From Adhaeribacter aerolatus (GTDB lineage Bacteria > Bacteroidota > Bacteroidia > Cytophagales > Hymenobacteraceae), in NCBI RefSeq assembly GCF_007991635.1, contig NZ_BJYS01000025.1, forward strand, positions 1 through 64,000: a stretch of DNA of 64,000 nucleotides, in the 5' to 3' direction. Below the pieces are notes generated by a model. The model saw only the letters and a program-made list of their open reading frames with translations. It did no database searches and was not told the DNA's origin. This document shows, in pieces, positions 1-64,000 of this stretch. Position 1 is the stretch's first letter; every line of letters starts with the position of its first letter. The position numbers were made by a program, and so were the translations under genes.

Positions 1-467
1 GAACATAATATATTCTGATTGACAAGCCATAAGCAATTAAAGAATCGGACCATTTATGGAATATCATTTAGGAGAGATGGTAGTAGTATAAAATACATTC
101 AATAGGTGAGGTTATAAATTATTCCATCCGCACCCGTTATTCCACGGGGATATTCTGCTTAAAGGCATTACAGGTAAGTACCAGAATTGATTAATTATTT
201 GTCTTACTCCTTTATGCCGTAGATTCTTAACACTATAACCAACTTAGACAGGAAAGCCTTTTGCTGTGCTGCTTGATTATTTACTATTTTGTATAAAACC
301 AATATAGGTGGTTTACGCAATTAAATGATGATAGGAGTCGTAGACAGGTAGCTTGTTGAAATAGCTGAATCTACTTTTTACAAGTTGTAATAGTTGTTTC
401 GACCAACTCCAGAAGACCAATCGTATACTTTTAAGCGCATATCTTGTTTTGCAAAAGAATAAATTAT
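1..467. other. Intergenic, no gene seen
   Basis: AT-rich stretch at the window edge with many stops in all frames. I see no tRNA, hairpin with a T tract or convincing promoter. It lies downstream of the lipoprotein gene that follows on the minus strand, so it may hold that gene's terminator or the tail of a gene outside the window. Confidence 0.6.
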
Positions 468-1067
468 TTAATCGAGATAAGGTTTGTATTCTATCCGTTG
501 CAGCACATCGTTCTTAAAAGTAAGATATACATAGTCTACTCCTTCGCCAGCCACAATTTCGATTTTGTCGGGTAAATACGTCTGGTTTTTAAGCGACCGG
601 AATATTTGTTTTACCTCTGCCTTGTGTTGCCCGATTTTTAACGGATATTGAAAAATAGGCATCGGATCTGTAATGGCGGCTTCCTTAAAAAAACATTTTG
701 GTTCGGCGCTGACCGCATACAACGTAATGTGCGATTGGTTCTTCCGCAACGTAATTAAGGTATCGGTTTGGTTGGGTACAAAATGGTTGCGCGTGGGTTT
801 TTTTGTTATCTGCACATTTTTACCCATCAGTTTTTGTACTTCTATAAACGAAACAGAGTCGAGCCGGAAAGGAGCATTGGCAAAATCATCTTCTACCCGC
901 AATGTGTCCAGAACAGGTTTCTGAGCGGGTGCAACAGTGCGCTTGGAAACGGGATTTTGGTTGGCTACCGGCTCTTTGCGGGGCTCCGAACAGGCCACAT
1001 TGGTTAGTATTCCAATACTTATAAGTACCAGATAAACAGATTTTCCGGGTAAAACGCTAGCGAACAT
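468..1067 (-). CDS. Hypothetical lipoprotein
   Basis: Protein of about 199 residues with an N-terminal hydrophobic segment ending in a lipobox-like T-N-V-A-C around residue 26, then a charged linker (EPRKEP). This predicts export, lipidation and anchoring on the periplasmic side or outer membrane. The longer frame starts at TTG two codons upstream (1073); I prefer the ATG at 1067. The mature part has no motif I recognise. Its C-terminal section alternates hydrophobic and charged residues, as in a small beta-rich domain. It stands alone between intergenic regions of 467 and about 310 bases. Function unknown. Confidence 0.7.
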   Translation of the reverse strand: MFASVLPGKSVYLVLISIGILTNVACSEPRKEPVANQNPVSKRTVAPAQKPVLDTLRVEDDFANAPFRLDSVSFIEVQKLMGKNVQITKKPTRNHFVPNQTDTLITLRKNQSHITLYAVSAEPKCFFKEAAITDPMPIFQYPLKIGQHKAEVKQIFRSLKNQTYLPDKIEIVAGEGVDYVYLTFKNDVLQRIEYKPYLD

Positions 1068-1377
1068 ACACAATCAGGCTGGTACCAAAACAGGTGAGTT
1101 ATTATAACCTAGTATACGCAAAAAAGAGGAATATTTTTGTAATATTTTGAATAATTTATTGGAATATATTAATTATAATATAAAGGCCGAATAAGATGGA
1201 GCAAGAACATTCATTTTAAACTTACAATTTTTATCTTGGCGTTTACTATTAAATGATTTAGAAATAGGGTTTTTAGAAATCAGAATCCAATTGCCTGATT
1301 TAAATTCCTTTAAGGCAGGTTGCTAAAGAATGATCATCTGTTTTAATAAGAGAATTAAAACGATAAGTGATAATAAT
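1068..1377. other. Intergenic, AT-rich
   Basis: About 310 bases, strongly AT-rich, between two minus-strand genes. It must hold the promoter of the lipoprotein gene, but I cannot pick a clear TAnnTTTG box. No RNA structure or repeat stands out. Confidence 0.5.
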
Positions 1378-2145
1378 TTAGTAAATCTCGATCCGGTATT
1401 TCTTTATTTCTTTATCCAGGCCAACGGCATTGCCACTGATTTTATCTAGCAGCGCCCAAAACCGAGGACCGTGGTTTTTCTCGACGGTATGCGCCAACTC
1501 GTGCAGAATTACATAATCGCGCAGGTGCGCGGGTAACCGCATCAGGTGCAAGTTCAGGTTAATGTTGTTTTGGTAAGAACAACTGCCCCAGCGGGTGCCG
1601 GCCTTTTTAATAACCACTTTCTGGTAACTAAACCCAAATTGCCGGGCAAAATAATCTACCCGCGTAGGTAAATAATTTTTGGCTTCCAGCCGGTAAGTTT
1701 CGTCCAGCGCTTTCCGGATGAACTGCTGAATGTCATCATCGGTGGGGGCACGGTAGGCTGGGTAAAATACCTGAATTTGGGTTTGGGTTAAGCGCGCTTT
1801 TAAAGCTGCTTTGTCGTGGGGCAACAAGCAGAGCTGGTGCGAAAAGGTATGATAGTTTTCGTCGGGCCGGAATACCGTCAGGTGGTTTTCCTGCTTTTCT
1901 ATTTTGGGCAAGTGGTGTTTAATCCAGTCTAATTTACTTTCCAGAAACCGTTGGGCCTCTTCGAAAGTAGCGCGGGGCGGTACCACTACCCGGATGCCCT
2001 TAAGTGGCTGCAGCCGGATGCTAATGCGTTTTGCTTTGAGGCTGCGCTGCAATAAAACCGGGCCAATGCCAGGTAGGTTTAATTGTAAAGACTGAAGTGA
2101 ATAAGAAGATGCTGGGGACACAAATAAAAAGCTTTCGGGTCCCAA
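1378..2145 (-). CDS. YgjP/SprT-like zinc metallopeptidase
   Basis: Protein of 255 residues of the YgjP (DUF45, M48-related) family. The zinc motif H-E-L-A-H is at residues 215-219, preceded by Y-V-I-L, with a further histidine in N-H-G-P at about 225. Before it comes the family's G-x-R-W-G-S-C block near 183-189. The arrangement matches known YgjP-like proteins in length and order, so a zinc-dependent cytosolic peptidase is likely; the substrate is unknown. The frame opens with TTG at 2145 and no ATG occurs before the conserved region, so TTG or a nearby GTG must be the start. Nothing ties it to its neighbours. Confidence 0.8.
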   Translation of the reverse strand: MGPESFLFVSPASSYSLQSLQLNLPGIGPVLLQRSLKAKRISIRLQPLKGIRVVVPPRATFEEAQRFLESKLDWIKHHLPKIEKQENHLTVFRPDENYHTFSHQLCLLPHDKAALKARLTQTQIQVFYPAYRAPTDDDIQQFIRKALDETYRLEAKNYLPTRVDYFARQFGFSYQKVVIKKAGTRWGSCSYQNNINLNLHLMRLPAHLRDYVILHELAHTVEKNHGPRFWALLDKISGNAVGLDKEIKKYRIEIY

Positions 2146-2161
2146 AATTAAGCAATCTTCT

Positions 2162-2199
2162 AAAATAAAAACGGCCGGATAACAAAAATAATCCGGCCG
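2162..2199 (-). terminator. Rho-independent terminator
   Basis: Perfect 9-bp stem (CGGCCGGAT pairing with ATCCGGCCG, loop of 10) followed on the minus strand by a T-rich tail. It lies about 170 bases past the stop of the YkvA-like gene, whose transcript it probably ends. Confidence 0.7.
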
Positions 2200-2216
2200 C
2201 CAGTAAATATTAGGTT

Positions 2217-2368
2217 GTACGTTTTACGTTACACAATTAACGGTAAGCAACTTGTATGCAGGCTGTAGGTATACCGAAATAATTTAGCGGTTATTCACCC
2301 CAAAGCTTTCTTCCCAAGTATTGGAAACGTAAAACGTACCACGTAAAACGAATTACGTTATACGTAAC
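2217..2368. repeat. Small intergenic element with inverted ends (type A)
   Basis: The 14-mer GTACGTTTTACGTT at 2217-2230 recurs as its exact reverse complement at 2326-2339, about 95 bases away. More copies of the ACGTAAAACG unit follow on the right (2340-2351) and a near-palindrome TTACGTTATACGTAA lies beside the stop codon of the YkvA-like gene. It could be a miniature mobile element or an RNA hairpin; no transposase is visible. Confidence 0.5.
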
Positions 2369-3108
2369 TACCGTACATTTCCGCCCGTGCGGCTGTCGTC
2401 GGAGTTAGAACTGGGAATACGGGTGCTGTCGGTGGTGGCGGCGCGTACATTGGGCTCACCGGAACCGGACGAAGTAGCCCGGATAGCAGCATCATCGGGC
2501 AGTTGTTCCGGCGCTAAGTCGTGGGCTGCAAAACCTTTTACCTCCGTTTTATTGGCCATATCGTTGCGGTTATTATTATCATTCGAAACATCTACCGGGG
2601 CATTAGCGGCGCTGGTGCCGGCCGTTGCATTAACCTCCGAAGGATCAGAGTTATTATTGGCCATAGAAGCACTATTGGCGGCTTGGTTCTGGTTGCCTCT
2701 TTCCCACACTTCAAATTTCTCCATCTCGTGTTTAATGCCGGTCATAAACCAAGCCAGTAAAGCTACATCGTCCAGTAATCCAATAACCGGGATGAAGTCT
2801 GGTACAAAATCAATGGGTGTTAAAAAGTAAAGCAGCACCGCAATGCCACCCACAATGGTACTGGTCGGGATGCCGGTATACTCGCCGGTGACCGCTGCTT
2901 TTATTAACCGGGTTAAGGTTTGCAGGCTTTCCCATACTTCGTGGGCCAGGGTACCTAAGTCTTTTTTCTCGCTGGCTTTTTTATAAGTATCATTTAACAG
3001 TTCTTTTACCCGCAAAGGTTTTTTGGCATAGTCTTCGGCCTTGCTCAGTATTTTCTTAAAAATGCCGGACTCTGCAACTTTTTGTCCGTTGTTAGCTTGG
3101 TTTTCCAT
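2368..3108 (-). CDS. YkvA family protein (DUF1232)
   Basis: Protein of 246 residues. A DUF1232/YkvA domain lies at about residues 80-135, recognisable from its membrane segments and the T-P-I-D-F-V-P-D-F-I-P-V-I-G stretch followed by L-L-D-D-V. The N-terminal 60 residues are charged and helical. The C-terminal 100 residues are rich in Asn, Ser, Asp and Ala and look disordered, an extension beyond the usual short YkvA protein. It is probably a small inner-membrane protein; the family has no firm function. The ATG at 3108 fits. A likely terminator lies downstream at 2162-2199. Confidence 0.8.
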   Translation of the reverse strand: MENQANNGQKVAESGIFKKILSKAEDYAKKPLRVKELLNDTYKKASEKKDLGTLAHEVWESLQTLTRLIKAAVTGEYTGIPTSTIVGGIAVLLYFLTPIDFVPDFIPVIGLLDDVALLAWFMTGIKHEMEKFEVWERGNQNQAANSASMANNNSDPSEVNATAGTSAANAPVDVSNDNNNRNDMANKTEVKGFAAHDLAPEQLPDDAAIRATSSGSGEPNVRAATTDSTRIPSSNSDDSRTGGNVR

Positions 3109-3299
3109 AATAATATAATCGTATAAGTAGGTTAGCAGTATTCGGTAACTATCCGCAAAGATATTAAAGTTAATGTAAGATGTACGGTAGTACCCGCGAG
3201 CTTGAGGCTTCTTCTACTGCTATACTTTAAAGGCTTAAAATAGTTTTGGCCTAATGTTTAATCTTGCCGGCTAAATATTGGCCTTAACCCCAGGCACAT

Positions 3300-3331
3300 A
3301 AAAAAGCCTGCTTTCCTAAGAAAGCAGGCTT
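3300..3331 (-). terminator. Rho-independent terminator
   Basis: A 12-bp perfect stem (AAGCCTGCTTTC with GAAAGCAGGCTT, four-base loop) followed by Ts on the minus strand. It starts 23 bases past the stop of the NlpC/P60 gene. Confidence 0.85.
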
Positions 3332-3353
3332 CCAATAAGGGTCATGTTTAAGG

Positions 3354-3977
3354 TTAAATTACCCGGCCGGCGGCGTAAAAATTACGCTGGTAGTAATGTT
3401 CTTTTAACGAACTGATGATTACCCCACCATTGGTAGCCGAGTGAATAAATTTATCTTTTTTAAGGTAAATGCCTACGTGGTAAATGGGTTGGCCGGGCCC
3501 GCGCCGGAAGAAAACCAAATCGCCCTCTTTTACTTCAGATTTGCTGATGCGCTTTACATCGTGAAACATGGAGCGGGAACTGCGGCTCAGGTCAATGTCG
3601 TAAACTTCTTTGTAAATGCGGGTAACAAAACCCGAGCAATCGGTACCTTTTTTAGAAGCAGAACCACTGCGGTAAGGTGTGCCCAGCCAGTCGGTAACTG
3701 TTTCAATTAACTCTTTGTTTTCGTTGTATTCTAACTTAACGCCCAGGGTTTGCGAATAATAGTTATAAAAAAGGGAATCTTTATAAGAGGGAATTCTGGC
3801 GTCTGGATCGGCCAGTGTTTTGGGCGTATTATTTAAAGGTTCGGGCAGGAGAGAAGCGGTTTGCAGGATTGTTTTGGGTGTTTCTGCTGGTGTGGTGGAT
3901 TCGATTGGTGCTCTTTCGAAGAAGAAAGATAAAGCTAACGATACGGCGGCTAAACTGCATAAAATACTATTCTTCAT
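3354..3977 (-). CDS. NlpC/P60 family cell-wall hydrolase
   Basis: Protein of 207 residues with a C-terminal NlpC/P60 (C40) domain from about residue 88. Catalytic Cys114 is in G-T-D-C-S-G-F, His167 in Y-H-V-G-I and His179 in F-I-H-S, the usual C40 triad. The N-terminus has a hydrophobic stretch (residues 3-20), either a signal peptide or an anchor, then a Pro/Thr-rich linker. C40 enzymes cut the gamma-D-glutamyl bond of peptidoglycan peptides, so the likely role is cell-wall remodelling in the periplasm. The gene is monocistronic with its own terminator. Confidence 0.88.
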   Translation of the reverse strand: MKNSILCSLAAVSLALSFFFERAPIESTTPAETPKTILQTASLLPEPLNNTPKTLADPDARIPSYKDSLFYNYYSQTLGVKLEYNENKELIETVTDWLGTPYRSGSASKKGTDCSGFVTRIYKEVYDIDLSRSSRSMFHDVKRISKSEVKEGDLVFFRRGPGQPIYHVGIYLKKDKFIHSATNGGVIISSLKEHYYQRNFYAAGRVI

Positions 3978-4463
3978 ATGGTGTCTTTATGGTGCTTAAC
4001 TTAAATTACCCGTTTATAAGTGCGAAAATTTAAGCAGGACGCGTGTTTGTTAAATAGTTTTTAGGTTCTAAATATTCTTTTTACAAGTTGATTAAAGCAT
4101 TTATTGACTTTTTCAATGTTCCAAATTAACAACTGCTTTCTAAAGTACCAAATTTTAAAGGTTATAATTTTTAAATATTATTTTTAATATCCTTTAAAAA
4201 TTATATTATTAGGTAATATTCAAAAGTGCGGTAAATTGGTTTTTAAAATGTAGTTGGCTGATGGTTAAGGCATTAGCTTTTTACAAGGGGATATTGGCTG
4301 CCGCAAATAAAGCGGTATAAAAAAAGATTGGTAGCTGAATCTTTTTTCGGTATCTAATGGAAAAATTAACCTAAATGCCTTTGTTTTCTGTGGGCCGGCC
4401 TTAACCTATTAGGTCGTAAGCAGTAAATTATAATGTTGGAGAGTACTTAAGCTTACCTGCGAA
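3978..4463. other. Intergenic between divergent genes
   Basis: About 490 very AT-rich bases between the divergent NlpC/P60 and DUF4157-like genes. It must hold two promoters. I see no reliable ORF, RNA gene or strong hairpin. Confidence 0.5.
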
Positions 4464-4799
4464 ATGGAACATAAAATAGTGGAAAGATCCGTCTTGGCCC
4501 GGGTGGCCCGTCTGGTGTTAAAATCGCCGAATGTGGCCATGGTGGTGGGCCGCACCATTTATTTAAGCGGGGTAAAGAAAGAAGAATTTCTGCAAAATAA
4601 GCCCTGGGTAGCGCACGAACTTTGCCATATCCGGCAATTTCAGGAACATGGTTTCTGGCGATTTCTGTGGTTGTATTTGAAAGAATCGTTCCGGCACGGA
4701 TACTACCACAACAAATACGAAGTAGAAGCCCGGCTGGCTGGCACCAAAGAAGCAATGGCCGCCAAACAGGTGAAGCAAACACCTTCGGCACCGGTATAA
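4464..4799 (+). CDS. DUF4157-like protein with HExxH motif
   Basis: Small protein of 111 residues. H-E-L-C-H at residues 51-55, followed by I-R-Q-F-Q, resembles the core of DUF4157 domains, in which an H-E-x-x-H-x-x-Q pattern follows a short beta-hairpin. Here the domain is almost the whole protein, without signal peptide or partner domain. A third metal ligand may be the glutamate in Y-E-V-E-A-R near residue 91. The motif suggests metal binding, but peptidase activity is unproven. The thioesterase gene lies 60 bases downstream behind its own promoter. Confidence 0.65.
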   Translation: MEHKIVERSVLARVARLVLKSPNVAMVVGRTIYLSGVKKEEFLQNKPWVAHELCHIRQFQEHGFWRFLWLYLKESFRHGYYHNKYEVEARLAGTKEAMAAKQVKQTPSAPV

Positions 4800-4802
4800 A
4801 CC

Positions 4803-4836
4803 TTTGTTTAAAGCTACTCAATTTGCGCTACCTTTG
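4803..4836 (+). promoter_or_regulatory. Bacteroidota-type promoter of the thioesterase gene
   Basis: TTTG at 4803-4806 and TACCTTTG at 4829-4836, spaced by 22 bases, match the Bacteroidota consensus of TTTG and TAnnTTTG. Transcription would begin near 4843, about 15 bases before the ATG at 4859. Confidence 0.65.
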
Positions 4837-4858
4837 CATTATAAAATAAAGGCTGAAT

Positions 4859-5383
4859 ATGAAAGACCAGGAATCTGCCGGTGAGCTGGTAAAAGTGCCG
4901 GAAAGTAAACTGTTTGTGCGTTTCCAGGACTGTGACCCGCTGGGGCATTTAAATAACGTGCGGTATTTCGATTACTTTCTGAATGCCCGCGAAGAGCACA
5001 CGTACAAATATTATAACCTGAACCTGATGGAACTGGCCCGCCAGCACCGGGCAAACTGGTTGGTTACCAACCACCATATTGCTTATTTGCGGCCGGCCAA
5101 TTTAGGCGCTATTATTCATATCCAAACCCGCATTATTCACTTCGATAACACCACCATTGTTATTGAAGGCATGATGCTGAACAAAGATAAAACCAAACTC
5201 AAATCGCTGCTCTGGACCACCATGCGCTACGTTAGCCTGGAAACCGGCAGGCCCACCGACCACCCCGATGATATTATGAACATGCTGGAATTGCTGGATG
5301 TAGATGAGGTCATGTACGATCCGGATGGCTTTCAGACGCGCATCAAGCAGGTGACCAAAGAATTAAAATCGCTGGAAGATTAA
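4859..5383 (+). CDS. Acyl-CoA thioesterase, hotdog fold (4HBT/YbgC-like)
   Basis: Protein of 174 residues. The R-F-Q-D-C-D-P-L-G-H-L-N-N-V-R-Y signature at residues 21-36 is the classic 4HBT/YbgC active-site block, with an aspartate and the G-H-x-N-N turn. Family members hydrolyse acyl-CoA or aryl-CoA thioesters in the cytoplasm; chain specificity cannot be read from sequence. The C-terminal 35 residues are acidic and helical, slightly longer than a minimal YbgC. It is transcribed from its own promoter and ends at a terminator shared with the convergent outer-membrane gene. Confidence 0.82.
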   Translation: MKDQESAGELVKVPESKLFVRFQDCDPLGHLNNVRYFDYFLNAREEHTYKYYNLNLMELARQHRANWLVTNHHIAYLRPANLGAIIHIQTRIIHFDNTTIVIEGMMLNKDKTKLKSLLWTTMRYVSLETGRPTDHPDDIMNMLELLDVDEVMYDPDGFQTRIKQVTKELKSLED

Positions 5384-5442
5384 AAGCTTTTTCGGGCTGG
5401 AAGAATCGGTAACAGCCTAATATTTCAGAATGTTTGAAAATA

Positions 5443-5470
5443 AAAAAGGGAAGTATACTTCCCCTTTTTA
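5443..5470. terminator. Bidirectional terminator
   Basis: Near-palindrome with an A run, GGGAAGTA/TACTTCCC core and T run, with one bulged C. It sits between the convergent thioesterase and outer-membrane protein genes and has T tracts on both strands. Confidence 0.7.
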
Positions 5471-5572
5471 TGGCCATGGGTGGTGTTATTACCGCCCATT
5501 CTAAAGCTTCTGCCAAACTGCCTGCCGGCGAAAAATATCGCCAAGGCCTACTTGCCCAGCCAATTTATAAAC

Positions 5573-6208
5573 TTACCTAAAGCCAATACCGACATAAACC
5601 TGGAAGGCGCCGTTCTTGATATCCTTGTTTACATTATTGGCAATACTCCGGTAAGTGTCCTGGTAAATTTGGTTCATACCTAAATTGTACCGGGCGCCCA
5701 GCCGGAATATTGAAAGCCGCGCTTCCACGCCGCCGGCCAGACCATAATCTACACTATTATAAGAATCTTCTTTGTTTATTTCGCGGTCATCGTCTTTTAC
5801 GGTCATGAGCAAAGAAACCTGCGGCCCTACATGAAAGCTGACGTTATCGAGCGGATTAAACACCAGCAGCAAGGGTACATCAAAATAATCGAGGCGGCGG
5901 GCCACATTAGTAGAATCGTAGCCTTTGCGCGAATACAGTACTTCGGGCTGCAGCGAGAACCAGTCGGTAATGCTGAACTGCGCAAAAGCGCCTACGTGGT
6001 AACTGGTTTTGGGATCGAAGTTAATGCTACCATCGGTGTTGCGCACATCCGAATAATTTAAGCCGCCTTTTATACCAAAACCCGTATTTTCCGGTGCAGT
6101 AGAACCTTCGAGGTTATGGTTTATCGGGGCGGTAGTAGTAACTCTTTTTTGCGCGTAACCCGTTAAACTTAAAAGTATGGCCACTAAAATAAAAGAAAGC
6201 TTTTTCAT
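5573..6208 (-). CDS. Outer-membrane beta-barrel protein (PorT/OMP_b-brl_2-like)
   Basis: Protein of about 211 residues from the ATG at 6208; the frame extends 19 codons upstream, but M-K-K-L-S-F is a normal signal-peptide start. The signal peptide ends near Y-A-Q (residue 19). The mature part begins with G-F-G-I-K-G-G-L-N-Y and continues with alternating beta strands (F-S-L-Q-P-E-V-L-Y-S-R-K-G), typical of the small PorT-like barrels of Bacteroidota, ending in G-I-G-F-R. Likely an eight-stranded outer-membrane barrel of unknown role. Confidence 0.8.
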   Translation of the reverse strand: MKKLSFILVAILLSLTGYAQKRVTTTAPINHNLEGSTAPENTGFGIKGGLNYSDVRNTDGSINFDPKTSYHVGAFAQFSITDWFSLQPEVLYSRKGYDSTNVARRLDYFDVPLLLVFNPLDNVSFHVGPQVSLLMTVKDDDREINKEDSYNSVDYGLAGGVEARLSIFRLGARYNLGMNQIYQDTYRSIANNVNKDIKNGAFQVYVGIGFR

Positions 6209-6402
6209 AGTTAAAGGTGTAATTTGTTTCTCAGAGCAGGTAAAAATATAAATAAACGCAAGCAAGGGGGTAATTCTTTTGTCCCTATATACTACCGGAT
6301 GCCGTTAAAGTTACAGGTAAATGGCCTTAGATGTTTTCATTAGACCTTGGCAGGCTGATAATTACTGCCAAAAAAGTAATTTTAATATGTTACCAATTTT
6401 TT

Positions 6403-6410
6403 TACCTTTG
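6403..6410 (+). promoter_or_regulatory. -7 element of the tRNA-Val promoter
   Basis: TACCTTTG ends seven bases before the mature tRNA 5' end, a perfect TAnnTTTG box. I see no clear TTG at the expected upstream distance. Confidence 0.5.
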
Positions 6411-6417
6411 TAATACC

Positions 6418-6492
6418 GGGATGTTAGCTCAGCTGGTTTAGAGCGCTACCTTGACAGGGTAGAGGTCACTGGTTCGAACCCAGTACGTCTCA
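6418..6492 (+). tRNA. tRNA-Val (anticodon GAC)
   Basis: Full 75-nt cloverleaf. The acceptor stem GGGATGT pairs with ACGTCTC (with G-U pairs) and the discriminator is A. The D stem is GCTC/GAGC, the anticodon stem CTACC/GGTAG with loop TTGACAG, and the T arm ACTGG-TTCGAAC-CCAGT. The anticodon GAC reads GUC and GUU valine codons. CCA is not encoded. It is followed by a terminator and stands alone. Confidence 0.95.
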
Positions 6493-6504
6493 CTGCTTAA
6501 ACAG

Positions 6505-6527
6505 AACGCCCCAACGGGCGTTTTTTT
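6505..6527 (+). terminator. Terminator after tRNA-Val
   Basis: Stem AACGCCC/GGGCGTT with loop CAAC followed by a run of Ts, starting 13 bases past the tRNA. Confidence 0.85.
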
Positions 6528-6565
6528 ATATTCCGGATCGCAAGTAAAATTTACCAGCAATTTTC

Positions 6566-8218
6566 ATGGCCAGCACCGATAGCTCGAAGCATCCCAAAGG
6601 TTTGTACTACCTGTTTTTCTCGGAAATGTGGGAACGCTTCGGCTATTATCTGATGATTGGCATCTTTTTCCTGTACATGATAGATGCCCAGCGTGGCGGC
6701 CTGGCTTTAGATAAAGGGCTGGCTTCGGATATTTTCGGAACGTTTATCGCTTTTGTGTACCTGACTCCGTTTGTGGGTGGTTTGCTGGCCGACCGGGTTT
6801 TGGGCTACCGCTTATCTATAACCATTGGCGGTATTTTAATGGGAGTGGGTTATTGTGGATTGGCTTTGCCCGGCGATTTAGCTCTTTATATTTCGCTGGG
6901 GCTCATTATTTTGGGTAATGGCTTTTTTAAACCAAATATTTCTACGCTGCTGGGCAATATTTATTCAAAAGAGCCTTACCGACCCCTGAAAGATACCGGC
7001 TACAATATTTTTTACATGGGTATAAACGTAGGGGCCTTTATCTGCAATTTTGTGGCTGCCTATATGCGCAATAATTTTGGATGGGGCTATGCTTTTATTA
7101 CAGCTGGTATTGGCATGTTTCTCGGGGTGGCTATTTTCTGGCTGGGCAACCCTCATTACCGCGAGGCCGATGTCCGGAAACCGATGCAGCCCAACGACAT
7201 GCCCATTAGCCGTATTCTGGGCATTGTGCTGCTGCCCGCTTTATTGGCCGGTATGGCCGGCTGGCTATTAATTCCCGGCAATGTCTTTGGCTCTGATTCT
7301 ACCGATGCGTTTATTTTTGGGGCCTTGCCCATTGTGTTGTACTATGTGTCGTTGTGGGTAAAAGCATCGGCTACCGATAAAAAACCAATTGCGGCGCTGC
7401 TGGCGATTTTTGCGGTAGTAGTAGTATTTTGGGCTATTTTTAAGCAAAACGGTACGGCCCTGACTACCTGGGCCGAATATTATACTGACCGGCAGTTGCC
7501 CGCCGCTGTAGAAAAACCGGCGCAGACCTTGGGCATGGTGCAGCAGGTAGGCACCGAAGAGAAAACCGTACCGGCCTACGACCCCATGTTCCGGACCCAG
7601 ACCGATGCGGAAGGCAAAGTAATTACCAAACAAGGCGTAGAACCTTACCTGAATAACCTGGATCGCAACCAGTGGCCGGTAACCGGTCAGCAGCTTTCCT
7701 TAATTTCCACCGAGATTTTTCAATCTATTAACCCGTTTTTTGTAGTAATTCTAACGCCAGTGGTAGTGTCGTTTTTTGGATTTCTGCGGCGGCGCGGAAA
7801 AGAACCGTCTACGCCGGCTAAAATTGGCTGGGGCTTGTTTATTACCGCTTTATCTACGCTGGTAATGGTAGGGGCGGTGTACGCCGGCGATAATGGGGCC
7901 GAAAAAAGCTCGGGCTGGTGGCTGGTTGGTACGTACGCAGTGGTAACCGTTGGCGAACTGTTCCTGAGTCCTATGGGGTTATCGCTGGTTTCAAAATTAA
8001 GCCCACCCCGGCTGACGGCCCTGATGATGGGCGGCTGGTTTCTGGCTACTTCTATTGGTAACAAATTATCGGGTGTTTTGGCCAGTATGTGGGATACCTA
8101 CGATCATAAGGCCAATTTCTTTTACGTAAATTGCGGCTTAACCCTGCTGGCGGCTCTGGCCATATTGCTGATGATGCGCTGGCTGCGGGAAATTGTACAG
8201 CAATACGCCGAAAAGTAG
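6566..8218 (+). CDS. POT-family proton-dependent oligopeptide transporter
   Basis: Inner-membrane protein of 550 residues with about 12-14 membrane segments. The POT hallmark E-M-W-E-R-F-G-Y-Y at residues 20-28 is the E-x-x-E-R proton-coupling motif of helix 1. P-F-V-G-G-L-L-A-D-R at 68-77 is the MFS loop motif, and G-F-F-K-P-N-I-S at 119-126 is the second POT signature. A soluble insertion of about 70 residues lies between the halves near residues 310-380. Family members import di- and tripeptides with protons. The gene follows a tRNA and stands alone. Confidence 0.9.
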   Translation: MASTDSSKHPKGLYYLFFSEMWERFGYYLMIGIFFLYMIDAQRGGLALDKGLASDIFGTFIAFVYLTPFVGGLLADRVLGYRLSITIGGILMGVGYCGLALPGDLALYISLGLIILGNGFFKPNISTLLGNIYSKEPYRPLKDTGYNIFYMGINVGAFICNFVAAYMRNNFGWGYAFITAGIGMFLGVAIFWLGNPHYREADVRKPMQPNDMPISRILGIVLLPALLAGMAGWLLIPGNVFGSDSTDAFIFGALPIVLYYVSLWVKASATDKKPIAALLAIFAVVVVFWAIFKQNGTALTTWAEYYTDRQLPAAVEKPAQTLGMVQQVGTEEKTVPAYDPMFRTQTDAEGKVITKQGVEPYLNNLDRNQWPVTGQQLSLISTEIFQSINPFFVVILTPVVVSFFGFLRRRGKEPSTPAKIGWGLFITALSTLVMVGAVYAGDNGAEKSSGWWLVGTYAVVTVGELFLSPMGLSLVSKLSPPRLTALMMGGWFLATSIGNKLSGVLASMWDTYDHKANFFYVNCGLTLLAALAILLMMRWLREIVQQYAEK

Positions 8219-8237
8219 CAGGGCTGGTGCGCCTGAC

Positions 8238-8660
8238 TTAAAGTTCGGTGGCTGCGGTCTGGTTCAGGATAAGCCATTCGATGGCTTTGGCCTCAGAGTC
8301 GAAAACAGCTATATAGATGTGCGGCGAGTAGTGGGCCAGTTTATTTAAATCTATTATTTCCCGAACGTGCAGCAAATGGCTGGGAGTGACCAGATAAGCA
8401 AAATACAAGGTAGTTGGGGTAATATTTTCGAGCTGCGGAAAAAAAATCTCCAGAATCCAGTTTTCATCTTCGGCCTGGGCCGGGCCGCGCCGCCGCAGGT
8501 CGAATAACCAAAAACGCGCTTCATACTCCTGGGCAATTTTCAAAGCATTTTCGTAACCGCTCCGCAGCAAGGCAGAAGCAGTGGGCTGAATAAACCGGCA
8601 AACCAAAATATTCAGGTCCGACCTGAAGGTAACAGACAAGTTGCCGGCTACATCAACCAT
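8238..8660 (-). CDS. STAS-like hypothetical protein, paralogue 1
   Basis: Protein of 140 residues, no signal peptide. It looks like an alpha/beta STAS-like fold: strand-rich start, helix (Y-E-N-A-L-K-I-A-Q), strand F-W-L-F-D-L-R-R-R-G, then P-A-Q-A-E-D-E-N-W. The D-L/I-R-x-R-G-x-A-x-x-x-D-E-x-W pattern and the following F-x-P-x-L are shared with the next gene on the same strand, so the two are paralogues. I do not recognise a characterised relative. It is convergent with the POT transporter gene (19 bases between them). Confidence 0.65.
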   Translation of the reverse strand: MVDVAGNLSVTFRSDLNILVCRFIQPTASALLRSGYENALKIAQEYEARFWLFDLRRRGPAQAEDENWILEIFFPQLENITPTTLYFAYLVTPSHLLHVREIIDLNKLAHYSPHIYIAVFDSEAKAIEWLILNQTAATEL

Positions 8661-8871
8661 ACATTCTTATTTTGGGTAAATTTACAGATTTTGCCTATCG
8701 GTTTAAAAACTGTTACATAATTTAATTCTGCTTTAGAATATTAAAACCGACCAACTAAAAAAGCCACCGTAATCTGGTAGCAACGGCAGGAGGGGTAGCA
8801 GTTTACCCGGAAAGATACTTGTATAAAATCAGGTTTTAAGGAGATTAATAACTACCCTAAACGCAAATTCT

Positions 8872-9318
8872 CTATAAAATCACGGGCTGGTTTTTAGCGC
8901 CTAGCCAGGCTAGGGCACTTTGTTCTTCCCGGAAATAATGCAAGCTCAACAAATGACTTAAACTTTCCATGGTGCCGTTCGGCGATTCTTCTTTTAATTC
9001 CTGGTAATGCTGTGCACCAAGCAAGTAAGCCAGGTAAATGCCTTCTTTAAACTGTTGCATCAGGCGCGGGGCAAACTCCTGCATCATCCAGGTTTCATCG
9101 GCGTCAGTAGCCCGGCCGCGCTGTCTGATATCAATTAAAATGTGCTTTACCTGTAGGTGCTGCATGTGCCGGAACAACTGTTCGTACACCTCCTGAATAA
9201 TTGCCGACGGTGCTTTCTTCTGCCAGGTTAACCACAAAATATTTGGTTTGGATAAAAGAATTAATGCTGCTGAATCGGATTGATACAGCGGCTGCACGGT
9301 TGGTTTTTCAGAAGACAT
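8872..9318 (-). CDS. STAS-like hypothetical protein, paralogue 2
   Basis: Protein of 148 residues with the same layout as the gene at 8238-8660. The shared block is I-D-I-R-Q-R-G-R-A-T-D-A-D-E-T-W near the middle, followed by F-A-P-R-L and an A-Y-L-L strand. No signal peptide or membrane segment; probably cytosolic. About 210 bases separate the paralogues, so co-transcription is possible but not shown. Function unknown; a small regulatory or partner-binding role is only a guess. Confidence 0.65.
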   Translation of the reverse strand: MSSEKPTVQPLYQSDSAALILLSKPNILWLTWQKKAPSAIIQEVYEQLFRHMQHLQVKHILIDIRQRGRATDADETWMMQEFAPRLMQQFKEGIYLAYLLGAQHYQELKEESPNGTMESLSHLLSLHYFREEQSALAWLGAKNQPVIL

Positions 9319-9562
9319 AAATATAATTTAAAGAAGTAACGCTTAAGAATTATTAGTAGTAAATATAAAAGAAAGAAGGGTTGCTAAAGCAAATAAAGGC
9401 TGTAAATATTTAATTTATTTTAGTTTTACTACCGGTATCTTTCTTTCATTATTCTGAAAAGCAAATTTTGCAAAAGTTACTAATGAACGAGCGGAGTGGC
9501 AATCCTCTCAGAATGGTGCTCCCGAAAGGTTGCAGCCGCTTGGGTAATAATATTAATTTTTA

Positions 9563-10465
9563 TTAAAATGGAAGCTTTACGCCATACACCGGAATTTTAG
9601 AGGTAAAATGTTGCTGCAGTTGGCTTAAAGTAGTTGCGTTAGCGCGGTTGATTATCTGGCGGCCGTCTATTTCGTGTACGGGCGTGAGTTCACCCATGGT
9701 GCCGGTGGTAAAAACTTCATCGGCATTATAGAACTCCGTCAGCGATAAATTTTTTTCGATGGCGGGTATCCCTAACTCCGCCGCCATTTCCAACACCAGT
9801 TTGCGGGTAATGCCGGGCAGGCAAGCATCCGCGTGGGGCGTAAACAACCGGCCGTCTTTAATCATAAACAAATTAGTGGCATTGGTTTCGGCTACAAAAC
9901 CCAGCAAATCCAGCATTACCGCATCATCGGCGCCGGCTACGTTGGCTTCTATCTTGGCCAGAATATTATTTAACAGGTTGTTGTGGTGAATTTTGGAATC
10001 CAGGAACTGCGGATTGTTGCGGCGAATGGCACTGGTAATAAGCCGGATGCCCTGGGCATTATCGTAAACCGGGGGCTTGTGCTCGGCGAGTACAATTAAG
10101 GTACAGCCGGCCTGGTTCAGGCGTGGGTCCATGCCCGAGGTAACTTTTTCGCCGCGGGTAAGTGTAAGCCGAATGTGTGCATTATCGTGCATCTGGTTCG
10201 CTTCGAGGGTAGCAAAAACAGCCTGTTTAATTTCTTCGCGGCTCGGGATGTTGGCAAAGGCTAAGGCGTGCGCCGAATAATGCATCCGGTCGATGTGCTG
10301 CTCTAGCATGAAAGCGTACCCGTTATAAATCCGGATGCCTTCCCAAACCGCATCGCCGCCTTGTACCACACTATCAAAAACCGAAACTTTGGCTTCGTGA
10401 CGGGCGCACAAACCATTTACCCAAACTTGAATGTCCGCGTTTTGCGGGTTGTATTTTTGCTGCAT
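9563..10465 (-). CDS. Class IV PLP aminotransferase (branched-chain/D-amino-acid type)
   Basis: Protein of 300 residues, usual for fold-type IV aminotransferases. The N-terminus has F-D-S-V-V-Q-G-G-D-A-V-W-E-G-I-R-I-Y, the family's first block. The PLP lysine is probably Lys158 in D-S-K-I-H-H-N-N-L-L-N-N. E-T-N-A-T-N-L-F and G-I-T-R-K near 193-220 are the glutamate and phosphate-binding blocks; T-T-G-T-M-G-E-L near 255 is the last. IlvE, D-amino-acid aminotransferase and 4-amino-4-deoxychorismate lyase share these, so the substrate is uncertain. It begins 2 bases after the sulfotransferase-like gene and is almost surely in its operon. Confidence 0.82.
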   Translation of the reverse strand: MQQKYNPQNADIQVWVNGLCARHEAKVSVFDSVVQGGDAVWEGIRIYNGYAFMLEQHIDRMHYSAHALAFANIPSREEIKQAVFATLEANQMHDNAHIRLTLTRGEKVTSGMDPRLNQAGCTLIVLAEHKPPVYDNAQGIRLITSAIRRNNPQFLDSKIHHNNLLNNILAKIEANVAGADDAVMLDLLGFVAETNATNLFMIKDGRLFTPHADACLPGITRKLVLEMAAELGIPAIEKNLSLTEFYNADEVFTTGTMGELTPVHEIDGRQIINRANATTLSQLQQHFTSKIPVYGVKLPF

Positions 10466-10467
10466 AA

Positions 10468-11181
10468 TCAGGCGGTAATCGCTTTTTGTTTCAATATTTT
10501 ATAATACGGCAGGGCGCTTTCGTACACGTCTTGCAAATGAGCCGGAACTTCGGCAGTATTTTCGGTAGGCGCCACAAACCCGGTAGATTGGTGTACATTA
10601 TTATACCAGTATTTGGCCCAGATGCCATCCTCGGGGCGGGTACCGGCCGGCCACGTAAGCATGGCTTCGGTAAACGGAATCTCCAGCGCCTGGCACAAAC
10701 GGGATAAAACAGCGGCCGGGTTTTGCCGGATATCGTCGCCGTCTACTACCAATGGCTGGCAGCCTTCCTTTTCCAGCCAGGAGAAGATTTCCTGCTGGTG
10801 CTTCAGGCCAATATCAGCGAGCGTCGGCGATTCGCGCACTTTGGCATAAGAAATCAGCATCTGGCCAGGCTCCCGGATTAAAAATATATTGCGGTAGCTT
10901 TTAATCAGATCAAAGTTAAACCCTTGCAAGTGGTGCCCCATGTTCTTTACAAATACCTGTTCTTTTTCCTGGCCGGCCTGTGCAATTAGCGCAAATATTT
11001 TAGCCGGGTCGGGTTCCAGGGTATTCATTATTTCGTCGCGGCCGGGGTGGTGCAAGCCGGTGTGCTGCAGGTAAAAACCGTAAAAAGGTTCGTCCAGCAC
11101 CTGGGTGTCGGGTCGTTGGGCAAAGGAGTACATCAAAGCCGTAGAAATATTACGCGGCCCCGATATCAGGTGTATCACCAT
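10468..11181 (-). CDS. Sulfotransferase-family P-loop protein
   Basis: Protein of 237 residues. I-S-G-P-R-N-I-S-T-A-L at residues 6-16 matches the 5'-phosphosulfate loop of sulfotransferases. F-L-I-R-E-P near 100-105, followed by a serine-containing helix, is like the 3'-phosphate site (usually R-D-P). No signal peptide, so cytosolic. It may transfer sulfate from PAPS or may only share the fold. It is the first gene of a two-gene operon with the aminotransferase, so the two may act on one amino-acid-derived substrate; that link is inference from the 2-base spacing. Confidence 0.7.
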   Translation of the reverse strand: MVIHLISGPRNISTALMYSFAQRPDTQVLDEPFYGFYLQHTGLHHPGRDEIMNTLEPDPAKIFALIAQAGQEKEQVFVKNMGHHLQGFNFDLIKSYRNIFLIREPGQMLISYAKVRESPTLADIGLKHQQEIFSWLEKEGCQPLVVDGDDIRQNPAAVLSRLCQALEIPFTEAMLTWPAGTRPEDGIWAKYWYNNVHQSTGFVAPTENTAEVPAHLQDVYESALPYYKILKQKAITA

Positions 11182-11534
11182 AAGAGTTTTGCTGGTGGTA
11201 TTTTATAATAATTACTTAATTAGCGGCGCTAATATAACAGATTAGACTAAACCAGCGCTAAAATTGGCGGGAGGTGAACGCTGAAAAGTCTTAGTCCGAT
11301 TTCAGTAATATTAGAAATAATATACCTTTATAATGTGCCTTGAATGCCTTTTTGTAATTTTAAACAGCGAGTTAATTGAAGAATGTACAGAAATTGAAAC
11401 CGCTAATGTAAAGTAAATAGGCTTCTTTTTCCAGCCAGGCTTACAGTTTAGCGGTGGAAATAAACCCAATAAAAAAGGAGTAGCTAGAGAAGCAACTCCT
11501 TTTCTTCGATGATGCAGGAGATTAAAATATATTA
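11182..11534. other. Intergenic with one terminator
   Basis: About 350 bases. Apart from the hairpin at 11471-11503 I see no gene or repeat. The left end must hold the promoter for the sulfotransferase-aminotransferase pair. Confidence 0.5.
11471..11503 (-). terminator. Rho-independent terminator
   Basis: Stem AAAAGGAGT/ACTCCTTTT with a 13-base loop, followed by Ts on the minus strand. It ends the transcript of the collagen-like lipoprotein gene 32 bases upstream. Confidence 0.75.
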
Positions 11535-12170
11535 TTATTTTAATGTTATCTTTTGAACACTTGCTTCTGTGATGTTGTAATATTTAGCTACCTCACTATA
11601 TTTTTTAAGATCTATATCAGGCTTACTGACCCTTCCATTTCTGAGTGTTCCAGGCAGAATTATTATTCTAAATCCTTGCTGATCTGTATAGTCTGCTACA
11701 TTAGCTAAGGTAGTAAAATCAAAGGTTCCATTCATAAATACCCTTAATACTGTTCTGGTATAATAAAAATTATAGTGTATCAAACCTTCTTTTAAGAAGG
11801 TTGTTTCGGGCAATGGCATCCAAACCTCACTATTATCATCTTCATTACCTAAATAATGATAAACTAACATTACATCACCTTCATTTATAGTGATGTTGGT
11901 TTTTAAAGCAGTATTTATTGCCGAAATGTCAGCGTATAAGGCATAACCATTAGCAGCATTAAAGGTATAGCCGATTTCAAAAACATTCGCTGTAGCAGAA
12001 GCTCCGGCTGGTCCCGCCGGCCCTTGCGCTCCAGGTGTTCCTGGCGTTCCGGCTGGTCCCTGCGGACCGGGTTCACCTTGAGGGCCTTCAGGGCCTTCGC
12101 AAGCCAAGCCTAAACCAAGGACTAAAATCATTAAAAAGTGGAAGATTCTAAAATGTAGGATTCTTTTCAT
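11535..12170 (-). CDS. Lipoprotein with short collagen-like Gly-X-Y tract
   Basis: Protein of 211 residues. The N-terminus has a basic start, hydrophobic core and lipobox L-G-L-A-C with Cys24. About eleven Gly-X-Y triplets follow directly (G-P-E, G-P-Q, G-E-P and so on, residues 26-58), then a domain of about 150 residues rich in aromatic and beta residues that I do not recognise. Similar short collagen-like stalks followed by a globular domain occur in surface lipoproteins of Bacteroidota. The globular part is coded in more AT-rich DNA than the neighbouring genes. Likely surface-exposed; function unknown. Confidence 0.75.
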   Translation of the reverse strand: MKRILHFRIFHFLMILVLGLGLACEGPEGPQGEPGPQGPAGTPGTPGAQGPAGPAGASATANVFEIGYTFNAANGYALYADISAINTALKTNITINEGDVMLVYHYLGNEDDNSEVWMPLPETTFLKEGLIHYNFYYTRTVLRVFMNGTFDFTTLANVADYTDQQGFRIIILPGTLRNGRVSKPDIDLKKYSEVAKYYNITEASVQKITLK

Positions 12171-12436
12171 AGTGGAAGATGTTATAAAAATATAATGTAT
12201 ATTAAAGAATAAATCTGAAACAAAAAAGCGTTATTCCTAAAGTTTAACGCTTTTGTGCAAAGTTTTAAAGCTATATTAATTTAAGCGCAAGTAAGTGCTA
12301 ATAAATTATTTAAAATAAGACGAGGCAGCACGAAGGCACAATATCAGAAAAAGCACCATGCTTCCTAAATACAACTGATGTTACGCCGTATTTTTAATCA
12401 AAAAGCTTTTAGTTTTAAAATAAGTTGCCCTATTCT

Positions 12437-13342
12437 CTAATACAGATAGAAATATCCTTCCCCAACCAAAGCACTTTTACCACCTACCTGCACCGAAGTT
12501 ATTTTTTTGTTTTCCTGCCCGATGGTTATGTACAAAAGGCTGGGACGGCCCATTTCGTAACCTTGCTCACAAATAAGGTGCGACGGAGATTCTGATGGTA
12601 CCACACCGTAATGTACCAGATAGCAGCCCAATGGGCCACAGGCGCTGCCGGTTGCCGGGTCTTCGGGAATGCCAAAAGCGGGTGCAAACATGCGGCCGTG
12701 CACCGCATGGGCCGGATTCTCGGTTTCGGTAGAGAACAGGAAAACACTTTCGGCGCCGAGGTGGCTTAACTGATTTTCCAGTACATCCTGCCGAAGTTTA
12801 GCTCTTTTTACGGCAGTTAAGGTTTTTAGCGGAATGTAAAAGAACGGCACGCCGCACGATACTACCTGGGCCGGATAATCCGTATCAATATCGGAAGGGT
12901 TTAGAGAAAGTAAATCGGCTAATATTTGGGTATTGGTAAACGTAGCGCCAAACTGGGGCAGCGGTTGCGCCATGGTAATCAAACCTAGCTTATCCGCCTT
13001 TTTCTCGAAATTTACGGTAATATCGCCTACGCCTTCTTCAAATATTAGCTGGTTGCCGGTTGGTTTTAAATAGCCTTGCTGCAGCAGCACGAAAGCAGTA
13101 CCAATGGTTGGGTGGCCGGCCATGGGCAGTTCTTTGCCCGGCGTAAAAATGCGCAGTTTAATGTCGTTGGCCGGGTTGGTTGGGGGCAGCACAAAAGTGG
13201 TTTCGGAGAGGTTAAGCTCTTTCGCAATTTTCTGCATCAGGTGCTCCGGTACGTCTTGCCCCTCCGGGAAAACTGCTAATTGATTACCACCAAAAACTTC
13301 TTCGGTAAAAACATCGGCCAAGTAATAGTGTAATTTTTTCAT
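12437..13342 (-). CDS. PhzF-family isomerase/epimerase
   Basis: Protein of about 301 residues from the ATG at 13342 (the frame runs 16 codons further). It has the PhzF blocks: F-G-G-N-Q-L-A-V-F at residues 17-25, L-N-L-S-E-T-T-F-V with likely catalytic Glu47, G-H-P-T-I-G-T-A-F-V near 73, and D-P-A-T-G-S-A-C-G-P-L near 230. Two similar halves, each a hotdog-like barrel, are typical. The family includes PhzF of phenazine synthesis and many enzymes of unknown substrate; there is no phenazine cluster here, so the substrate is open. It is separated from metZ by a terminator. Confidence 0.88.
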   Translation of the reverse strand: MKKLHYYLADVFTEEVFGGNQLAVFPEGQDVPEHLMQKIAKELNLSETTFVLPPTNPANDIKLRIFTPGKELPMAGHPTIGTAFVLLQQGYLKPTGNQLIFEEGVGDITVNFEKKADKLGLITMAQPLPQFGATFTNTQILADLLSLNPSDIDTDYPAQVVSCGVPFFYIPLKTLTAVKRAKLRQDVLENQLSHLGAESVFLFSTETENPAHAVHGRMFAPAFGIPEDPATGSACGPLGCYLVHYGVVPSESPSHLICEQGYEMGRPSLLYITIGQENKKITSVQVGGKSALVGEGYFYLY

Positions 13343-13388
13343 AGTTTGGGTTTGGATAGTTTCTGGTTTGAAGAAATTAAATAAACAC

Positions 13389-13446
13389 AAAGCCTGCTTC
13401 CCGGCTTCCGACTTAAAAAAAATACGGAAGAAAAGAAGCAGGCTTT
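13389..13446 (-). terminator. Terminator after metZ
   Basis: Perfect 12-bp arms (AAAGCCTGCTTC and GAAGCAGGCTTT) with a loop of about 34 bases. It lies just past the metZ stop and marks the likely end of the sulfur block. Confidence 0.7.
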
Positions 13447-13457
13447 GGGTTAGTTGT

Positions 13458-14633
13458 TTAGGCTGAAGCGGTCAGGGCTTGCTCAATATCCCCAATAATG
13501 TCGTTAATATTTTCCAGGCCAACGGAAATCCGGATGAGGCCATCAAATATTCCCACGGCGGCGCGTTCGTTCGGGGTAAGTTTAGAATGGGTCATAGAGG
13601 CCGGATGCGTAACCGTAGTACGGGTATCGCCGAGGTTAGCCGTTTTGGAAGCAATTTGCAACGCATCCATAAACTTCTGCGCCCGCTCGTAACCGCCCTT
13701 TACTACAAAGGTTACAATACCGCCGCCCTGCGTCATTTGCTTTTTAGCCAGTTCGTGCTGCGGGTGCGAAGGCAGCATCGGGTATAAAACCGATTCCATT
13801 TCGAGGTGGGTATCCAGGTGCTGGGCTAAAGCCAGCGCACTGCTGCAGTGGCGGTCCATGCGCACCGGCAGCGTTTCGAGGCTCTTCGATAATATCCAGG
13901 CATTAAACGGCGACAAAGCCGGGCCCGTGTGGCGCGAGAAAAACCGGATTTCGGAGATTAAATCTTTGCGGCCCACAATAACGCCCCCTAATACCCGGCC
14001 CTGGCCATCGATATATTTGGTGGCCGAATGGATAACCAAATCGGCACCGTACTGGATAGGCGTTTGCAGGTAAGGTGTGGCAAAACAATTATCAACGCTG
14101 AAAATAATATTATGCTTACGCGCCAGCTTGCCCAGCCATTCCAGGTCTATAAGCTCCAGTTGCGGGTTAGAAGGCGTTTCGATAAATATCATTTTGGTAT
14201 TTTCCTGGATCAGGCTTTCCCATTCTTCGGGCCGGGCGGCATCGGCGTAAGTACTGGTAATACCCCACTTAGGCAGCACGCGGGTAAGTAACTGGTGCGA
14301 AGAACCAAATACCGACCGGGAAGCCAAAATGTGATCGCCGGCTTGCAACAGCGCGCCAAATCCGGTAAATACTGCTGCCATCCCCGAGGCAAAGGCAAAA
14401 CCGTCTTCAGCACCTTCCAGCACGCACATTTTTTCGATAAACTCCGAAGTATTAGGATTAGAAAAACGGGAATAAATATTACCTTCCAGTTCGTCGGCAA
14501 ACAGCGCGCGGCCTTGTTCCGCCGATTCAAAAGTAAAGCTGGAAGTTAAATAAAGCGGTACCGAATGCTCGCGGAATTCGGTACGGGCAGCCTGGGTACG
14601 AATGGTTTGGGTTTCTTTATTTTTATTTTTCAA
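13458..14633 (-). CDS. metZ: O-succinylhomoserine sulfhydrylase (Cys/Met metabolism PLP enzyme)
   Basis: Protein of 391 residues of the Cys/Met-metabolism PLP family. The N-terminus has Y-S-R-F-S-N-P-N, and F-A-S-G-M-A-A contacts the cofactor. The PLP lysine is Lys206 in H-S-A-T-K-Y-I-D-G. Length and the R-T-Q-A-A-R-T-E-F-R-E-H-S start fit O-succinylhomoserine sulfhydrylase, which makes homocysteine from O-succinylhomoserine and sulfide in the cytosol. Cystathionine gamma-synthase or a lyase cannot be excluded, but the nearby sulfite reductase, the source of sulfide, favours sulfhydrylation. The start is TTG at 14633; I see no upstream ATG. It may have its own promoter. Confidence 0.82.
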   Translation of the reverse strand: MKNKNKETQTIRTQAARTEFREHSVPLYLTSSFTFESAEQGRALFADELEGNIYSRFSNPNTSEFIEKMCVLEGAEDGFAFASGMAAVFTGFGALLQAGDHILASRSVFGSSHQLLTRVLPKWGITSTYADAARPEEWESLIQENTKMIFIETPSNPQLELIDLEWLGKLARKHNIIFSVDNCFATPYLQTPIQYGADLVIHSATKYIDGQGRVLGGVIVGRKDLISEIRFFSRHTGPALSPFNAWILSKSLETLPVRMDRHCSSALALAQHLDTHLEMESVLYPMLPSHPQHELAKKQMTQGGGIVTFVVKGGYERAQKFMDALQIASKTANLGDTRTTVTHPASMTHSKLTPNERAAVGIFDGLIRISVGLENINDIIGDIEQALTASA

Positions 14634-14655
14634 TTTTATTCTGGTTTTAAAGTGG

Positions 14656-14663
14656 CAAAAATA
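14656..14663 (-). promoter_or_regulatory. Possible -7 element upstream of metZ
   Basis: TATTTTTG on the minus strand fits TAnnTTTG and lies 23 bases before the TTG start. No good -33 TTG is seen, so this is tentative. It would let metZ be transcribed apart from the upstream genes. Confidence 0.35.
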
Positions 14664-14738
14664 GGAGGAGCCTTCTCGAAATCCTACACTAATAGTTGTA
14701 TAATTATTTAATAATCAATATTTAACCTTTAAAACTGT

Positions 14739-16295
14739 TTAAAATACCGAGGTGTAAATATTGCGCAGACTCAGAATGATTACAACCAATCCTACAATTA
14801 TCATCATGGTTTTAACCGGCAGCCGGCGGGCAATAAGGGCAGCAAACGGCGCGGCTACGGTACCACCCAATACCAACCCCAATACCACCTGCCAGTGCGA
14901 AAAGCCAATCAGGGTAATAAACGTAACAGAGCTGGCAAACGACACAAAGAACTCGGTTAGGTTAACCGACCCAATGGTATACATGGGGTGCCGGCCGCTG
15001 GCAATGAGCGAAGAAGATACAATCGGGCCCCAGCCACCACCGCCCACCGAATCGAGGAAGCCGCCGGTTACGGCTAGTAAACCCATTTTGCGGATGCGTC
15101 TTTTCTTTATCGTTTGCCGGATGGCCTTGCGGATAATTATAAACCCAAGGGCCAGCGTGTAAATAGCTACTACCGGTTTTATAATATAGGCATACTCTTC
15201 GGCCGAAGTTAAAACATAAGCCCCCAGGATAGCGCCTAGTACGCCGGGCAGCAACAATGTTTTAAATAATTTGCTGTTTACGTTGCCAAAACGCAGGTGC
15301 ATTAAGCCCGATACACCGCTGGTAAATATTTCGGAGGCGTGAACGCTGGCACTAACGGCCGCCGGCGGAATACCAAACGAGAGCAGAAAAGTAGTAGCGC
15401 TTACCCCATAAGCCATACCCAAGGCGCCATCGATCATTTGGGCAATGAAACCGGCCAGCATAAAGTACAGAATATCCGACTCGATGCTGTTAGCGGCCTG
15501 CAAAGCATACCCGCCGATGGTGCTAAGCGGCATGAAACTAAAAAGCAGATGCCCAAAAACCATTAAGGCTATGGCCGACAGTCCGATGAGCAGGCGGTAA
15601 CGCCAACTATGTCGGATAAATGTTATCTTTTGGGTAGTAACCAGCGTTGGCTGTACCGGCGCCGGGGTTATAACAGATTCGGAAACGGCATCCGGCGCCA
15701 GCGAAGCAGTTACAGCGTTTAATTGCTTCACCTTTTCAGCAAAGTCGCCGGTTAAAGTAGTACGGATGCGTTCAATATTCTGGAGCAAACTATCCATTTC
15801 GGCCGGAAAGGTTTCGTTTAATACCTCTTTTACCCGTTTGGCCACGGTGGGCGATTTGCCGTTGGTCGAGATCGCAATTTTTAAATTCCCTTTCTGAACA
15901 ATGGAACTCAGGTAAAAATCACATTCCTGCGGGGTATCGGCTACGTTGGCTAATATTTTGCGGGCTCTGGCCACCTGTTTTACGTAGGTGTTCACGCCTT
16001 TATCGTTGGTTGCTGCAATAACCAGGTCTTTCCCGTTTAAATCAGTTTCTTCGAAAGGCTTTTGAATTAATTTAAGTTTTGGGTACTGGTTTGCCAGATC
16101 TCTAATCTCAGTTCGGATTTCGGGTGCCACTAAGGTTATGGTGGCCTCCGGGCTGTTGCGTAAAACGGCCGTAAGTTTTTCTTCGCCTACGAAACCGCCG
16201 CCAACTATCAGGGTATGTAAATCATGTAATTTCAGAAAAACCGGAAATAAGTGGTTTTCTGCGGCGGAAGTTTTCTGCTCAGTTTCGGTTAACAC
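14739..16295 (-). CDS. Fusion of precorrin-2 dehydrogenase (siroheme synthase N-domain) and TSUP transporter
   Basis: Protein of 518 residues with two parts. Residues 15-215 match the NAD-binding dehydrogenase/ferrochelatase domain of siroheme synthase: V-G-G-G-F-V-G-E-E-K at 31-40 and A-A-T-N-D with Asp98, the residue position used in CysG-like enzymes. Residues 228-518 hold about eight membrane helices of the TauE/SafE (TSUP) family, which moves sulfite, sulfonates or related anions. The uroporphyrinogen methyltransferase domain of CysG is absent, so another gene must supply precorrin-2. The start is GTG at 16295. It lies downstream of the siroheme-dependent reductase gene, which fits a role in cofactor supply and sulfur anion transport. 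Confidence 0.85.
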   Translation of the reverse strand: MLTETEQKTSAAENHLFPVFLKLHDLHTLIVGGGFVGEEKLTAVLRNSPEATITLVAPEIRTEIRDLANQYPKLKLIQKPFEETDLNGKDLVIAATNDKGVNTYVKQVARARKILANVADTPQECDFYLSSIVQKGNLKIAISTNGKSPTVAKRVKEVLNETFPAEMDSLLQNIERIRTTLTGDFAEKVKQLNAVTASLAPDAVSESVITPAPVQPTLVTTQKITFIRHSWRYRLLIGLSAIALMVFGHLLFSFMPLSTIGGYALQAANSIESDILYFMLAGFIAQMIDGALGMAYGVSATTFLLSFGIPPAAVSASVHASEIFTSGVSGLMHLRFGNVNSKLFKTLLLPGVLGAILGAYVLTSAEEYAYIIKPVVAIYTLALGFIIIRKAIRQTIKKRRIRKMGLLAVTGGFLDSVGGGGWGPIVSSSLIASGRHPMYTIGSVNLTEFFVSFASSVTFITLIGFSHWQVVLGLVLGGTVAAPFAALIARRLPVKTMMIIVGLVVIILSLRNIYTSVF

Positions 16296-16439
16296 GTATT
16301 TAGTTTTTGTTCCGCCCTTACCCTTCCTGGGTGAAGAAGGGTAGGTTTTAAAAGGGCAGGAAGATGATTTAGGGTAATCTGTATAAATATTATATTGCCT
16401 TTGGTATTAAAAGCTAGTGAATTTATTTGCTTGTTACGG

Positions 16440-17003
16440 TTATACAAGGTTTAACACCGGCGGCTTATCTTTTATCGTTTCCAACAACGACTGAATTAAT
16501 GTATCAAGTTCCTTCGCTGTAAATTCATCGGGAATATTGCCTTGGCGATTAATTTTACTTCTGGCTCCCGAAATTAAAAGTTTAGCGTGCTCACCAATTC
16601 TTGCGCCTAAAGTATTCATAATAAGAATCAAGGCTTCATAAGCTTTTTCTCCTTGCCCCGAAGCAACAATTAAGGCTACCGGTTTACCGGAGAAAATGGT
16701 AGTTGATACGGTCCATTCCAATGCGTTTTTCAACACGCCGGGTAAGCTAAACACGTATTCGGGGGTGCAAATAATAATTCCATCCGCGGCTTCTATTGCC
16801 TCCCGAAATTCTCTGACACTAACCGGAAGGTTTTCAGTATCTAAGTCGGGGTTGAAGTGGGGTAGCTCGGCAATGCGGTTATAAAGCTGAATGTCCAGGC
16901 TTTCCTGGTAATGTTCAGCTAAATAGCTTAGAAGTAATTCGTTTACAGAATTACTTCTAAGACTACCTGAAACTGCTATTATTTTCTTTCGGATTATTGC
17001 CAT
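16440..17003 (-). CDS. NADPH-dependent FMN reductase family protein
   Basis: Protein of 187 residues with a flavodoxin-like fold. S-G-S-L-R-S-N-S-V-N at residues 12-21 is the phosphate-binding loop, and T-P-E-Y-V-F-S-L-P-G-V-L-K-N-A-L-E-W near 80-97 is the typical FMN-reductase block. Members reduce FMN, quinones or metals with NAD(P)H. It lies 50 bases after the sulfite reductase gene in the same direction, so it could supply reduced flavin or electrons to sulfur metabolism; that partner role is inferred from position. Confidence 0.82.
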   Translation of the reverse strand: MAIIRKKIIAVSGSLRSNSVNELLLSYLAEHYQESLDIQLYNRIAELPHFNPDLDTENLPVSVREFREAIEAADGIIICTPEYVFSLPGVLKNALEWTVSTTIFSGKPVALIVASGQGEKAYEALILIMNTLGARIGEHAKLLISGARSKINRQGNIPDEFTAKELDTLIQSLLETIKDKPPVLNLV

Positions 17004-17053
17004 TTAAATTGATTTAACGCTTTCTAAACCGAAATATATAAGGATTTATAAGC

Positions 17054-19192
17054 TTAAACGTTTACTTTAAGTATTTCGGTTAAGAGTTCGGGGCGTTTTA
17101 CGGCGGCACCCCGGTAAGCGCTGGCAGCTTCCAGAAAACGGAAAGCATCAGCTAAATAAGAAGCCGCAAAATCAGCCGTCGGCTCATTCTGGTTAATCTG
17201 CATTACGTGCGTTCTGAAATCAGGCGCAAACGTAAAAGTGCCGTCCTTTACAAAATTGGCCTCAAAATCGTTAATGATGCCAATCTGGGTGTTGGCACTT
17301 ACGCCTTTGTCTAAGAGCAGCGCTTTGGCTGTGCCCACAAATACACTGTAGCTGTAATAAATGGCATCCGCGTTAGCGCCTTGGCTTAAAGCTTCGGCAG
17401 CCCATTCGGCTTTTTCTTCGGCATCAAATAACAAAGTAGCTACCAAATCAATCATTACGCCGGCGCACTCACCTACGCCAATAGCGGTGGCAAATTGTTC
17501 TACGTGGCCCCAGTCTACGTAATCGCCGGGCTGCAGCTTGGTTAAATCGGCCAATGGCTTTAATAACTGGTAAAAATAATTTTTACCCTGCCGGTCGTAA
17601 TATTCGTTAAAAAGCTCGCCTTCCTGACCATTTTTTTCAAAATCATCAAATAAAACCCGCAGAATATCCGGACCTTTTTTGGTAGGTACTTTTACTACCC
17701 GCTCGGCCAAACGGCCTTCGCCGTCGGCAACGGTACCACCGCCCAGCATTACCTGTAGCGCCGGAATAACGTGGGGCCCGTGCTTAATAGAACTGCCGTG
17801 GAAACCAATCTGGGCCAAACCATGCTGGCCGCAGGAGTTCATACAGCCGCTGATTTTTATATTGATATCGTTGTTGTAAATTAAATCCGGATACTCATCC
17901 AGCATCATTTTTTCCAGGACTTCGGCCAGGTTCATGCTGTTGGTAATACCCAGGTTACAGGTATCGGTACCGGGGCAGGTTGTAATATCGGTAGTGCTGT
18001 TAAAACCAGGTAAAGCAAAACCGAGCGTATTTAGCACGTGGAAAACGTAAGGCAAAGCCTCCTGACGGATATATTTAAACAGTAAGCCCTGATTAGGCGT
18101 AACGCGCACGTCGTCGGCGGCATATTCTTTTACCAGTTGGGCTAAAATACGGGCCTTGTCGGTTGGAATATCGCCTTTTAGTACCCGCACCCAAACCGCG
18201 TAAAAGCCTTTTTGTTTTTGCTCGGTTACGTTGGTTTTCAGCCAGTCGTTGTAGTGCTGCTGGTTCAAAATTTCCACCTTCGGTACTTCTTTTTCCGGGG
18301 CCGGTTCGGCCTGCGGTACACTGTTGCGGTCGAATACGTAAGATTTGGTTTTGTTTGCCGTGCGCTCCTGGGCAACCAGTTCCATAAAAGCATCAAACCC
18401 GATTTTTTGGATCAGATACTTCATACGCGCCTTGTTGCGGCTTACGCGTTCGCCGTGGCGGTCAAAAACCCGGATAACCGATTCGATAAACGGAATTACT
18501 TGGTCTTCGGGCAGAAACTCGTAAGCGGTGTAAGCCAACATCGGCTGAGCACCCAGGCCGCCACCTACTTTAACTTTAAAACCGCGTACTTCTTCGCCAT
18601 TCTCCAACTGCACTTTGGGGATTAACCCAATATCATGGATATAAGAAAAAGCCGTGTCTTCGTCGCTGGAGGAGAACGCAATTTTAAACTTGCGGCCCAT
18701 TTCCTGGCAAATAGGATTGCGCACGAAATATTTAAAGGTTTGGTGGGCGTACGATGATACGTCGAACGGTTCGTTTGGATCGATGCCGGCATTAGGCGAA
18801 GCGGTTACGTTCCGGACGGTGTTTCCGCAGGCTTCCCGCAAGGTAATATCGTCCTGGGCCAGCTTTTCCCATAGCTCCGGAGTACGATCCAGGCTCACAA
18901 AGTGAATCTGAATATCCTGCCGGGTTGTTAAATGCAGGTTTTTAGAAGCATATTCATCCGACACATCGCAGATGCGGTACCACTGCTTTACCGTTAAACG
19001 GCCGAATGGCAATTTAATCCGCACCATTTGTACGCCGGGCTGCCGCTGGCCGTAAATACCGCGGGTTAAGCGCAAACTCCGGAATTTTTCTTCGGGCATC
19101 TGGCCTCCCCGGAACTGCCGTATTTTTTTATCCAAATCGAGAATCTCTTTCTGAACAATCGGGTTTTCTAACTCGGAACGAAAACTAAGCAT
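17054..19192 (-). CDS. Siroheme/4Fe-4S sulfite (or nitrite) reductase with C-terminal HEPN-like extension
   Basis: Protein of 712 residues. Two half-domains of the nitrite/sulfite reductase family fill residues 1-540. T-T-R-Q-D near 89-93 contacts siroheme. The 4Fe-4S cysteines are Cys406 and Cys412 (C-P-G-T-D-T-C) and Cys450 and Cys454 (C-M-N-S-C). The enzyme reduces sulfite to sulfide, or nitrite to ammonia, with six electrons. The neighbouring homocysteine synthase, TSUP transporter and cysteine-rich leader peptides favour sulfite. Residues 560-712 form a helical extension that I read as HEPN-like. The ATG at 19192 follows a 340-nt leader with two attenuator-like units. Confidence 0.88.
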   Translation of the reverse strand: MLSFRSELENPIVQKEILDLDKKIRQFRGGQMPEEKFRSLRLTRGIYGQRQPGVQMVRIKLPFGRLTVKQWYRICDVSDEYASKNLHLTTRQDIQIHFVSLDRTPELWEKLAQDDITLREACGNTVRNVTASPNAGIDPNEPFDVSSYAHQTFKYFVRNPICQEMGRKFKIAFSSSDEDTAFSYIHDIGLIPKVQLENGEEVRGFKVKVGGGLGAQPMLAYTAYEFLPEDQVIPFIESVIRVFDRHGERVSRNKARMKYLIQKIGFDAFMELVAQERTANKTKSYVFDRNSVPQAEPAPEKEVPKVEILNQQHYNDWLKTNVTEQKQKGFYAVWVRVLKGDIPTDKARILAQLVKEYAADDVRVTPNQGLLFKYIRQEALPYVFHVLNTLGFALPGFNSTTDITTCPGTDTCNLGITNSMNLAEVLEKMMLDEYPDLIYNNDINIKISGCMNSCGQHGLAQIGFHGSSIKHGPHVIPALQVMLGGGTVADGEGRLAERVVKVPTKKGPDILRVLFDDFEKNGQEGELFNEYYDRQGKNYFYQLLKPLADLTKLQPGDYVDWGHVEQFATAIGVGECAGVMIDLVATLLFDAEEKAEWAAEALSQGANADAIYYSYSVFVGTAKALLLDKGVSANTQIGIINDFEANFVKDGTFTFAPDFRTHVMQINQNEPTADFAASYLADAFRFLEAASAYRGAAVKRPELLTEILKVNV

Positions 19193-19230
19193 TGGTATAT
19201 TTATTTATAATTTTTCTAGTATAAAACAAT

Positions 19231-19260
19231 AAAGCCTTTCCGCTAAATCAGAAAGGCTTT
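19231..19260 (-). terminator. Attenuator hairpin 2 of the sulfite reductase leader
   Basis: Perfect 10-bp stem on the minus strand (AAAGCCTTTC with GAAAGGCTTT, 10-base loop) followed by ATTGTTTTAT, so the T tract is weak. It lies 38 bases before the reductase ATG. Its left arm, plus 19251-19259, can pair instead with GAAGGGCTT inside leader ORF 2 (plus 19296-19304): 9 bp with one G-U. That alternative would be an antiterminator. Confidence 0.6.
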
Positions 19261-19274
19261 GATAACAGTTGCTT

Positions 19275-19358
19275 TTAGAATTTAAAAGCCAAAACAAGCC
19301 CTTCTGCCGGATTATGGCAGCAACAACACATTGCCCGCTTGTTTATAATATTTGCCAT
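19275..19358 (-). CDS. Cysteine-rich leader peptide 2 (four consecutive Cys)
   Basis: ORF of 27 codons plus stop, ATG at 19358, TAA ending at 19275. The peptide begins M-A-N-I-I-N-K-R-A-M-C-C-C-C-H-N-P and ends F-K-F. Codons 11-14 are TGT, TGT, TGC, TGC. A run of four Cys is very unlikely by chance and is what a ribosome stalling on scarce Cys-tRNA would need. It lies between two hairpins in the 5' leader of the sulfite reductase gene. The second in-frame ATG, just before the Cys run, is an alternative start. Confidence 0.7.
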   Translation of the reverse strand: MANIINKRAMCCCCHNPAEGLVLAFKF

Positions 19359-19376
19359 TTAATTTTATTCAGCCAT

Positions 19377-19416
19377 AAAAAAAGGCCTTCCCTGATTATA
19401 TGAGGAAAGACCTTTT
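19377..19416 (-). terminator. Attenuator hairpin 1 (terminator) of the sulfite reductase leader
   Basis: A 13-bp stem on the minus strand, AAAAGGTCTTTCC with GGAAGGCCTTTT including G-U pairs, ends in a run of seven Ts: a canonical intrinsic terminator inside a 5' leader. Part of the left arm, CTTTCCTC (plus 19402-19409), is perfectly complementary over 8 bases to GAGGAAAG at plus 19448-19455, which overlaps the stop codon of leader ORF 1. The two pairings exclude each other, as in classical attenuators. Confidence 0.75.
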
Positions 19417-19453
19417 AAAGTTTTACAGTTTGTAGTATTTATACAACCTTTCC

Positions 19454-19534
19454 TCACGCAAGCGCCATACAACACATACAACATGCAGGGCAGTTGTAGC
19501 TGGGGGCAACGAAAGAAAAAGTGATTATGGTCAT
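19454..19534 (-). CDS. Cysteine-rich leader peptide 1 (five clustered Cys)
   Basis: ORF of 26 codons plus stop, ATG at 19534, TGA ending at 19454. The peptide ends Y-N-C-P-A-C-C-M-C-C-M-A-L-A, with five cysteines in eight residues. A ribosome stalled on these codons would leave the GAGGAAAG segment next to the stop free to form an antiterminator. A ribosome reaching the stop would cover it and let the terminator form. The ORF is short and hydrophobic, has no homology I recognise, and lies about 340 bases before the reductase start. Confidence 0.75.
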   Translation of the reverse strand: MTIITFSFVAPSYNCPACCMCCMALA

Positions 19535-19552
19535 TGTTTTATTTAATTTCCT

Positions 19553-19561
19553 GTAAAGATA
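19553..19561 (-). promoter_or_regulatory. Possible -7 element of the sulfite reductase leader
   Basis: TATCTTTAC on the minus strand differs from TAnnTTTG at the last base. It would start the leader transcript some 10 bases before leader ORF 1. No convincing -33 box is seen. Confidence 0.35.
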
Positions 19562-19688
19562 AAATGCCTATACGACTTTTCCGCCTGTTTGGCTAAAAAA
19601 TTTTAATATTTAACGTACTTACTTACATATTATTTAATGTGTATATAAATAGTAAAATGGCTTAGGTAGTTTTCCGGCGGCCCATTCT

Positions 19689-19696
19689 TAATTTTG
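19689..19696 (+). promoter_or_regulatory. Possible -7 element of the kynU promoter
   Basis: TAATTTTG fits TAnnTTTG exactly and lies about 100 bases before the kynU ATG. The -33 region has no TTG. It is divergent from the sulfite reductase leader. Confidence 0.4.
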
Positions 19697-19796
19697 CAGC
19701 AGCTATTTTACTTCTGTAAAAAAATATCGGATGTGGGACTTTTGCGTTGTTGTTGCGTAAGCCTGAAGAAGCCCAAACGCCGAATTATTTTAATTT

Positions 19797-21089
19797 ATGA
19801 ATTACCAGCATTTAGAATACCAGAATACCTTAGACTTTGCCAGAGATTTAGATCGCCAGGATGCTTTACACCACTTCCGTGACCAGTTTTATATACCGTC
19901 GGTAAACAACAAAGATTCTATTTATTTATGCGGTAATTCGCTGGGGTTACAGCCTAAAACTGCCCGTATTGCCGCCGAGCAGGAGTTTTGGGACTGGCAG
20001 AATTTAGGGGTGGAAGGCCACTTTCATGGTACCAATCCGTGGGTGCATTACCACGAATATTTGCAGGAAAAAGAAGCCCGGGTGGTAGGGGCGCAACCCG
20101 ACGAGGTAGTGGTAATGAATAACCTGACCACTAACCTGCACCTGATGCTGGTATCTTTTTACCGGCCCACGCCCTTTCGATATAAAATTATTACCGAAGC
20201 CGGTGCTTTCCCCTCAGACCAGTATGCCCTGGAAACCCAAGTAAGATACCATGGCCTGGATACCGACGAAGCGATTATTGAGCTGGCGCCCCGGCCCGGC
20301 GAACATACATTGCACACCGAAGATATTCTGGCGGCCATTCGGGAACACGCCGACGAACTGGCGCTGATTATGATGGGCGGCATTAATTACTATACCGGAC
20401 AGGTTTTTGATATGGCGGCTATTACGCGCGCAGGCCACGAGGCCGGCGCGCAGGTGGGTTTCGATTTGGCCCATGCGGCCGGCAATATTTTACTAAACCT
20501 GCACGACTGGGATGTAGATTTTGCGGTGTGGTGCACTTATAAATATTTAAATTCCGGACCAGGTGGTGTTGGTGGCACCTTTGTGCACGCCAGACACGCC
20601 CACGCTTCGGGCATACCGCGGTTTGGTGGCTGGTGGGGACATAACAAAGAAGAACGATTTCAGATGCGGAAAGGCTTTAAACCCATGCCGGGTGCGGCCG
20701 GCTGGCAGTTAAGCAATGCTTCTATCTTCCCGATGGCTATTCATAAGGCCTCTTTGGATATTTTTGATGCAGCTACTATGCCGGCTTTACGGGCGAAAAG
20801 CGAAAAACTGACCGGTTATTTAGAATATTTGATTAACCACCTCGGCGCTACCCAGGAAATACTCGAAATTATAACGCCCGCCGATCCGGCCTGGCGCGGT
20901 TGCCAGTTATCGTTGCTGGTACATCAAAATGGGCGGCAGGTGTTCGAAAAGCTTACCCAGGCCGGGGTAATCCTGGATTGGCGCGAGCCCAACGTTATCC
21001 GCGTAGCGCCCACCCCGCTTTACAATACATTTGAAGATGTTTTTTGCTTTGCCGAAATATTGCGGCAGAGCCTGGCGGTAAAAGATTAG
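19797..21089 (+). CDS. kynU: Kynureninase
   Basis: Protein of 430 residues, full length for kynureninase, a PLP enzyme that cleaves kynurenine or 3-hydroxykynurenine to anthranilate or 3-hydroxyanthranilate plus alanine. I-Y-L-C-G-N-S-L-G-L-Q-P near residues 41-52 is the family's opening motif, G-F-D-L-A-H-A-A-G-N near 220 holds the cofactor aspartate, and the PLP lysine is Lys249 in W-C-T-Y-K-Y-L-N-S-G-P-G-G. Kynurenine 3-monooxygenase is encoded 3.2 kb downstream on the same strand, so the pair probably serves tryptophan breakdown or NAD synthesis via quinolinate. Confidence 0.93.
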   Translation: MNYQHLEYQNTLDFARDLDRQDALHHFRDQFYIPSVNNKDSIYLCGNSLGLQPKTARIAAEQEFWDWQNLGVEGHFHGTNPWVHYHEYLQEKEARVVGAQPDEVVVMNNLTTNLHLMLVSFYRPTPFRYKIITEAGAFPSDQYALETQVRYHGLDTDEAIIELAPRPGEHTLHTEDILAAIREHADELALIMMGGINYYTGQVFDMAAITRAGHEAGAQVGFDLAHAAGNILLNLHDWDVDFAVWCTYKYLNSGPGGVGGTFVHARHAHASGIPRFGGWWGHNKEERFQMRKGFKPMPGAAGWQLSNASIFPMAIHKASLDIFDAATMPALRAKSEKLTGYLEYLINHLGATQEILEIITPADPAWRGCQLSLLVHQNGRQVFEKLTQAGVILDWREPNVIRVAPTPLYNTFEDVFCFAEILRQSLAVKD

Positions 21090-21172
21090 ATAAAAGTATA
21101 TTTTGCCTGCTTGTGGAGACAAATATCACCTAAGGAAGAAATATTGCTGCCTTAAACTAATAGTGAGCCAGG

Positions 21173-21670
21173 CTACCCAAACAAGGTTAACTGGTGGGTG
21201 CCGTTTATTTTACGTTCGTGGGCCAGCAGCCATTTCTTGCGCCATAAACCGCCGGCATAGCCTACCATTTGCCCGTCTGCGCCGATAACCCGGTGGCAGG
21301 GACGGATGAGTAATAATTTATTTTTGCCGTTGGCGCTGCCTACTGCCCGAATGGCGGCTAAGTTGCCTAATTGTACCGATAAATCGTAGTAAGACAAGGT
21401 GGTGCCGAAATCGATTTTTTCGAGTTGGTGCCATACCTGCTCCTGGAAGTTAGTGCCCGATGAAGCCAGGGGTAGCTGGAATGCTTTACGGGCACCGGCA
21501 AAATATTCGGCTAGTTGTTGTAAACAGTCGGTGAGGCAGGCTGGCAAATCAGGGGCATTAGGTTCTGCAGTTTCTTCCGTAAAGAGCACCGATACAATGG
21601 CCTCTTCCGTAGCGGTTATGGCTACTGTACCAATCGGAGAGGGGTAATAGGCCCGGAATAGTTTATCCAT
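21173..21670 (-). CDS. ogt: Methylated-DNA--protein-cysteine methyltransferase
   Basis: Protein of 165 residues. The suicide-acceptor motif P-C-H-R-V-I has Cys125, preceded by the recognition helix region A-I-R-A-V-G-S-A-N-G-K-N. The N-terminal half is the small ribonuclease-like domain of the Ogt/MGMT family. It removes alkyl groups from O6-alkylguanine in DNA. The length fits Ogt rather than Ada, and no Ada zinc domain is present. It is divergent from the AlkB-like gene with 73 bases between the starts, suggesting a shared control region for alkylation repair. Confidence 0.92.
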   Translation of the reverse strand: MDKLFRAYYPSPIGTVAITATEEAIVSVLFTEETAEPNAPDLPACLTDCLQQLAEYFAGARKAFQLPLASSGTNFQEQVWHQLEKIDFGTTLSYYDLSVQLGNLAAIRAVGSANGKNKLLLIRPCHRVIGADGQMVGYAGGLWRKKWLLAHERKINGTHQLTLFG

Positions 21671-21743
21671 TGGTAAGCTGTTTTAAGGTAAGAAAGCGGC
21701 AAGATAGCGATCCAAATGAGAAATAAAAGAGAACCGGCCAGAA

Positions 21744-22328
21744 ATGAAAACCAAATTAGCCTTACCCAATGCGGAAATATATTTTTGGCCGCAGTTTTTT
21801 AGCCCCAGACAAAGCAATTATTACCTAACCGAACTTACCCGCACGGTAGCCTGGCGGCAGGATAAAATAAGAATGTTCGGGAAAGAATTTTTGCTACCCC
21901 GTTTAACGGCCTGGTACGGCGATGCCGGTAAAAGCTACCAATATTCTGGTATTAGTATGAAGCCTTTGCCCTGGCTACCCGTTTTGCTACCACTGAAAGA
22001 AGTGGTGGAAGCGGCCGCAGGTCATAGGTTTAACAGTGTGCTGCTAAATTATTATCGCCACGGGCAAGACAGTATGGGCTGGCACAGCGACGATGAACCC
22101 GAATTAGGCCTAAACCCGGTTATTGCTTCCGTTTCGTTTGGGCAAGACAGGCGTTTCGATTTACGGCACCGGCAAGACAAAACGGTTCCGAAGCAATCGG
22201 TATGGCTGGAAGATGGTAGTCTGCTGCTCATGCAGGGCGCAACGCAACATTACTGGCAACACCAGCTACCAAAATCCGCCAAAGCCCCCGGTACCCGCCT
22301 GAATCTGACTTTTCGTACGATAAAATAA
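21744..22328 (+). CDS. AlkB-family 2-oxoglutarate/Fe(II) dioxygenase
   Basis: Protein of 194 residues. The iron ligands are visible as His114 and Asp116 in G-W-H-S-D-D-E and His173 in Y-W-Q-H-Q-L-P. Arg185 and Arg191 in R-L-N-L-T-F-R bind 2-oxoglutarate. The core N-Y-Y-R-H-G-Q-D-S-M-G-W-H is typical of ALKBH2/3-like members, which demethylate 1-methyladenine and 3-methylcytosine in DNA or RNA. Together with the divergent ogt gene it forms a small alkylation-repair pair. The ATG at 21744 is well placed. Confidence 0.9.
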   Translation: MKTKLALPNAEIYFWPQFFSPRQSNYYLTELTRTVAWRQDKIRMFGKEFLLPRLTAWYGDAGKSYQYSGISMKPLPWLPVLLPLKEVVEAAAGHRFNSVLLNYYRHGQDSMGWHSDDEPELGLNPVIASVSFGQDRRFDLRHRQDKTVPKQSVWLEDGSLLLMQGATQHYWQHQLPKSAKAPGTRLNLTFRTIK

Positions 22329-22634
22329 AGCTTTATGCGGCATATCTAAACCTAAGACCCTACTTTCCCGAATAAATGGGTTCTAAAATAAATAACCTGG
22401 TACCCAGAGCGGTTGTGCTGCATGAGGAGCAGGCACTGCAACCGATAATAAGCTATCTGTCGTATGTGCAGTTTTAAACAGATAAACCTGAAGTAGAAAT
22501 ATTGCCGTTAAGTTACCTGCTTCATTAGGGGCAGCTAACCCTAAACGGAAAAGAATAATCTGAACAAATATTAAACCTGCAGGAGCTTTAAGATAGCTAA
22601 AAAAGCAGCGTAGTACTTACTTAATGCTTTTTAT
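22329..22634. other. Intergenic, no gene seen
   Basis: About 300 bases between the AlkB-like and GH1-like genes. No ORF, terminator with a T tract, or repeat that I can support. Confidence 0.45.
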
Positions 22635-23849
22635 ATGAGACAAATCAGTCAATTTATGTTTGCCACCGGCATCGAGAATAGTTATCCGAATATAGTCTTG
22701 CCGGATGGTACCGTAAAACGGGTAGATGAAATGGAGAAAGCCAACCACTACGGGCGCTGGCGCGAAGATTTCAACCTGGTAAAGGAAATGGGAATTGAAT
22801 TCCTGCGTTACGGGCCGCCGTTTTATTCGGTTTTCGAAGGGCCCGGCCGGTACAACTGGGATTTTACCGACGAGACTTTTAATGCCCTGAAGGAAATGAA
22901 TATTGTGCCGATTGTGGACCTTTGCCACTTCGGTATGCCTGACTGGTTGGGTAACTTCCAGAACCCCGATTTCCCGGCTTACTTTGCTGAATACGCGCTG
23001 GCATTTGCCCGCCGTTATCCCTATTTACAATTTTATACGCCTATAAACGAAATATTTATTACGGCTATGTTCTCGGCCCAGTACGGCTGGTGGAACGAGT
23101 GCTTAGCCAGCGACCGGGCTTACGTAACGGCTTTAAAACATTTGTGTAAAGCCAATGTGCTGGCCATGGCGGCTATTATGCGGGTACAGCCCGAAGCCAT
23201 TTTTATTCAGAGCGAATCTTCGGAATATTTCCACGCCGAAGACCCGAGCTGCTCTAAGCTGGCGCATTTCCTCAATCAAAAGCGTTTCCTGTCGCTCGAT
23301 TTAACGTATGGGTACCCGATTTCGGCCGAAATGTTCCTGTACTTGCAAGATAATGGCATGACCCGGGAAGAGTACCAGTGGTTCCGCGAAAACCAGGTAA
23401 AAGCCCACTGTATTATGGGTAACGACTATTATTATACCAACGAGCACATGGTGCACCCCAACGGAACCACCAGTGCCTCCGGCGAAATATTTGGCTATTA
23501 CGTTATTACCCACCAATATTACCGCCGCTACCGCCTGCCGGTAATGCACACCGAAACCAACATGATTGAGCCGAACTCAGTGGGGTGGTTACGGAAAGAA
23601 TGGGCCAACGCCAAACGCCTCAAACGCGACGGTATTCCGCTGGTTGGCTTTACCTGGTACAGCCTCATCGACCAGGTTGACTGGGATTCGGCGCTGCGCA
23701 ACGATGCCGGTAATATTAACGCGCTTGGGCTGTACGACATGGACCGGAATATCCGGGCCGTTGGCAAGGAGTACAAAAAAATAATCCGGCAATGGAAAGG
23801 CGTGCTGCAGGAAGAAAGCTACGGTCTGCACTTTAACCATTATTTATAA
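22635..23849 (+). CDS. Glycoside hydrolase family 1-like protein
   Basis: Protein of 404 residues without a signal peptide. It has a TIM-barrel layout of family 1/clan GH-A: R-Y-G-P-P-F near 58-63, then T-P-I-N-E-I with probable acid/base Glu139, and M-H-T-E-T-N-M with probable nucleophile Glu307. The final strand W-Y-S-L-I-D-Q-V-D-W resembles the GH1 W-S-L-x-D-N-x-E-W motif. It is shorter than usual GH1 enzymes (about 450), so some loops are missing. Retaining beta-glycosidase activity is likely; the substrate is unknown. It lies between repair and kynurenine genes with no clear pathway link. Confidence 0.78.
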   Translation: MRQISQFMFATGIENSYPNIVLPDGTVKRVDEMEKANHYGRWREDFNLVKEMGIEFLRYGPPFYSVFEGPGRYNWDFTDETFNALKEMNIVPIVDLCHFGMPDWLGNFQNPDFPAYFAEYALAFARRYPYLQFYTPINEIFITAMFSAQYGWWNECLASDRAYVTALKHLCKANVLAMAAIMRVQPEAIFIQSESSEYFHAEDPSCSKLAHFLNQKRFLSLDLTYGYPISAEMFLYLQDNGMTREEYQWFRENQVKAHCIMGNDYYYTNEHMVHPNGTTSASGEIFGYYVITHQYYRRYRLPVMHTETNMIEPNSVGWLRKEWANAKRLKRDGIPLVGFTWYSLIDQVDWDSALRNDAGNINALGLYDMDRNIRAVGKEYKKIIRQWKGVLQEESYGLHFNHYL

Positions 23850-24187
23850 GATGTAGTTACCTCCTCCAATTCCTTCTAAAGGAGGAGAGCCCGGCTAATA
23901 GTTAAGCGCAGCCGGAAGATTATAGAATAGGCTTTGCTTAATATTTATACTACAATTAAATAGAGGATGGCAGCAACTGCGAAGCAGACTACAGCAGTTT
24001 GGGCGATGAGGGCCTTCTAAGGTTGTAGTGCTTTAGCATTCCGACATAGGAGGAAAGGAAAGATGAGCAGCCCGAATGACCAAACGGGCCCCCGCGGCCT
24101 GGAGCAAACTTAGGCTTGAAATATTAGTTAGCACTTCAGCCTTGAAAGATGAAATCTTTCAAAAGTAGAACGATAAGAAATATTCTT
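23850..24187. other. Intergenic region with several hairpins, GC-rich core
   Basis: A CTCCTCC/GGAGGAG hairpin lies just after the GH1-like stop (near 23863-23886). A GC-rich block (about 24060-24115) has short complementary arms such as CCCG/CGGG. A perfect 9-bp hairpin TTGAAAGAT-GAA-ATCTTTCAA lies near 24143-24163. No ORF is convincing. It may be a decayed repeat element or a structured RNA. Confidence 0.4.
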
Positions 24188-24222
24188 AAAAATACCCGAC
24201 TCAAGTAAGCCGGGTATTTTTA
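24188..24222. terminator. Terminator before kmo
   Basis: Stem AAAATACCCG/CGGGTATTTT with a 12-base loop, flanked by A and T runs. It separates the GH1-like gene from kmo. Confidence 0.7.
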
Positions 24223-24320
24223 TTTATCCATTTTCATCAGCTTTCAGGTATATTTTAAATTTATACCTTTACCAGTAACAGAACTTACCAGTAACAAAAG
24301 CATCGGCTCATACCAAAGGC

Positions 24321-25703
24321 ATGTCAAGAAGAGAACATATTACCGTAATGGGTGGCGGATTGGTTGGCTGCCTCATGAGTTTATACCTGGGGAAAAAAGG
24401 CTATAAAGTAGATTTATACGAGCGCAAACCAGACCTCCGGAAAGCCTACAAAGAATACGGCCGTTCTATCAACCTGGCGCTCAGCGACCGCGGCTGGAAA
24501 GCCCTGAACGGTATTGGCATTGGCGACGAAATCCGGAAAGTAGCTATTCCCATGTACGGCCGCATGATTCATGATTTGCAGGGTAAGCTAAGTTTTCAGC
24601 CTTACGGTAAAGAAGGGCAGGCAATATATTCAGTTTCACGGGGGGGGTTAAATATTGCCTTGCTGGATTTGGTAGAAGCCGAGCATAATATTACCCTGCA
24701 CTTTAGCAAACAATGTGAACGGGTAGACCTGAAAACCAACGAGGTGCACTTGCGCGATACCGCCACCGGGGAAGAATCGGTTATTCATGCTGACCGCTTG
24801 TTTGGCGTAGATGGTGCTTATTCGATGGTGCGCTACTCCATGCAAAAAACCGAGCGGTTTGATTTCTCGCAGTGCTACCTAAATTACGGCTATAAAGAAT
24901 TAACCATTAAACCAGGGCCCTTTGGGCGGTGGTTGCTGGAGAAAGAAGCCCTGCATATTTGGCCGCGCGGCAATTTTATGATGATTGCCTTGCCCAACCT
25001 GAACGGCAGCTTTACCTGTACCTTGTTTTACCCCTACGAAGGCCACGAATCGTTTGCCAACCTGAAAACCGAAAGCGATGTAAAGCGGTTTTTTAAAAAG
25101 CAATTTCCAGATGCGATGCCCCTGATGCCGAACCTGGTAGAAGAGTTTTTTAAAAATCCGGTCGGCGATTTGGTTACCATCCGGTGTTTCCCGTGGGCTT
25201 TTCAGGATAAGGTATTATTGCTGGGCGATGCCTCGCACGGCATTGTGCCTTTTTACGGGCAGGGCATGAACGCCGGCTTTGAAGATTGTACCGTCTTTAA
25301 CGATTTGCTAAACGAGCATACCGGCGATTGGCATACTATTTTCGATAAGTTTCAGAAAATACGCAAACCCGATACCGATGCTATGGCCGATTTGGCTATC
25401 TACAACTTTATTGAAATGCGCGATAAAGTAGCTGATGCACGGTTTTTATTACAAAAAAAAATAGAAAGTAAAATAAGTAGTTTATATCCGGAACATTGGC
25501 TGCCGCTTTACTCCATGGTAACTTTTAGTGATATTTCTTACGCCCAGGCCAAAGCGACCGGCGAGCGGCAGGAGCAAATAATGGCCGAAATAATGCCGCA
25601 CATTCAATCCGAAGCTGATTTTGACAAGCCGGAAGTTCAAAATTTAATCCGGCAGCAAATATTGGGCAACGATGATTTAGTTAAAAGCAGCACAAAGCCC
25701 TGA
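24321..25703 (+). CDS. kmo: Kynurenine 3-monooxygenase
   Basis: FAD monooxygenase of 460 residues. V-M-G-G-G-L-V-G-C at residues 9-17 is the dinucleotide fold and E-R near 35-36 ends it. Y-G-R-S-I-N-L-A-L-S-D-R-G near 48-60 is characteristic of KMO and holds substrate-binding arginine. G-D-A-S-H-G at 302-307 with P-F-Y-G-Q-G-M-N-A-G-F-E-D contacts flavin. It hydroxylates kynurenine to 3-hydroxykynurenine with NADPH and oxygen, whose product kynU cleaves. The C-terminus is soluble, without the membrane helix of the mitochondrial enzyme. The next gene starts 2 bases after its stop. Confidence 0.93.
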   Translation: MSRREHITVMGGGLVGCLMSLYLGKKGYKVDLYERKPDLRKAYKEYGRSINLALSDRGWKALNGIGIGDEIRKVAIPMYGRMIHDLQGKLSFQPYGKEGQAIYSVSRGGLNIALLDLVEAEHNITLHFSKQCERVDLKTNEVHLRDTATGEESVIHADRLFGVDGAYSMVRYSMQKTERFDFSQCYLNYGYKELTIKPGPFGRWLLEKEALHIWPRGNFMMIALPNLNGSFTCTLFYPYEGHESFANLKTESDVKRFFKKQFPDAMPLMPNLVEEFFKNPVGDLVTIRCFPWAFQDKVLLLGDASHGIVPFYGQGMNAGFEDCTVFNDLLNEHTGDWHTIFDKFQKIRKPDTDAMADLAIYNFIEMRDKVADARFLLQKKIESKISSLYPEHWLPLYSMVTFSDISYAQAKATGERQEQIMAEIMPHIQSEADFDKPEVQNLIRQQILGNDDLVKSSTKP

Positions 25704-25705
25704 TA

Positions 25706-26212
25706 GTGGGAAAGAATAATGCCTCCGCGCTACTAAATGCTATCAACAAAATAGCAGCGGTGCTGGTGCTTTTCTGTTCTTTGCTGCTTTTTCTGGATTA
25801 TTTATTACCGGGTTCCTTGGAGGAAGTAGTTATTCAGGAGTATGATGTTTTTACTACCCGGGTTCGGGGTGGTTCGGCCACTACGTATAATATTATTACC
25901 GAAAAATATACCTTTCCTATTTCGGACGAATTTCTTTCTGCTTCGGAGGTGGGCGATACCATTAACGTAGAAGTATCCAGGATGTTGGAAATAATAGACG
26001 CGTATGGCCTGAGAAATCAGCGAGCATCCCATGTTTATTACACACGCTACTTAACCGGTATATTTTTCCCGCTAGCGCTTATACTGGTTTCTTTAATAGC
26101 TTTAAGATTACGCGAGCCTTCCGAAACAACCTTAAATATGCTGATTGGGTTGGAAGCAATGGCTTTGTTTATCTTCTTTATGACGCTCGTAAATATTTCG
26201 AACCTGTTCTGA
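25706..26212 (+). CDS. Small membrane protein, co-transcribed with kmo
   Basis: Protein of 168 residues with a GTG start 2 bases after the kmo stop. A membrane helix at about residues 15-33, a soluble region of about 75 residues rich in beta strands and charges, then two more helices near 110-130 and 145-165. I do not recognise the family. The tight spacing implies co-transcription with kmo, but a role in kynurenine metabolism is only suggested by position. It is convergent with the PAP2 gene, 5 bases away. Confidence 0.65.
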   Translation: MGKNNASALLNAINKIAAVLVLFCSLLLFLDYLLPGSLEEVVIQEYDVFTTRVRGGSATTYNIITEKYTFPISDEFLSASEVGDTINVEVSRMLEIIDAYGLRNQRASHVYYTRYLTGIFFPLALILVSLIALRLREPSETTLNMLIGLEAMALFIFFMTLVNISNLF

Positions 26213-26217
26213 GGAAA

Positions 26218-26838
26218 CTAACCAATAAGTAACCAGATACCCAAGCCTACCAGAAAGCCCAACAGAAAACCGGTATAAACTTCGGCTGGGGTATGCGCCT
26301 GCAGGGCCAGCCTTGCCGACATAACGGCGCCTACAATTAGAACAGCAGCCACTATTACGTAAATTAGAAAATTTTCGGGTAAGTTGGTGTGCAAAAAAAA
26401 CAGGATAGCCAACGCCCCACCTAAGCCTACACTATGGGCGCTAATTTTCCAGTGAAAAGAAATTAAATAAACCAGAAATACCGAAAGCGTAATCAGAAAC
26501 ATGATGTAAAAAAGCAGCCGGTCGAATATTTGCTCCTGGTAAAAAAGGTAACTGGTTACCGCAAAACAAACCGTGGTAAAGAAAAAAGGTAAATTTCTTT
26601 CGGGCCGGTTTTCTACGTGCATGCTGCTGATAAACCCGTTGCGGTACATAAAGTAGGTGCCCAAACCCGGTACCATAAACGTCGTGAAAAATATAATGGC
26701 CATAATTACCCAGCGGCTTTCGGCCGGAAAAGTAAGCATGGACTGCGGCAGCCCATAAAGCACCAACCCAAACAAGTAAGTCGGAATAAGCAGCGGGTGA
26801 AATACAACAGAAAGCGCCAGCGCCAGGGTGCGGTTCAC
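26218..26838 (-). CDS. PAP2-family membrane protein (phosphatidic acid phosphatase-like)
   Basis: Integral membrane protein of 206 residues with about six helices. Remnants of the PAP2 motifs are seen: S-A-H-S-V-G near 140-145, in place of P-S-G-H, and A-R-L-A-L-Q-A-H-T-P-A-E-V-Y-T-G near 174-190, like the S-R-x5-H-x3-D motif but with Glu/Val where the Asp would be. It may be a lipid phosphatase or a divergent, inactive relative. The start is GTG at 26838. It is convergent with the kmo operon. Confidence 0.72.
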   Translation of the reverse strand: MNRTLALALSVVFHPLLIPTYLFGLVLYGLPQSMLTFPAESRWVIMAIIFFTTFMVPGLGTYFMYRNGFISSMHVENRPERNLPFFFTTVCFAVTSYLFYQEQIFDRLLFYIMFLITLSVFLVYLISFHWKISAHSVGLGGALAILFFLHTNLPENFLIYVIVAAVLIVGAVMSARLALQAHTPAEVYTGFLLGFLVGLGIWLLIG

Positions 26839-26850
26839 GGAGAGCGTTAT

Positions 26851-27000
26851 AAGTGAAGAGTTAAAAGTTAAGAGTTAAGAGTTAAAGGTTGTTGAATATG
26901 ACAATTATATTTAAAACAACGAAAAAGAGTTTATTCTAAGTTTAACTGCCTTCCCATTAAAATTATGTATGATTAACTCATAACTTTTAACTCTTCACTT
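26851..27000. repeat. Small intergenic element with inverted ends (type B)
   Basis: AAGTGAAGAGTTAAAAGTTA at 26851-26870 has its exact reverse complement at 26981-27000. The left end continues with further GAGTTAA copies and the match extends imperfectly inward. The element of about 150 bases fills almost all the space between the PAP2 and rpoN genes. No ORF inside. Confidence 0.6.
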
Positions 27001-27002
27001 AT

Positions 27003-28517
27003 TTATAATTCTTTTCGCAATCGGGCAACCGGAATATTGAGTTGCTCGCGGTATTTGGCTACAGTGCGGCGGGCAATATTATAACCTTTCTCGTTCAGCA
27101 TTTTTTCCAGTTTATCATCCGATAAAGGCTTCTTCTTGTTTTCCTTGTCGATAATATCTTTCAGAATCTGCTTTACCTCGCGGCTACTCGCATCTTCGCC
27201 AGAATCGGTGGCAATCCCTTCGGAGAAGAAATATTTAAGCGGATAAACGCCAAACTCGGTTTGTACCCATTTGCTGTTGGCCACCCTCGATACCGTAGAA
27301 ATATCCATATCAATTTCCTGGGCAATGTCTTTCAGAATCATAGGCCGCAGTTTGGTCTCGTCGCCGTCCAGGAAAAAGTCGTGCTGAAAGCGTACAATAG
27401 CATCCATGGTGCGCAGCAACGTATTCTGCCGCTGCTTAATGGCATCGATAAACCATTTAGCCGAATCCAGTTTCTGCTTTACAAAAGTTACGGCTTCTTT
27501 CAGCTTTTTGTCTTTCTTAGCGCCTTTGTCATAAGCATCAAACATTTCGGAGTAGGAGCGGCTTACGCGCAATTCCGGAGCGTTGCGGGCATTCAGGGTA
27601 ATATTTAACTGGCCGTTATCATTGGTAATAATAAAATCCGGTACAATATATTGGGCTTTCGCCAAGCCCGCCGACGTGCCGCCGGGCTTCGGGTTTAGCT
27701 TCAGAATTATATTCAGGGCTTCTTTTAATTCATCATCCTCAATATCCAGCCTGGACTGAATTTTAGCATAATGCTTTTTGGTAAACTCATCGAAGCAATC
27801 CTGAATAATCTGCTCGGCTATCTCGGTTGTATAGTCTTGTTCGCGGCGCTCCAGTTGTAATAACAAGCATTCCTGTAAGTCGCGCGCAGCTATGCCGGGT
27901 GGGTCAAACGTCTGAATTTCGCGCAGCACAGCCTCCACTTCTTCCAAATCTACCTCAACATTCTGCGAAAATGCTAAATCGTTTACAATAGCGCTTAAAT
28001 CGCGGCGGATGTAGCCATCGTTATCAATGCTGCCGATTAACTGCTCGCCAATGGCATGTTGTTTTTCATCCAGGTTCAGAAAATTAAGCTGATCCAGCAG
28101 TGCATCGGTTAGGGTAGAGGTGCCCGCAATAGGCATATCGCGGTCTTCTTCCTCGCCGGGGCCGTCGCCCTGCATCTTATAACCGGCTATTTCATCGTCG
28201 TGGATGTAATCGCCTAAATCAATATCGTCGTTGTCCTGCCGGTAGTCGTCTTCCAGGCCAGGACCATCATCGTCGCGGTTGTTATCAAAGTCCTCGTCCA
28301 GGCTATCGTCGCTGTCAAAATCATCGCCGCTATCGTTTTCTTCCTCAGAGCGCTCAAATTCATCTTCCGGGCCTTCTTCCAGTGCCGGATTTACCTCCAT
28401 CTCTTCTTTGATGCGCATATCCAGCTCAGCCGTTGGTATCTGCAACAGCTTAATGAACTGAATCTGCTGGGGAGACAGTTTTTGCGATAAAAGTTGCTTT
28501 AAATCTAGTCGCTGCAT
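27003..28517 (-). CDS. rpoN: RNA polymerase sigma-54 factor
   Basis: Protein of 504 residues. Region I at the start (L-K-Q-L-L-S-Q-K-L-S-P-Q-Q-I-Q-F-I-K-L-L-Q-I-P) contacts activators. An unusually long acidic segment, almost all Asp, Glu and Asn, fills about residues 48-115 as region II. The core-binding and helix-turn-helix domains follow. The RpoN box A-R-R-T-V-A-K-Y-R-E near residues 481-490 reads the -24 element. It directs transcription of genes dependent on enhancer-binding proteins; no such activator is in the window. The gene is monocistronic and divergent from asnS. Confidence 0.95.
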   Translation of the reverse strand: MQRLDLKQLLSQKLSPQQIQFIKLLQIPTAELDMRIKEEMEVNPALEEGPEDEFERSEEENDSGDDFDSDDSLDEDFDNNRDDDGPGLEDDYRQDNDDIDLGDYIHDDEIAGYKMQGDGPGEEEDRDMPIAGTSTLTDALLDQLNFLNLDEKQHAIGEQLIGSIDNDGYIRRDLSAIVNDLAFSQNVEVDLEEVEAVLREIQTFDPPGIAARDLQECLLLQLERREQDYTTEIAEQIIQDCFDEFTKKHYAKIQSRLDIEDDELKEALNIILKLNPKPGGTSAGLAKAQYIVPDFIITNDNGQLNITLNARNAPELRVSRSYSEMFDAYDKGAKKDKKLKEAVTFVKQKLDSAKWFIDAIKQRQNTLLRTMDAIVRFQHDFFLDGDETKLRPMILKDIAQEIDMDISTVSRVANSKWVQTEFGVYPLKYFFSEGIATDSGEDASSREVKQILKDIIDKENKKKPLSDDKLEKMLNEKGYNIARRTVAKYREQLNIPVARLRKEL

Positions 28518-28624
28518 ACGGTTTTCATACCCAAGGCATGTATGAAATTTACATTCAAATTTAGCTTATTTTTACTGGGCTTTAATAAAAAAGGTTAAAA
28601 TATCGTTACTTTGCGGTGTAAATA

Positions 28625-28754
28625 GTAGCAAGTACCACAAATCAGGTAGCAGAATTTTGCTTTTACCTGAGATAAGAACAACGACTTTAGCACCTGATAT
28701 TTTTACTTTAAACCAAACCCAAGTCTTGATACTTGCTACCTGATACCTGATACT
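28625..28754. repeat. Small intergenic element with inverted ends (type C)
   Basis: GTAGCAAGTA at 28625-28634 and ATCAGGTAGC at 28641-28650 recur as exact reverse complements at 28730-28739 and 28735-28744, where the copies overlap; CTGATAC is also repeated directly at the right end. The element of about 130 bases lies just before the asnS start, so the asnS promoter or leader may overlap it. Confidence 0.5.
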
Positions 28755-28762
28755 AAAAGAAC

Positions 28763-30151
28763 ATGAAACGAAGCAAAGTTGCAGCATTGTTAGCGGCTAC
28801 GGAATTAAACCAGGAAGTACTGGTGAAAGGCTGGGTCCGGACTAAAAGAGGAAATAAATTTGTCAGTTTTATCGCCCTGAATGATGGGTCAACCATAAAT
28901 AATATTCAGTTGGTGGCCGATGCCGAAAAGTTTAGTGAAGAAAGCTTACGGGAGGTAACAACCGGCGCTTGTATTGCCGCTACCGGTATATTGGTGGCAT
29001 CACAGGGCAAAGGCCAGACTGTGGAAATCCAGGTTAATACTGTTGAAGTTTTGGGTGCTGCTGATCCCGAGAAATATCCATTGCAGAAAAAAGGCCACTC
29101 GCTGGAGTTTCTGCGCGAGATAGCCCACCTGCGCCCGCGCACCAATACCTTTGGGGCGGTATTGCGTATGCGTCACGCCATGGCTTTTGCCGTACATCAG
29201 TTCTTTAACGACCACGGCTTCTACTACGTGCATACGCCCATTATTACGGGTTCCGATGCCGAAGGCGCCGGCCAGATGTTCCGGGTTACCACCTTAGACC
29301 CGCTTAACCCGCCTAAAACCGAAACCGGTGAGGTAAATTATACCGACGACTTCTTTGGCAAACAAACCAACTTAACTGTATCGGGGCAGTTAGAAGGCGA
29401 AGTTACTGCCATGGCCCTGGGCCAGATTTATACCTTTGGACCAACTTTCCGGGCCGAGAATTCCAATACCACGCGCCACCTGGCCGAGTTCTGGATGATT
29501 GAACCCGAAATGGCTTTTGCGGACCTGACCGATAACATGGATTTGGCTGAGGAGTTTTTGAAGTTTCTGGTGATGTACGCCCTGAATAACTGCAAAGACG
29601 ATCTGCAGTTCCTGAACGACATGTACGACAAAGAACTGCTGAACCGGCTAAACTTTGTGGTGCAGAACGATTTCCAGCGCCTGGAGTATACCGAAGCCGT
29701 TGAGATATTAAAATCAGCCAAGCAGAAATTTGAATTCCCGGTAGAATGGGGTACCGATTTGCAAAGCGAGCACGAACGCTACCTGGTAGAAAAGCATTTT
29801 AAAAAGCCGGTAATCCTGATAAACTACCCGAAGCACATCAAAGCGTTTTACATGAAGCAGAACGAAGATGGCAAAACCGTACGGGCTATGGATGTGCTGT
29901 TTCCGGGTATCGGCGAAATAATTGGCGGTTCGCAACGGGAGGAAAGTTACGATAAACTGGCGCAACGCATTCAGGAGATGGGTATTCACGAAGAAGAACT
30001 GTGGTGGTACCTGGAACTTCGTAAATACGGCACGGCTCCTCACGCTGGTTTTGGTTTAGGCTTTGAGCGCCTGATGCTGTTTGTAACCGGTATGGGTAAT
30101 ATTCGGGATGTTATTCCATTCCCGCGTTTCCCGAAGAGTGCTGAATTTTAA
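28763..30151 (+). CDS. asnS: Asparaginyl-tRNA synthetase
   Basis: Protein of 462 residues, standard length. The N-terminal OB-fold anticodon-binding domain (residues 15-105) starts with [11 protein letters not shown]. The class II catalytic core has motif 2 in [17 protein letters not shown] near 230-246 and motif 3 in G-F-G-L-G-F-E-R-L near residue 430. R-D-V-I-P-F-P-R near the end favours Asn over Asp specificity. It charges tRNA-Asn in the cytosol. It has its own terminator. Confidence 0.96.
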
Positions 30152-30173
30152 TTTCCTGCGAAAACCTAAAAGA

Positions 30174-30207
30174 AAAGCCCGTACATTACTGTAGCGGGCT
30201 TTTTTTA
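30174..30207 (+). terminator. Terminator after asnS
   Basis: Stem AAAGCCCG/CGGGCTTT with a loop of about 14 bases and a run of Ts, 22 bases past the asnS stop. Confidence 0.85.
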
Positions 30208-30465
30208 TGAATAAGCCCGCGGAATAATAAAATAATATAGTAGCAATTTTGTATTTTATCCAACGGACGGAACCGTTACCTTGCTTCATGTTGTCACCAG
30301 AGAGAATTCTGGCAGGAACCTTAGAATTAGTGGTGATAATACCACCAATGGTACCAAATTCAGTACAAAAAGAAAATACTAAACAGCTTCATCATCAAAG
30401 GTGCAAAATATCAGGTATAAAGAAGTTTATTTTTAGAAAAGTTAGGGATAATATTAAAATAGTAA
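30208..30465. other. Intergenic, AT-rich
   Basis: Downstream of the asnS terminator. A frame of 60-76 codons runs on the plus strand from about 30249 or 30288 into the next gene (to 30479), but its composition is not gene-like and it overlaps the real start. Nothing else is seen. Confidence 0.4.
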
Positions 30466-30840
30466 ATGATCAAACTTAAATATACCCTTTGTTTTATATT
30501 TTTGTTAACCAGTGGTAATTTATATGCTGCTGCGGATTATGGTGATGTAGGACTAGGTCTTATATACATATTCCTTTTGTTTATTTTCTTTATTTTTTTT
30601 ACATCAATCTTAGTCTTTACCTCGACTCTAAGGTTTATTAAAGTAATAAATTGCAATAAGAAGTCTCCTCAATTTACTTTAATGGGAACCATATTTTATT
30701 TATGTGTACTACTTTTAGCAATCTATCCTTGGATTTTTATTTTTTCTAAAAGTGCTAAATTATTTGGAGGTATAGGATTAGCAGTATTTTTAGCAAATTC
30801 ATTTTTTTACTTTCAATTTAAAAGGCAGAAGGAGCTATAA
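30466..30840 (+). CDS. Hypothetical small membrane protein
   Basis: Protein of 124 residues. A cleavable-looking signal (ending near N-L-Y-A-A) or a first helix is followed by three strongly hydrophobic helices at about residues 30-55, 71-92 and 98-117. It ends with a basic tail. The coding DNA is much richer in A and T than its neighbours, with codons such as TTT, ATA and TTA dominating, which may mean recent acquisition or weak selection. I do not recognise a family. Confidence 0.55.
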   Translation: MIKLKYTLCFIFLLTSGNLYAAADYGDVGLGLIYIFLLFIFFIFFTSILVFTSTLRFIKVINCNKKSPQFTLMGTIFYLCVLLLAIYPWIFIFSKSAKLFGGIGLAVFLANSFFYFQFKRQKEL

Positions 30841-31016
30841 ATCATAATATAGCTAAACCTCAAATGCCTATTGATTCAAGAAAAGTTACCACTCCTAACA
30901 CCACTTAAAAAGCATTAAAACGCTTCTTAGCCGCGGTCCTGAATACACAGTATCTACCTATTTGCATGCAATGAAGCCTGTCTAAACTTATTCATAAAAT
31001 TTAATAGCCAAGTCTT

Positions 31017-31796
31017 ATGTACGAACACCTGCTCTACGAAAGTAATAACGGGATTGCCACCATTACTTTAAATCGCCCTGAGTTGTACAACGCCATTAAC
31101 ACCAAACTAACTCTTGAACTACAGGATGCTATTAAACAAGTAACCAAAGATGCGGAGGTACGGGTGGTGGTACTTACAGGGAGCGGAAAAGCGTTCTGCT
31201 CCGGTCAGGATTTAAATGAGGCCGCCGAATTGGGCAACCGGTCTTTGTCTGAATCGCTTCATAAGCGTTATAATCCAATCATCAGGGGGATGCGCCAACT
31301 GCCGAAGCCTATTATTTGTGCGCTGAATGGCGTGGCCGCCGGGGCCGGCTGTTCGCTGGCACTGGCTTGCGATGTTATCATTGCTTCTGCCGAAGCTAGT
31401 CTGACCGAAGCGTTTATTAATATTGGTTTGGTACCCGATTCGGGCTCCTCGTTTTTTTTGCCGCGAATAGTAGGCTCCCTGAAAGCTTTTGAATTAAGCA
31501 CTTTGGGCACAAAACTAAAAGCCGAAGAGGCTCTGCAACTAGGCATGGTAAACCAGGTGGTGCCCGCCAATGACCTGGCCGAAACCGTGGCGGCTCTGGC
31601 TAACCGGTACGCGGTTGCTCCCACCAAAGCCATTGGTTTAATAAAAAAAATGCTGAATAAATCGTTTTCGGCTACTCTCGATCAAATGCTGGATTACGAA
31701 GCTTATCTTCAGGAAATAGCAGGTAAGTCAGCGGATTTTCGGGAGGGAGTACAGGCTTTCCGGGAAAAGCGCAAACCAGATTTTAAAGGCCATTAA
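31017..31796 (+). CDS. Enoyl-CoA hydratase/isomerase family protein (PaaG-like)
   Basis: Protein of 259 residues, crotonase fold. A-F-C-S-G-Q-D-L near residues 60-67 and G-V-A-A-G-A-G-C-S-L-A near 105-115 form the CoA oxyanion hole. E-A-F-I-N-I-G-L-V-P-D-S-G-S near 135-148 is closest to 2-(1,2-epoxyphenyl)acetyl-CoA isomerase (PaaG), where Asp is the active residue. No other phenylacetate genes are present, so the exact reaction is open; beta-oxidation is also possible. The gene stands alone in a cytosolic metabolism context. Confidence 0.85.
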   Translation: MYEHLLYESNNGIATITLNRPELYNAINTKLTLELQDAIKQVTKDAEVRVVVLTGSGKAFCSGQDLNEAAELGNRSLSESLHKRYNPIIRGMRQLPKPIICALNGVAAGAGCSLALACDVIIASAEASLTEAFINIGLVPDSGSSFFLPRIVGSLKAFELSTLGTKLKAEEALQLGMVNQVVPANDLAETVAALANRYAVAPTKAIGLIKKMLNKSFSATLDQMLDYEAYLQEIAGKSADFREGVQAFREKRKPDFKGH

Positions 31797-31892
31797 CCCG
31801 ACAACTGAGCGACTCTGGTAATTCTTAAAATAATTAAACATTGGTTTTAGTGGTGCGTAAATATTTGGTATGAATTTAAAACTAATGAAACT

Positions 31893-32525
31893 ATGAAAAA
31901 GCTGTTTATGAATGTTTTAGTAGCTGGTAGTTTACTGTTGGCTTATGGCTGTACTACTAAAACAACCGATAACAATGAAAAAAATACGGAAATACAGGAC
32001 CCGGACAACCAGGCAACTGCTGAGAACAATGCCCAATCGGGCTACGGCAACGACCCTAATAATAACAGCAGTACTGCCACAACGGCGCAGCAATTTGATA
32101 CTACCAGTTTTGCCGTAAATGCGGCCAGCGGCGGCCTGATGGAAGTAGCTTTGGGGAATATGGCGCAGCAGAAAGGCGCGAATGCTGACGTGAAAAAGTT
32201 TGGCCAGCAAATGGTAACCGACCATAGTAAAGCCAATACTGAACTAAAAACCATTGCCTCTTCTAAAAATATTCAGATTCCGACAACACCTTTGCCCAAA
32301 CATCAGAAACACATCGATCACCTGAGTGGTTTAAGCGGAGCGGAATTTGATAAACACTATATGACGATGATGGTAGAAGATCATCAGGAGGACATAGGCT
32401 TGTTTCAGAAAACCGCAAACGACAATAGCCAGGATGCCGAGTTAAAAGCATTTGCGGAGAAAACTTTACCAGTTTTAAAAAGCCATTTGCAACTAGCCCA
32501 GCAAACCCAGTCAAAAGTTAAGTAA
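31893..32525 (+). CDS. DUF4142 lipoprotein
   Basis: Protein of 210 residues. The signal peptide ends in a lipobox L-A-Y-G-C (Cys20), followed by a disordered Asn/Thr/Gln-rich linker to about residue 70. The DUF4142 domain (residues 74-208) is a helical bundle with F-A-V-N-A-A-S-G-G-L-M-E-V-A-L-G and Q-Q-M-V-T-D-H-S-K-A-N. The histidines in D-H-S, K-H-x-K-H and D-H-Q-E-D recall ferritin-like metal sites. Related proteins sit in the periplasm or outer membrane; function uncharacterised, often linked to stress. Confidence 0.85.
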   Translation: MKKLFMNVLVAGSLLLAYGCTTKTTDNNEKNTEIQDPDNQATAENNAQSGYGNDPNNNSSTATTAQQFDTTSFAVNAASGGLMEVALGNMAQQKGANADVKKFGQQMVTDHSKANTELKTIASSKNIQIPTTPLPKHQKHIDHLSGLSGAEFDKHYMTMMVEDHQEDIGLFQKTANDNSQDAELKAFAEKTLPVLKSHLQLAQQTQSKVK

Positions 32526-32644
32526 GAAGTTAAATTTTCGTCAATATACTCGAAGTGCTACCAGCTTTTAAAGAAGGCCCGAGCCATAGAAAGCACTAAG
32601 TTAAATTTGAAATTTACGGAATAAAAGGCTTAGCCTTAAATAAG

Positions 32645-32676
32645 AAATCCGGCCTGTTATGCAGCCGGATTTTTTA
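32645..32676. terminator. Bidirectional terminator
   Basis: Perfect 9-bp arms AAATCCGGC/GCCGGATTT with a 10-base loop and T runs on the plus side. It lies between the convergent DUF4142 and 97-residue protein genes. Confidence 0.75.
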
Positions 32677-32701
32677 TTTAAGAACCATATTATTGCGTTG
32701 C

Positions 32702-32995
32702 TTAATGCAGCAGCACGTTTATATTCCCATTTTCGAGAAAAGGAGTTGCTTCATCTGCGGTAATGAGTCGGTAAGTGGTGTTTAGCAAATGCGTTCTGGT
32801 GTTAAAGCGGGTAATCTCCAGTAAATATTCCTCCGAAACTGTTTTGTACAACGAGTAAGTAGGCGGTATAAACAAGGCATTCGGAGTATGTTCCTGGTTG
32901 TCAATAATGCCCAAGGCAACCTGATCCAGATAATCAATTACATATTGCTGGCCACACTCGGTTGTAATCAGGTTTAAATTATTTTTATCTGTCAT
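32702..32995 (-). CDS. Small hypothetical protein, paralogue of 33144-33389
   Basis: Protein of 97 residues, no signal peptide or helix-rich segment. I-T-T-E-C-G-Q-Q-Y near the start, Y-S-L-Y-K in the middle and N-T-T-Y-R-L-I near the end match T-D-C-G-K-E-F, Y-T-I-Y-K and S-I-N-Y-Q-L-I in the next gene, so the two are tandem paralogues. A short beta-rich domain seems likely. Function unknown. Confidence 0.6.
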   Translation of the reverse strand: MTDKNNLNLITTECGQQYVIDYLDQVALGIIDNQEHTPNALFIPPTYSLYKTVSEEYLLEITRFNTRTHLLNTTYRLITADEATPFLENGNINVLLH

Positions 32996-33100
32996 ACAAG
33001 CTCCATTCGTTCTGCAATCAAATTGCTTTAACGATACAATTTACTACCAGTTAGGTCTAACGCAAATAAATTTAAAACCTTTTAGTAAGCAAGCATAAAA

Positions 33101-33121
33101 AAAGCCGCTGGTAGCGGCTTT
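33101..33121 (-). terminator. Terminator of the 81-residue protein gene
   Basis: Perfect 9-bp stem AAAGCCGCT/AGCGGCTTT, three-base loop, with a T run on the minus strand, 23 bases past the stop. Confidence 0.8.
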
Positions 33122-33143
33122 AAAAGATTAAATATTTTTTATT

Positions 33144-33389
33144 TCAGTAGGTAGAAGTATAATGTTTAACTACTGTTTCCGGAATCAGTTGGTAATTAAT
33201 GGACGTGTGATTCATTGATGGATTATAGAAACTTTTCTTCTGAATAAACTCCTGTGTAGGCGCTTTGTAAATGGTATACGTATAATTTTCGTTCGAATTC
33301 AAACTGCCGTTTCCTATAACTTCCAGATTATTTAGCTCGAATTCCTTCCCACAATCTGTAACTATTCTTGAACTACTTGAATAATTCAT
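33144..33389 (-). CDS. Small hypothetical protein, paralogue of 32702-32995
   Basis: Protein of 81 residues with a Ser-rich start, then R-I-V-T-D-C-G-K-E-F and a beta-rich middle ending N-Y-Q-L-I-P. It shares the T-[DE]-C-G start, Y-x-[IL]-Y-K block and [IT]-x-Y-x-L-I end with its neighbour. Its own terminator separates the two, so they are likely transcribed apart. No known family recognised; the single cysteine is conserved between the paralogues. Confidence 0.6.
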   Translation of the reverse strand: MNYSSSSRIVTDCGKEFELNNLEVIGNGSLNSNENYTYTIYKAPTQEFIQKKSFYNPSMNHTSINYQLIPETVVKHYTSTY

Positions 33390-33565
33390 TCCCTACAAAC
33401 CCTCTGTAAATTTTACTAAAAGCTATTTTTAACTTTAGCTATACGTGATAGATAAATTAAGGTTATAATGTTTTTGAATTATTTTTTAACTTAATTTTTA
33501 CAAGCCAGTTGTTATTTGCCAGCCAAAAACAGCTTTTAAAAAGTTAAAGGGGTGCCTACTGCAGC

Positions 33566-36451
33566 TTAAGCAGGCACATCCCGGTATTTACTTGTGGCTA
33601 ACTCCTCCCGTAAAAAACGACTGGTGTAGCCTTTCTCAACCTTAGCAACTTCTTCCGGTGTGCCTTCGGCTACTATGATACCGCCGGCTTCGCCGCCTTC
33701 CGGTCCAATATCAATAATATGATCAGCTACCTTTATCATGTCCAGATTGTGTTCAATAATAAGTACGGTATTACCTTTATCCACTAACTTATGTATAACG
33801 TCTGAAAGGTGCCTGATATCTTCAAAATGCAGCCCGGTGGTTGGCTCATCCAGAATGTAAAAGGTTTTGCCGGTATCTTTTTTAGAAAGTTCGGTAGCCA
33901 GTTTTACCCGTTGGGCTTCGCCGCCCGAGAGTGTTGTTGCCTGCTGGCCCAAGGTTATATAGCCCAGCCCTACTTCGTTTAATATTTTTACCTTACGCAA
34001 AATCCGGGGCTGGCTTTCAAAAAAGTCTACTGCTTTCTCTACGGTCATATCCAGCACATCGGTAATAGATTTACCTTTAAACCGCACTTCTAAGGTTTCG
34101 CGGTTGTAACGTTTGCCTTTGCAGGTTTCACAGGGAACATTTACGTCCGGCAGGAAATTCATTTCAATTATGCGCATACCGGCACCTTCGCAGGTTTCGC
34201 AGCGGCCGCCTTTTACGTTAAACGAGAAACGACCAGCCGAATACCCGCGAATTTTCGCTTCGGGTAATTGGGCAAACAAAGCCCGAATATCGGTAAACAT
34301 GCCGGTATAAGTTGCCGGATTAGAGCGGGGCGTCCGGCCAATCGGCGATTGGTCTACCTCAATTACTTTATCGATGTGCTCTAACCCTTCAATGCCTTTG
34401 TACGGCAGCGGCTCGCGTTTGGCATTAAAAAAGTGCCGGTTCAGAATCGGGAACAGCGTATCGTGGATGAGCGTGGATTTCCCGCTGCCCGAAACACCGG
34501 TTACAGCAATTAACTTACCCAACGGAAAGTTTGCCGTAACATTTTTTAAATTATGGCCGGTGGCACCGCGTAACGTTAATATTTTATCGTGACCAGTTCG
34601 CTTGGCAGTAGGTACTTCAATGTGCTTCTGGCCGCTTAAATATTGTGAGGTGAGGCTGCCGGACGAGAATATTTCCTGCGGCGAACCGGCGGCTACAATA
34701 TGGCCTCCGTGGATGCCTGCCCCCGGGCCAATATCCAGCACGTGGTCGGCGTGCATAATCATGTCTTTGTCGTGTTCTACCACAATTACCGAGTTACCGA
34801 TATCGCGCAGGTTTTTCAGAGCCGCAATTAGCTTTTCGTTGTCGCGCTGGTGCAGTCCAATGCTGGGCTCATCCATAATATACAACACACCTACTAACTG
34901 CGTACCTATTTGGGTTGCCAGCCGGATACGCTGCGATTCGCCGCCCGAAAGCGTACGCACGGAGCGGTGCAAATTCAGGTAATCCAACCCAACATCCAGC
35001 AAAAAGCCGATCCGCTTTCTAATTTCCTTTAATAATTCGCGGGCAATCAGGTTCTGGCGTTCGTTTAAACGGTCCTCCAGGTTATTAAACCAATCGGCTA
35101 GTTGCCCAATATTAAACTGCGACAACTCGCCAATATTTTTACCATCCAGTTTTATGTGCAGCGATTCTTTCTTCAGTCGCAACCCACGGCACTCGGGGCA
35201 GTTGCTGGTTTGGGTAAATTCTTTTATCCAGTTGCGGATGGCATCCGAATCTGAATCCATTTGTTTGCGCAAAAAGCTGATAATGCCTTCGAACTCGATG
35301 GTGTAGCTATGGCCTTTGGCTTTAACTTCCAGTTCTTCTTTTACGCCGTGCAGCAACTGGTTTAGTACCGGCTCGGGTAAATCCTGAATTGGCGTGGAAA
35401 TATTTAGTTTATGTATCCGAAGCAACGCTTGTATCTGGTTAAATATCCAGATATCGCGGAATTCACCCAAAGGCGAAATACCGCCGCGACTGATGCTCAA
35501 AGTTTTATCCGGAATAATTGATTCTTCGGTAATTTCCTGTATTTCGCCTAAACCGTTACAGATAGGGCAGGCCCCATAAGGTGAGTTAAACGAAAAGGTA
35601 TTTGGGGCCGGATCGTCGTAGGCAATACCGGTTTCGGGATCCATGAGGTGTTGCGAGAAAAAATGCACTTGGTTGGTATCGGGCTCCAGAATAGAGATGG
35701 TGCCTTTACCGTGCGTAAGCGCATTCTGCACCGAACTGGAAATCCGGTAGCGATCCTCGGTATTCACGATTATTTTATCCACCACAATCTCGATGTCGTG
35801 AATTTTGTAGCGATCAACCTGCATTTTGGGTACCAGTTCCAGCATTTCGCCGTCTACGCGCACCCGCACAAAACCCATCTTCCGGATTTGCTCGAATAAT
35901 TCTCGATAATGCCCTTTACGGCCTTTTACCACCGGTGCCAGAATAATTAACTTTTTACCGTTAAAATTCTCCAGAATGTGCTGCACAATTTGCTCGTCGC
36001 TTTGCCGGATCATTTTTTTGCCGGTAACGTAGCTGAACGCTTCGCCGGTACGGGCAAAAAGCAAGCGCATAAAGTCGTAAATTTCGGTAATAGTACCTAC
36101 CGTAGAGCGCGGGTTGCGGCTGGTAGTCTTCTGCTCAATGGAAATTACCGGGCTTAAACCTTCAATCTTATCTACATTAGGCCGTTCCAAGCCACCCAGA
36201 AAAGAGCGGGCATACGCCGAAAAGGTTTCCATGTAGCGGCGCTGGCCTTCAGCGTAAATGGTATCGAAAGCCAAAGACGATTTGCCGCTGCCACTAATAC
36301 CGGTAAAAACCACCAGTTTATTGCGCGGGATGGAAAGGCTAATATTTTTAAGATTATGTTCCCGGGCGCCGTAAACTTCTATCAGTTGGGTTTCGGTAAC
36401 TAAGTCCGGTTGAGTATTTATAGCAGGAGTTTCTTCTTTTGTCTGAGCCAT
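33566..36451 (-). CDS. uvrA: Excinuclease ABC subunit A
   Basis: Protein of 961 residues, full length. Two ABC ATPase halves: Walker [10 protein letters not shown] near residues 51-59 and G-V-S-G-S-G-K-S-T in the second half, with signatures L-S-G-G-E-S-Q-R and L-S-G-G-E-A-Q-R. Zinc-binding C-x2-C pairs are present (C-P-I-C, C-P-E-C, C-E-T-C repeated). It binds damaged DNA as a dimer and loads UvrB in nucleotide excision repair. It is transcribed alone from a TAnnTTTG promoter. Confidence 0.97.
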
Positions 36452-36471
36452 TGCTGGTCTTAATTAATCTG

Positions 36472-36479
36472 CAAAGATA
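36472..36479 (-). promoter_or_regulatory. -7 element of the uvrA promoter
   Basis: TATCTTTG on the minus strand fits TAnnTTTG exactly and lies 21 bases before the uvrA ATG. The -33 position lacks a clear TTG. I see no obvious LexA-like palindrome overlapping it. Confidence 0.5.
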
Positions 36480-36931
36480 CGCAAGTTGCCCGTCTTGTGC
36501 AGGTTAAGGTGAATCATTTCTTAACAGATTTGCCGGGGCTTTGGTTCTGTTAATATTTTGATAAACCAGTAATAAATATACAGAGGAGAAATTGCAATAG
36601 CAGCCGCCGTTCCAGTCGTCGGTGCTAAAGTGCTTTAGAAGAAAAGATTTAATATTTTTGGATGGAGATGCAAAAAATAGACTAACCTGTATCCAGAGAA
36701 AATATTCCCCAAAATAAGGCGAGCAATATTTAATCCGGAATATTTTATTTCAATAATAAACAGACGGTAAACTTAGTAGCTAAACTCTAAAGTAAGATGG
36801 TGTTACTACTGAATTTTTAATCCAGTAAGGGTACAATGTATTTGTGCTTAATAACCTTTGGGCTTCAAGTTAAAATCTTAAAGCAATTATAAAAGCTAAA
36901 TGCCATTATACAATCAAAGCCAATAGTCGGG
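36480..36931. other. Intergenic, AT-rich
   Basis: About 450 bases between uvrA and the surface-polysaccharide genes. No ORF, hairpin with a T tract or repeat that I can support. Confidence 0.45.
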
Positions 36932-37840
36932 TTAATGAAACAATACTTTTTTCCCTTGCACACGCTTTTTAACCATCCATAAAAAATCCTTTACCAACAG
37001 GTAAAATGGCCGGCTATAGGCTAAGTTTTCTTCTACCAGCTGTTTTACTTCCGGAAAATTTAATTTTTGCTGCTGCAAGTAACCTAACATCCATCTTAAA
37101 AAACGTTTCCGGACGCGGTGGTAACCTCCGAAAGCATGCGATGATTGCACCAGCGAGCCTGGCCGCTGGCGGTACCGGTTATGGCAAGCTGAAGAAATAT
37201 AAACTGGTTCGTTCAGAAATATTTTCATCATCAGCACCTGGTCGTCGTACATGCCCTTGAAAGCTTCGTCGAATAAACCATGCTTTTCTACTACCGATTT
37301 TTTTACCAGCATCCCGCAAATACAGGGCGAAGCGCCGTAATTTAACGGATATAATTCTAGCGCCAGTCGGGCCGGAAAATATAAACGTTCGGGAACTATA
37401 CCTATTTGTACCACGGTATTTTCCTTATCTTGTTCCGTCCAATCGTACCAATATTCCGTAGCCTCACAGAGTAAGCTGGCCTGCGGATATTTTTGCTGTA
37501 AGCTTATCTGATGCGATAAAAACTGTGGTAAAAAAACATCATCACCGTCCAGGAAAGTTAAAAACTCGCCTTTGGCCAAACGGATAGCCACATTGCGGCT
37601 GGCACTGGCCCCTTTATTCTGATGGCCGGGATGATCGTGGTAAAATATTTTTGTTGGGAAATCGGCAGCATATTTTTGAGCAATGGCCGTGCTGTTGTCC
37701 GTAGAACCATCATCCACTAAAATTAACTCCCAGTTTAGATAATCCTGCGCCAACACGCTTTGGATCATTTCTGCCAGAAACTTTTCTACATTCAGAAAGC
37801 AGGTAATTATTGATACTAAAGGCTGTTGTTTGTAATGCAT
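36932..37840 (-). CDS. Glycosyltransferase family 2
   Basis: Protein of 302 residues with an N-terminal GT-A domain. V-S-I-I-T-C-F-L-N at residues 9-17, L-V-D-D-G-S-T-D-N near 41-49 binds the nucleotide sugar, and F-L-D-G-D-D-V near 94-100 is the DXD metal site. The C-terminal third is helical and basic with no membrane segment, so it likely acts at the inner face of the membrane. It lies 7 bases after the polysaccharide deacetylase gene in the same operon. Donor and acceptor sugars are unknown. Confidence 0.87.
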   Translation of the reverse strand: MHYKQQPLVSIITCFLNVEKFLAEMIQSVLAQDYLNWELILVDDGSTDNSTAIAQKYAADFPTKIFYHDHPGHQNKGASASRNVAIRLAKGEFLTFLDGDDVFLPQFLSHQISLQQKYPQASLLCEATEYWYDWTEQDKENTVVQIGIVPERLYFPARLALELYPLNYGASPCICGMLVKKSVVEKHGLFDEAFKGMYDDQVLMMKIFLNEPVYISSACHNRYRQRPGSLVQSSHAFGGYHRVRKRFLRWMLGYLQQQKLNFPEVKQLVEENLAYSRPFYLLVKDFLWMVKKRVQGKKVLFH

Positions 37841-37847
37841 AAAAATA

Positions 37848-38873
37848 TTAATATCCTTTCAGCCAACGGTTTAAGTGGTTTGTAAATTCGGCTTCCGGCC
37901 AATCATATACATGAAATCTGCCCATCTCAAAAGGGTTGGCGGCTTTATTAATCGCACTGTGAAAGGTAGTTACAGCGGTTTTAAAACCTGTTGTTTTTAA
38001 AATTTCCTGAGCCGACGGGTTATAGCTGCCATTCGGAAAAGAAAACAAGTCTATTTCACTGCCGGTTATTTCTTCGAGCGTGTTTTTGCTGCCGGTTATT
38101 TCCCGCTGCTGAACCTCGGGTGGTTGAAACCCTAAGGCTGTATGTGTTACGGTATGGGCCCCAACCCGAAATAACGGATGGTGCGCTAAATCTAAAAGCT
38201 GTTTCTCCGACATGCACTGGTATTCGGGGCGGGCTGCATCCGGCAAACCGGCCCAGGCCCGGAGTTCGGCCATCAACTGGCTTTGCCGCGCGGCCGTTTC
38301 CTGAACTATTTCCTGCCACAACAACATATAAACTTTGGTCCGGGTGGTAGGAGGCGGTACCGATTCCTGCCATTGCTGGTGTTGCTGGCAGAGGGCAGGC
38401 GTTAATTCGGTTTCGGGTTCCAGGCTAAACTCTTGTTGCTTACCAAGTAGTTGAATAGATAAGCGGGACGGTAGCACCGGCGTTTGCAAAATAATGCGCT
38501 CCAGTTCATCCCACCAGAACTCTTTGGCCTGACCTAAACTACCAGTTGGAATAAAAAAAGTAGCCGGCAACTGGTACTTCTCCAGCAAAGGTTTGGCGGC
38601 TAAATAATTATCTACATACCCATCGTCGAAGGTAAGCACAATGCTTTTGTGCCGGATAGTGCCCGTCTTTACTTGTTCAAGCAGGTTTGGCAGCGATACC
38701 ACGTGGCCGGTTTGCTGCATTATTTGCAAATGGCTTTCAAAATTAGCCGGACTTACCGCCAGTCCCCAGGGGTCGCAGGCCGGACTGGCAATGCGGTGAT
38801 ACATGAGCACCACCGCGCGGTTACCCCAGAGGCCTTTTACCTTTTTTAGCCGGTTTTGCCACTTCTGGTTCAA
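37848..38873 (-). CDS. Polysaccharide deacetylase family protein (NodB-like)
   Basis: Protein of 341 residues. The NodB motif 1 is L-T-F-D-D-G-Y-V-D-N near residues 79-88, with the catalytic and metal aspartates. Motif 2 is G-A-H-T-V-T-H near 238, the two metal histidines. Y-H-R-I near the start is typical of the long PgaB/IcaB-like group. It removes N- or O-acetyl groups from a surface polysaccharide. No signal peptide is evident. The TTG start overlaps the stop of the upstream glycosyltransferase-methyltransferase gene by 4 bases (TTGA), showing tight translational coupling. Confidence 0.82.
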   Translation of the reverse strand: MNQKWQNRLKKVKGLWGNRAVVLMYHRIASPACDPWGLAVSPANFESHLQIMQQTGHVVSLPNLLEQVKTGTIRHKSIVLTFDDGYVDNYLAAKPLLEKYQLPATFFIPTGSLGQAKEFWWDELERIILQTPVLPSRLSIQLLGKQQEFSLEPETELTPALCQQHQQWQESVPPPTTRTKVYMLLWQEIVQETAARQSQLMAELRAWAGLPDAARPEYQCMSEKQLLDLAHHPLFRVGAHTVTHTALGFQPPEVQQREITGSKNTLEEITGSEIDLFSFPNGSYNPSAQEILKTTGFKTAVTTFHSAINKAANPFEMGRFHVYDWPEAEFTNHLNRWLKGY

Positions 38874-40591
38874 GCAATTGCTGGTTTTGTACCTTTAACG
38901 GTAATAATAACCTGGTAATGCGGGTCGGTAAAGTCCATCTGCTCTTTTTTTATTTCGGGCAAGCCCATGCCATATAAAAGAGCAGTAGCTACGAAAACAT
39001 TGCCAAAGTTCTGCACTTCTACATTGGTACCCGGAAAAATTTCGGTCATGGCTTTCTGCATCGATGGTCTGGTAAACGACCAAAACCAGCTTTCTTCCAG
39101 GTCGCCGTATTCTATTTGGCTGATGCCTGGTACGGTTAATAACAAAGTGCCACCCGGTTTTAAAATACGATAGCAGGTTTGCAAAGCGCCTTTAAAATCA
39201 TAAATAAATTGCAACGTCTGCGTCAGAATAACGCAATCGTAGCTGTTATCGGGTACGTGAGGAGCGTTGCTTAAATCACCAATAACGGTAGCCTTGGGAT
39301 TATCGGCGTTTACGTGAAAGATATCGCTTTTGCTTACCTTCTTGCCGCCATAACGCAGGGTATATTCGTTGTCACCTATTTCGAGTACGTTGCCTTTAAT
39401 GCAGTCAGCCTGCTGCTGTAAAAAGTTTTCGATGTAATACCGGTCTACGGCGCCACCCCGATCAAAGCCATACCGGATGCTAAATGGCATCGTACGGTCA
39501 AAATCGCCTTTGTTTATGTGACGGGGCGCTTCGTAAAAATCTTTATAGATCCCGGCCTTATGCAACGAGCGCAATAAGAATTGGGGCGAATATTTTTTTA
39601 TTAAAGTTTTAACCGGCTCTTTAGCCAGGTGTTTTATAAAGTCAACCATTAAACGAGGTGAATATTTTAATAAAAGCCGGATATCATTTTTTTCCAGGCG
39701 TTGTGCCGTTTTTACCCGTTGGTTAAAAAGACCTGAAATTATCTGGGGGCCATAGTTTTTCTGGTAATTCAGAATTCCTTTTTTCAGGGCTTCTTTTTCC
39801 GTTTCGGTGCGCAGATCTTTGCTGTGTTTTTCCAATACTTTTAAGGTATTGCGCAGCATTACCGGAATGTTAAAAGACATGCTGGTATCGTAGCGCCGGT
39901 AAACGGCCAATTTGTGCTGGTGGTGCATAACCGGGTGGTTACGGGCTATCGACAAATACAAATCGTAATCCTCACAAGCTCTTAAAGTAGTATCGTAGCG
40001 CCATTTGTTAAAAACCCAGCGCTGAAACATAACAGCCGCGTGCATACAGATGTAATTTCCGCTGAGCAGCCACAGAAAATGATCCTGGGTAACGGGATAC
40101 GCGCCAATAATATTCCTTTTTTTATTTGCATCTACTTCGTCGAACCCGCCCGAAACAAACCCCAAATCGGGATTTTGTCGCAGGTAGTTTACATTTGTTT
40201 CAATCGCATCCAGGTATAGCCAGTCATCGGCATCTAAAAACACCAGGTACGCCCCCCTGCTGTGATCGATACCAGTATTGCGGGCAGCCGAAAGGCCTTG
40301 GTTTTGCTTGTAGATGTAGGTAACCTCCGGATACCGCTGGGCTATTTCTCTGGTATTATCTTTCGAACCATCATCTACCACAATTATTTCTATAGCCGGG
40401 TAAGTCTGGTTTAAAACGCTCTCAATGGCTTCGGGCAAAAAGTGCGCATGGTTATAACACGGAATAATAACCGAAACCAAGGGCTCGGTGAAGTTAGTAC
40501 CCCCCTGGTAGTAGGGTGTAGGGCGATGCGTTACGCCAACGGAATTCTTGTAACCCACAATATCTTCGAAAGCACCAGAAAAATGAAACAT
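38870..40591 (-). CDS. Fused glycosyltransferase family 2 and SAM-dependent methyltransferase
   Basis: Protein of 573 residues. Residues 33-270 are a GT2 domain: V-S-V-I-I-P-C-Y-N-H near 35-44, V-V-D-D-G-S-K-D-N near 68 and F-L-D-A-D-D-W near 118. Residues about 365-560 are a class I methyltransferase with a weak G-N-V-L-E-I-G-D first motif, D-L-S-N-A-P as acidic loop and I-L-K-P-G-G-T-L-L-L-T-V-P as a late motif. The fusion suggests adding and methylating one sugar, perhaps capping a chain. It is the first gene of a run of three (with the deacetylase and the GT2) in a polysaccharide cluster. Confidence 0.85.
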   Translation of the reverse strand: MFHFSGAFEDIVGYKNSVGVTHRPTPYYQGGTNFTEPLVSVIIPCYNHAHFLPEAIESVLNQTYPAIEIIVVDDGSKDNTREIAQRYPEVTYIYKQNQGLSAARNTGIDHSRGAYLVFLDADDWLYLDAIETNVNYLRQNPDLGFVSGGFDEVDANKKRNIIGAYPVTQDHFLWLLSGNYICMHAAVMFQRWVFNKWRYDTTLRACEDYDLYLSIARNHPVMHHQHKLAVYRRYDTSMSFNIPVMLRNTLKVLEKHSKDLRTETEKEALKKGILNYQKNYGPQIISGLFNQRVKTAQRLEKNDIRLLLKYSPRLMVDFIKHLAKEPVKTLIKKYSPQFLLRSLHKAGIYKDFYEAPRHINKGDFDRTMPFSIRYGFDRGGAVDRYYIENFLQQQADCIKGNVLEIGDNEYTLRYGGKKVSKSDIFHVNADNPKATVIGDLSNAPHVPDNSYDCVILTQTLQFIYDFKGALQTCYRILKPGGTLLLTVPGISQIEYGDLEESWFWSFTRPSMQKAMTEIFPGTNVEVQNFGNVFVATALLYGMGLPEIKKEQMDFTDPHYQVIITVKGTKPAIA

Positions 40592-40754
40592 GATTATTGC
40601 AACTAAAAAATTGAATTCCTTGCTTTACCAGCAGCAATGCTACTTTTTATTATTGCTCCTTACCATCTAGCAGCAAGTTGAAATTTATTTATATAAAGAT
40701 AAATATATAAATCTTAATATATAAATAATTTATTAAAAAAATTTGTTGAAAATT

Positions 40755-42524
40755 TTAAATCGCTTCTTTTATTAATTCTGAATAGCTTCTTTGGGATATA
40801 ATTTCTCCGTTTTTTAATTCGAATATTCTATTGCACTCCTTTAAAGAGGTATAGCGATGCGCAATAATTAAAATGGTAATATTGGTATCCGATAGTTTTT
40901 TTATGGCTTCGTTTACTTCTTTCTCCGTTGTATTGTCTAGGGCACTAGTAGCTTCGTCAAAAATCAGTACTTCGGTTTTCTTGTACAGGGCCCGCGCAAT
41001 GCCTATCCGTTGGCGTTGGCCGCCCGATAATTTGGAGCCACGGTCTCCGATAGGGGTTTCTATGCCTTGGGGTAAAGTAGAAACAAACTCCCGCAGCGAA
41101 GCTTTTTCCAGGGCATCTTCCAGTCGTTTTTTATCTACCTGTTTATCGAATAGCGTAATATTATCTTTGATAGAGGCATTCATTAAAAAAGCGTCTTGCT
41201 TTACATAACCCACCAGCCGCCGCCAGGCTTTTAAATTTTTGTCTGATAATTTCACACCATCTACATAAATGCCACCGCTTCCTTCGGTGTAAAACCGCAG
41301 TAACAGGTTCATCAGGGTGGTTTTGCCGGCACCAGAGCTGCCAATAAAACCAACCTTTTCGCCTTTTTTTATTTGCAAAGAAACTTCTCTTAAAACCGGA
41401 ATATCTTTGCCCGGAAAATTGAAGCCTACTTTATCTAAGGTTATCTGAGATTTAAAAGATAATGGTTCCTGTGGGGTAGGACCCTTCACGTATACATCAT
41501 ACTCATCAAACTCTTTAAGTAAGTCAATGGTGTACTGGTTCTTTTTAAGCTCTACCATGCCTACCATTAGCCGGTTTACCGATGGCATTAACCGGTAAGC
41601 AGCAGCCGTAAACAAACCCAGAATGGCCAGTAACTCTTTGGGGTTATCTACAAAAATCAAAGAATAAATAAAGATTGTTACCACGCCCAGAATGGTTACC
41701 ATTTCAATAATCTTAATCGGAATCAGCGATAATAAATAGCCTTTGGCCTCTAAGGTTTGTAATTCCCGGATATAGCCTGATATAAGCGCTTGAAAGTCTT
41801 CTTCTTTTTCGGCCAGCTTAATTTCGACATGGCCCATGAGCGAATCTGCCGTTACGCTGGTAGCGATGGGCCTTATTTCGTTTGCCCGTTGCCCAATTCT
41901 GCTGCCCTTTTTTTTGAGCGCGTTATAAGTTAAAATAGTAGTAGGGCCCAGAATAACTAAAAGCAGAATTAACAGGGTGGGCTTAAACAATAGGATACCC
42001 GCTACAATAATGGTTAGAATAACAAACTCAGAAAAAATAACAAACAGGCCGCGGAAGATGCCACTTATAAACACAGACGGAATATCAATTATGTAATACA
42101 TAATATTGATGTATCCCATATTATTAAACAGCCAGAAAGGTAAGCCGGTAAACTTGGTATACTGCCGGTGAATAATGGTATTGGCTACGTTGGCTGAAAA
42201 TTTTACCTGCCGGTAATTTATCCAGGTAGAAAACAGGTTTTTAAGTAGAAAGAAAAAGAAGATAGCTACGACAAGGAATATCAGGAAAGCGCTTTCGGAT
42301 GAAAAACCTAGTTTGGTAAACAGGAATGAAAAATATTTATTTTTTTGTATGTACCCCGTTTCGGAAGCGGCAATTATAACCGGCACCAAAGCTGCTAACC
42401 CTATTACATCTAATAAAGATGAAAATATGGATAAAAACAACATCGCAATCCCTTCGCGCTTTTGTGAAGAAGTCAAATAGGACTTAATGCAGTTTAATGA
42501 CTTAAATAAAATTCCTGCATTCAT
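40755..42524 (-). CDS. ABC exporter, fused permease and ATPase (lipid/glycan flippase type)
   Basis: Protein of 589 residues. Six membrane helices fill residues 25-320. The ATPase domain begins near 345: Walker A G-S-S-G-A-G-K-T-T near 395, signature L-S-G-G-Q-R-Q-R near 500 and Walker B V-L-I-F-D-E-A-T-S-A near 522. The half-transporter works as a homodimer. Neighbouring glycosyltransferases suggest it moves a lipid-linked oligosaccharide (PglK/MsbA-like) across the inner membrane, an inference from context. Its DNA is more AT-rich than that of the neighbours. 160 bases separate it from the GT2-methyltransferase gene. Confidence 0.86.
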   Translation of the reverse strand: MNAGILFKSLNCIKSYLTSSQKREGIAMLFLSIFSSLLDVIGLAALVPVIIAASETGYIQKNKYFSFLFTKLGFSSESAFLIFLVVAIFFFFLLKNLFSTWINYRQVKFSANVANTIIHRQYTKFTGLPFWLFNNMGYINIMYYIIDIPSVFISGIFRGLFVIFSEFVILTIIVAGILLFKPTLLILLLVILGPTTILTYNALKKKGSRIGQRANEIRPIATSVTADSLMGHVEIKLAEKEEDFQALISGYIRELQTLEAKGYLLSLIPIKIIEMVTILGVVTIFIYSLIFVDNPKELLAILGLFTAAAYRLMPSVNRLMVGMVELKKNQYTIDLLKEFDEYDVYVKGPTPQEPLSFKSQITLDKVGFNFPGKDIPVLREVSLQIKKGEKVGFIGSSGAGKTTLMNLLLRFYTEGSGGIYVDGVKLSDKNLKAWRRLVGYVKQDAFLMNASIKDNITLFDKQVDKKRLEDALEKASLREFVSTLPQGIETPIGDRGSKLSGGQRQRIGIARALYKKTEVLIFDEATSALDNTTEKEVNEAIKKLSDTNITILIIAHRYTSLKECNRIFELKNGEIISQRSYSELIKEAI

Positions 42525-43155
42525 TTAAAAAACAATATTGTACATACAAAATAAAAAACACCTTAAACCAACGACACTAAGCAATACAAAGATATTTATT
42601 TATATTTTAATATATATATTATTTTATTAATATTTATTTTTGGTATTATCGCTTTTAAAATGCTTCTGTGATATATTTATTACAAAACTATTCGCCAGAA
42701 CGGATAGCTTATTTTAAAAAATATTATTCTAAACTTCTGCAGAAGATCTTTTAGAGATTAAAATAACTTAAAAATAACAAGAAAATTTTGTTATATACAA
42801 ATTTATTTAGACCAAATCTGGTCCGGAAGGCATAGATGTAAACGAAAAAGGGTTTCTTTTACCTTTATTGGGCATTATTTTTTTAAAAAAAATTACTGAT
42901 TTAATATATAGTCTTAAAATCATCGGAAAAGATATTTGATGAACCTGTTAGCTTAAGAGCCGGTCTATTAGAAGTTGGTAGACTCATTTGCAGGCGTGGG
43001 TATACTCATTTAAACCGAAATACGTACAAACGGCTATTTTATGGAATAATTGCTATTTTAAGCTCCTTTTAAAGGGTAGTAAGAATATAATTAAGCAAAT
43101 TTGTAAGTGGTTTTTCGGCTTATTTACCCGGATGTTTTTGCAATTATCCAAGGGT
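42525..43155. other. Long AT-rich intergenic region
   Basis: About 630 bases of very AT-rich DNA upstream of the ABC exporter. A plus-strand frame near 42988-43173 is low-complexity and not believable. No RNA or repeat recognised. Confidence 0.5.
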
Positions 43156-43316
43156 TTACTTGTCCTGTTGTGATACCGATGCTGTTTGCCGGATATTATT
43201 ACCCACAGCTTGCTGGTCAGAAGATGCAGCAAGAGCAGCTAGCGGCGTTCTTTGCCTAAGCTCAATTATCTCATCTGAGTTGCCCTGATTAGTGACAGCG
43301 GAAAGGGTATCATTTA
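43156..43316 (-). pseudogene. Possible out-of-frame tail of the lytic transglycosylase
   Basis: After the transglycosylase stop, another minus-strand frame stays open for about 52 codons to a TAA at 43156. Its composition is gene-like (Ala, Gln, Asn, Ser-rich, with I-I-E-L-R-Q-R-T-P-L-A-A-L-A-A) and clearly richer in GC than the AT-rich DNA beyond. This suggests a frameshift that shortened the upstream protein, or a sequencing error. Confidence 0.3.
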
Positions 43317-44222
43317 TTCCCGGGCGGTTTTAGCTGGGATTAACAGGGTGTAACGGGTGGTAGTATCGGTTACAGTAAGTTTGTAGGTGCGCAGCCAGGG
43401 GTTATGCAGTCGTAAAGTTTTGTAATTGGTACCCTGTTCCAAAGCAAAAGCCGGCAAATCCTCAATGGTGCTGGTTACCGTTAGCGGGCGGGTTGGTGTG
43501 GTGGCATAGGCGTCTGCGTCCATCATGCTGAACCCATAGCGTTGCGGATTTTCTAATACTTCTTTTAAAGCCAGAATCCGAAACAAATAGCGCGATGTTT
43601 CATCGTTCAGGTACAGGTCGTAGTACGAATCTACTTTCTGGGTCTTAAAAGCAGCTTCCAGGCCACCTACACCCCGATTATAAGAGGCAGCGGCGCTCGT
43701 CCAGGAACCAAAGCGCTTATACCCGTATTTAAGATGTTTACAGGCCGCTATCGTTGATTTCTCAAAATGGTACCGTTCGTCCACTTCATCATTTATTCTT
43801 AATTTCAGGGCTTTAGCCGTAGCAGGCATTAATTGCCAGATACCCACCGCACCTTTGGGTGAAGTAGCATTGCTCAGTAAGCTTTCGGCGAGCGCCAGAT
43901 ATTTAAAATCGGGATGCATGCCATTTTCGCGGAGCAGCCGATCTAATTCAGGTAAATGACGTTGCAGCCTTTTGAGCGCCAGCAGGGTATTTGAATGAAA
44001 GTAGGCCGTAGATTGTAATTCGCGATCCAGCCGTTCCGCCACATCAGGTAAGTCCAGCGGCACGGGTTCATCGGCAAAGGTTAACGTTTGGGGGAGCGGA
44101 AACGGACGATAAACGCCATTGTTCGGCATGCTGGGGATTACTTGCTGGCTGCACAAATTCACCACTCCCAGGAGGCAGGCCAGTAAAAACAAATATTTCC
44201 AGTAAGGCTGTAATTGCGTCAT
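43314..44222 (-). CDS. Lytic transglycosylase (SLT domain, MltD-like)
   Basis: Protein of 302 residues. A hydrophobic N-terminus (residues 9-25) looks like a signal or anchor. The SLT domain occupies about 100-215: A-L-A-E-S-L with catalytic Glu113, then G-A-V-G-I-W-Q-L-M-P near 125-134 and A-A-A-S-Y-N-R-G near 175. Residues 255-300 look like one LysM-type wall-binding motif. It cleaves peptidoglycan glycan strands to 1,6-anhydro products in the periplasm. A gene-like tail in another frame follows its stop, so the true C-terminus may be longer. Confidence 0.87.
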   Translation of the reverse strand: MTQLQPYWKYLFLLACLLGVVNLCSQQVIPSMPNNGVYRPFPLPQTLTFADEPVPLDLPDVAERLDRELQSTAYFHSNTLLALKRLQRHLPELDRLLRENGMHPDFKYLALAESLLSNATSPKGAVGIWQLMPATAKALKLRINDEVDERYHFEKSTIAACKHLKYGYKRFGSWTSAAASYNRGVGGLEAAFKTQKVDSYYDLYLNDETSRYLFRILALKEVLENPQRYGFSMMDADAYATTPTRPLTVTSTIEDLPAFALEQGTNYKTLRLHNPWLRTYKLTVTDTTTRYTLLIPAKTARE

Positions 44223-44519
44223 TAAAATGCACCCGTTGTTTTTTCCGTTTACGATTAAACGATTAATTACGGTTATGATTGTTTTTGTTGCGGAGAAAAG
44301 GCCGTTACCAGATTAAAACTTGGGTAGTTTCAAGGTAGAAGGGAAGGGTAAATAGGCGTATCTTCGTAGTTTATTCTACGTAGAGCCGCTTTTCATATTA
44401 ATTTAATACCTGGGTGCTAAAGAACTAAGCCTGTTATTTAATTAACAAGTGACAATATTGTAACCCAAGCAATAGGAAATATAAACCCGATAGGCCTAAT
44501 GAAAACCAGAGATGCTTAA
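44223..44519. other. Intergenic, no gene seen
   Basis: About 300 bases upstream of the transglycosylase gene. It must carry its promoter; no clear box, hairpin or ORF. Confidence 0.4.
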
Positions 44520-45608
44520 TTAAGAGTTAGGCGGTAGCATTTTTTTGAGCCTTTGTTTTACCGCGGAGCCATAGTAGCGGAAATAATAATGAACATGCCG
44601 GTAAAAAGGAGCCCATCTTAATTTTAATAATGCGGAAGCTGGTGGCCGGTAATAAGCATAAAAAGGCGAGTTCTGGTAGATTTTATCGGTATTAAACCCA
44701 ACAGCGGCATGTTGGAGGCATTGCCGAAACAAGAACAACCCTAAAGTATAGCCTAAGGCGGCGGGCTGGAAGAAGTTGCTTTTCTGATTTATCTCCAGTA
44801 GTTGGGTAAACCAGTTGATGGCCCGGTTAAAAAATAAGGGGTTGGGCTCCCAGGGCTGGTACCAGACACGGTTATGAAAGCTAAACTCCCCCGGCGTAAG
44901 CTCGTGCCCCAGCAAGCGGAATACTGCAGACCGGGTTTTGCCGGCATTTGTTATTTGTTGCGAATGATGTTGTTTAGATACCTGTGTCCCGGAGTCACGG
45001 TAAAGCAGCAATGGCTCGGCCAGGTTAGCGCCTTTCGTAACCAGCAGCATATCAAACCATAGCTTATAGTCCTCGGCGGCCTTGTATTCCGGGTGGTAGG
45101 TTAACTTGTTATCCAACAATACCTGGCGCCGCAGCATTACGGCAGGGTGGGCAAAAGGCGTATCAAAAATTAGAAAACTTTTAATTTGCTCGTGCGCCAG
45201 CGGGAACGTTTCGGTGTATATTATTTCCTTGTTTTTGAAATGCTGAATCGCAGAGCCCACCAAACCTACCTCCGGATGAGTCTCCATAAACCTGACCTGT
45301 TTTTCCAGTCGGGTATTTTGGCTGATATCGTCGGCATCCATCCGGGCAATGTATTGTCCGGTAGCCAGGGCAAGTCCTATATTTAATTGGGCAATTAAGC
45401 CAATATTCTCCGGCGAATGAATAACCCGGATGCGGTGGTCGTGGTAACAGTTAATAATTTCGGTACTGGCATCGGTCGAGCCGTCATTCAGAATCAGAAA
45501 TTCTAAATGCGGGTAAGTCTGGTTTAAAATGCTTTCTATTGCTTCAGCCAGATATTTTTCAGCATTATAAACCGGCATCAGCACCGATACCAGGGGAGAA
45601 ATATTCAT
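44520..45608 (-). CDS. Glycosyltransferase family 2
   Basis: Protein of about 362 residues from the ATG at 45608; a TTG seven codons upstream is possible but less likely. V-S-V-L-M-P-V-Y-N-A-E-K-Y at residues 6-18, L-N-D-G-S-T-D near 43 and R-M-D-A-D-D near 89 form the GT-A core with the DXD metal site. The C-terminal 130 residues are helical and basic and may contact membrane or acceptor. It stands apart from the cluster at 36.9-42.5 kb but points the same way, so it may serve the same surface glycan. Confidence 0.87.
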   Translation of the reverse strand: MNISPLVSVLMPVYNAEKYLAEAIESILNQTYPHLEFLILNDGSTDASTEIINCYHDHRIRVIHSPENIGLIAQLNIGLALATGQYIARMDADDISQNTRLEKQVRFMETHPEVGLVGSAIQHFKNKEIIYTETFPLAHEQIKSFLIFDTPFAHPAVMLRRQVLLDNKLTYHPEYKAAEDYKLWFDMLLVTKGANLAEPLLLYRDSGTQVSKQHHSQQITNAGKTRSAVFRLLGHELTPGEFSFHNRVWYQPWEPNPLFFNRAINWFTQLLEINQKSNFFQPAALGYTLGLFLFRQCLQHAAVGFNTDKIYQNSPFYAYYRPPASALLKLRWAPFYRHVHYYFRYYGSAVKQRLKKMLPPNS

Positions 45609-46134
45609 AAACCAGTCAGGATACGCCAAACGTAAATACCAAGCTATTAAATTTTAACATACCCAGCCAAATATTTTTGAAATCTAATAAACAAGTTGCG
45701 GCTTGAGCTGGACTCAGGTTGGATGAAGCCAGTAACAAAATAGTGCTGGAGAATAAATTGAGAATTGGTGTTCAAAGATTAATACTGCAGCGTTTTAAGT
45801 AAAGAGTAAGCATATTTTAAGAAAATTAAACGCTAAGCCTATTCTTCTCTGCCCCTGATTATAGCATAATACTTAACCCATTGCTTTGCTCTACATTGCT
45901 GGGTAAAAGTGTGTTTGTTTGCACCAGGTTTGATCTTGAAAATGGAAAGCTAAACTGCTGTATATCAGATTAAATATTATCTATATAGTAGGGTTATTTA
46001 TTAGCAAATATTTAAAAACGGGGAACTATAATTACTAAAAAAGTAAATTTTGGTAATATCCTATTCTGCCATCAATAAATCCAAATTTTTTAGCTAAATT
46101 TTACAATCTAATCTAACCTATTCACCCAGAAAAC
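45609..46134. other. Intergenic between divergent genes
   Basis: About 525 bases, AT-rich, between a GT2 gene and the divergent SusC gene. It must hold the promoter of the nutrient-uptake pair. I see no regulator gene and no strong TAnnTTTG match. Confidence 0.45.
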
Positions 46135-49100
46135 ATGTTAAAAAAAATGCAATCTCCGCATAGTTGGCAGATGAAAATTTGCGGACTGGTTTTAGCAGGA
46201 GTTTTGACAGCCAATCCGTTAACAGGTACAACGGCTGCTGCAAATGCTAAAACTGCTCCAGTCGTTTCATTTGCCAGAAACTTAAAAGCCGGGAAGTTTA
46301 TTCTCTGGCCGATTACAGGTAAGGTAACTTCGCCAACCGGCGAACCAATTCCTGGGGTTACGGTGCTGCTGAAGGGAACCAGTACTGGTGCTACCACTAG
46401 TCCAGATGGTACTTATAGCTTAAATGTGCCGGAAACAGCGGGAACCTTGGTTTTCTCTTTTATTGGCTTTACTACCCTGGAGAAGAGCTTTTCTGGTCCG
46501 GGGACGGTAAATGCGATGCTTTCGGAAGATGCCAAGGCCTTGCAGGAAATTGTAGTAACCGGTTATACCACCCAATCTAAAAAAGATATTACCGGAGCGG
46601 TAGCTACTATTGATGCCAAACAATTATTATCTACGCCGGCGACCAACCTGGGGCAGGCCATGCAGGGTAAAGTAGCCGGCGTTACAGTTGGTAACGAAAA
46701 CAGCCCCGGCGGTGGGGTTATGGTCCGGATCCGGGGTTTTGGTACCATCAACGATAACTCGCCCTTGTACGTGGTAGATGGCGTGCCCACCAAAGGCAAC
46801 CTGAATACCCTTAACCTGAACGACATTGAGTCGATGCAGATTCTGAAAGATGCCTCGGCAGCTTCCATCTACGGATCGCGGGCAGGTAATGGGGTGGTTA
46901 TTATTACCACCAAAAAAGGCAAAGCCGGTAAGCCCATGTTTACTTACGATGCTTATTACGGCACCCAGCGGCCCGGCAAGTTTCTCGACTTGCTGAACAG
47001 CCAGGAATACGCGCAATTGATTTGGGAATCGCGGAAAAATGCCGGTGCGGTAGGCACCAATGGTAATCCTGCGCATGCCCAGTTTGGTAACGGGCCGGAG
47101 CCGGTACTGCCAGATTATATTTTCCCGGCCGGTGCCAAAGAAGGCGACCCGCGTGTAGCCCAGGATGCCAACGGCAATTACACTAACTACAGCAATAATA
47201 TTGATGCCGCCGATTTTAACCGGACCAAATGGATGATTACCAAGACCAATAAAGCGGGTACCGATTGGCTCGATGAAATTTTTGATCCGGCGCCTATTCA
47301 AAACCACCAGATTGGCGTGTCGGGCGGTAACGAAAGCGGCCGGTATGCTATGTCGGTAAATTATTTTAACCAGGAAGGAATCATGATTTATACCGGGTTT
47401 AAAAGGTATTCACTGCGGGCCAATACCGAATTTAACGTGAATAAACGCATTCGGGTGGGCGAGAATTTTCAGGCAGCAGTAAGTTCTAGAGTTATGCAGC
47501 CGGGTTCCAACGGTTTCGAAAATAACCCCACCTCCTTCGCCTACCGTATTCAGCCTATTATTCCGGTATACGATGTGGCCGGTAATTTTGCCGGTACCCG
47601 CGGTACCGACCTCGACAATTCCAACAATCCTTATAGCATGTTGTACCGCAACAAGGATAATGATCAAAGAGAAATACGGTTGTTTGGTAATGCTTATGCC
47701 GAAGTAGATATACTCAAAAATTTAACGGCTAAAACCAGCTTTGGCGTTGATTATAACTTGTTTAACTACCGTAATTACACCTTCCGCGATATTGAATCGG
47801 CCGAAGCCAGGGGTTCTAACAGTTTGCAGACCACCAATAACTACGAGTGGACCTGGACCTGGTTTAACACTTTAAACTATAATGCCACCTTTGGCGAAAA
47901 ACACCGGTTAAATTTCCTGATTGGTACTGAGTCTATTAAAGACTATTATGAGTTTTTCGATGCTTCCCGGACCAATTTTGCCTCCGACGATATTGAAAAC
48001 CGCTATTTAAGTGGGGGTACGGGTGTGCAAACGAATAATGGCGGCGGTTATAACTGGGCCCTGGCTTCGGAATTTGCCAAAGCCAATTATGTATTTGCCG
48101 ACAAATATTTACTCGAAGGTACGCTGCGCCGCGACCGGTCTTCGCGGTTTGCACCCCAGTTCCGGACCGCTTATTTTCCAGCCGCCAGTGCCGGTTGGGT
48201 TATATCCGAAGAAAGCTTTGCCAAAGGTTTAACCACCTGGCTTAATCATGCTAAGCTAAGAGTGGGCTGGGGCCAAACCGGTAACCAGGAAATTGGTAAC
48301 TACAATTCCATTACGCAATATTCAACCAATCCGGCAACTTCTTTCTATGACCTGGGCGGTACGCGCACCTCGGCCATACCCGGTTACGAGTTAACCCAGT
48401 TTGGTAACCCAAATGCCAAGTGGGAAACCACCACGGCTACCAATATTGGGTTAGATGCTACTTTGTTTAACGATCACATTGATGCTTCTTTTGACTGGTA
48501 TACCCGCCTTACTTCGGATATGTTGTTCCCGGTTCAGGTACCGCTTACCGGCGGCGTGGCCGTTAACCCTTTCCAGAATATTGGGTCTATGCGCAACCGG
48601 GGCGTTGATCTGGCTCTTACCTACAATGGCAAGGCTGCTGATAACCAGCTTACTTACAGTATAGGCGGCAATCTTAGCACCTATCGTAATGAGGTAACCC
48701 AAACCACCGGCGACCCCAATACCCAATATTTTGGCCTGAACGATGAGCGTATTCAGAACTTTGTGGTAACCCAGCAAGGTTACCCCATATCTTCTTTCTT
48801 TGGGTATACCATTGATGGCATTTTCCAGACGGACGATGAAGCAGCCACCGCTCCTAAAAACAACTTGGGCGTTAATCAGAATAAAGCCGGCCGGTTCCGT
48901 TTTGTGGATGTGAATGGTGATAATGTTATCGATTCCAAAGATTTATCTATTATAGGCAGCCCACACCCCGATTATACCTATGGCATTAACGTGAGTGTTA
49001 ATTACAAAAATTTCGGCTTAACTCTTTTTGGCCAGGGCGTACAAGGCAACGAAATCTTTAACATGGTGAAGTATTTCACGGATTTCCCAACCTTTGGCGG

Positions 49101-49476
49101 TAACCGGAGCAAGCGCATGCTGTACGATTCCTGGCGGCCCGGTAAAACCGATGCTATTTTGCCCCAGTTAACTTCCAGCGACCAGGTAAGTATCCTGCCT
49201 TCTACTTATTACCTCGAAAACGGGTCTTATTTCCGGATGCGCAATATTCAGTTAACCTATAATTTGCCGGCCACCTTAATCTCCAGGGCCAGTCTGAGTT
49301 CGGTTAGAGTTTATTTGCAAACCCAAAACCTGTTTACCATTACCAAATATTCCGGTATGGATCCCGAGATTAACCTCCGCAATTTTACTGCCGGCAACGA
49401 CCGTCAGATTGGGGTAGATGGTGGCGCTTACCCGATTGCCAAACAGTTTATTATTGGTTTAAATGTGGGCTTTTAA
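46135..49476 (+). CDS. SusC/RagA-family TonB-linked outer-membrane transporter
   Basis: Protein of 1113 residues. An N-terminal signal of about 36 residues is followed by a carboxypeptidase-regulatory-like beta domain near 60-130 (I-T-G-K-V-T-S-P-T-G-E-P-I-P-G-V). The plug domain follows, with V-V-T-G-Y-T near 140, V-V-D-G-V-P near 215 and I-L-K-D-A-S-A-A-S-I-Y-G-S-R near 240, all standard SusC blocks. The rest is the 22-strand TonB-dependent barrel ending in F-I-I-G-L-N-V-G-F. It imports an oligosaccharide or peptide with the SusD-like lipoprotein 46 bases downstream. No glycosidase or peptidase gene adjoins to reveal the substrate. Confidence 0.94.
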   Translation: MLKKMQSPHSWQMKICGLVLAGVLTANPLTGTTAAANAKTAPVVSFARNLKAGKFILWPITGKVTSPTGEPIPGVTVLLKGTSTGATTSPDGTYSLNVPETAGTLVFSFIGFTTLEKSFSGPGTVNAMLSEDAKALQEIVVTGYTTQSKKDITGAVATIDAKQLLSTPATNLGQAMQGKVAGVTVGNENSPGGGVMVRIRGFGTINDNSPLYVVDGVPTKGNLNTLNLNDIESMQILKDASAASIYGSRAGNGVVIITTKKGKAGKPMFTYDAYYGTQRPGKFLDLLNSQEYAQLIWESRKNAGAVGTNGNPAHAQFGNGPEPVLPDYIFPAGAKEGDPRVAQDANGNYTNYSNNIDAADFNRTKWMITKTNKAGTDWLDEIFDPAPIQNHQIGVSGGNESGRYAMSVNYFNQEGIMIYTGFKRYSLRANTEFNVNKRIRVGENFQAAVSSRVMQPGSNGFENNPTSFAYRIQPIIPVYDVAGNFAGTRGTDLDNSNNPYSMLYRNKDNDQREIRLFGNAYAEVDILKNLTAKTSFGVDYNLFNYRNYTFRDIESAEARGSNSLQTTNNYEWTWTWFNTLNYNATFGEKHRLNFLIGTESIKDYYEFFDASRTNFASDDIENRYLSGGTGVQTNNGGGYNWALASEFAKANYVFADKYLLEGTLRRDRSSRFAPQFRTAYFPAASAGWVISEESFAKGLTTWLNHAKLRVGWGQTGNQEIGNYNSITQYSTNPATSFYDLGGTRTSAIPGYELTQFGNPNAKWETTTATNIGLDATLFNDHIDASFDWYTRLTSDMLFPVQVPLTGGVAVNPFQNIGSMRNRGVDLALTYNGKAADNQLTYSIGGNLSTYRNEVTQTTGDPNTQYFGLNDERIQNFVVTQQGYPISSFFGYTIDGIFQTDDEAATAPKNNLGVNQNKAGRFRFVDVNGDNVIDSKDLSIIGSPHPDYTYGINVSVNYKNFGLTLFGQGVQGNEIFNMVKYFTDFPTFGGNRSKRMLYDSWRPGKTDAILPQLTSSDQVSILPSTYYLENGSYFRMRNIQLTYNLPATLISRASLSSVRVYLQTQNLFTITKYSGMDPEINLRNFTAGNDRQIGVDGGAYPIAKQFIIGLNVGF

Positions 49477-49522
49477 GCAGGTTTAATTCCGGCCCAAATT
49501 ATTAATTCTAATTTCTGGACAA

Positions 49523-51250
49523 ATGAAAAAACATATAATATTAGCGGGTAGCTTGTTCCTAAGTATATTAAGTTCTTGCTCCGATTCTTTCCTGGATGTA
49601 AATCCAAAAGCAGCACTTACGGGTACCGCTTTACAAAACAATAAGGGGGTAAATTCCTTACTAGTGGCCGCCTATTCTTTGTTGGATGGCTGGGCTACTG
49701 CCGAGGGGGCTTATCGTTCTTACCAATCTTCGGCGGATAATTGGGTGTATGGCAGTGTGGCTTCGGATGATGCTTACAAGGGCACCGTTGCCGGCGATCA
49801 GCCTCCCATCTCTTTAATCGAGCAGCATAATATATCTTCGGATAATATTTATTTCCGGGGCAAGTGGCGGGGTATGTACGATGGTATTGCCCGGGCCAAC
49901 GATGTGCTGCTGAATTTAGCGAAGGCTACGGATGTAAATGAGGCCGACCGGCAGCAAATTACCGCCGAAGCTCGTTTTCTGCGGGGGCATTTTCATTTTG
50001 AGCTGAAAAAGATGTTTAACAACGTGCCTTATATTGATGAGACCATTTATGATCCCAACAACCTGGAAAGCACAAAGCAGCCGAACACCGCCGATATCTG
50101 GCCCAAGATTGTAGAAGACCTGACTTTTGCATATAACACGCTGCCTGCTAAGCAATCCCAACCCGGAAGAGCTACTAAATGGGCAGCCGGTGCTACTTTG
50201 GCCAAAGCCTATTTATTTCAGAAAAAATATGCCGAAGCCAAACCTTTGCTGCTGGCAATTGTAAATAGCGGCCAGTTCCGGCTGGTAGACCGCTACCACG
50301 ATAATTTCCGGGCTGCTACCAACAATAATCCCGAATCTGTTTTTGAAATACAACACTCGGTTAACGACGGCGCCCCTGGCGGGGAAAATGGTAATATTGG
50401 CGCTACACTTAATTATCCTTACGGTGGTGGCGGAGTAACTACTTGCTGCGGCTTCTTCCAGCCATCGCAGAATCTGGTAAATGCCTTTAAAACCGATGCC
50501 AACGGCTTGCCTTTATTAGATACTTTTAACCAAAACGATGTAAAAAGCGACCAGGGTATAGAAGCTACCCAATCCTTTACACCCGAAGAAGGCACCCTCG
50601 ATCCACGCCTGGACTGGACAGTTGGTCGCCGGGGTATTCCGTTTCTGGATTGGGGTGTACATCCGGGCAAAACCTACGTGCGTGACCAGGCTTACGGCGG
50701 GCCTTACTCCCCTAAAAAGCACGTAATGTATCGTTCCGATGTGGGTACCAATACCTTTGCCAGCAACCCGCGTTTAAACGCCAATAATTACCGCATCATC
50801 CGGTATTCGCACGTGCTGCTGTGGTTAGCCGAAATTGAAACCGAACAGGGCAACTTGGAAGCCGCCCGTGGCTACGTAAACCAAATCAGGAGAAGAGCGG
50901 CCAATCCCGATGGCTTCGTGAAAAAAGCCGACGGCACGCCAGCCGCTAACTACGTAATTAAGGAATATTCAACCTCCTGGACCGACCAGGTCATGGCCCG
51001 GAAAGCGGTGCAATTTGAGCAGCGGCTGGAGTTTGGCATGGAAGGCCATCGCCGGTTTGATTTGGTGCGCTGGGGAATTGCCGACCAGGTTTTAAATGCT
51101 TATTACGCCGTTGAAGGCAACAAGCGGCCGTATTTAAAGGGTGTGCAGTTTGTAAAAGGCAAGCACGAATATTTCCCGATTCCAATACAAGAAATACTAA
51201 ACAGTACCGTAGCGGGTAAGCCTACCTTAATCCAGAACCCCAATTATTAA
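49523..51250 (+). CDS. RagB/SusD-family surface lipoprotein
   Basis: Protein of 575 residues. Lipobox I-L-S-S-C with Cys19, then the SusD start D-S-F-L-D-V-N-P. The helical TPR-like core includes A-R-F-L-R-G-H-F-H-F-E-L near 150 and the C-terminal signature E-Q-R-L-E-F-G-M-E-G-H-R-R-F-D-L-V-R-W near 505. It caps the SusC barrel at the cell surface and delivers the ligand. It is co-transcribed with the SusC gene (46-base gap) and followed by a terminator. Confidence 0.94.
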   Translation: MKKHIILAGSLFLSILSSCSDSFLDVNPKAALTGTALQNNKGVNSLLVAAYSLLDGWATAEGAYRSYQSSADNWVYGSVASDDAYKGTVAGDQPPISLIEQHNISSDNIYFRGKWRGMYDGIARANDVLLNLAKATDVNEADRQQITAEARFLRGHFHFELKKMFNNVPYIDETIYDPNNLESTKQPNTADIWPKIVEDLTFAYNTLPAKQSQPGRATKWAAGATLAKAYLFQKKYAEAKPLLLAIVNSGQFRLVDRYHDNFRAATNNNPESVFEIQHSVNDGAPGGENGNIGATLNYPYGGGGVTTCCGFFQPSQNLVNAFKTDANGLPLLDTFNQNDVKSDQGIEATQSFTPEEGTLDPRLDWTVGRRGIPFLDWGVHPGKTYVRDQAYGGPYSPKKHVMYRSDVGTNTFASNPRLNANNYRIIRYSHVLLWLAEIETEQGNLEAARGYVNQIRRRAANPDGFVKKADGTPAANYVIKEYSTSWTDQVMARKAVQFEQRLEFGMEGHRRFDLVRWGIADQVLNAYYAVEGNKRPYLKGVQFVKGKHEYFPIPIQEILNSTVAGKPTLIQNPNY

Positions 51251-51274
51251 ATAATTAGGATAATATTTTGCCAG

Positions 51275-51304
51275 AAAGCTCCCGGGTAACCAGGAGCTTT
51301 TTCA
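51275..51304. terminator. Bidirectional terminator
   Basis: Stem AAAGCTCC/GGAGCTTT with a 10-base loop and T-rich flank, between the convergent SusD and PBP genes. Confidence 0.75.
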
Positions 51305-51316
51305 TTTCCGGTTATT

Positions 51317-53851
51317 TCAATCCCAAAACCTGCCGCGGCTTTTACCTTTTTCCCGCTTCTCATTGTGCTTATCTCTTTTCCATTCCTTCTCCTGCGCTTT
51401 CCGCTCTTTCTTTTTAGGTTTAAATACATTAAAAAGCTTGTCCAGAAAAGAAGCCTGTTTAATAACTGGTTCCGGGTGTTCAGCCAGAAAAGAAGGGCAG
51501 TCCAGTTGTTGCTGCAGGTCGGGTGGTAATTGCGGAAACTGGCTTTGGCGCCAGTCGCTGAATTCCCGGTCGCGCACCAGGCGGGCCATAAACTCACCCC
51601 AAATGGGTAAAGCGGTATTAGAACCCTGGCCCAGGCTTAAGGTCCGGAAGCGGACCGCTGGATTCTCGGCACCGACCCATACGCCGGTAACCAGTTGCGG
51701 TGTAATGCCAATAAACCAGCCATCGGCGTGGTCTTGGGAGGTGCCGGTTTTTCCCGCAATGTCCAGGGTTAAATTAAATTCGGAACGCAGGCGGTTGGCC
51801 GAGCCTTCTTCTACTACCCCTTTTAGCAGTTCCAGCATAATGGCGGCATGTTCGGGAGCCAGTGCTTTGGCTACACCCGTGCCGGGCCGGTGCTGCCGCA
51901 GCACGCTGCCGTTACGGTCGGTTATTTTAGCAATATAAACTGGTTTTACCCGGTAGCCTTTGTTCGCAAGGGTTGTATAAGCTGTTACCAGTTCCAGCAA
52001 CGATAGGTCGGCGGTGCCCAGGGCCAGCGAGGGTACTTTGGGTAAAGCACTTTGGATGCCTAAGCGCCGGGCTAGCGCTATAGTAGGTTCCAGGCCGGTT
52101 TCCGTTAATATCTGCGCCGAAATGGTGTTAACCGAGTGCGCCAGCGCGCCCCGCATCGAATATTCGCCGCCGTATTTATTATCGGCATTGTGGGGTGTCC
52201 AGGTATCGTTATTATTAGCGGTATAGGTCTGGAGCTGATTCGGGAAATACGTGCAGGGTGTCAGGCCGCGTTCCAGGGCGGCGGTGTATACTATGGGCTT
52301 AAAGGTAGAACCAGCCTGCCGGCGGGAGCGCACATGATCGTATTTAAACGTATGGTGGTCGATGCCGCCCACCCAGGCTCGGACGTAACCGGTGCCGGGT
52401 TCTACCGCCAGCAACCCGGTATTTAGAAACCGTTCGTAGTAGCGCAATGAATCGTTGGGTGTCATGGTCCGTTTTAAAGAACCACGCCAGCTAAATAAAT
52501 TCATTTCTTTGGGTTGCCGGAATCTTTCCTGAATGGCCGCTTCGGTCAAGCCTGCCGCTTTCAGTTTCTGGTAATGTTTAGAGCGCCGCATGGCCGCTCG
52601 AATTACTTCGGGATTATTTCCCCACGGGGCCCGGTTTTTCCAATGCGCATCAAACTGACTTTGCAGGCGGGCCATTCGTTTGCGCATTGACCGTTCGGCG
52701 TGGGTTTGCATGCCGGCGTGCAGCGTGGTGTAAATTTTCAGGCCGTCGGTGTATAAATTGTAAGGCTTGCCATCTTCTTTTAATTGGGTCGCACACCATT
52801 TTACCAGCTCCAGTCGTAACTGTTCCCGAAAATAAGGGGCTAGTCCGTCGTTGTGGGTTTCGTAGCGGTATTGCAGTTTCAGAGGCAGGTTCTTTAGCGA
52901 ATCGGCTTCTGTTGGAGAAAGGTAGCCGTATTTAGCCATCTGGTTCAGTACCACATTCCGGCGCTGTCGCGATCTTTCCAGGTTCAGCCGTGGGTTATAA
53001 GAGGTAGTGGCTTTCAGCATACCAATTAAAACGGCGGCTTCTTCGGTTTTAACGGAATCGGCAGAGGTGTTAAAAAAGCGCCTGGCTGCCCGTTCAATAC
53101 CAAATAAATCTCCGCCCATGGGCACGGTATTTAAATAAAGCTCCAGAATTTCGGTTTTGGAATAAATACCTTCGAGCCGGCGGGCAATTATCATTTCGCG
53201 CAGCTTGTTAATGGGCGTACTCAAAATTAAATATTGCCGGCGGGGGTATAAATTTTTAGCTAATTGCTGACTAATGGTACTGCCGCCACCCGATTTTTCT
53301 TCCTGCAGTAACATGGTTTTAAATAATACCCGCAGCAAACTTCTAAAATCTACGCCGCTGTGGTTGTAAAAACGGGCATCTTCGGTGGCAATTAAAGCTT
53401 TTACCGCCGCCGGCGAAATATTATCAAAACTAACGTTGGTGCGGTCCTGGATATAGTAGCGGCCCAGTAAAACATTATCCGACGAATAAACTTCCGAAGC
53501 GGTGTGGTTCTGGCGGGCTTTAAGAATGGCCCGCGAAGGCACGGGCCCCAGCAAGCCTACGTAAATAACCAGGTACAAGCCAACCCAGAATAGCAGAACC
53601 AGCAAAATTAAACGGTATATGCCTTTAAAAACAGGCTTAAAATGCACCGGCTGCAGCCGGCGCCAGCTAAAATTCTGAAACTGATGCTTTTTCTGCTGCC
53701 AGTAAAAGGCCTTGAGTTTGGATTGGTGGCGGGCACTAAAAGCAATAATTCCCTGGCGAAGATAGGTTAGAGCCGGCCGGAGCAAATACCGATTGCTAAA
53801 CGACCCCAATGCCCGTAAGGTAAGCCAAATACGTGTTATGATTTTATGCAA
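51317..53851 (-). CDS. Class A penicillin-binding protein (PBP1-type)
   Basis: Protein of 844 residues. A single membrane helix lies at about 80-100 after an unusually long basic cytoplasmic tail. The transglycosylase domain (GT51) has catalytic Glu157 in A-T-E-D-A-R-F-Y and G-G-S-T-I-S-Q-Q-L-A-K near 187. The transpeptidase has A-G-S-T-F-K-P (S-x-x-K) near 515, S-V-N near 565 and K-T-G-T-S near 675. It polymerises and cross-links peptidoglycan. The C-terminus is basic and lysine-rich. The start is TTG at 53851, since no ATG precedes the membrane helix. Confidence 0.93.
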   Translation of the reverse strand: MHKIITRIWLTLRALGSFSNRYLLRPALTYLRQGIIAFSARHQSKLKAFYWQQKKHQFQNFSWRRLQPVHFKPVFKGIYRLILLVLLFWVGLYLVIYVGLLGPVPSRAILKARQNHTASEVYSSDNVLLGRYYIQDRTNVSFDNISPAAVKALIATEDARFYNHSGVDFRSLLRVLFKTMLLQEEKSGGGSTISQQLAKNLYPRRQYLILSTPINKLREMIIARRLEGIYSKTEILELYLNTVPMGGDLFGIERAARRFFNTSADSVKTEEAAVLIGMLKATTSYNPRLNLERSRQRRNVVLNQMAKYGYLSPTEADSLKNLPLKLQYRYETHNDGLAPYFREQLRLELVKWCATQLKEDGKPYNLYTDGLKIYTTLHAGMQTHAERSMRKRMARLQSQFDAHWKNRAPWGNNPEVIRAAMRRSKHYQKLKAAGLTEAAIQERFRQPKEMNLFSWRGSLKRTMTPNDSLRYYERFLNTGLLAVEPGTGYVRAWVGGIDHHTFKYDHVRSRRQAGSTFKPIVYTAALERGLTPCTYFPNQLQTYTANNNDTWTPHNADNKYGGEYSMRGALAHSVNTISAQILTETGLEPTIALARRLGIQSALPKVPSLALGTADLSLLELVTAYTTLANKGYRVKPVYIAKITDRNGSVLRQHRPGTGVAKALAPEHAAIMLELLKGVVEEGSANRLRSEFNLTLDIAGKTGTSQDHADGWFIGITPQLVTGVWVGAENPAVRFRTLSLGQGSNTALPIWGEFMARLVRDREFSDWRQSQFPQLPPDLQQQLDCPSFLAEHPEPVIKQASFLDKLFNVFKPKKKERKAQEKEWKRDKHNEKREKGKSRGRFWD

Positions 53852-53892
53852 CAGTTTACTTTAATTATCTTACTCTTACTTTTCTTAAACCA

Positions 53893-53900
53893 CAAAGGTA
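53893..53900 (-). promoter_or_regulatory. -7 element of the PBP gene promoter
   Basis: TACCTTTG on the minus strand fits TAnnTTTG exactly, 42 bases before the TTG start. No clear TTG was found at the -33 position. Confidence 0.5.
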
Positions 53901-54524
53901 CGGGCCTTCGATTCAAAATATTAACTTAGATTTAATAAACGGTTTTTTTGTTCTTTTACTGCATCGCTACTGCTTTTGGTATTTAAAATCAGCTGAAACC
54001 AGCAGGTTAAACCTGTTTTGGCATAGTAAAGTAAAACTGGGCTCCATTAGCCCTATTGGCATTTTTTATGATATTTATTTAAATATTACAACAAATTCTT
54101 GTTTTTTGCTTAGTTTATTGCCAGATTTAACATAATTTAAAGCTGGCTATTAGTAAAATATTTCTAAAGTAGCCAGATTACGAAGCCGACTTTGTTCGTC
54201 GGGAAGTAATCTTTGAATCCTGAGCTTTTCGCCTGCATAATTAACCAACTGCTTACTGTTTCCTATTATTTTTTAGCTAAACCATCGAAATAGCCAATTT
54301 TCTTTTCTCGGCTATTTAAGCTGATGGTTTTGCATGTGATAAATGGCAGCCTTGGCGGCAAAATATTTCTGCCGGCCTTGTAGAAGAATCATCACGTTAC
54401 TGCAAAATATTTATTTGAGCCCGGATTGGTAATCAGGTTTAAATCTGAGACCGGTTTGGCCGGCATCTGCAGTTCTTCCGTTTAGCTTGGCTTTTTTCTT
54501 TTTTACACTCACTTTCCAGCACCC
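53901..54524. other. Intergenic between divergent genes
   Basis: About 620 bases between the PBP gene and the large secreted protease-like gene. No ORF, tRNA or repeat seen. The DNA just before the ATG is pyrimidine-rich. Confidence 0.45.
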
Positions 54525-57500
54525 ATGAAACAGTTCTATTCTCTTTCATTATTTCCGGTCCGCTCTTTGGTAGGGCAGGTAATATTTGCGCGTTATTTAT
54601 TCTGGCTGGTTTTGCTGGTAAGTTATTTTCAGGTGCCCTACCAGGCTTTAGCCCAAAGAACTTTACTTGACGATGTTATCCCAATGGTAGAATGCGTAGA
54701 ATACCAAACCAATGGGAAGTTTAAAGTATGGTTTGGTTACAACAACAATAACAAGGTTGAAACAGCCGGCCAGAATTATTTAGAAATAGTTAATGGAACG
54801 GTAAGTACAGAATACACCGGAATAATACCGGAAAATACGCCTCCCACCTTATTTAAACCAGGCCGGCAAAAGAATGTGTTTTACGTTGAATTTGATATTA
54901 GTAGTAAAGTAATATGGAAAATAACTTTATCTAATGGTAAATTCAAAGACGTAACGGCCAGCAGTCTTTCTCCCTTGTGTAATGCTCCTGGCAATATATT
55001 CTCTCCGGGCAATATAAATCCGCAGGTTTTGAAAACCGGCGATATTATTGGCCCTGAATTAACTTTCTTAAAAGAAGAATACGACCCGACCAATCCGATA
55101 AAGCCTTCAAAAAATATTTTTCAAATACAAGCCGGATACGTTTTAATTGAAGTAACAGCAAAACAAGGGAAATATCAGGAATTATTAAACAAACTTACCG
55201 ATAAAGATGCCGATCCGGTAGCCTATGGCATGGTAGGCATAATTCCGAACGGACTTAATCCTCTTTTAATATCGGGGTACTTACTTATTACCAATCTCGA
55301 AAAACTGAATAACACAACCATATTCGGCACCCTAATTAATAAAGTTCAGCCGGTTTATGCCCCTGTTTTCAATGCCGGTAGCGTAACCAGTGCCGGCGAT
55401 TTAGCCCAGCGTTCGGGGTTGGCCCGCTCGGCCTTTAAGGTAGCAGGAGAAGGTGTTAAGGTGGGTATATTGTCTGATAGTTATAATGCTAAGGGCGGAG
55501 CTGAACAAGATGTAAATACCGGCGACGTGCCGGTTGTAGAAATACTAAAAGATTTGCCGCCTAATACTAATATAGGTACCGACGAAGGAAGAGCCATGGC
55601 CCAAACTTTATTCGATAGTGCCCCCAAGGTAGCACTTGCCTTCCGGACCGGATTTTTAAGTGCCGGAGATCTGGCCCAGGGAATTATACAACTAAAAGAG
55701 GAAGCTAACTGCAATATTATTGTAGATGATATTAATTATATAACAGAGCCTTTTTTTCAGGATGGCGTAGTTGCCCAGGCAGTAGACAGAGTTGTTAGGC
55801 AAGGCGTAACCTACTTTTCGTCGGCGGGTAATTACGGCAGTAAATCTTACGCAACAGCCTTTAATCCGGCTGCTACTGCTAATAGTTTAGGCGTGCCGCA
55901 TAACTATGGCGGCGGCGATGTGCTGCAGAAAATAACCCTTACCCCAGGTGACTATACTTTAGTTTTACAATGGGATGATCCTTTTTATTCGCTGAGCCAA
56001 AGTGCCGGGGCTGCTACCGACTTGGATGTTTATTTGGCCACCGACACCGGAACGCCAATTTTTGGGATGAACCGGTTTAATATTGGCCGGGATCCCGTGG
56101 AGATAATGCCTTTTACCGTTAGCGGCGGCAATGCTACTACCAACATAATGGTGGTAAATGCCGGCGGGCCAGCCCCCAAGTTTAAATATATGGTTTTCCA
56201 GGGCGAATTAGCTATGCTGGAGTACAACAATACAGGTAATGCTACTATTGTCGGCCAGGCCAATGCGGCCGGTGCTATAGCAGTGGGCGCAGTACTTTAC
56301 AAAAATACGCCAGCTTTTGGGGTTAATACGCCAACTCCGGCTTCCTTTTCTTCTGTAGGAGGTACTCCCATTTTGCGCAATAGCAGTGGCAATTCTATAC
56401 CCCAGGTGATAAGGCAAAAACCAGATATAATGGCTCCTAATGGTGGTAATTTAACCACTAACTTACCAATGGGAGGCGAGGATATAGAAAACGACGGTTT
56501 ACCAAACTTTTTCGGCACTTCCGCCGCCGCCCCGCACGCTGCTGGAGTGGCCGCTTTAATATTGAGCGCCAAGCAAAAATTTTATGGCACCGCCGAAACG
56601 CCCGCTACCCTTAGCCCCGCCGAAATAAAAACGCTTTTAACGAGCACGGCAATCGACATGGAAACCTCCGGGTTTGATTATAAAACCGGGTTTGGTTTTA
56701 TCCGGGCCGATGCCGCCATAAGCACTTTTGCAAACCCGGCGGCAGTTCTTACGGCTTTAGAAGGAGTGCCTACTATTCTAAATCCAACGTCTGGTGCGGC
56801 TATTCCTTTTAATATTACCGTTAAGGGAGAATATTTAAAAGGCCCCTTTAAATTAAAGGTAATGCTGAACGATGTTCTTTTAAAAGAGGTAAATATTACA
56901 TCAGGTACCTTATTAGAAGTGGTGGTGCCGATACCTGCTTATTTGAGCGGTAACCCTTATGTGCAAGTCGAAAAGCCGGCTACAGTGCCAAATGGGAACG
57001 ATGGTGGTCTTTCAAACAAGTTATACTTCTTCCCTAAACCGGTTATCACCATTACCGCCAATAATAAAGTGAAATATTATGGTCAGGCTTTCCCCGCGTT
57101 TACGGCCGAAGTAAAAAAACAGGATGGCACTGTTGTTGGGCCCCTTGAACGGGTTGCCCTTGGCTTAACCGATGCTGCTATTACGTTTACGACTAACACC
57201 AATAGTAGTGAAAGCGGTAGAAATGCTGATGTTGGAAAGTACCAGATTATTCCTTCGAAAACCGATTTGCTGCAAACTAATGTTTATGATTATGTTTTTG
57301 TAAACGGATTTTTAGACGTTAACCCTGTGCCTATTACCATTACCCCAAACGATTTAACCGGCGACAAGGCAGTTGTGTTCGGAGATAAAATAGACGGCAT
57401 CACCTTTAATTATACCATAAACGATATAGTAGTAAATGGTAATACAATTCTCCTAAGCAGTAGCGATAAAGATTGGCTGATTAATAAAGCAAAAACTGAT

Positions 57501-59237
57501 CATGAAGCGGCGCTTGCTTATGCCAAAAACCTGCATGCCATTGCAATTGGAGATGGTACGGCTCCTTCATCGGAAATATTAGCTAACCGAAGCTTTATGG
57601 TAGATGGTTCGGTATTCGTGGACGGTTCGGTATTCGTAGACGGTTCCGTTTTCGTGGATGGTTCCGTATTCGTAGACGGTTCGGTGTTTGTGGATGGTTC
57701 TGTATTTGTGGATGGTTCTGTGTTTGTGGATGGTTCGGTTTTCGTGGATGGCTCTGTGTTTGTGGATGGGTCCATTTTTGTGGATGGGTCTGTGTTTGTA
57801 GATACTAGTCCGCAAGTGAATGGCACCGAAATGCTAGTAAACAGCGATGTAATTAATACGGATAATAATGCGAATACCACCATTATATATCACAGCGGCG
57901 ATAAGCTGGTTTCTGAATTATATTCTATTAATCTGGTATCGGGTATAACTGCTAATGCTGAAAATGAATACCATTATATATTTCCGGGAACGCTGTTGTC
58001 TAATAATTTTAAGGTTAAATATGGGCAGGGAAAGCTGAAAATAAACAAAAAGAATATTACTGGAAAAGCCGGTGATTATACTACTACGTATGGCGTTTTA
58101 GTACCTGACCCTGGTGTAACGCCAAACCCGTATACGTATAGCCTTAGTGGAATCGCTTATAACACACCGCCCGCAGCAATATATGCCGGTACCGTAAGGT
58201 ATACCATACCAGGTTATGCTGCCCCGGGCAAAATGGCCGCCGGTAATTATCCTATTATACCCAGTGGCGTAACGCTACTTTCCCCTAATTATAACCTGGT
58301 TAATACAGCAGGTAAGTTAACTGTTGGGGCAGCGCCTATCACGGTTAAAGCTAATGATTTGGCAATTGATTATGGTTCTGCTTTACCGCCGCAATCGGCC
58401 TTTTCCTCTGATTTAGTAGTGCCAGGTACCGGTAGCTTTGTATATGGCGAAGGAATTGCCAATCTGAGTATAACTTATTCCGTGCCGGCTTATACCCCCA
58501 CCTCCAGCCCAGGGCCGTATGCGATTAAGCAAGCCTCCGGAAATACCAATTACACCATAACCTTTATTGATGGGGTTTTATATGTAAATCCTTTTGGCAC
58601 AGGAACCAAAGCCGTTAAACCCATTCTTAACTGTGTAGAAGATTTAGGCGGTACTAATCCGGCTACCCGGTATCGCGCCTGGTTTGGCTACGACAATCCA
58701 AATACTGGCGTTGTGGGTATTCCTTTAGGAGAAAATAATAAACTGGTTTATGAAGGAACTCAGCCTATTGCAGTGGCACAGGGTAGCATGCCTGTCCGTT
58801 TTGAACCCGGTGTTCATAATCGCGTTTTTGCCGTTTATTTTGGTGGTAGTAAATTAAACTACATACTCATTAGCAATAATGGTACCCGCAAAACCCCAGT
58901 AGGTTCAGTCGCCAGTTCAACCTCATCCCGGTGCAAATCAACATCTTTATCGGTTGCTAATACTAATTGGGATAATGACCTACTGGATGCAGTCAGCCAG
59001 GTTACCGTATCTCCAAACCCGGTTACCGACAAGTTAACCGTGAATCTGGGCAGTTACCGGAATGCCGAAGTTAAATTAACCATTTACGATATCCTCGGCC
59101 GGGTTTGTACGCCCGTTCAAACGGTAAATAAGAAACCTAGTGCCGACATTAACATGAGCGCTTTAAAAGCAGGGGTGTATCTGCTGCGCCTGGAAAATAA
59201 TGGTACTTACCGGCAATTACGGATAGTAAAAGAATAA
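54525..59237 (+). CDS. Large secreted subtilase-like protein with MBG modules, hexapeptide repeat and T9SS sorting domain
   Basis: Protein of 1570 residues. Signal peptide near 1-44. Residues about 50-152 form a C-V-E...W-F-G-Y-x-N-x-N module, repeated near 1365-1465. A subtilase-like domain spans about 305-735: Asp318 in G-I-L-S-D-S, A-G-N with Asn436, and Ser666 in G-T-S-A-A-A-P-H. The usual H-G-T is replaced by D-E-G-R-A-M with Glu354. MBG-type beta modules fill 840-1360, interrupted by twelve V-D-G-S-V-F-like repeats (1024-1095). The last 75 residues (V-S-P-N-P-V ... L-R-I-V-K-E) are a type IX secretion sorting domain, so it is likely surface-attached or released. Protease activity is likely but unproven. 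Confidence 0.85.
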   Translation: MKQFYSLSLFPVRSLVGQVIFARYLFWLVLLVSYFQVPYQALAQRTLLDDVIPMVECVEYQTNGKFKVWFGYNNNNKVETAGQNYLEIVNGTVSTEYTGIIPENTPPTLFKPGRQKNVFYVEFDISSKVIWKITLSNGKFKDVTASSLSPLCNAPGNIFSPGNINPQVLKTGDIIGPELTFLKEEYDPTNPIKPSKNIFQIQAGYVLIEVTAKQGKYQELLNKLTDKDADPVAYGMVGIIPNGLNPLLISGYLLITNLEKLNNTTIFGTLINKVQPVYAPVFNAGSVTSAGDLAQRSGLARSAFKVAGEGVKVGILSDSYNAKGGAEQDVNTGDVPVVEILKDLPPNTNIGTDEGRAMAQTLFDSAPKVALAFRTGFLSAGDLAQGIIQLKEEANCNIIVDDINYITEPFFQDGVVAQAVDRVVRQGVTYFSSAGNYGSKSYATAFNPAATANSLGVPHNYGGGDVLQKITLTPGDYTLVLQWDDPFYSLSQSAGAATDLDVYLATDTGTPIFGMNRFNIGRDPVEIMPFTVSGGNATTNIMVVNAGGPAPKFKYMVFQGELAMLEYNNTGNATIVGQANAAGAIAVGAVLYKNTPAFGVNTPTPASFSSVGGTPILRNSSGNSIPQVIRQKPDIMAPNGGNLTTNLPMGGEDIENDGLPNFFGTSAAAPHAAGVAALILSAKQKFYGTAETPATLSPAEIKTLLTSTAIDMETSGFDYKTGFGFIRADAAISTFANPAAVLTALEGVPTILNPTSGAAIPFNITVKGEYLKGPFKLKVMLNDVLLKEVNITSGTLLEVVVPIPAYLSGNPYVQVEKPATVPNGNDGGLSNKLYFFPKPVITITANNKVKYYGQAFPAFTAEVKKQDGTVVGPLERVALGLTDAAITFTTNTNSSESGRNADVGKYQIIPSKTDLLQTNVYDYVFVNGFLDVNPVPITITPNDLTGDKAVVFGDKIDGITFNYTINDIVVNGNTILLSSSDKDWLINKAKTDHEAALAYAKNLHAIAIGDGTAPSSEILANRSFMVDGSVFVDGSVFVDGSVFVDGSVFVDGSVFVDGSVFVDGSVFVDGSVFVDGSVFVDGSIFVDGSVFVDTSPQVNGTEMLVNSDVINTDNNANTTIIYHSGDKLVSELYSINLVSGITANAENEYHYIFPGTLLSNNFKVKYGQGKLKINKKNITGKAGDYTTTYGVLVPDPGVTPNPYTYSLSGIAYNTPPAAIYAGTVRYTIPGYAAPGKMAAGNYPIIPSGVTLLSPNYNLVNTAGKLTVGAAPITVKANDLAIDYGSALPPQSAFSSDLVVPGTGSFVYGEGIANLSITYSVPAYTPTSSPGPYAIKQASGNTNYTITFIDGVLYVNPFGTGTKAVKPILNCVEDLGGTNPATRYRAWFGYDNPNTGVVGIPLGENNKLVYEGTQPIAVAQGSMPVRFEPGVHNRVFAVYFGGSKLNYILISNNGTRKTPVGSVASSTSSRCKSTSLSVANTNWDNDLLDAVSQVTVSPNPVTDKLTVNLGSYRNAEVKLTIYDILGRVCTPVQTVNKKPSADINMSALKAGVYLLRLENNGTYRQLRIVKE
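57594..57809 (+). repeat. Twelve 18-bp units coding V-F-V-D-G-S
   Basis: Twelve consecutive 18-bp units inside the large protease-like gene. Nine read exactly V-F-V-D-G-S, one has I for V, the first reads F-M-V-D-G-S and the last V-F-V-D-T-S. Third codon positions differ freely (GTA, GTG, GTT; GAC, GAT; TCG, TCC, TCT) while the peptide is constant, so the array is old and kept by selection rather than fresh slippage. Confidence 0.9.
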
Positions 59238-59465
59238 AGATTACTTGCCATAATAACCTTTAATAAGTATTACCCAGGCTAAGGTAGTAATTTCGCTGCT
59301 TTAGTCTGTGTGCTTTTTAGCCTAACGAAAGTTTGCCTCCGGAATAATTTGCAAAAATTATAGTAGAATTGCTTTTACCCAAAATATTTTGTAAGTTATG
59401 GATTATCAAACCATTAGGTGTTGACTGGGATTTGGTGCGGGAGGTAGTACAAAAGCTTTAAACGT

Positions 59466-61682
59466 ATGAAAAAACGAATACTCTTCCTCTTTATATTTCT
59501 GATTCATATTAGCGCTCTTGCCCAAAAAACCAAGCTCGATAGCATGGAGGCGCAGTTGACTACGGTAAAAGATACCATAAAAGTTAATTTGCTGCTCGAT
59601 ATAAGCAAAGCTTATGTGGGTAAAGACAAGGCCAAGGTAATCAGCTACGCCTGGCAAGCTAAAAAAATAGCCGATGCGCATAATTTCCCGAAAGGAGCTG
59701 CTTATGCCCTGAAGAATATTGGTATGGCCTATTACCCCGAAGGCAACTATAAAGAAGTGCTGAAATATTGGCAACGGTCTTTGTCTATTTTTACGGTCAT
59801 CGAGGATAAAGTTGGCATGGGCAACCTGGAAGGAAATATAGGCGGCGTATATTTTAACCAGGGGGCAGATGCCAAAGCTATTGAGCATTACCTGAACGCT
59901 TTAAAGTTAGCCGAAGAAGTCGGTGATAAATTTCGGCTGGCTACTATACTCAGCAACATTGGGGCGGTGTATGCCAATAATCTTTCCAATGCCCCCAGCC
60001 GGCAAAAAGCCTTGGATTATTATTATAAAGCACTGGAAATAAGTGAAGACAATGATTATCAAACCCGCATAGGGCGCATCACGGCTAATATTGGTGAAAT
60101 ATTGTTAGCCAACGGAGATGATGAGAAATCATTGGTATATTTAGAAAGGTCAATCAAAGAATCGGAGAAATCTGATAATAAAGAAATAGTGGCTTTTGCC
60201 CTGCACCATATGGGCAATGTGTATACCCGCCGGGGAGAATATGCAAAAGCTTTAGCTTATCAGAATAAATCCTATGCTACGGCGGCGGCCGTTTCTTACA
60301 AACTAGAGATGTTGCAGGCACTTAACGGAGCCGGTAAAATTTATAATTTACAAGGCCGGCCAGACCAGGCGTTACAAGCCTATAATCAGGCTAAAGAAAT
60401 AGCTTTAGAATTAGGGGCTAACAAAGAATTAACAGATGCTTACGAAGGATTAAGCCAGGCCTACGCAGCTGTTCCGGATTATAAGAAGGCATACGACCAT
60501 CGCTTATTGCTGTCGGCTGTTAAAGATTCGATATTTAATACCGAAACAAATAGAAAAATTGTAAACCTGCAGGCCGATTACGAAAACGAAAAAAATCAGG
60601 CCCAGATAAAGTTACTAACCAAAGATAAAGCCTTGCAGCAAATGGCTTTGCAGCGGCAAAAAATTATCCGCAATGCTTTACTGGCCGGGTTGGGATTATT
60701 CCTGATTCTGGCCTTTATGTTATATTTTAATTACCGGAACAAAGTAAAAGCCAACTGGCAGCTAACCCGCAAAAATGTAGAAATAAACCAGCAAAAAGAA
60801 GAACTTGCTTCCCAGCGCGACCGCCAGGAACATATGTATAATAATTTAATCAGCGCCCAGGCCCAACTGATTCAGGCGGAGAAAATGGCTTCGTTAGGCC
60901 AGCTAACAGCCGGCGTAGCCCACGAAATAAACAACCCAATCAATTTTGTTTCGGCCGGTATCGATTCGCTGCGGCATAATTTTGCCGAAATTATGGAGGT
61001 GGTAGAAGGTTACCTGGCTTTAAACCCCGAAGCCGATAATCAGCAGCAACTCCGGAAACTGCATCAGCAAAAAAAACAAGCCGACCTGGAAGAACTTATC
61101 GAAGAATCGGAGCAACTGTTGCGCAGCATTAAAAACGGAGCCACCCGCACCAAAGAAATAGTAAAAAGTCTCAAAAACTTTACCCGCCTCGACGAAAACA
61201 GCCTGAAAAAAGCTGATTTGCACGAAGGGCTGGATTCTACGCTGGTAATCCTGAATAACCAGATAAAGGAAAGAATAAAAATAATCAAGAACTACGGCAA
61301 CCTGAAACCCATTAATTGCTATCCGGGCCAGTTAAACCAGGTATTTATGAATATTTTGAGTAATGCCATTCAGGCGATAAAAGGAGAAGGAACCATTGCT
61401 ATTAAAACCTACACCGACGATGATTATGCTGTTATCCGAATTAAGGATTCGGGCAGCGGCATGACCGAAGAAGTGAAGACCCACATTTTTGAACCCTTTT
61501 TTACAACCAAAGATGTAGGCGAAGGTACCGGATTGGGTTTATCTATTTCGTACGGCATTATCGAAAAGCACAAAGGCAGAATAGAAGTAGACAGTCAAGT
61601 GGGCGTAGGTACCGAATTCATTATCCGGATTCCCCTCATTTTATCGGAGACTTCTAAACCAATGGAAGTAGCAGCGGTTTAG
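59466..61682 (+). CDS. TPR sensor histidine kinase
   Basis: Protein of 738 residues. Signal-like helix at 5-20, then six or more tetratricopeptide repeats at about 40-360 facing the periplasm, a membrane helix near 400-420 and a coiled coil to 475. The kinase core follows: H-box [16 protein letters not shown] with His486, N-box N-I-L-S-N-A-I-Q-A near 630, D-S-G-S-G-M near 660 and G-T-G-L-G-L-S near 685. It should sense a periplasmic or membrane cue and phosphorylate the receiver-cyclase encoded 61 bases downstream. Confidence 0.92.
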
Positions 61683-61743
61683 ACCAGAATTGTTAGAGTT
61701 AGCGCAAATTTTAGTTCTGTTACCTGTTAATGTTACGCGTAAA

Positions 61744-62904
61744 ATGGAAAATTTAACCTTAGAACAACCAGTTTTAACTTCTTTGGATAATTCTGATAAG
61801 CCTGAAATTCTGTACATCGATGATGAAGAAGATAATCTGCTGGTTTTTAAATCAGCTTTCCGGCGGCATTATAAGGTGCACACTGCCATATCCGGCGAGG
61901 AGGGATTAGCCATTCTGCAAGAAAAAGATGTATCGCTGGTAATAACCGACCAGCGGATGCCCCGCATGACCGGTGTACAATTTTTACAGAACCTACCCGA
62001 GGAAAAAGATTTAATCCGGATGATACTGACCGGCTACAGCGATATGGAGTCTATTATAGAGGCCATTAATACCGGCAAGGTTTACCGCTACATTGTTAAG
62101 CCCTGGGACAAAGAAGAACTTAAAATTACCATGGACAACGCTATTGAGGCTTTCCGGCTGCGGCGGGCGAATAAACAACTGATTCAGGAGTTAAAAGACG
62201 CCAACGAAGACCTGGAGCAGAAAGTAGTAGACCGCACCCTGGAAGTAAACCTGCAGAAAATAGAGGTAGAAAAGTTGTTGCTGAATATTTTGCCCGCTGA
62301 AGTCGCCCACGAACTAAAAGAAAAAGGCGTGGCTACACCCCGGTATTACGAGAGCGTTTCGGTGCTTTTTACCGATTTTATAGGCTTTACTAAAATTGCC
62401 GAAGGCCTATCGCCCCAGAAACTGGTTGCCGAACTAAACGATTGTTTTATGGCCTTTGATGCCATTATTGAAAAACACAACCTCGAAAAAATTAAAACCA
62501 TTGGCGATGCGTACATGTGTGCGGGTGGTATTCCGGTGCCCAGCCAATCGCACGCGGTAGATGCTATCCTGGCTGGTCTGGAAATTCAGGCTTACATCCG
62601 GGATCTGAACGAAAACCGCTTAGCCAACGGGCAGGCCCCCTGGGATTTACGCATTGGCATTCATACGGGGCCAGTGGTAGCGGGCGTGGTAGGCCGCAAA
62701 AAGTTTGCTTACGATATTTGGGGCGATACCGTAAATATTGCCAGCCGCATGGAGTCGAGTGGCGAGAGCGGCCGGGTAAATATTTCGGATGCTACCTTTG
62801 CGATGGTAAAGGATTGGTTTCAGTGCCTGTACCGCGGCAAAGTATCGGCCAAAAATAAAGGCGATGTAGATATGTATTTTGTTGATAAAGAGTTTGTTTC
62901 CTAA
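61744..62904 (+). CDS. Response regulator with class III adenylyl cyclase output
   Basis: Protein of about 386 residues from the ATG at 61744 (a longer TTG-initiated frame begins at 61690). Receiver domain 20-140 with acidic D26/D27, phospho-acceptor Asp69 in V-I-T-D-Q-R-M-P and Lys119. A coiled coil at 140-185 leads to a class III cyclase: metal aspartates Asp211 (L-F-T-D-F) and Asp255 (G-D-A-Y), Lys251 and Asp324 as adenine-specifying residues, Asn331 and Arg335 for catalysis. Those residues predict cAMP rather than cGMP. It forms a two-component pair with the adjacent kinase. No cAMP-binding regulator lies in the window. Confidence 0.92.
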   Translation: MENLTLEQPVLTSLDNSDKPEILYIDDEEDNLLVFKSAFRRHYKVHTAISGEEGLAILQEKDVSLVITDQRMPRMTGVQFLQNLPEEKDLIRMILTGYSDMESIIEAINTGKVYRYIVKPWDKEELKITMDNAIEAFRLRRANKQLIQELKDANEDLEQKVVDRTLEVNLQKIEVEKLLLNILPAEVAHELKEKGVATPRYYESVSVLFTDFIGFTKIAEGLSPQKLVAELNDCFMAFDAIIEKHNLEKIKTIGDAYMCAGGIPVPSQSHAVDAILAGLEIQAYIRDLNENRLANGQAPWDLRIGIHTGPVVAGVVGRKKFAYDIWGDTVNIASRMESSGESGRVNISDATFAMVKDWFQCLYRGKVSAKNKGDVDMYFVDKEFVS

Positions 62905-62956
62905 ATAATAAATTTATACCTTAGCTAACGCTAGGTAACCAAAAGAAGCCTTAGGC

Positions 62957-62994
62957 AAAAAAGTCGGTCGTCCCGTAAGACGACCGACTTTTTT
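62957..62994. terminator. Bidirectional terminator
   Basis: Perfect 16-bp stem with arms AAAAAAGTCGGTCGTC and GACGACCGACTTTTTT and a six-base loop. A and T runs on both sides serve the convergent cyclase and LOG genes. Confidence 0.9.
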
Positions 62995-63019
62995 GTATCC
63001 GACAAAATAAGCTGCCAGC

Positions 63020-63883
63020 TTAAAAGTTTGGTGATAGTAAATATTTACTGTAAAATTCATCAATTACTTTAACGGCTTCGGTAGGGGTATCCACAATATT
63101 CACCAGCTTCAGATCTTCGGGGTTAATATTGCTTTCCTGGGTCAGCATGACGCTTTCTATCCAATCCAGGAGGCCTTGCCAGTAGGCTTTGCCCACCAGA
63201 ATAATCGGGAAACGGCCAATTTTGCGCGTCTGAATCAGCGTAATGGCTTCGAATAATTCATCCAGCGTACCAAAACCGCCGGGCATTACTACAAAGCCTT
63301 GCGCGTATTTAATAAACATCACCTTCCGGACAAAGAAGTAATCGAAATTAATCAGCTTGTCCGAATCGATGTAAATATTATGGAATTGCTCAAACGGCAG
63401 CTCAATATTTAAACCCACCGATTTGCCTCCTTCGGAATGAGCGCCTTTATTACCGGCTTCCATGATGCCGGGGCCACCGCCGGTAATAACGCCGTAACCG
63501 TGGCGTACCAGTTTAGCGGCTATTTCTTCGGCCATAATGTAATAGGGGTTGTCGGGCTTGGTGCGGGCCGAACCAAAAATAGAAACGCAGGGCCCAATGC
63601 GCGATAGCTTTTCGAAGCCATCTACAAATTCGGCCATTACTTTAAATATCTGCCACGAATCGGCAATTTTTATCTCATTCCAGTCTTTATCAACAAAGGC
63701 TTTCCGGATTTTCTGGTCTTCTTCAGAAATCTGCAGGTTTTCCTCGCGGGCCATTTGCCGGGCTTTCTTAATTGATTTTACCTTATTGGCGTTGGCTTCG
63801 GGCTGAATAATGGTTTTGCCGCTGCCAATGTTGGCGTTTTCTTCTTGAAGTTTGGTTTTACTCGTTTTTCTAAGTTTAGTCAT
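63020..63883 (-). CDS. LOG-family protein (TIGR00730; cytokinin-type phosphoribohydrolase)
   Basis: Protein of 287 residues. The Rossmann-like LOG core occupies about 95-270: F-G-S-A-R-T, V-I-T-G-G-G-P-G-I-M-E-A-G-N-K-G-A near 130-147 and the hallmark P-G-G-F-G-T-L-D-E-L near 196-205. An extra charged N-terminal region of about 85 residues precedes it. LOG enzymes release the base from nucleoside 5'-monophosphates (YgdH/PpnN type). The cellular substrate here is unknown. Convergent with the cyclase gene across a strong terminator. Confidence 0.85.
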   Translation of the reverse strand: MTKLRKTSKTKLQEENANIGSGKTIIQPEANANKVKSIKKARQMAREENLQISEEDQKIRKAFVDKDWNEIKIADSWQIFKVMAEFVDGFEKLSRIGPCVSIFGSARTKPDNPYYIMAEEIAAKLVRHGYGVITGGGPGIMEAGNKGAHSEGGKSVGLNIELPFEQFHNIYIDSDKLINFDYFFVRKVMFIKYAQGFVVMPGGFGTLDELFEAITLIQTRKIGRFPIILVGKAYWQGLLDWIESVMLTQESNINPEDLKLVNIVDTPTEAVKVIDEFYSKYLLSPNF

Positions 63884-64000
63884 ATGCTGATGCGTAAAGA
63901 TCGGTAAAGCCGGCTAATAAGTTAAAGCTTAACCGCTTGTGTTACCGGCACCCGTTTACTTGTGTTAAAAATAAAAAGTTGCCGGGTGGTAGTTACTGTT

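Follow-up and report, generated by a model that had tools for sequence, protein, structure and literature searches.

The leader upstream of the sulfite reductase gene in the window (the whole stretch of 64,000 nucleotides that was analysed) very probably consists of tandem ribosome-mediated transcription attenuators that read the supply of cysteinyl-tRNA, to judge from its sequence. Two units, each with a cysteine-rich open reading frame (ORF) followed by a predicted intrinsic terminator, fit within the 342 nt upstream of the sulfite reductase start (19192). The features of the leader and of the genes downstream are as follows.

19554-19561, minus strand: candidate -7 promoter element TATCTTTA, 19 nt upstream of leader ORF 1
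19454-19534, minus strand: leader ORF 1, MTIITFSFVAPSYNCPACCMCCMALA, 26 amino acids, with Cys codons at 19490-19492, 19478-19483 and 19469-19474
19445-19456, minus strand: antiterminator segment 2 of leader 1, TGAGGAAAGGTT, its first base at the stop codon
19377-19416, minus strand: predicted terminator 1, a 14-bp stem (19380-19416) and a run of seven T (19377-19383)
19275-19358, minus strand: leader ORF 2, MANIINKRAMCCCCHNPAEGLVLAFKF, with Cys codons at 19317-19328
19296-19306, minus strand: antiterminator segment 2 of leader 2, CAGAAGGGCTT, within ORF 2 and downstream of its Cys codons
19231-19260, minus strand: predicted terminator 2, a 12-bp stem with a 6-nt loop and the T-rich tail ATTGTTTTAT
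17054-19192, minus strand: sulfite/nitrite reductase hemoprotein, 712 amino acids, the gene predicted to be controlled (Pfam NIR_SIR, 1.6e-43, and NIR_SIR_ferr, 1.6e-35, both above cut-offs)
16440-17003, minus strand: FMN reductase family protein (Pfam FMN_red, 2.7e-31), the next gene, probably in the same operon
14739-16295, minus strand: fusion of a siroheme-synthase N-terminal domain and a TauE/SafE domain
13458-14633, minus strand: MetZ-like O-succinylhomoserine sulfhydrylase (PRK08133, 2.7e-157, barely over the cut-off)

The original prediction concerned the first unit. The 26-residue minus-strand ORF with five Cys in eight residues was found as described, with the five Cys within residues 15-22, and GAGGAAAG (19448-19455) overlaps the TGA stop codon and is, as claimed, perfectly complementary to CTTTCCTC (19402-19409) in the hairpin's left arm. 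The hairpin was given as 13 bp with seven T; the T run is correct but the stem has 14 pairs. The prediction overlooked the second full attenuator (ORF 2 and terminator 2) directly downstream of the first, which lies within the 261 nt between the end of ORF 1 and the sulfite reductase gene; the other cysteine leaders of the genome and the broader distribution of such leaders also lie beyond its account. The nearest gene upstream of the leader, which encodes kynureninase, is divergent (plus strand, from 19797), so the hairpins are not the 3' end of a neighbour on the same strand. The candidate promoter element TATCTTTA, which we take to be of the TAnnTTTG type of -7 element of Bacteroidota, forms an aligned block within the genus, with the version TATATTTG in one genome (G034). 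An Rfam scan of positions 12000-22000 gave two matches, both far below cut-offs and outside the leader, so a known riboswitch appears to be absent from it: the SAM-I riboswitch model (RF00162) has no match in the leader, and Bacteroid-trp (RF01692), which is presumably a trp leader, has none in positions 12000-22000 (E<=1) or in the eight genomes of the genus. The sulfite reductase, FMN reductase, siroheme-synthase/TauE fusion and MetZ-like genes are separated by gaps of 50, 144 and 105 nt. The top NCBIfam match of the sulfite reductase protein is PRK09567 (8.3e-70, under the model cut-off), and the fusion is a single protein with a siroheme-synthase NAD-binding domain and a TauE/SafE sulfite exporter domain.

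Classical amino-acid attenuators, such as those of trp and his, combine a short ORF containing regulatory codons, an intrinsic terminator, a competing antiterminator and a biosynthetic gene. The original prediction assigned this architecture to the leader with cysteine as the signal, an assignment that conservation in the genus and the classical geometry support. Each unit has an ORF with a run of Cys codons, a predicted intrinsic terminator between ORF and gene, an antiterminator that would exclude the terminator and a spacing that would free segment 2. We infer that the leader is transcribed and that in each unit a ribosome trails RNA polymerase through the short ORF. With ample cysteine, the ribosome would clear the Cys codons and block pairing by segment 2, the terminator would form and transcription would end. 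With scarce cysteine, the ribosome would stall at the Cys codons before it reached segment 2; that segment would be free to pair with the terminator's left arm and allow transcription to continue. Sulfur assimilation would probably be turned on only in cysteine shortage. Because the units are in series, their stop probabilities would be multiplied, which would keep basal expression low and make the response steeper. A ribosome at the stop codon of leader 2 would already be beyond segment 2; therefore, termination there would need melting in passage or re-formation of the 1:2 pairing. Compared to the trp and his attenuators, the leader in the window would sense cysteine and has two units for the same residue in series, and the protector pairing 1:2 is weak, with p<=0.05 in 10 of the 43 leaders described below. 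If the model is correct, it would offer an answer to how many Bacteroidota match sulfur assimilation to cysteine demand, through RNA, by classical attenuation with intrinsic terminators, and attenuators for the same signal in series would be a natural means to steepen a response.

The competing pairings were evaluated against dinucleotide shuffles. The predicted energy of the pairing between segment 2 and the left arm of its own terminator is -14.9 kcal/mol in leader 1 and -16.6 kcal/mol in leader 2, and in each case all 200 shuffles are worse. The comparison was extended to 43 leaders, of which 11 lie upstream of sulfite reductase and 11 in the cysH region within the genus, 9 belong to a sample of the phylum and 12 to named loci; the second leaders of G024, G009, G014 and G003 have a terminator below the score cut and are therefore not among the 43. 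The antiterminator (2:3) pairing is significant at p<=0.05 in 29 of the 43 leaders and at p<=0.01 in 21, and 14 fail. With a fixed window of 50 nt, 26 of the 43 leaders are significant versus 19 of 355 control terminators (5.4%); the leaders of the genus are not independent of each other, and the count outside the genus, 8 of 21 (Fisher 2.7e-5) with 13 of 21 failing, is the safer figure. When arms were permuted among the 43 leaders, the observed sum of pairing was reached in 0 of 20,000 permutations. In the 29 significant leaders, segment 2 starts 4-19 nt (median 14) past the last Cys codon. In leaders 1 and 2 of the window it starts 13 and 12 nt, respectively, past that codon's first base; an offset of 12-13 nt corresponds approximately to the leading edge of a stalled ribosome.

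A search of 120 genomes of the family Hymenobacteraceae found the reductase (E<=1e-60) in 25, namely the eight of the genus set, which includes the source genome, and 17 of Pontibacter. The original prediction looked to close relatives for conservation of the ORF and its Cys codons and for compensatory changes in both pairings, and would have been refuted by a lack of conservation there; it withstood this test. A Cys-rich upstream ORF (uORF) and a terminator precede sulfite reductase in all eight genomes of the genus, as tandem units in seven and a single unit in G029. The Cys clusters of both ORFs are kept, with TGT/TGC swaps at aligned codons, and most other residues vary. Pair counts were taken from leader 2 only, because the MAFFT alignment misplaces terminator 1 when it brings the genus's two clades together. 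Covariation within the genus appears modest: helix 3:4 of leader 2 has a covariation score above all 500 shuffles and two double-sided pair changes, not above the shuffle mean of 2.3, and for helix 2:3 the score is equalled or exceeded by 36 of 500 shuffles and one slid control. These comparisons also bear on the idea, to which we give very little credence, that the Cys-rich peptides act themselves, for example as small metal- or thiol-binding proteins, with the hairpins as ordinary terminators of small genes. The dense CCxCC motifs are reminiscent of metal-binding motifs; however, only Cys is kept between groups (the clusters are CCMCC, CCGFCC, CCCC and CCCMCCC), while the other residues and the spacing are not, and the sequence downstream of the Cys codons complements an arm of the terminator.

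The attenuation model also draws on the frequency of Cys-rich uORFs at terminators in 94 loci (three of 97 were skipped). Among terminators within 450 nt upstream of sulfite reductase, 20 of 48 carry a uORF with at least three Cys in eight residues, compared to 11 of the 363 other terminators in these loci, a 13.8-fold enrichment (Fisher 1.3e-13); the runners-up are Asn and Thr (4.7-fold each) and Met (4.3-fold). The leaders might sense both sulfur amino acids, if ribosomes that stall at Met codons next to the Cys run also contribute, a tentative reading that is on balance doubtful and that extends the attenuation model more than it opposes it. In 60 leader peptides (the 43 leaders plus 17 of Pontibacter, with the start Met excluded), Met makes up 68 of 374 non-Cys residues within three residues of the Cys run versus 26 of 1156 elsewhere (odds ratio 9.7), and the operon holds a MetZ-like gene. 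Kinship among the 60 peptides, however, inflates this count, internal ATG codons may be starts (in 28 of 60 peptides Met sits at position -1 or -2 relative to the run), and the enrichment of Met at terminators before sulfite reductase amounts to four cases.

Attenuation itself is textbook knowledge, and the known cys leaders are single and from other phyla; the new element here appears to be tandem cysteine attenuators with intrinsic terminators, in Bacteroidota. Actinobacterial cys leader peptides are encoded by short ORFs that lie ahead of cys operons and contain Cys-codon runs (Seliverstov 2005, PMC1262725; Canestrari 2020, via PMC9031893 and PMC13236596), and the excerpts consulted of these sources (PMC1262725, PMC9031893, PMC13236596) describe no obvious terminator and propose Rho or translational action. 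The leader in the window shares with them, as so described, the Cys-codon runs before cys operons, and differs from their class of poly-Cys uORFs without an intrinsic terminator in that each of its units has a terminator and a competing pairing. According to the portion consulted of PMC8632094, uORFC-8-2, before cysS of Rhodobacterales, is a predicted attenuator in which a uORF with Cys codons is followed by an intrinsic terminator; it differs from the leader in the window by its two Cys codons, the single unit described, the tRNA synthetase gene downstream and its occurrence in alphaproteobacteria. Bacteroid-trp is a predicted cis-regulatory RNA of Bacteroidetes (PMC2864571, in part) that corresponds to a different amino acid and, as stated above, its model is unmatched in the genus. 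The Salmonella mgtCBR leader contains tandem attenuators with two short ORFs (PMC3641672, in the parts consulted), but senses two signals, ATP and proline, whereas both units in the window would read Cys. Leader-peptide attenuation before amino-acid operons has been described in F. psychrophilum and may include a cysteine case (PMC9723704, in excerpt). Among the literature matches listed, in the excerpts that they provided, no tandem cysteine attenuators for the same residue and no cysteine attenuators of Bacteroidota were found; Lopatovskaya et al. 2010 (cited in PMC4833913) may bear on this.

The leaders of Pontibacter are of a different kind. Poly-Cys uORFs precede sulfite reductase in all 17 genomes, where a terminator scan gave no convincing match behind the uORFs, and Rho or translational control may operate there. 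Mycobacterial poly-Cys uORFs have been described as acting on downstream translation. Applied to the leader in the window, translational control would mean that ribosomes stalled on the uORFs open the sulfite reductase start or lead to re-initiation at it, with the hairpins incidental. Besides Pontibacter, this reading could appeal to the metY genes of the family (56 of 60 genomes searched were positive and the best 30 were made into loci), since a Cys-rich uORF precedes metY in 25 of the 28 readable loci (25 of 28 by each of two gene-calling rules) and a terminator was called in 1 of the 28 upstream regions. It is nevertheless highly unlikely for the window, as the uORF in its genus is coupled to a terminator with a T run and to a competing pairing, and ORF 1 stops far from the gene with the whole second unit between.

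A SAM-I aptamer (RF00162), absent from the leader in the window, is present in the sulfite reductase leaders of all 17 Pontibacter genomes (58-75 bits) and, together with a Cys-rich uORF, upstream of metY (O-acetylhomoserine sulfhydrylase, TIGR01326, 4.3e-198) in all eight genomes of the window's genus, where 7-8 nt separate the end of the aptamer from the start of the uORF. The eight other aptamer sites examined in the genus have no Cys uORF within 300 nt; seven of these are followed 87-100 nt on by a gene with a metH-like opening (TIGR02082 in the source genome's own copy) and the eighth has no called gene. In G029 a SAM-I aptamer lies directly upstream of a metZ-like gene (L298, C1:972014), with no uORF; the sulfite reductase gene lies about 1.8 kb ahead of it. 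The start of this metZ-like gene is 65 nt from the GGCAACC mark, compared to 66-71 nt in the metY leaders, and this similar spacing without a uORF is a hint that the target of the aptamer is whichever start codon follows it. SAM-I aptamers were found in all 12 of the metY loci from other genera that were scanned with Rfam (12 of 22). In 28 of 29 cases (12 metY and 17 Pontibacter) a poly-Cys or dense-Cys uORF opens with a start codon that follows the aptamer by 6-9 nt. The Cys residues cluster at the ORF's end in 27 of these, and 17 residues before that in L015; the exception is L021, where an overlapping ATG precedes the Cys ORF, which itself begins 8 nt past the aptamer. In L332 and L334, uORF and metY are separated by a gene of about 230 amino acids, and another ORF is also there in L338. 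Base composition behind the 29 SAM-linked uORFs (behind a 4-residue ORF in L021) shows C over G at 0.30 versus 0.22, a bias too mild to prove Rho sites. Examples of the combination include L299 (source genome, from C8:53276), L301, L294-L297, L305 and L310, and L010-L026 of Pontibacter.

The SAM-I and Cys-uORF leader is possibly a two-input riboregulator. We consider it about an even chance that the sulfur regulon of the family is under two-input RNA control, in which a SAM-I aptamer 6-9 nt before the start codon would gate translation of the Cys-rich uORF and thereby combine SAM and cysteinyl-tRNA signals (at metY in the window's genus and others, and at sulfite reductase in Pontibacter), with the operon in the window under tandem attenuators for cysteine only. 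If so, these leaders would form an RNA device that takes two metabolites as inputs; no description of a SAM-I aptamer combined with a Cys uORF was found among the literature matches listed.

Cysteine leaders also occur elsewhere in the source genome. A degenerate pattern of four consecutive Cys codons has 86 matches there versus 23 for the reversed control, and when the flanks of all 86 were scanned, a Cys-rich ORF with a terminator was found at two sites, leader 2 of the window and MQTQNLLPTPMMPATCCCCMAVPCTERLMVGVI, which sits upstream of rhodanese-cysH; the metY leader described above is among the matches as well, as a third site (C8:53479). The pattern is blind to leaders such as ORF 1, which lack four consecutive Cys codons. 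In G014, G009, G024 and G003 a tandem pair lies upstream of a row of genes encoding proteins of 310, 145 and 380 amino acids, followed by cysH. In G014 the 310-residue protein is nearest to cysteine synthase CysM (cysM/PALP; 2.5e-86, under the cut-off of that model), and the other two are of the JAB and ThiF-rhodanese families. The row CysM-like, JAB, ThiF-rhodanese, cysH (L280-L283; the family assignments are from L280 alone) resembles a pathway that makes cysteine with the help of a carrier protein. The cysH region has one unit each in G029 and G019, and in G034 the contig stops before the informative part.

Across Bacteroidota the distribution of the motif is patchy. The reductase was found in 48 of 296 genomes of the phylum sample, and 46 upstream regions were read, omitting the source genome and G317, which is cut at a contig end. 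The full filter (at least three Cys in eight residues, and a terminator above the score cut within 60 nt) was passed by 9 of these 46 (G198, G331, G217, G276, G183, G371, G149, G158 and G336). Of 22 genomes in family f7, none passed with 1000 nt upstream read; in at least two of these genomes cysH comes ahead of sulfite reductase, and a scan of a 15-kb neighbourhood in one (G323) gave no Cys leader match. The best 80 named loci were taken and three duplicates of genomes already included were dropped; 12 of the remaining 77 passed, including Pedobacter, Mucilaginibacter, Rhodocytophaga, Chitinophaga and a Cyclobacteriaceae MAG. The upstream sequence is shorter than 450 nt in at least three of the 77, and the leader of L225 is located about 750 nt before the gene.

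The Cys codons in the ORFs of the 43 leaders are 122 TGT versus 72 TGC, the opposite preference to that of the ORFs of at least 250 amino acids in the window, which have 31 TGT versus 60 TGC.
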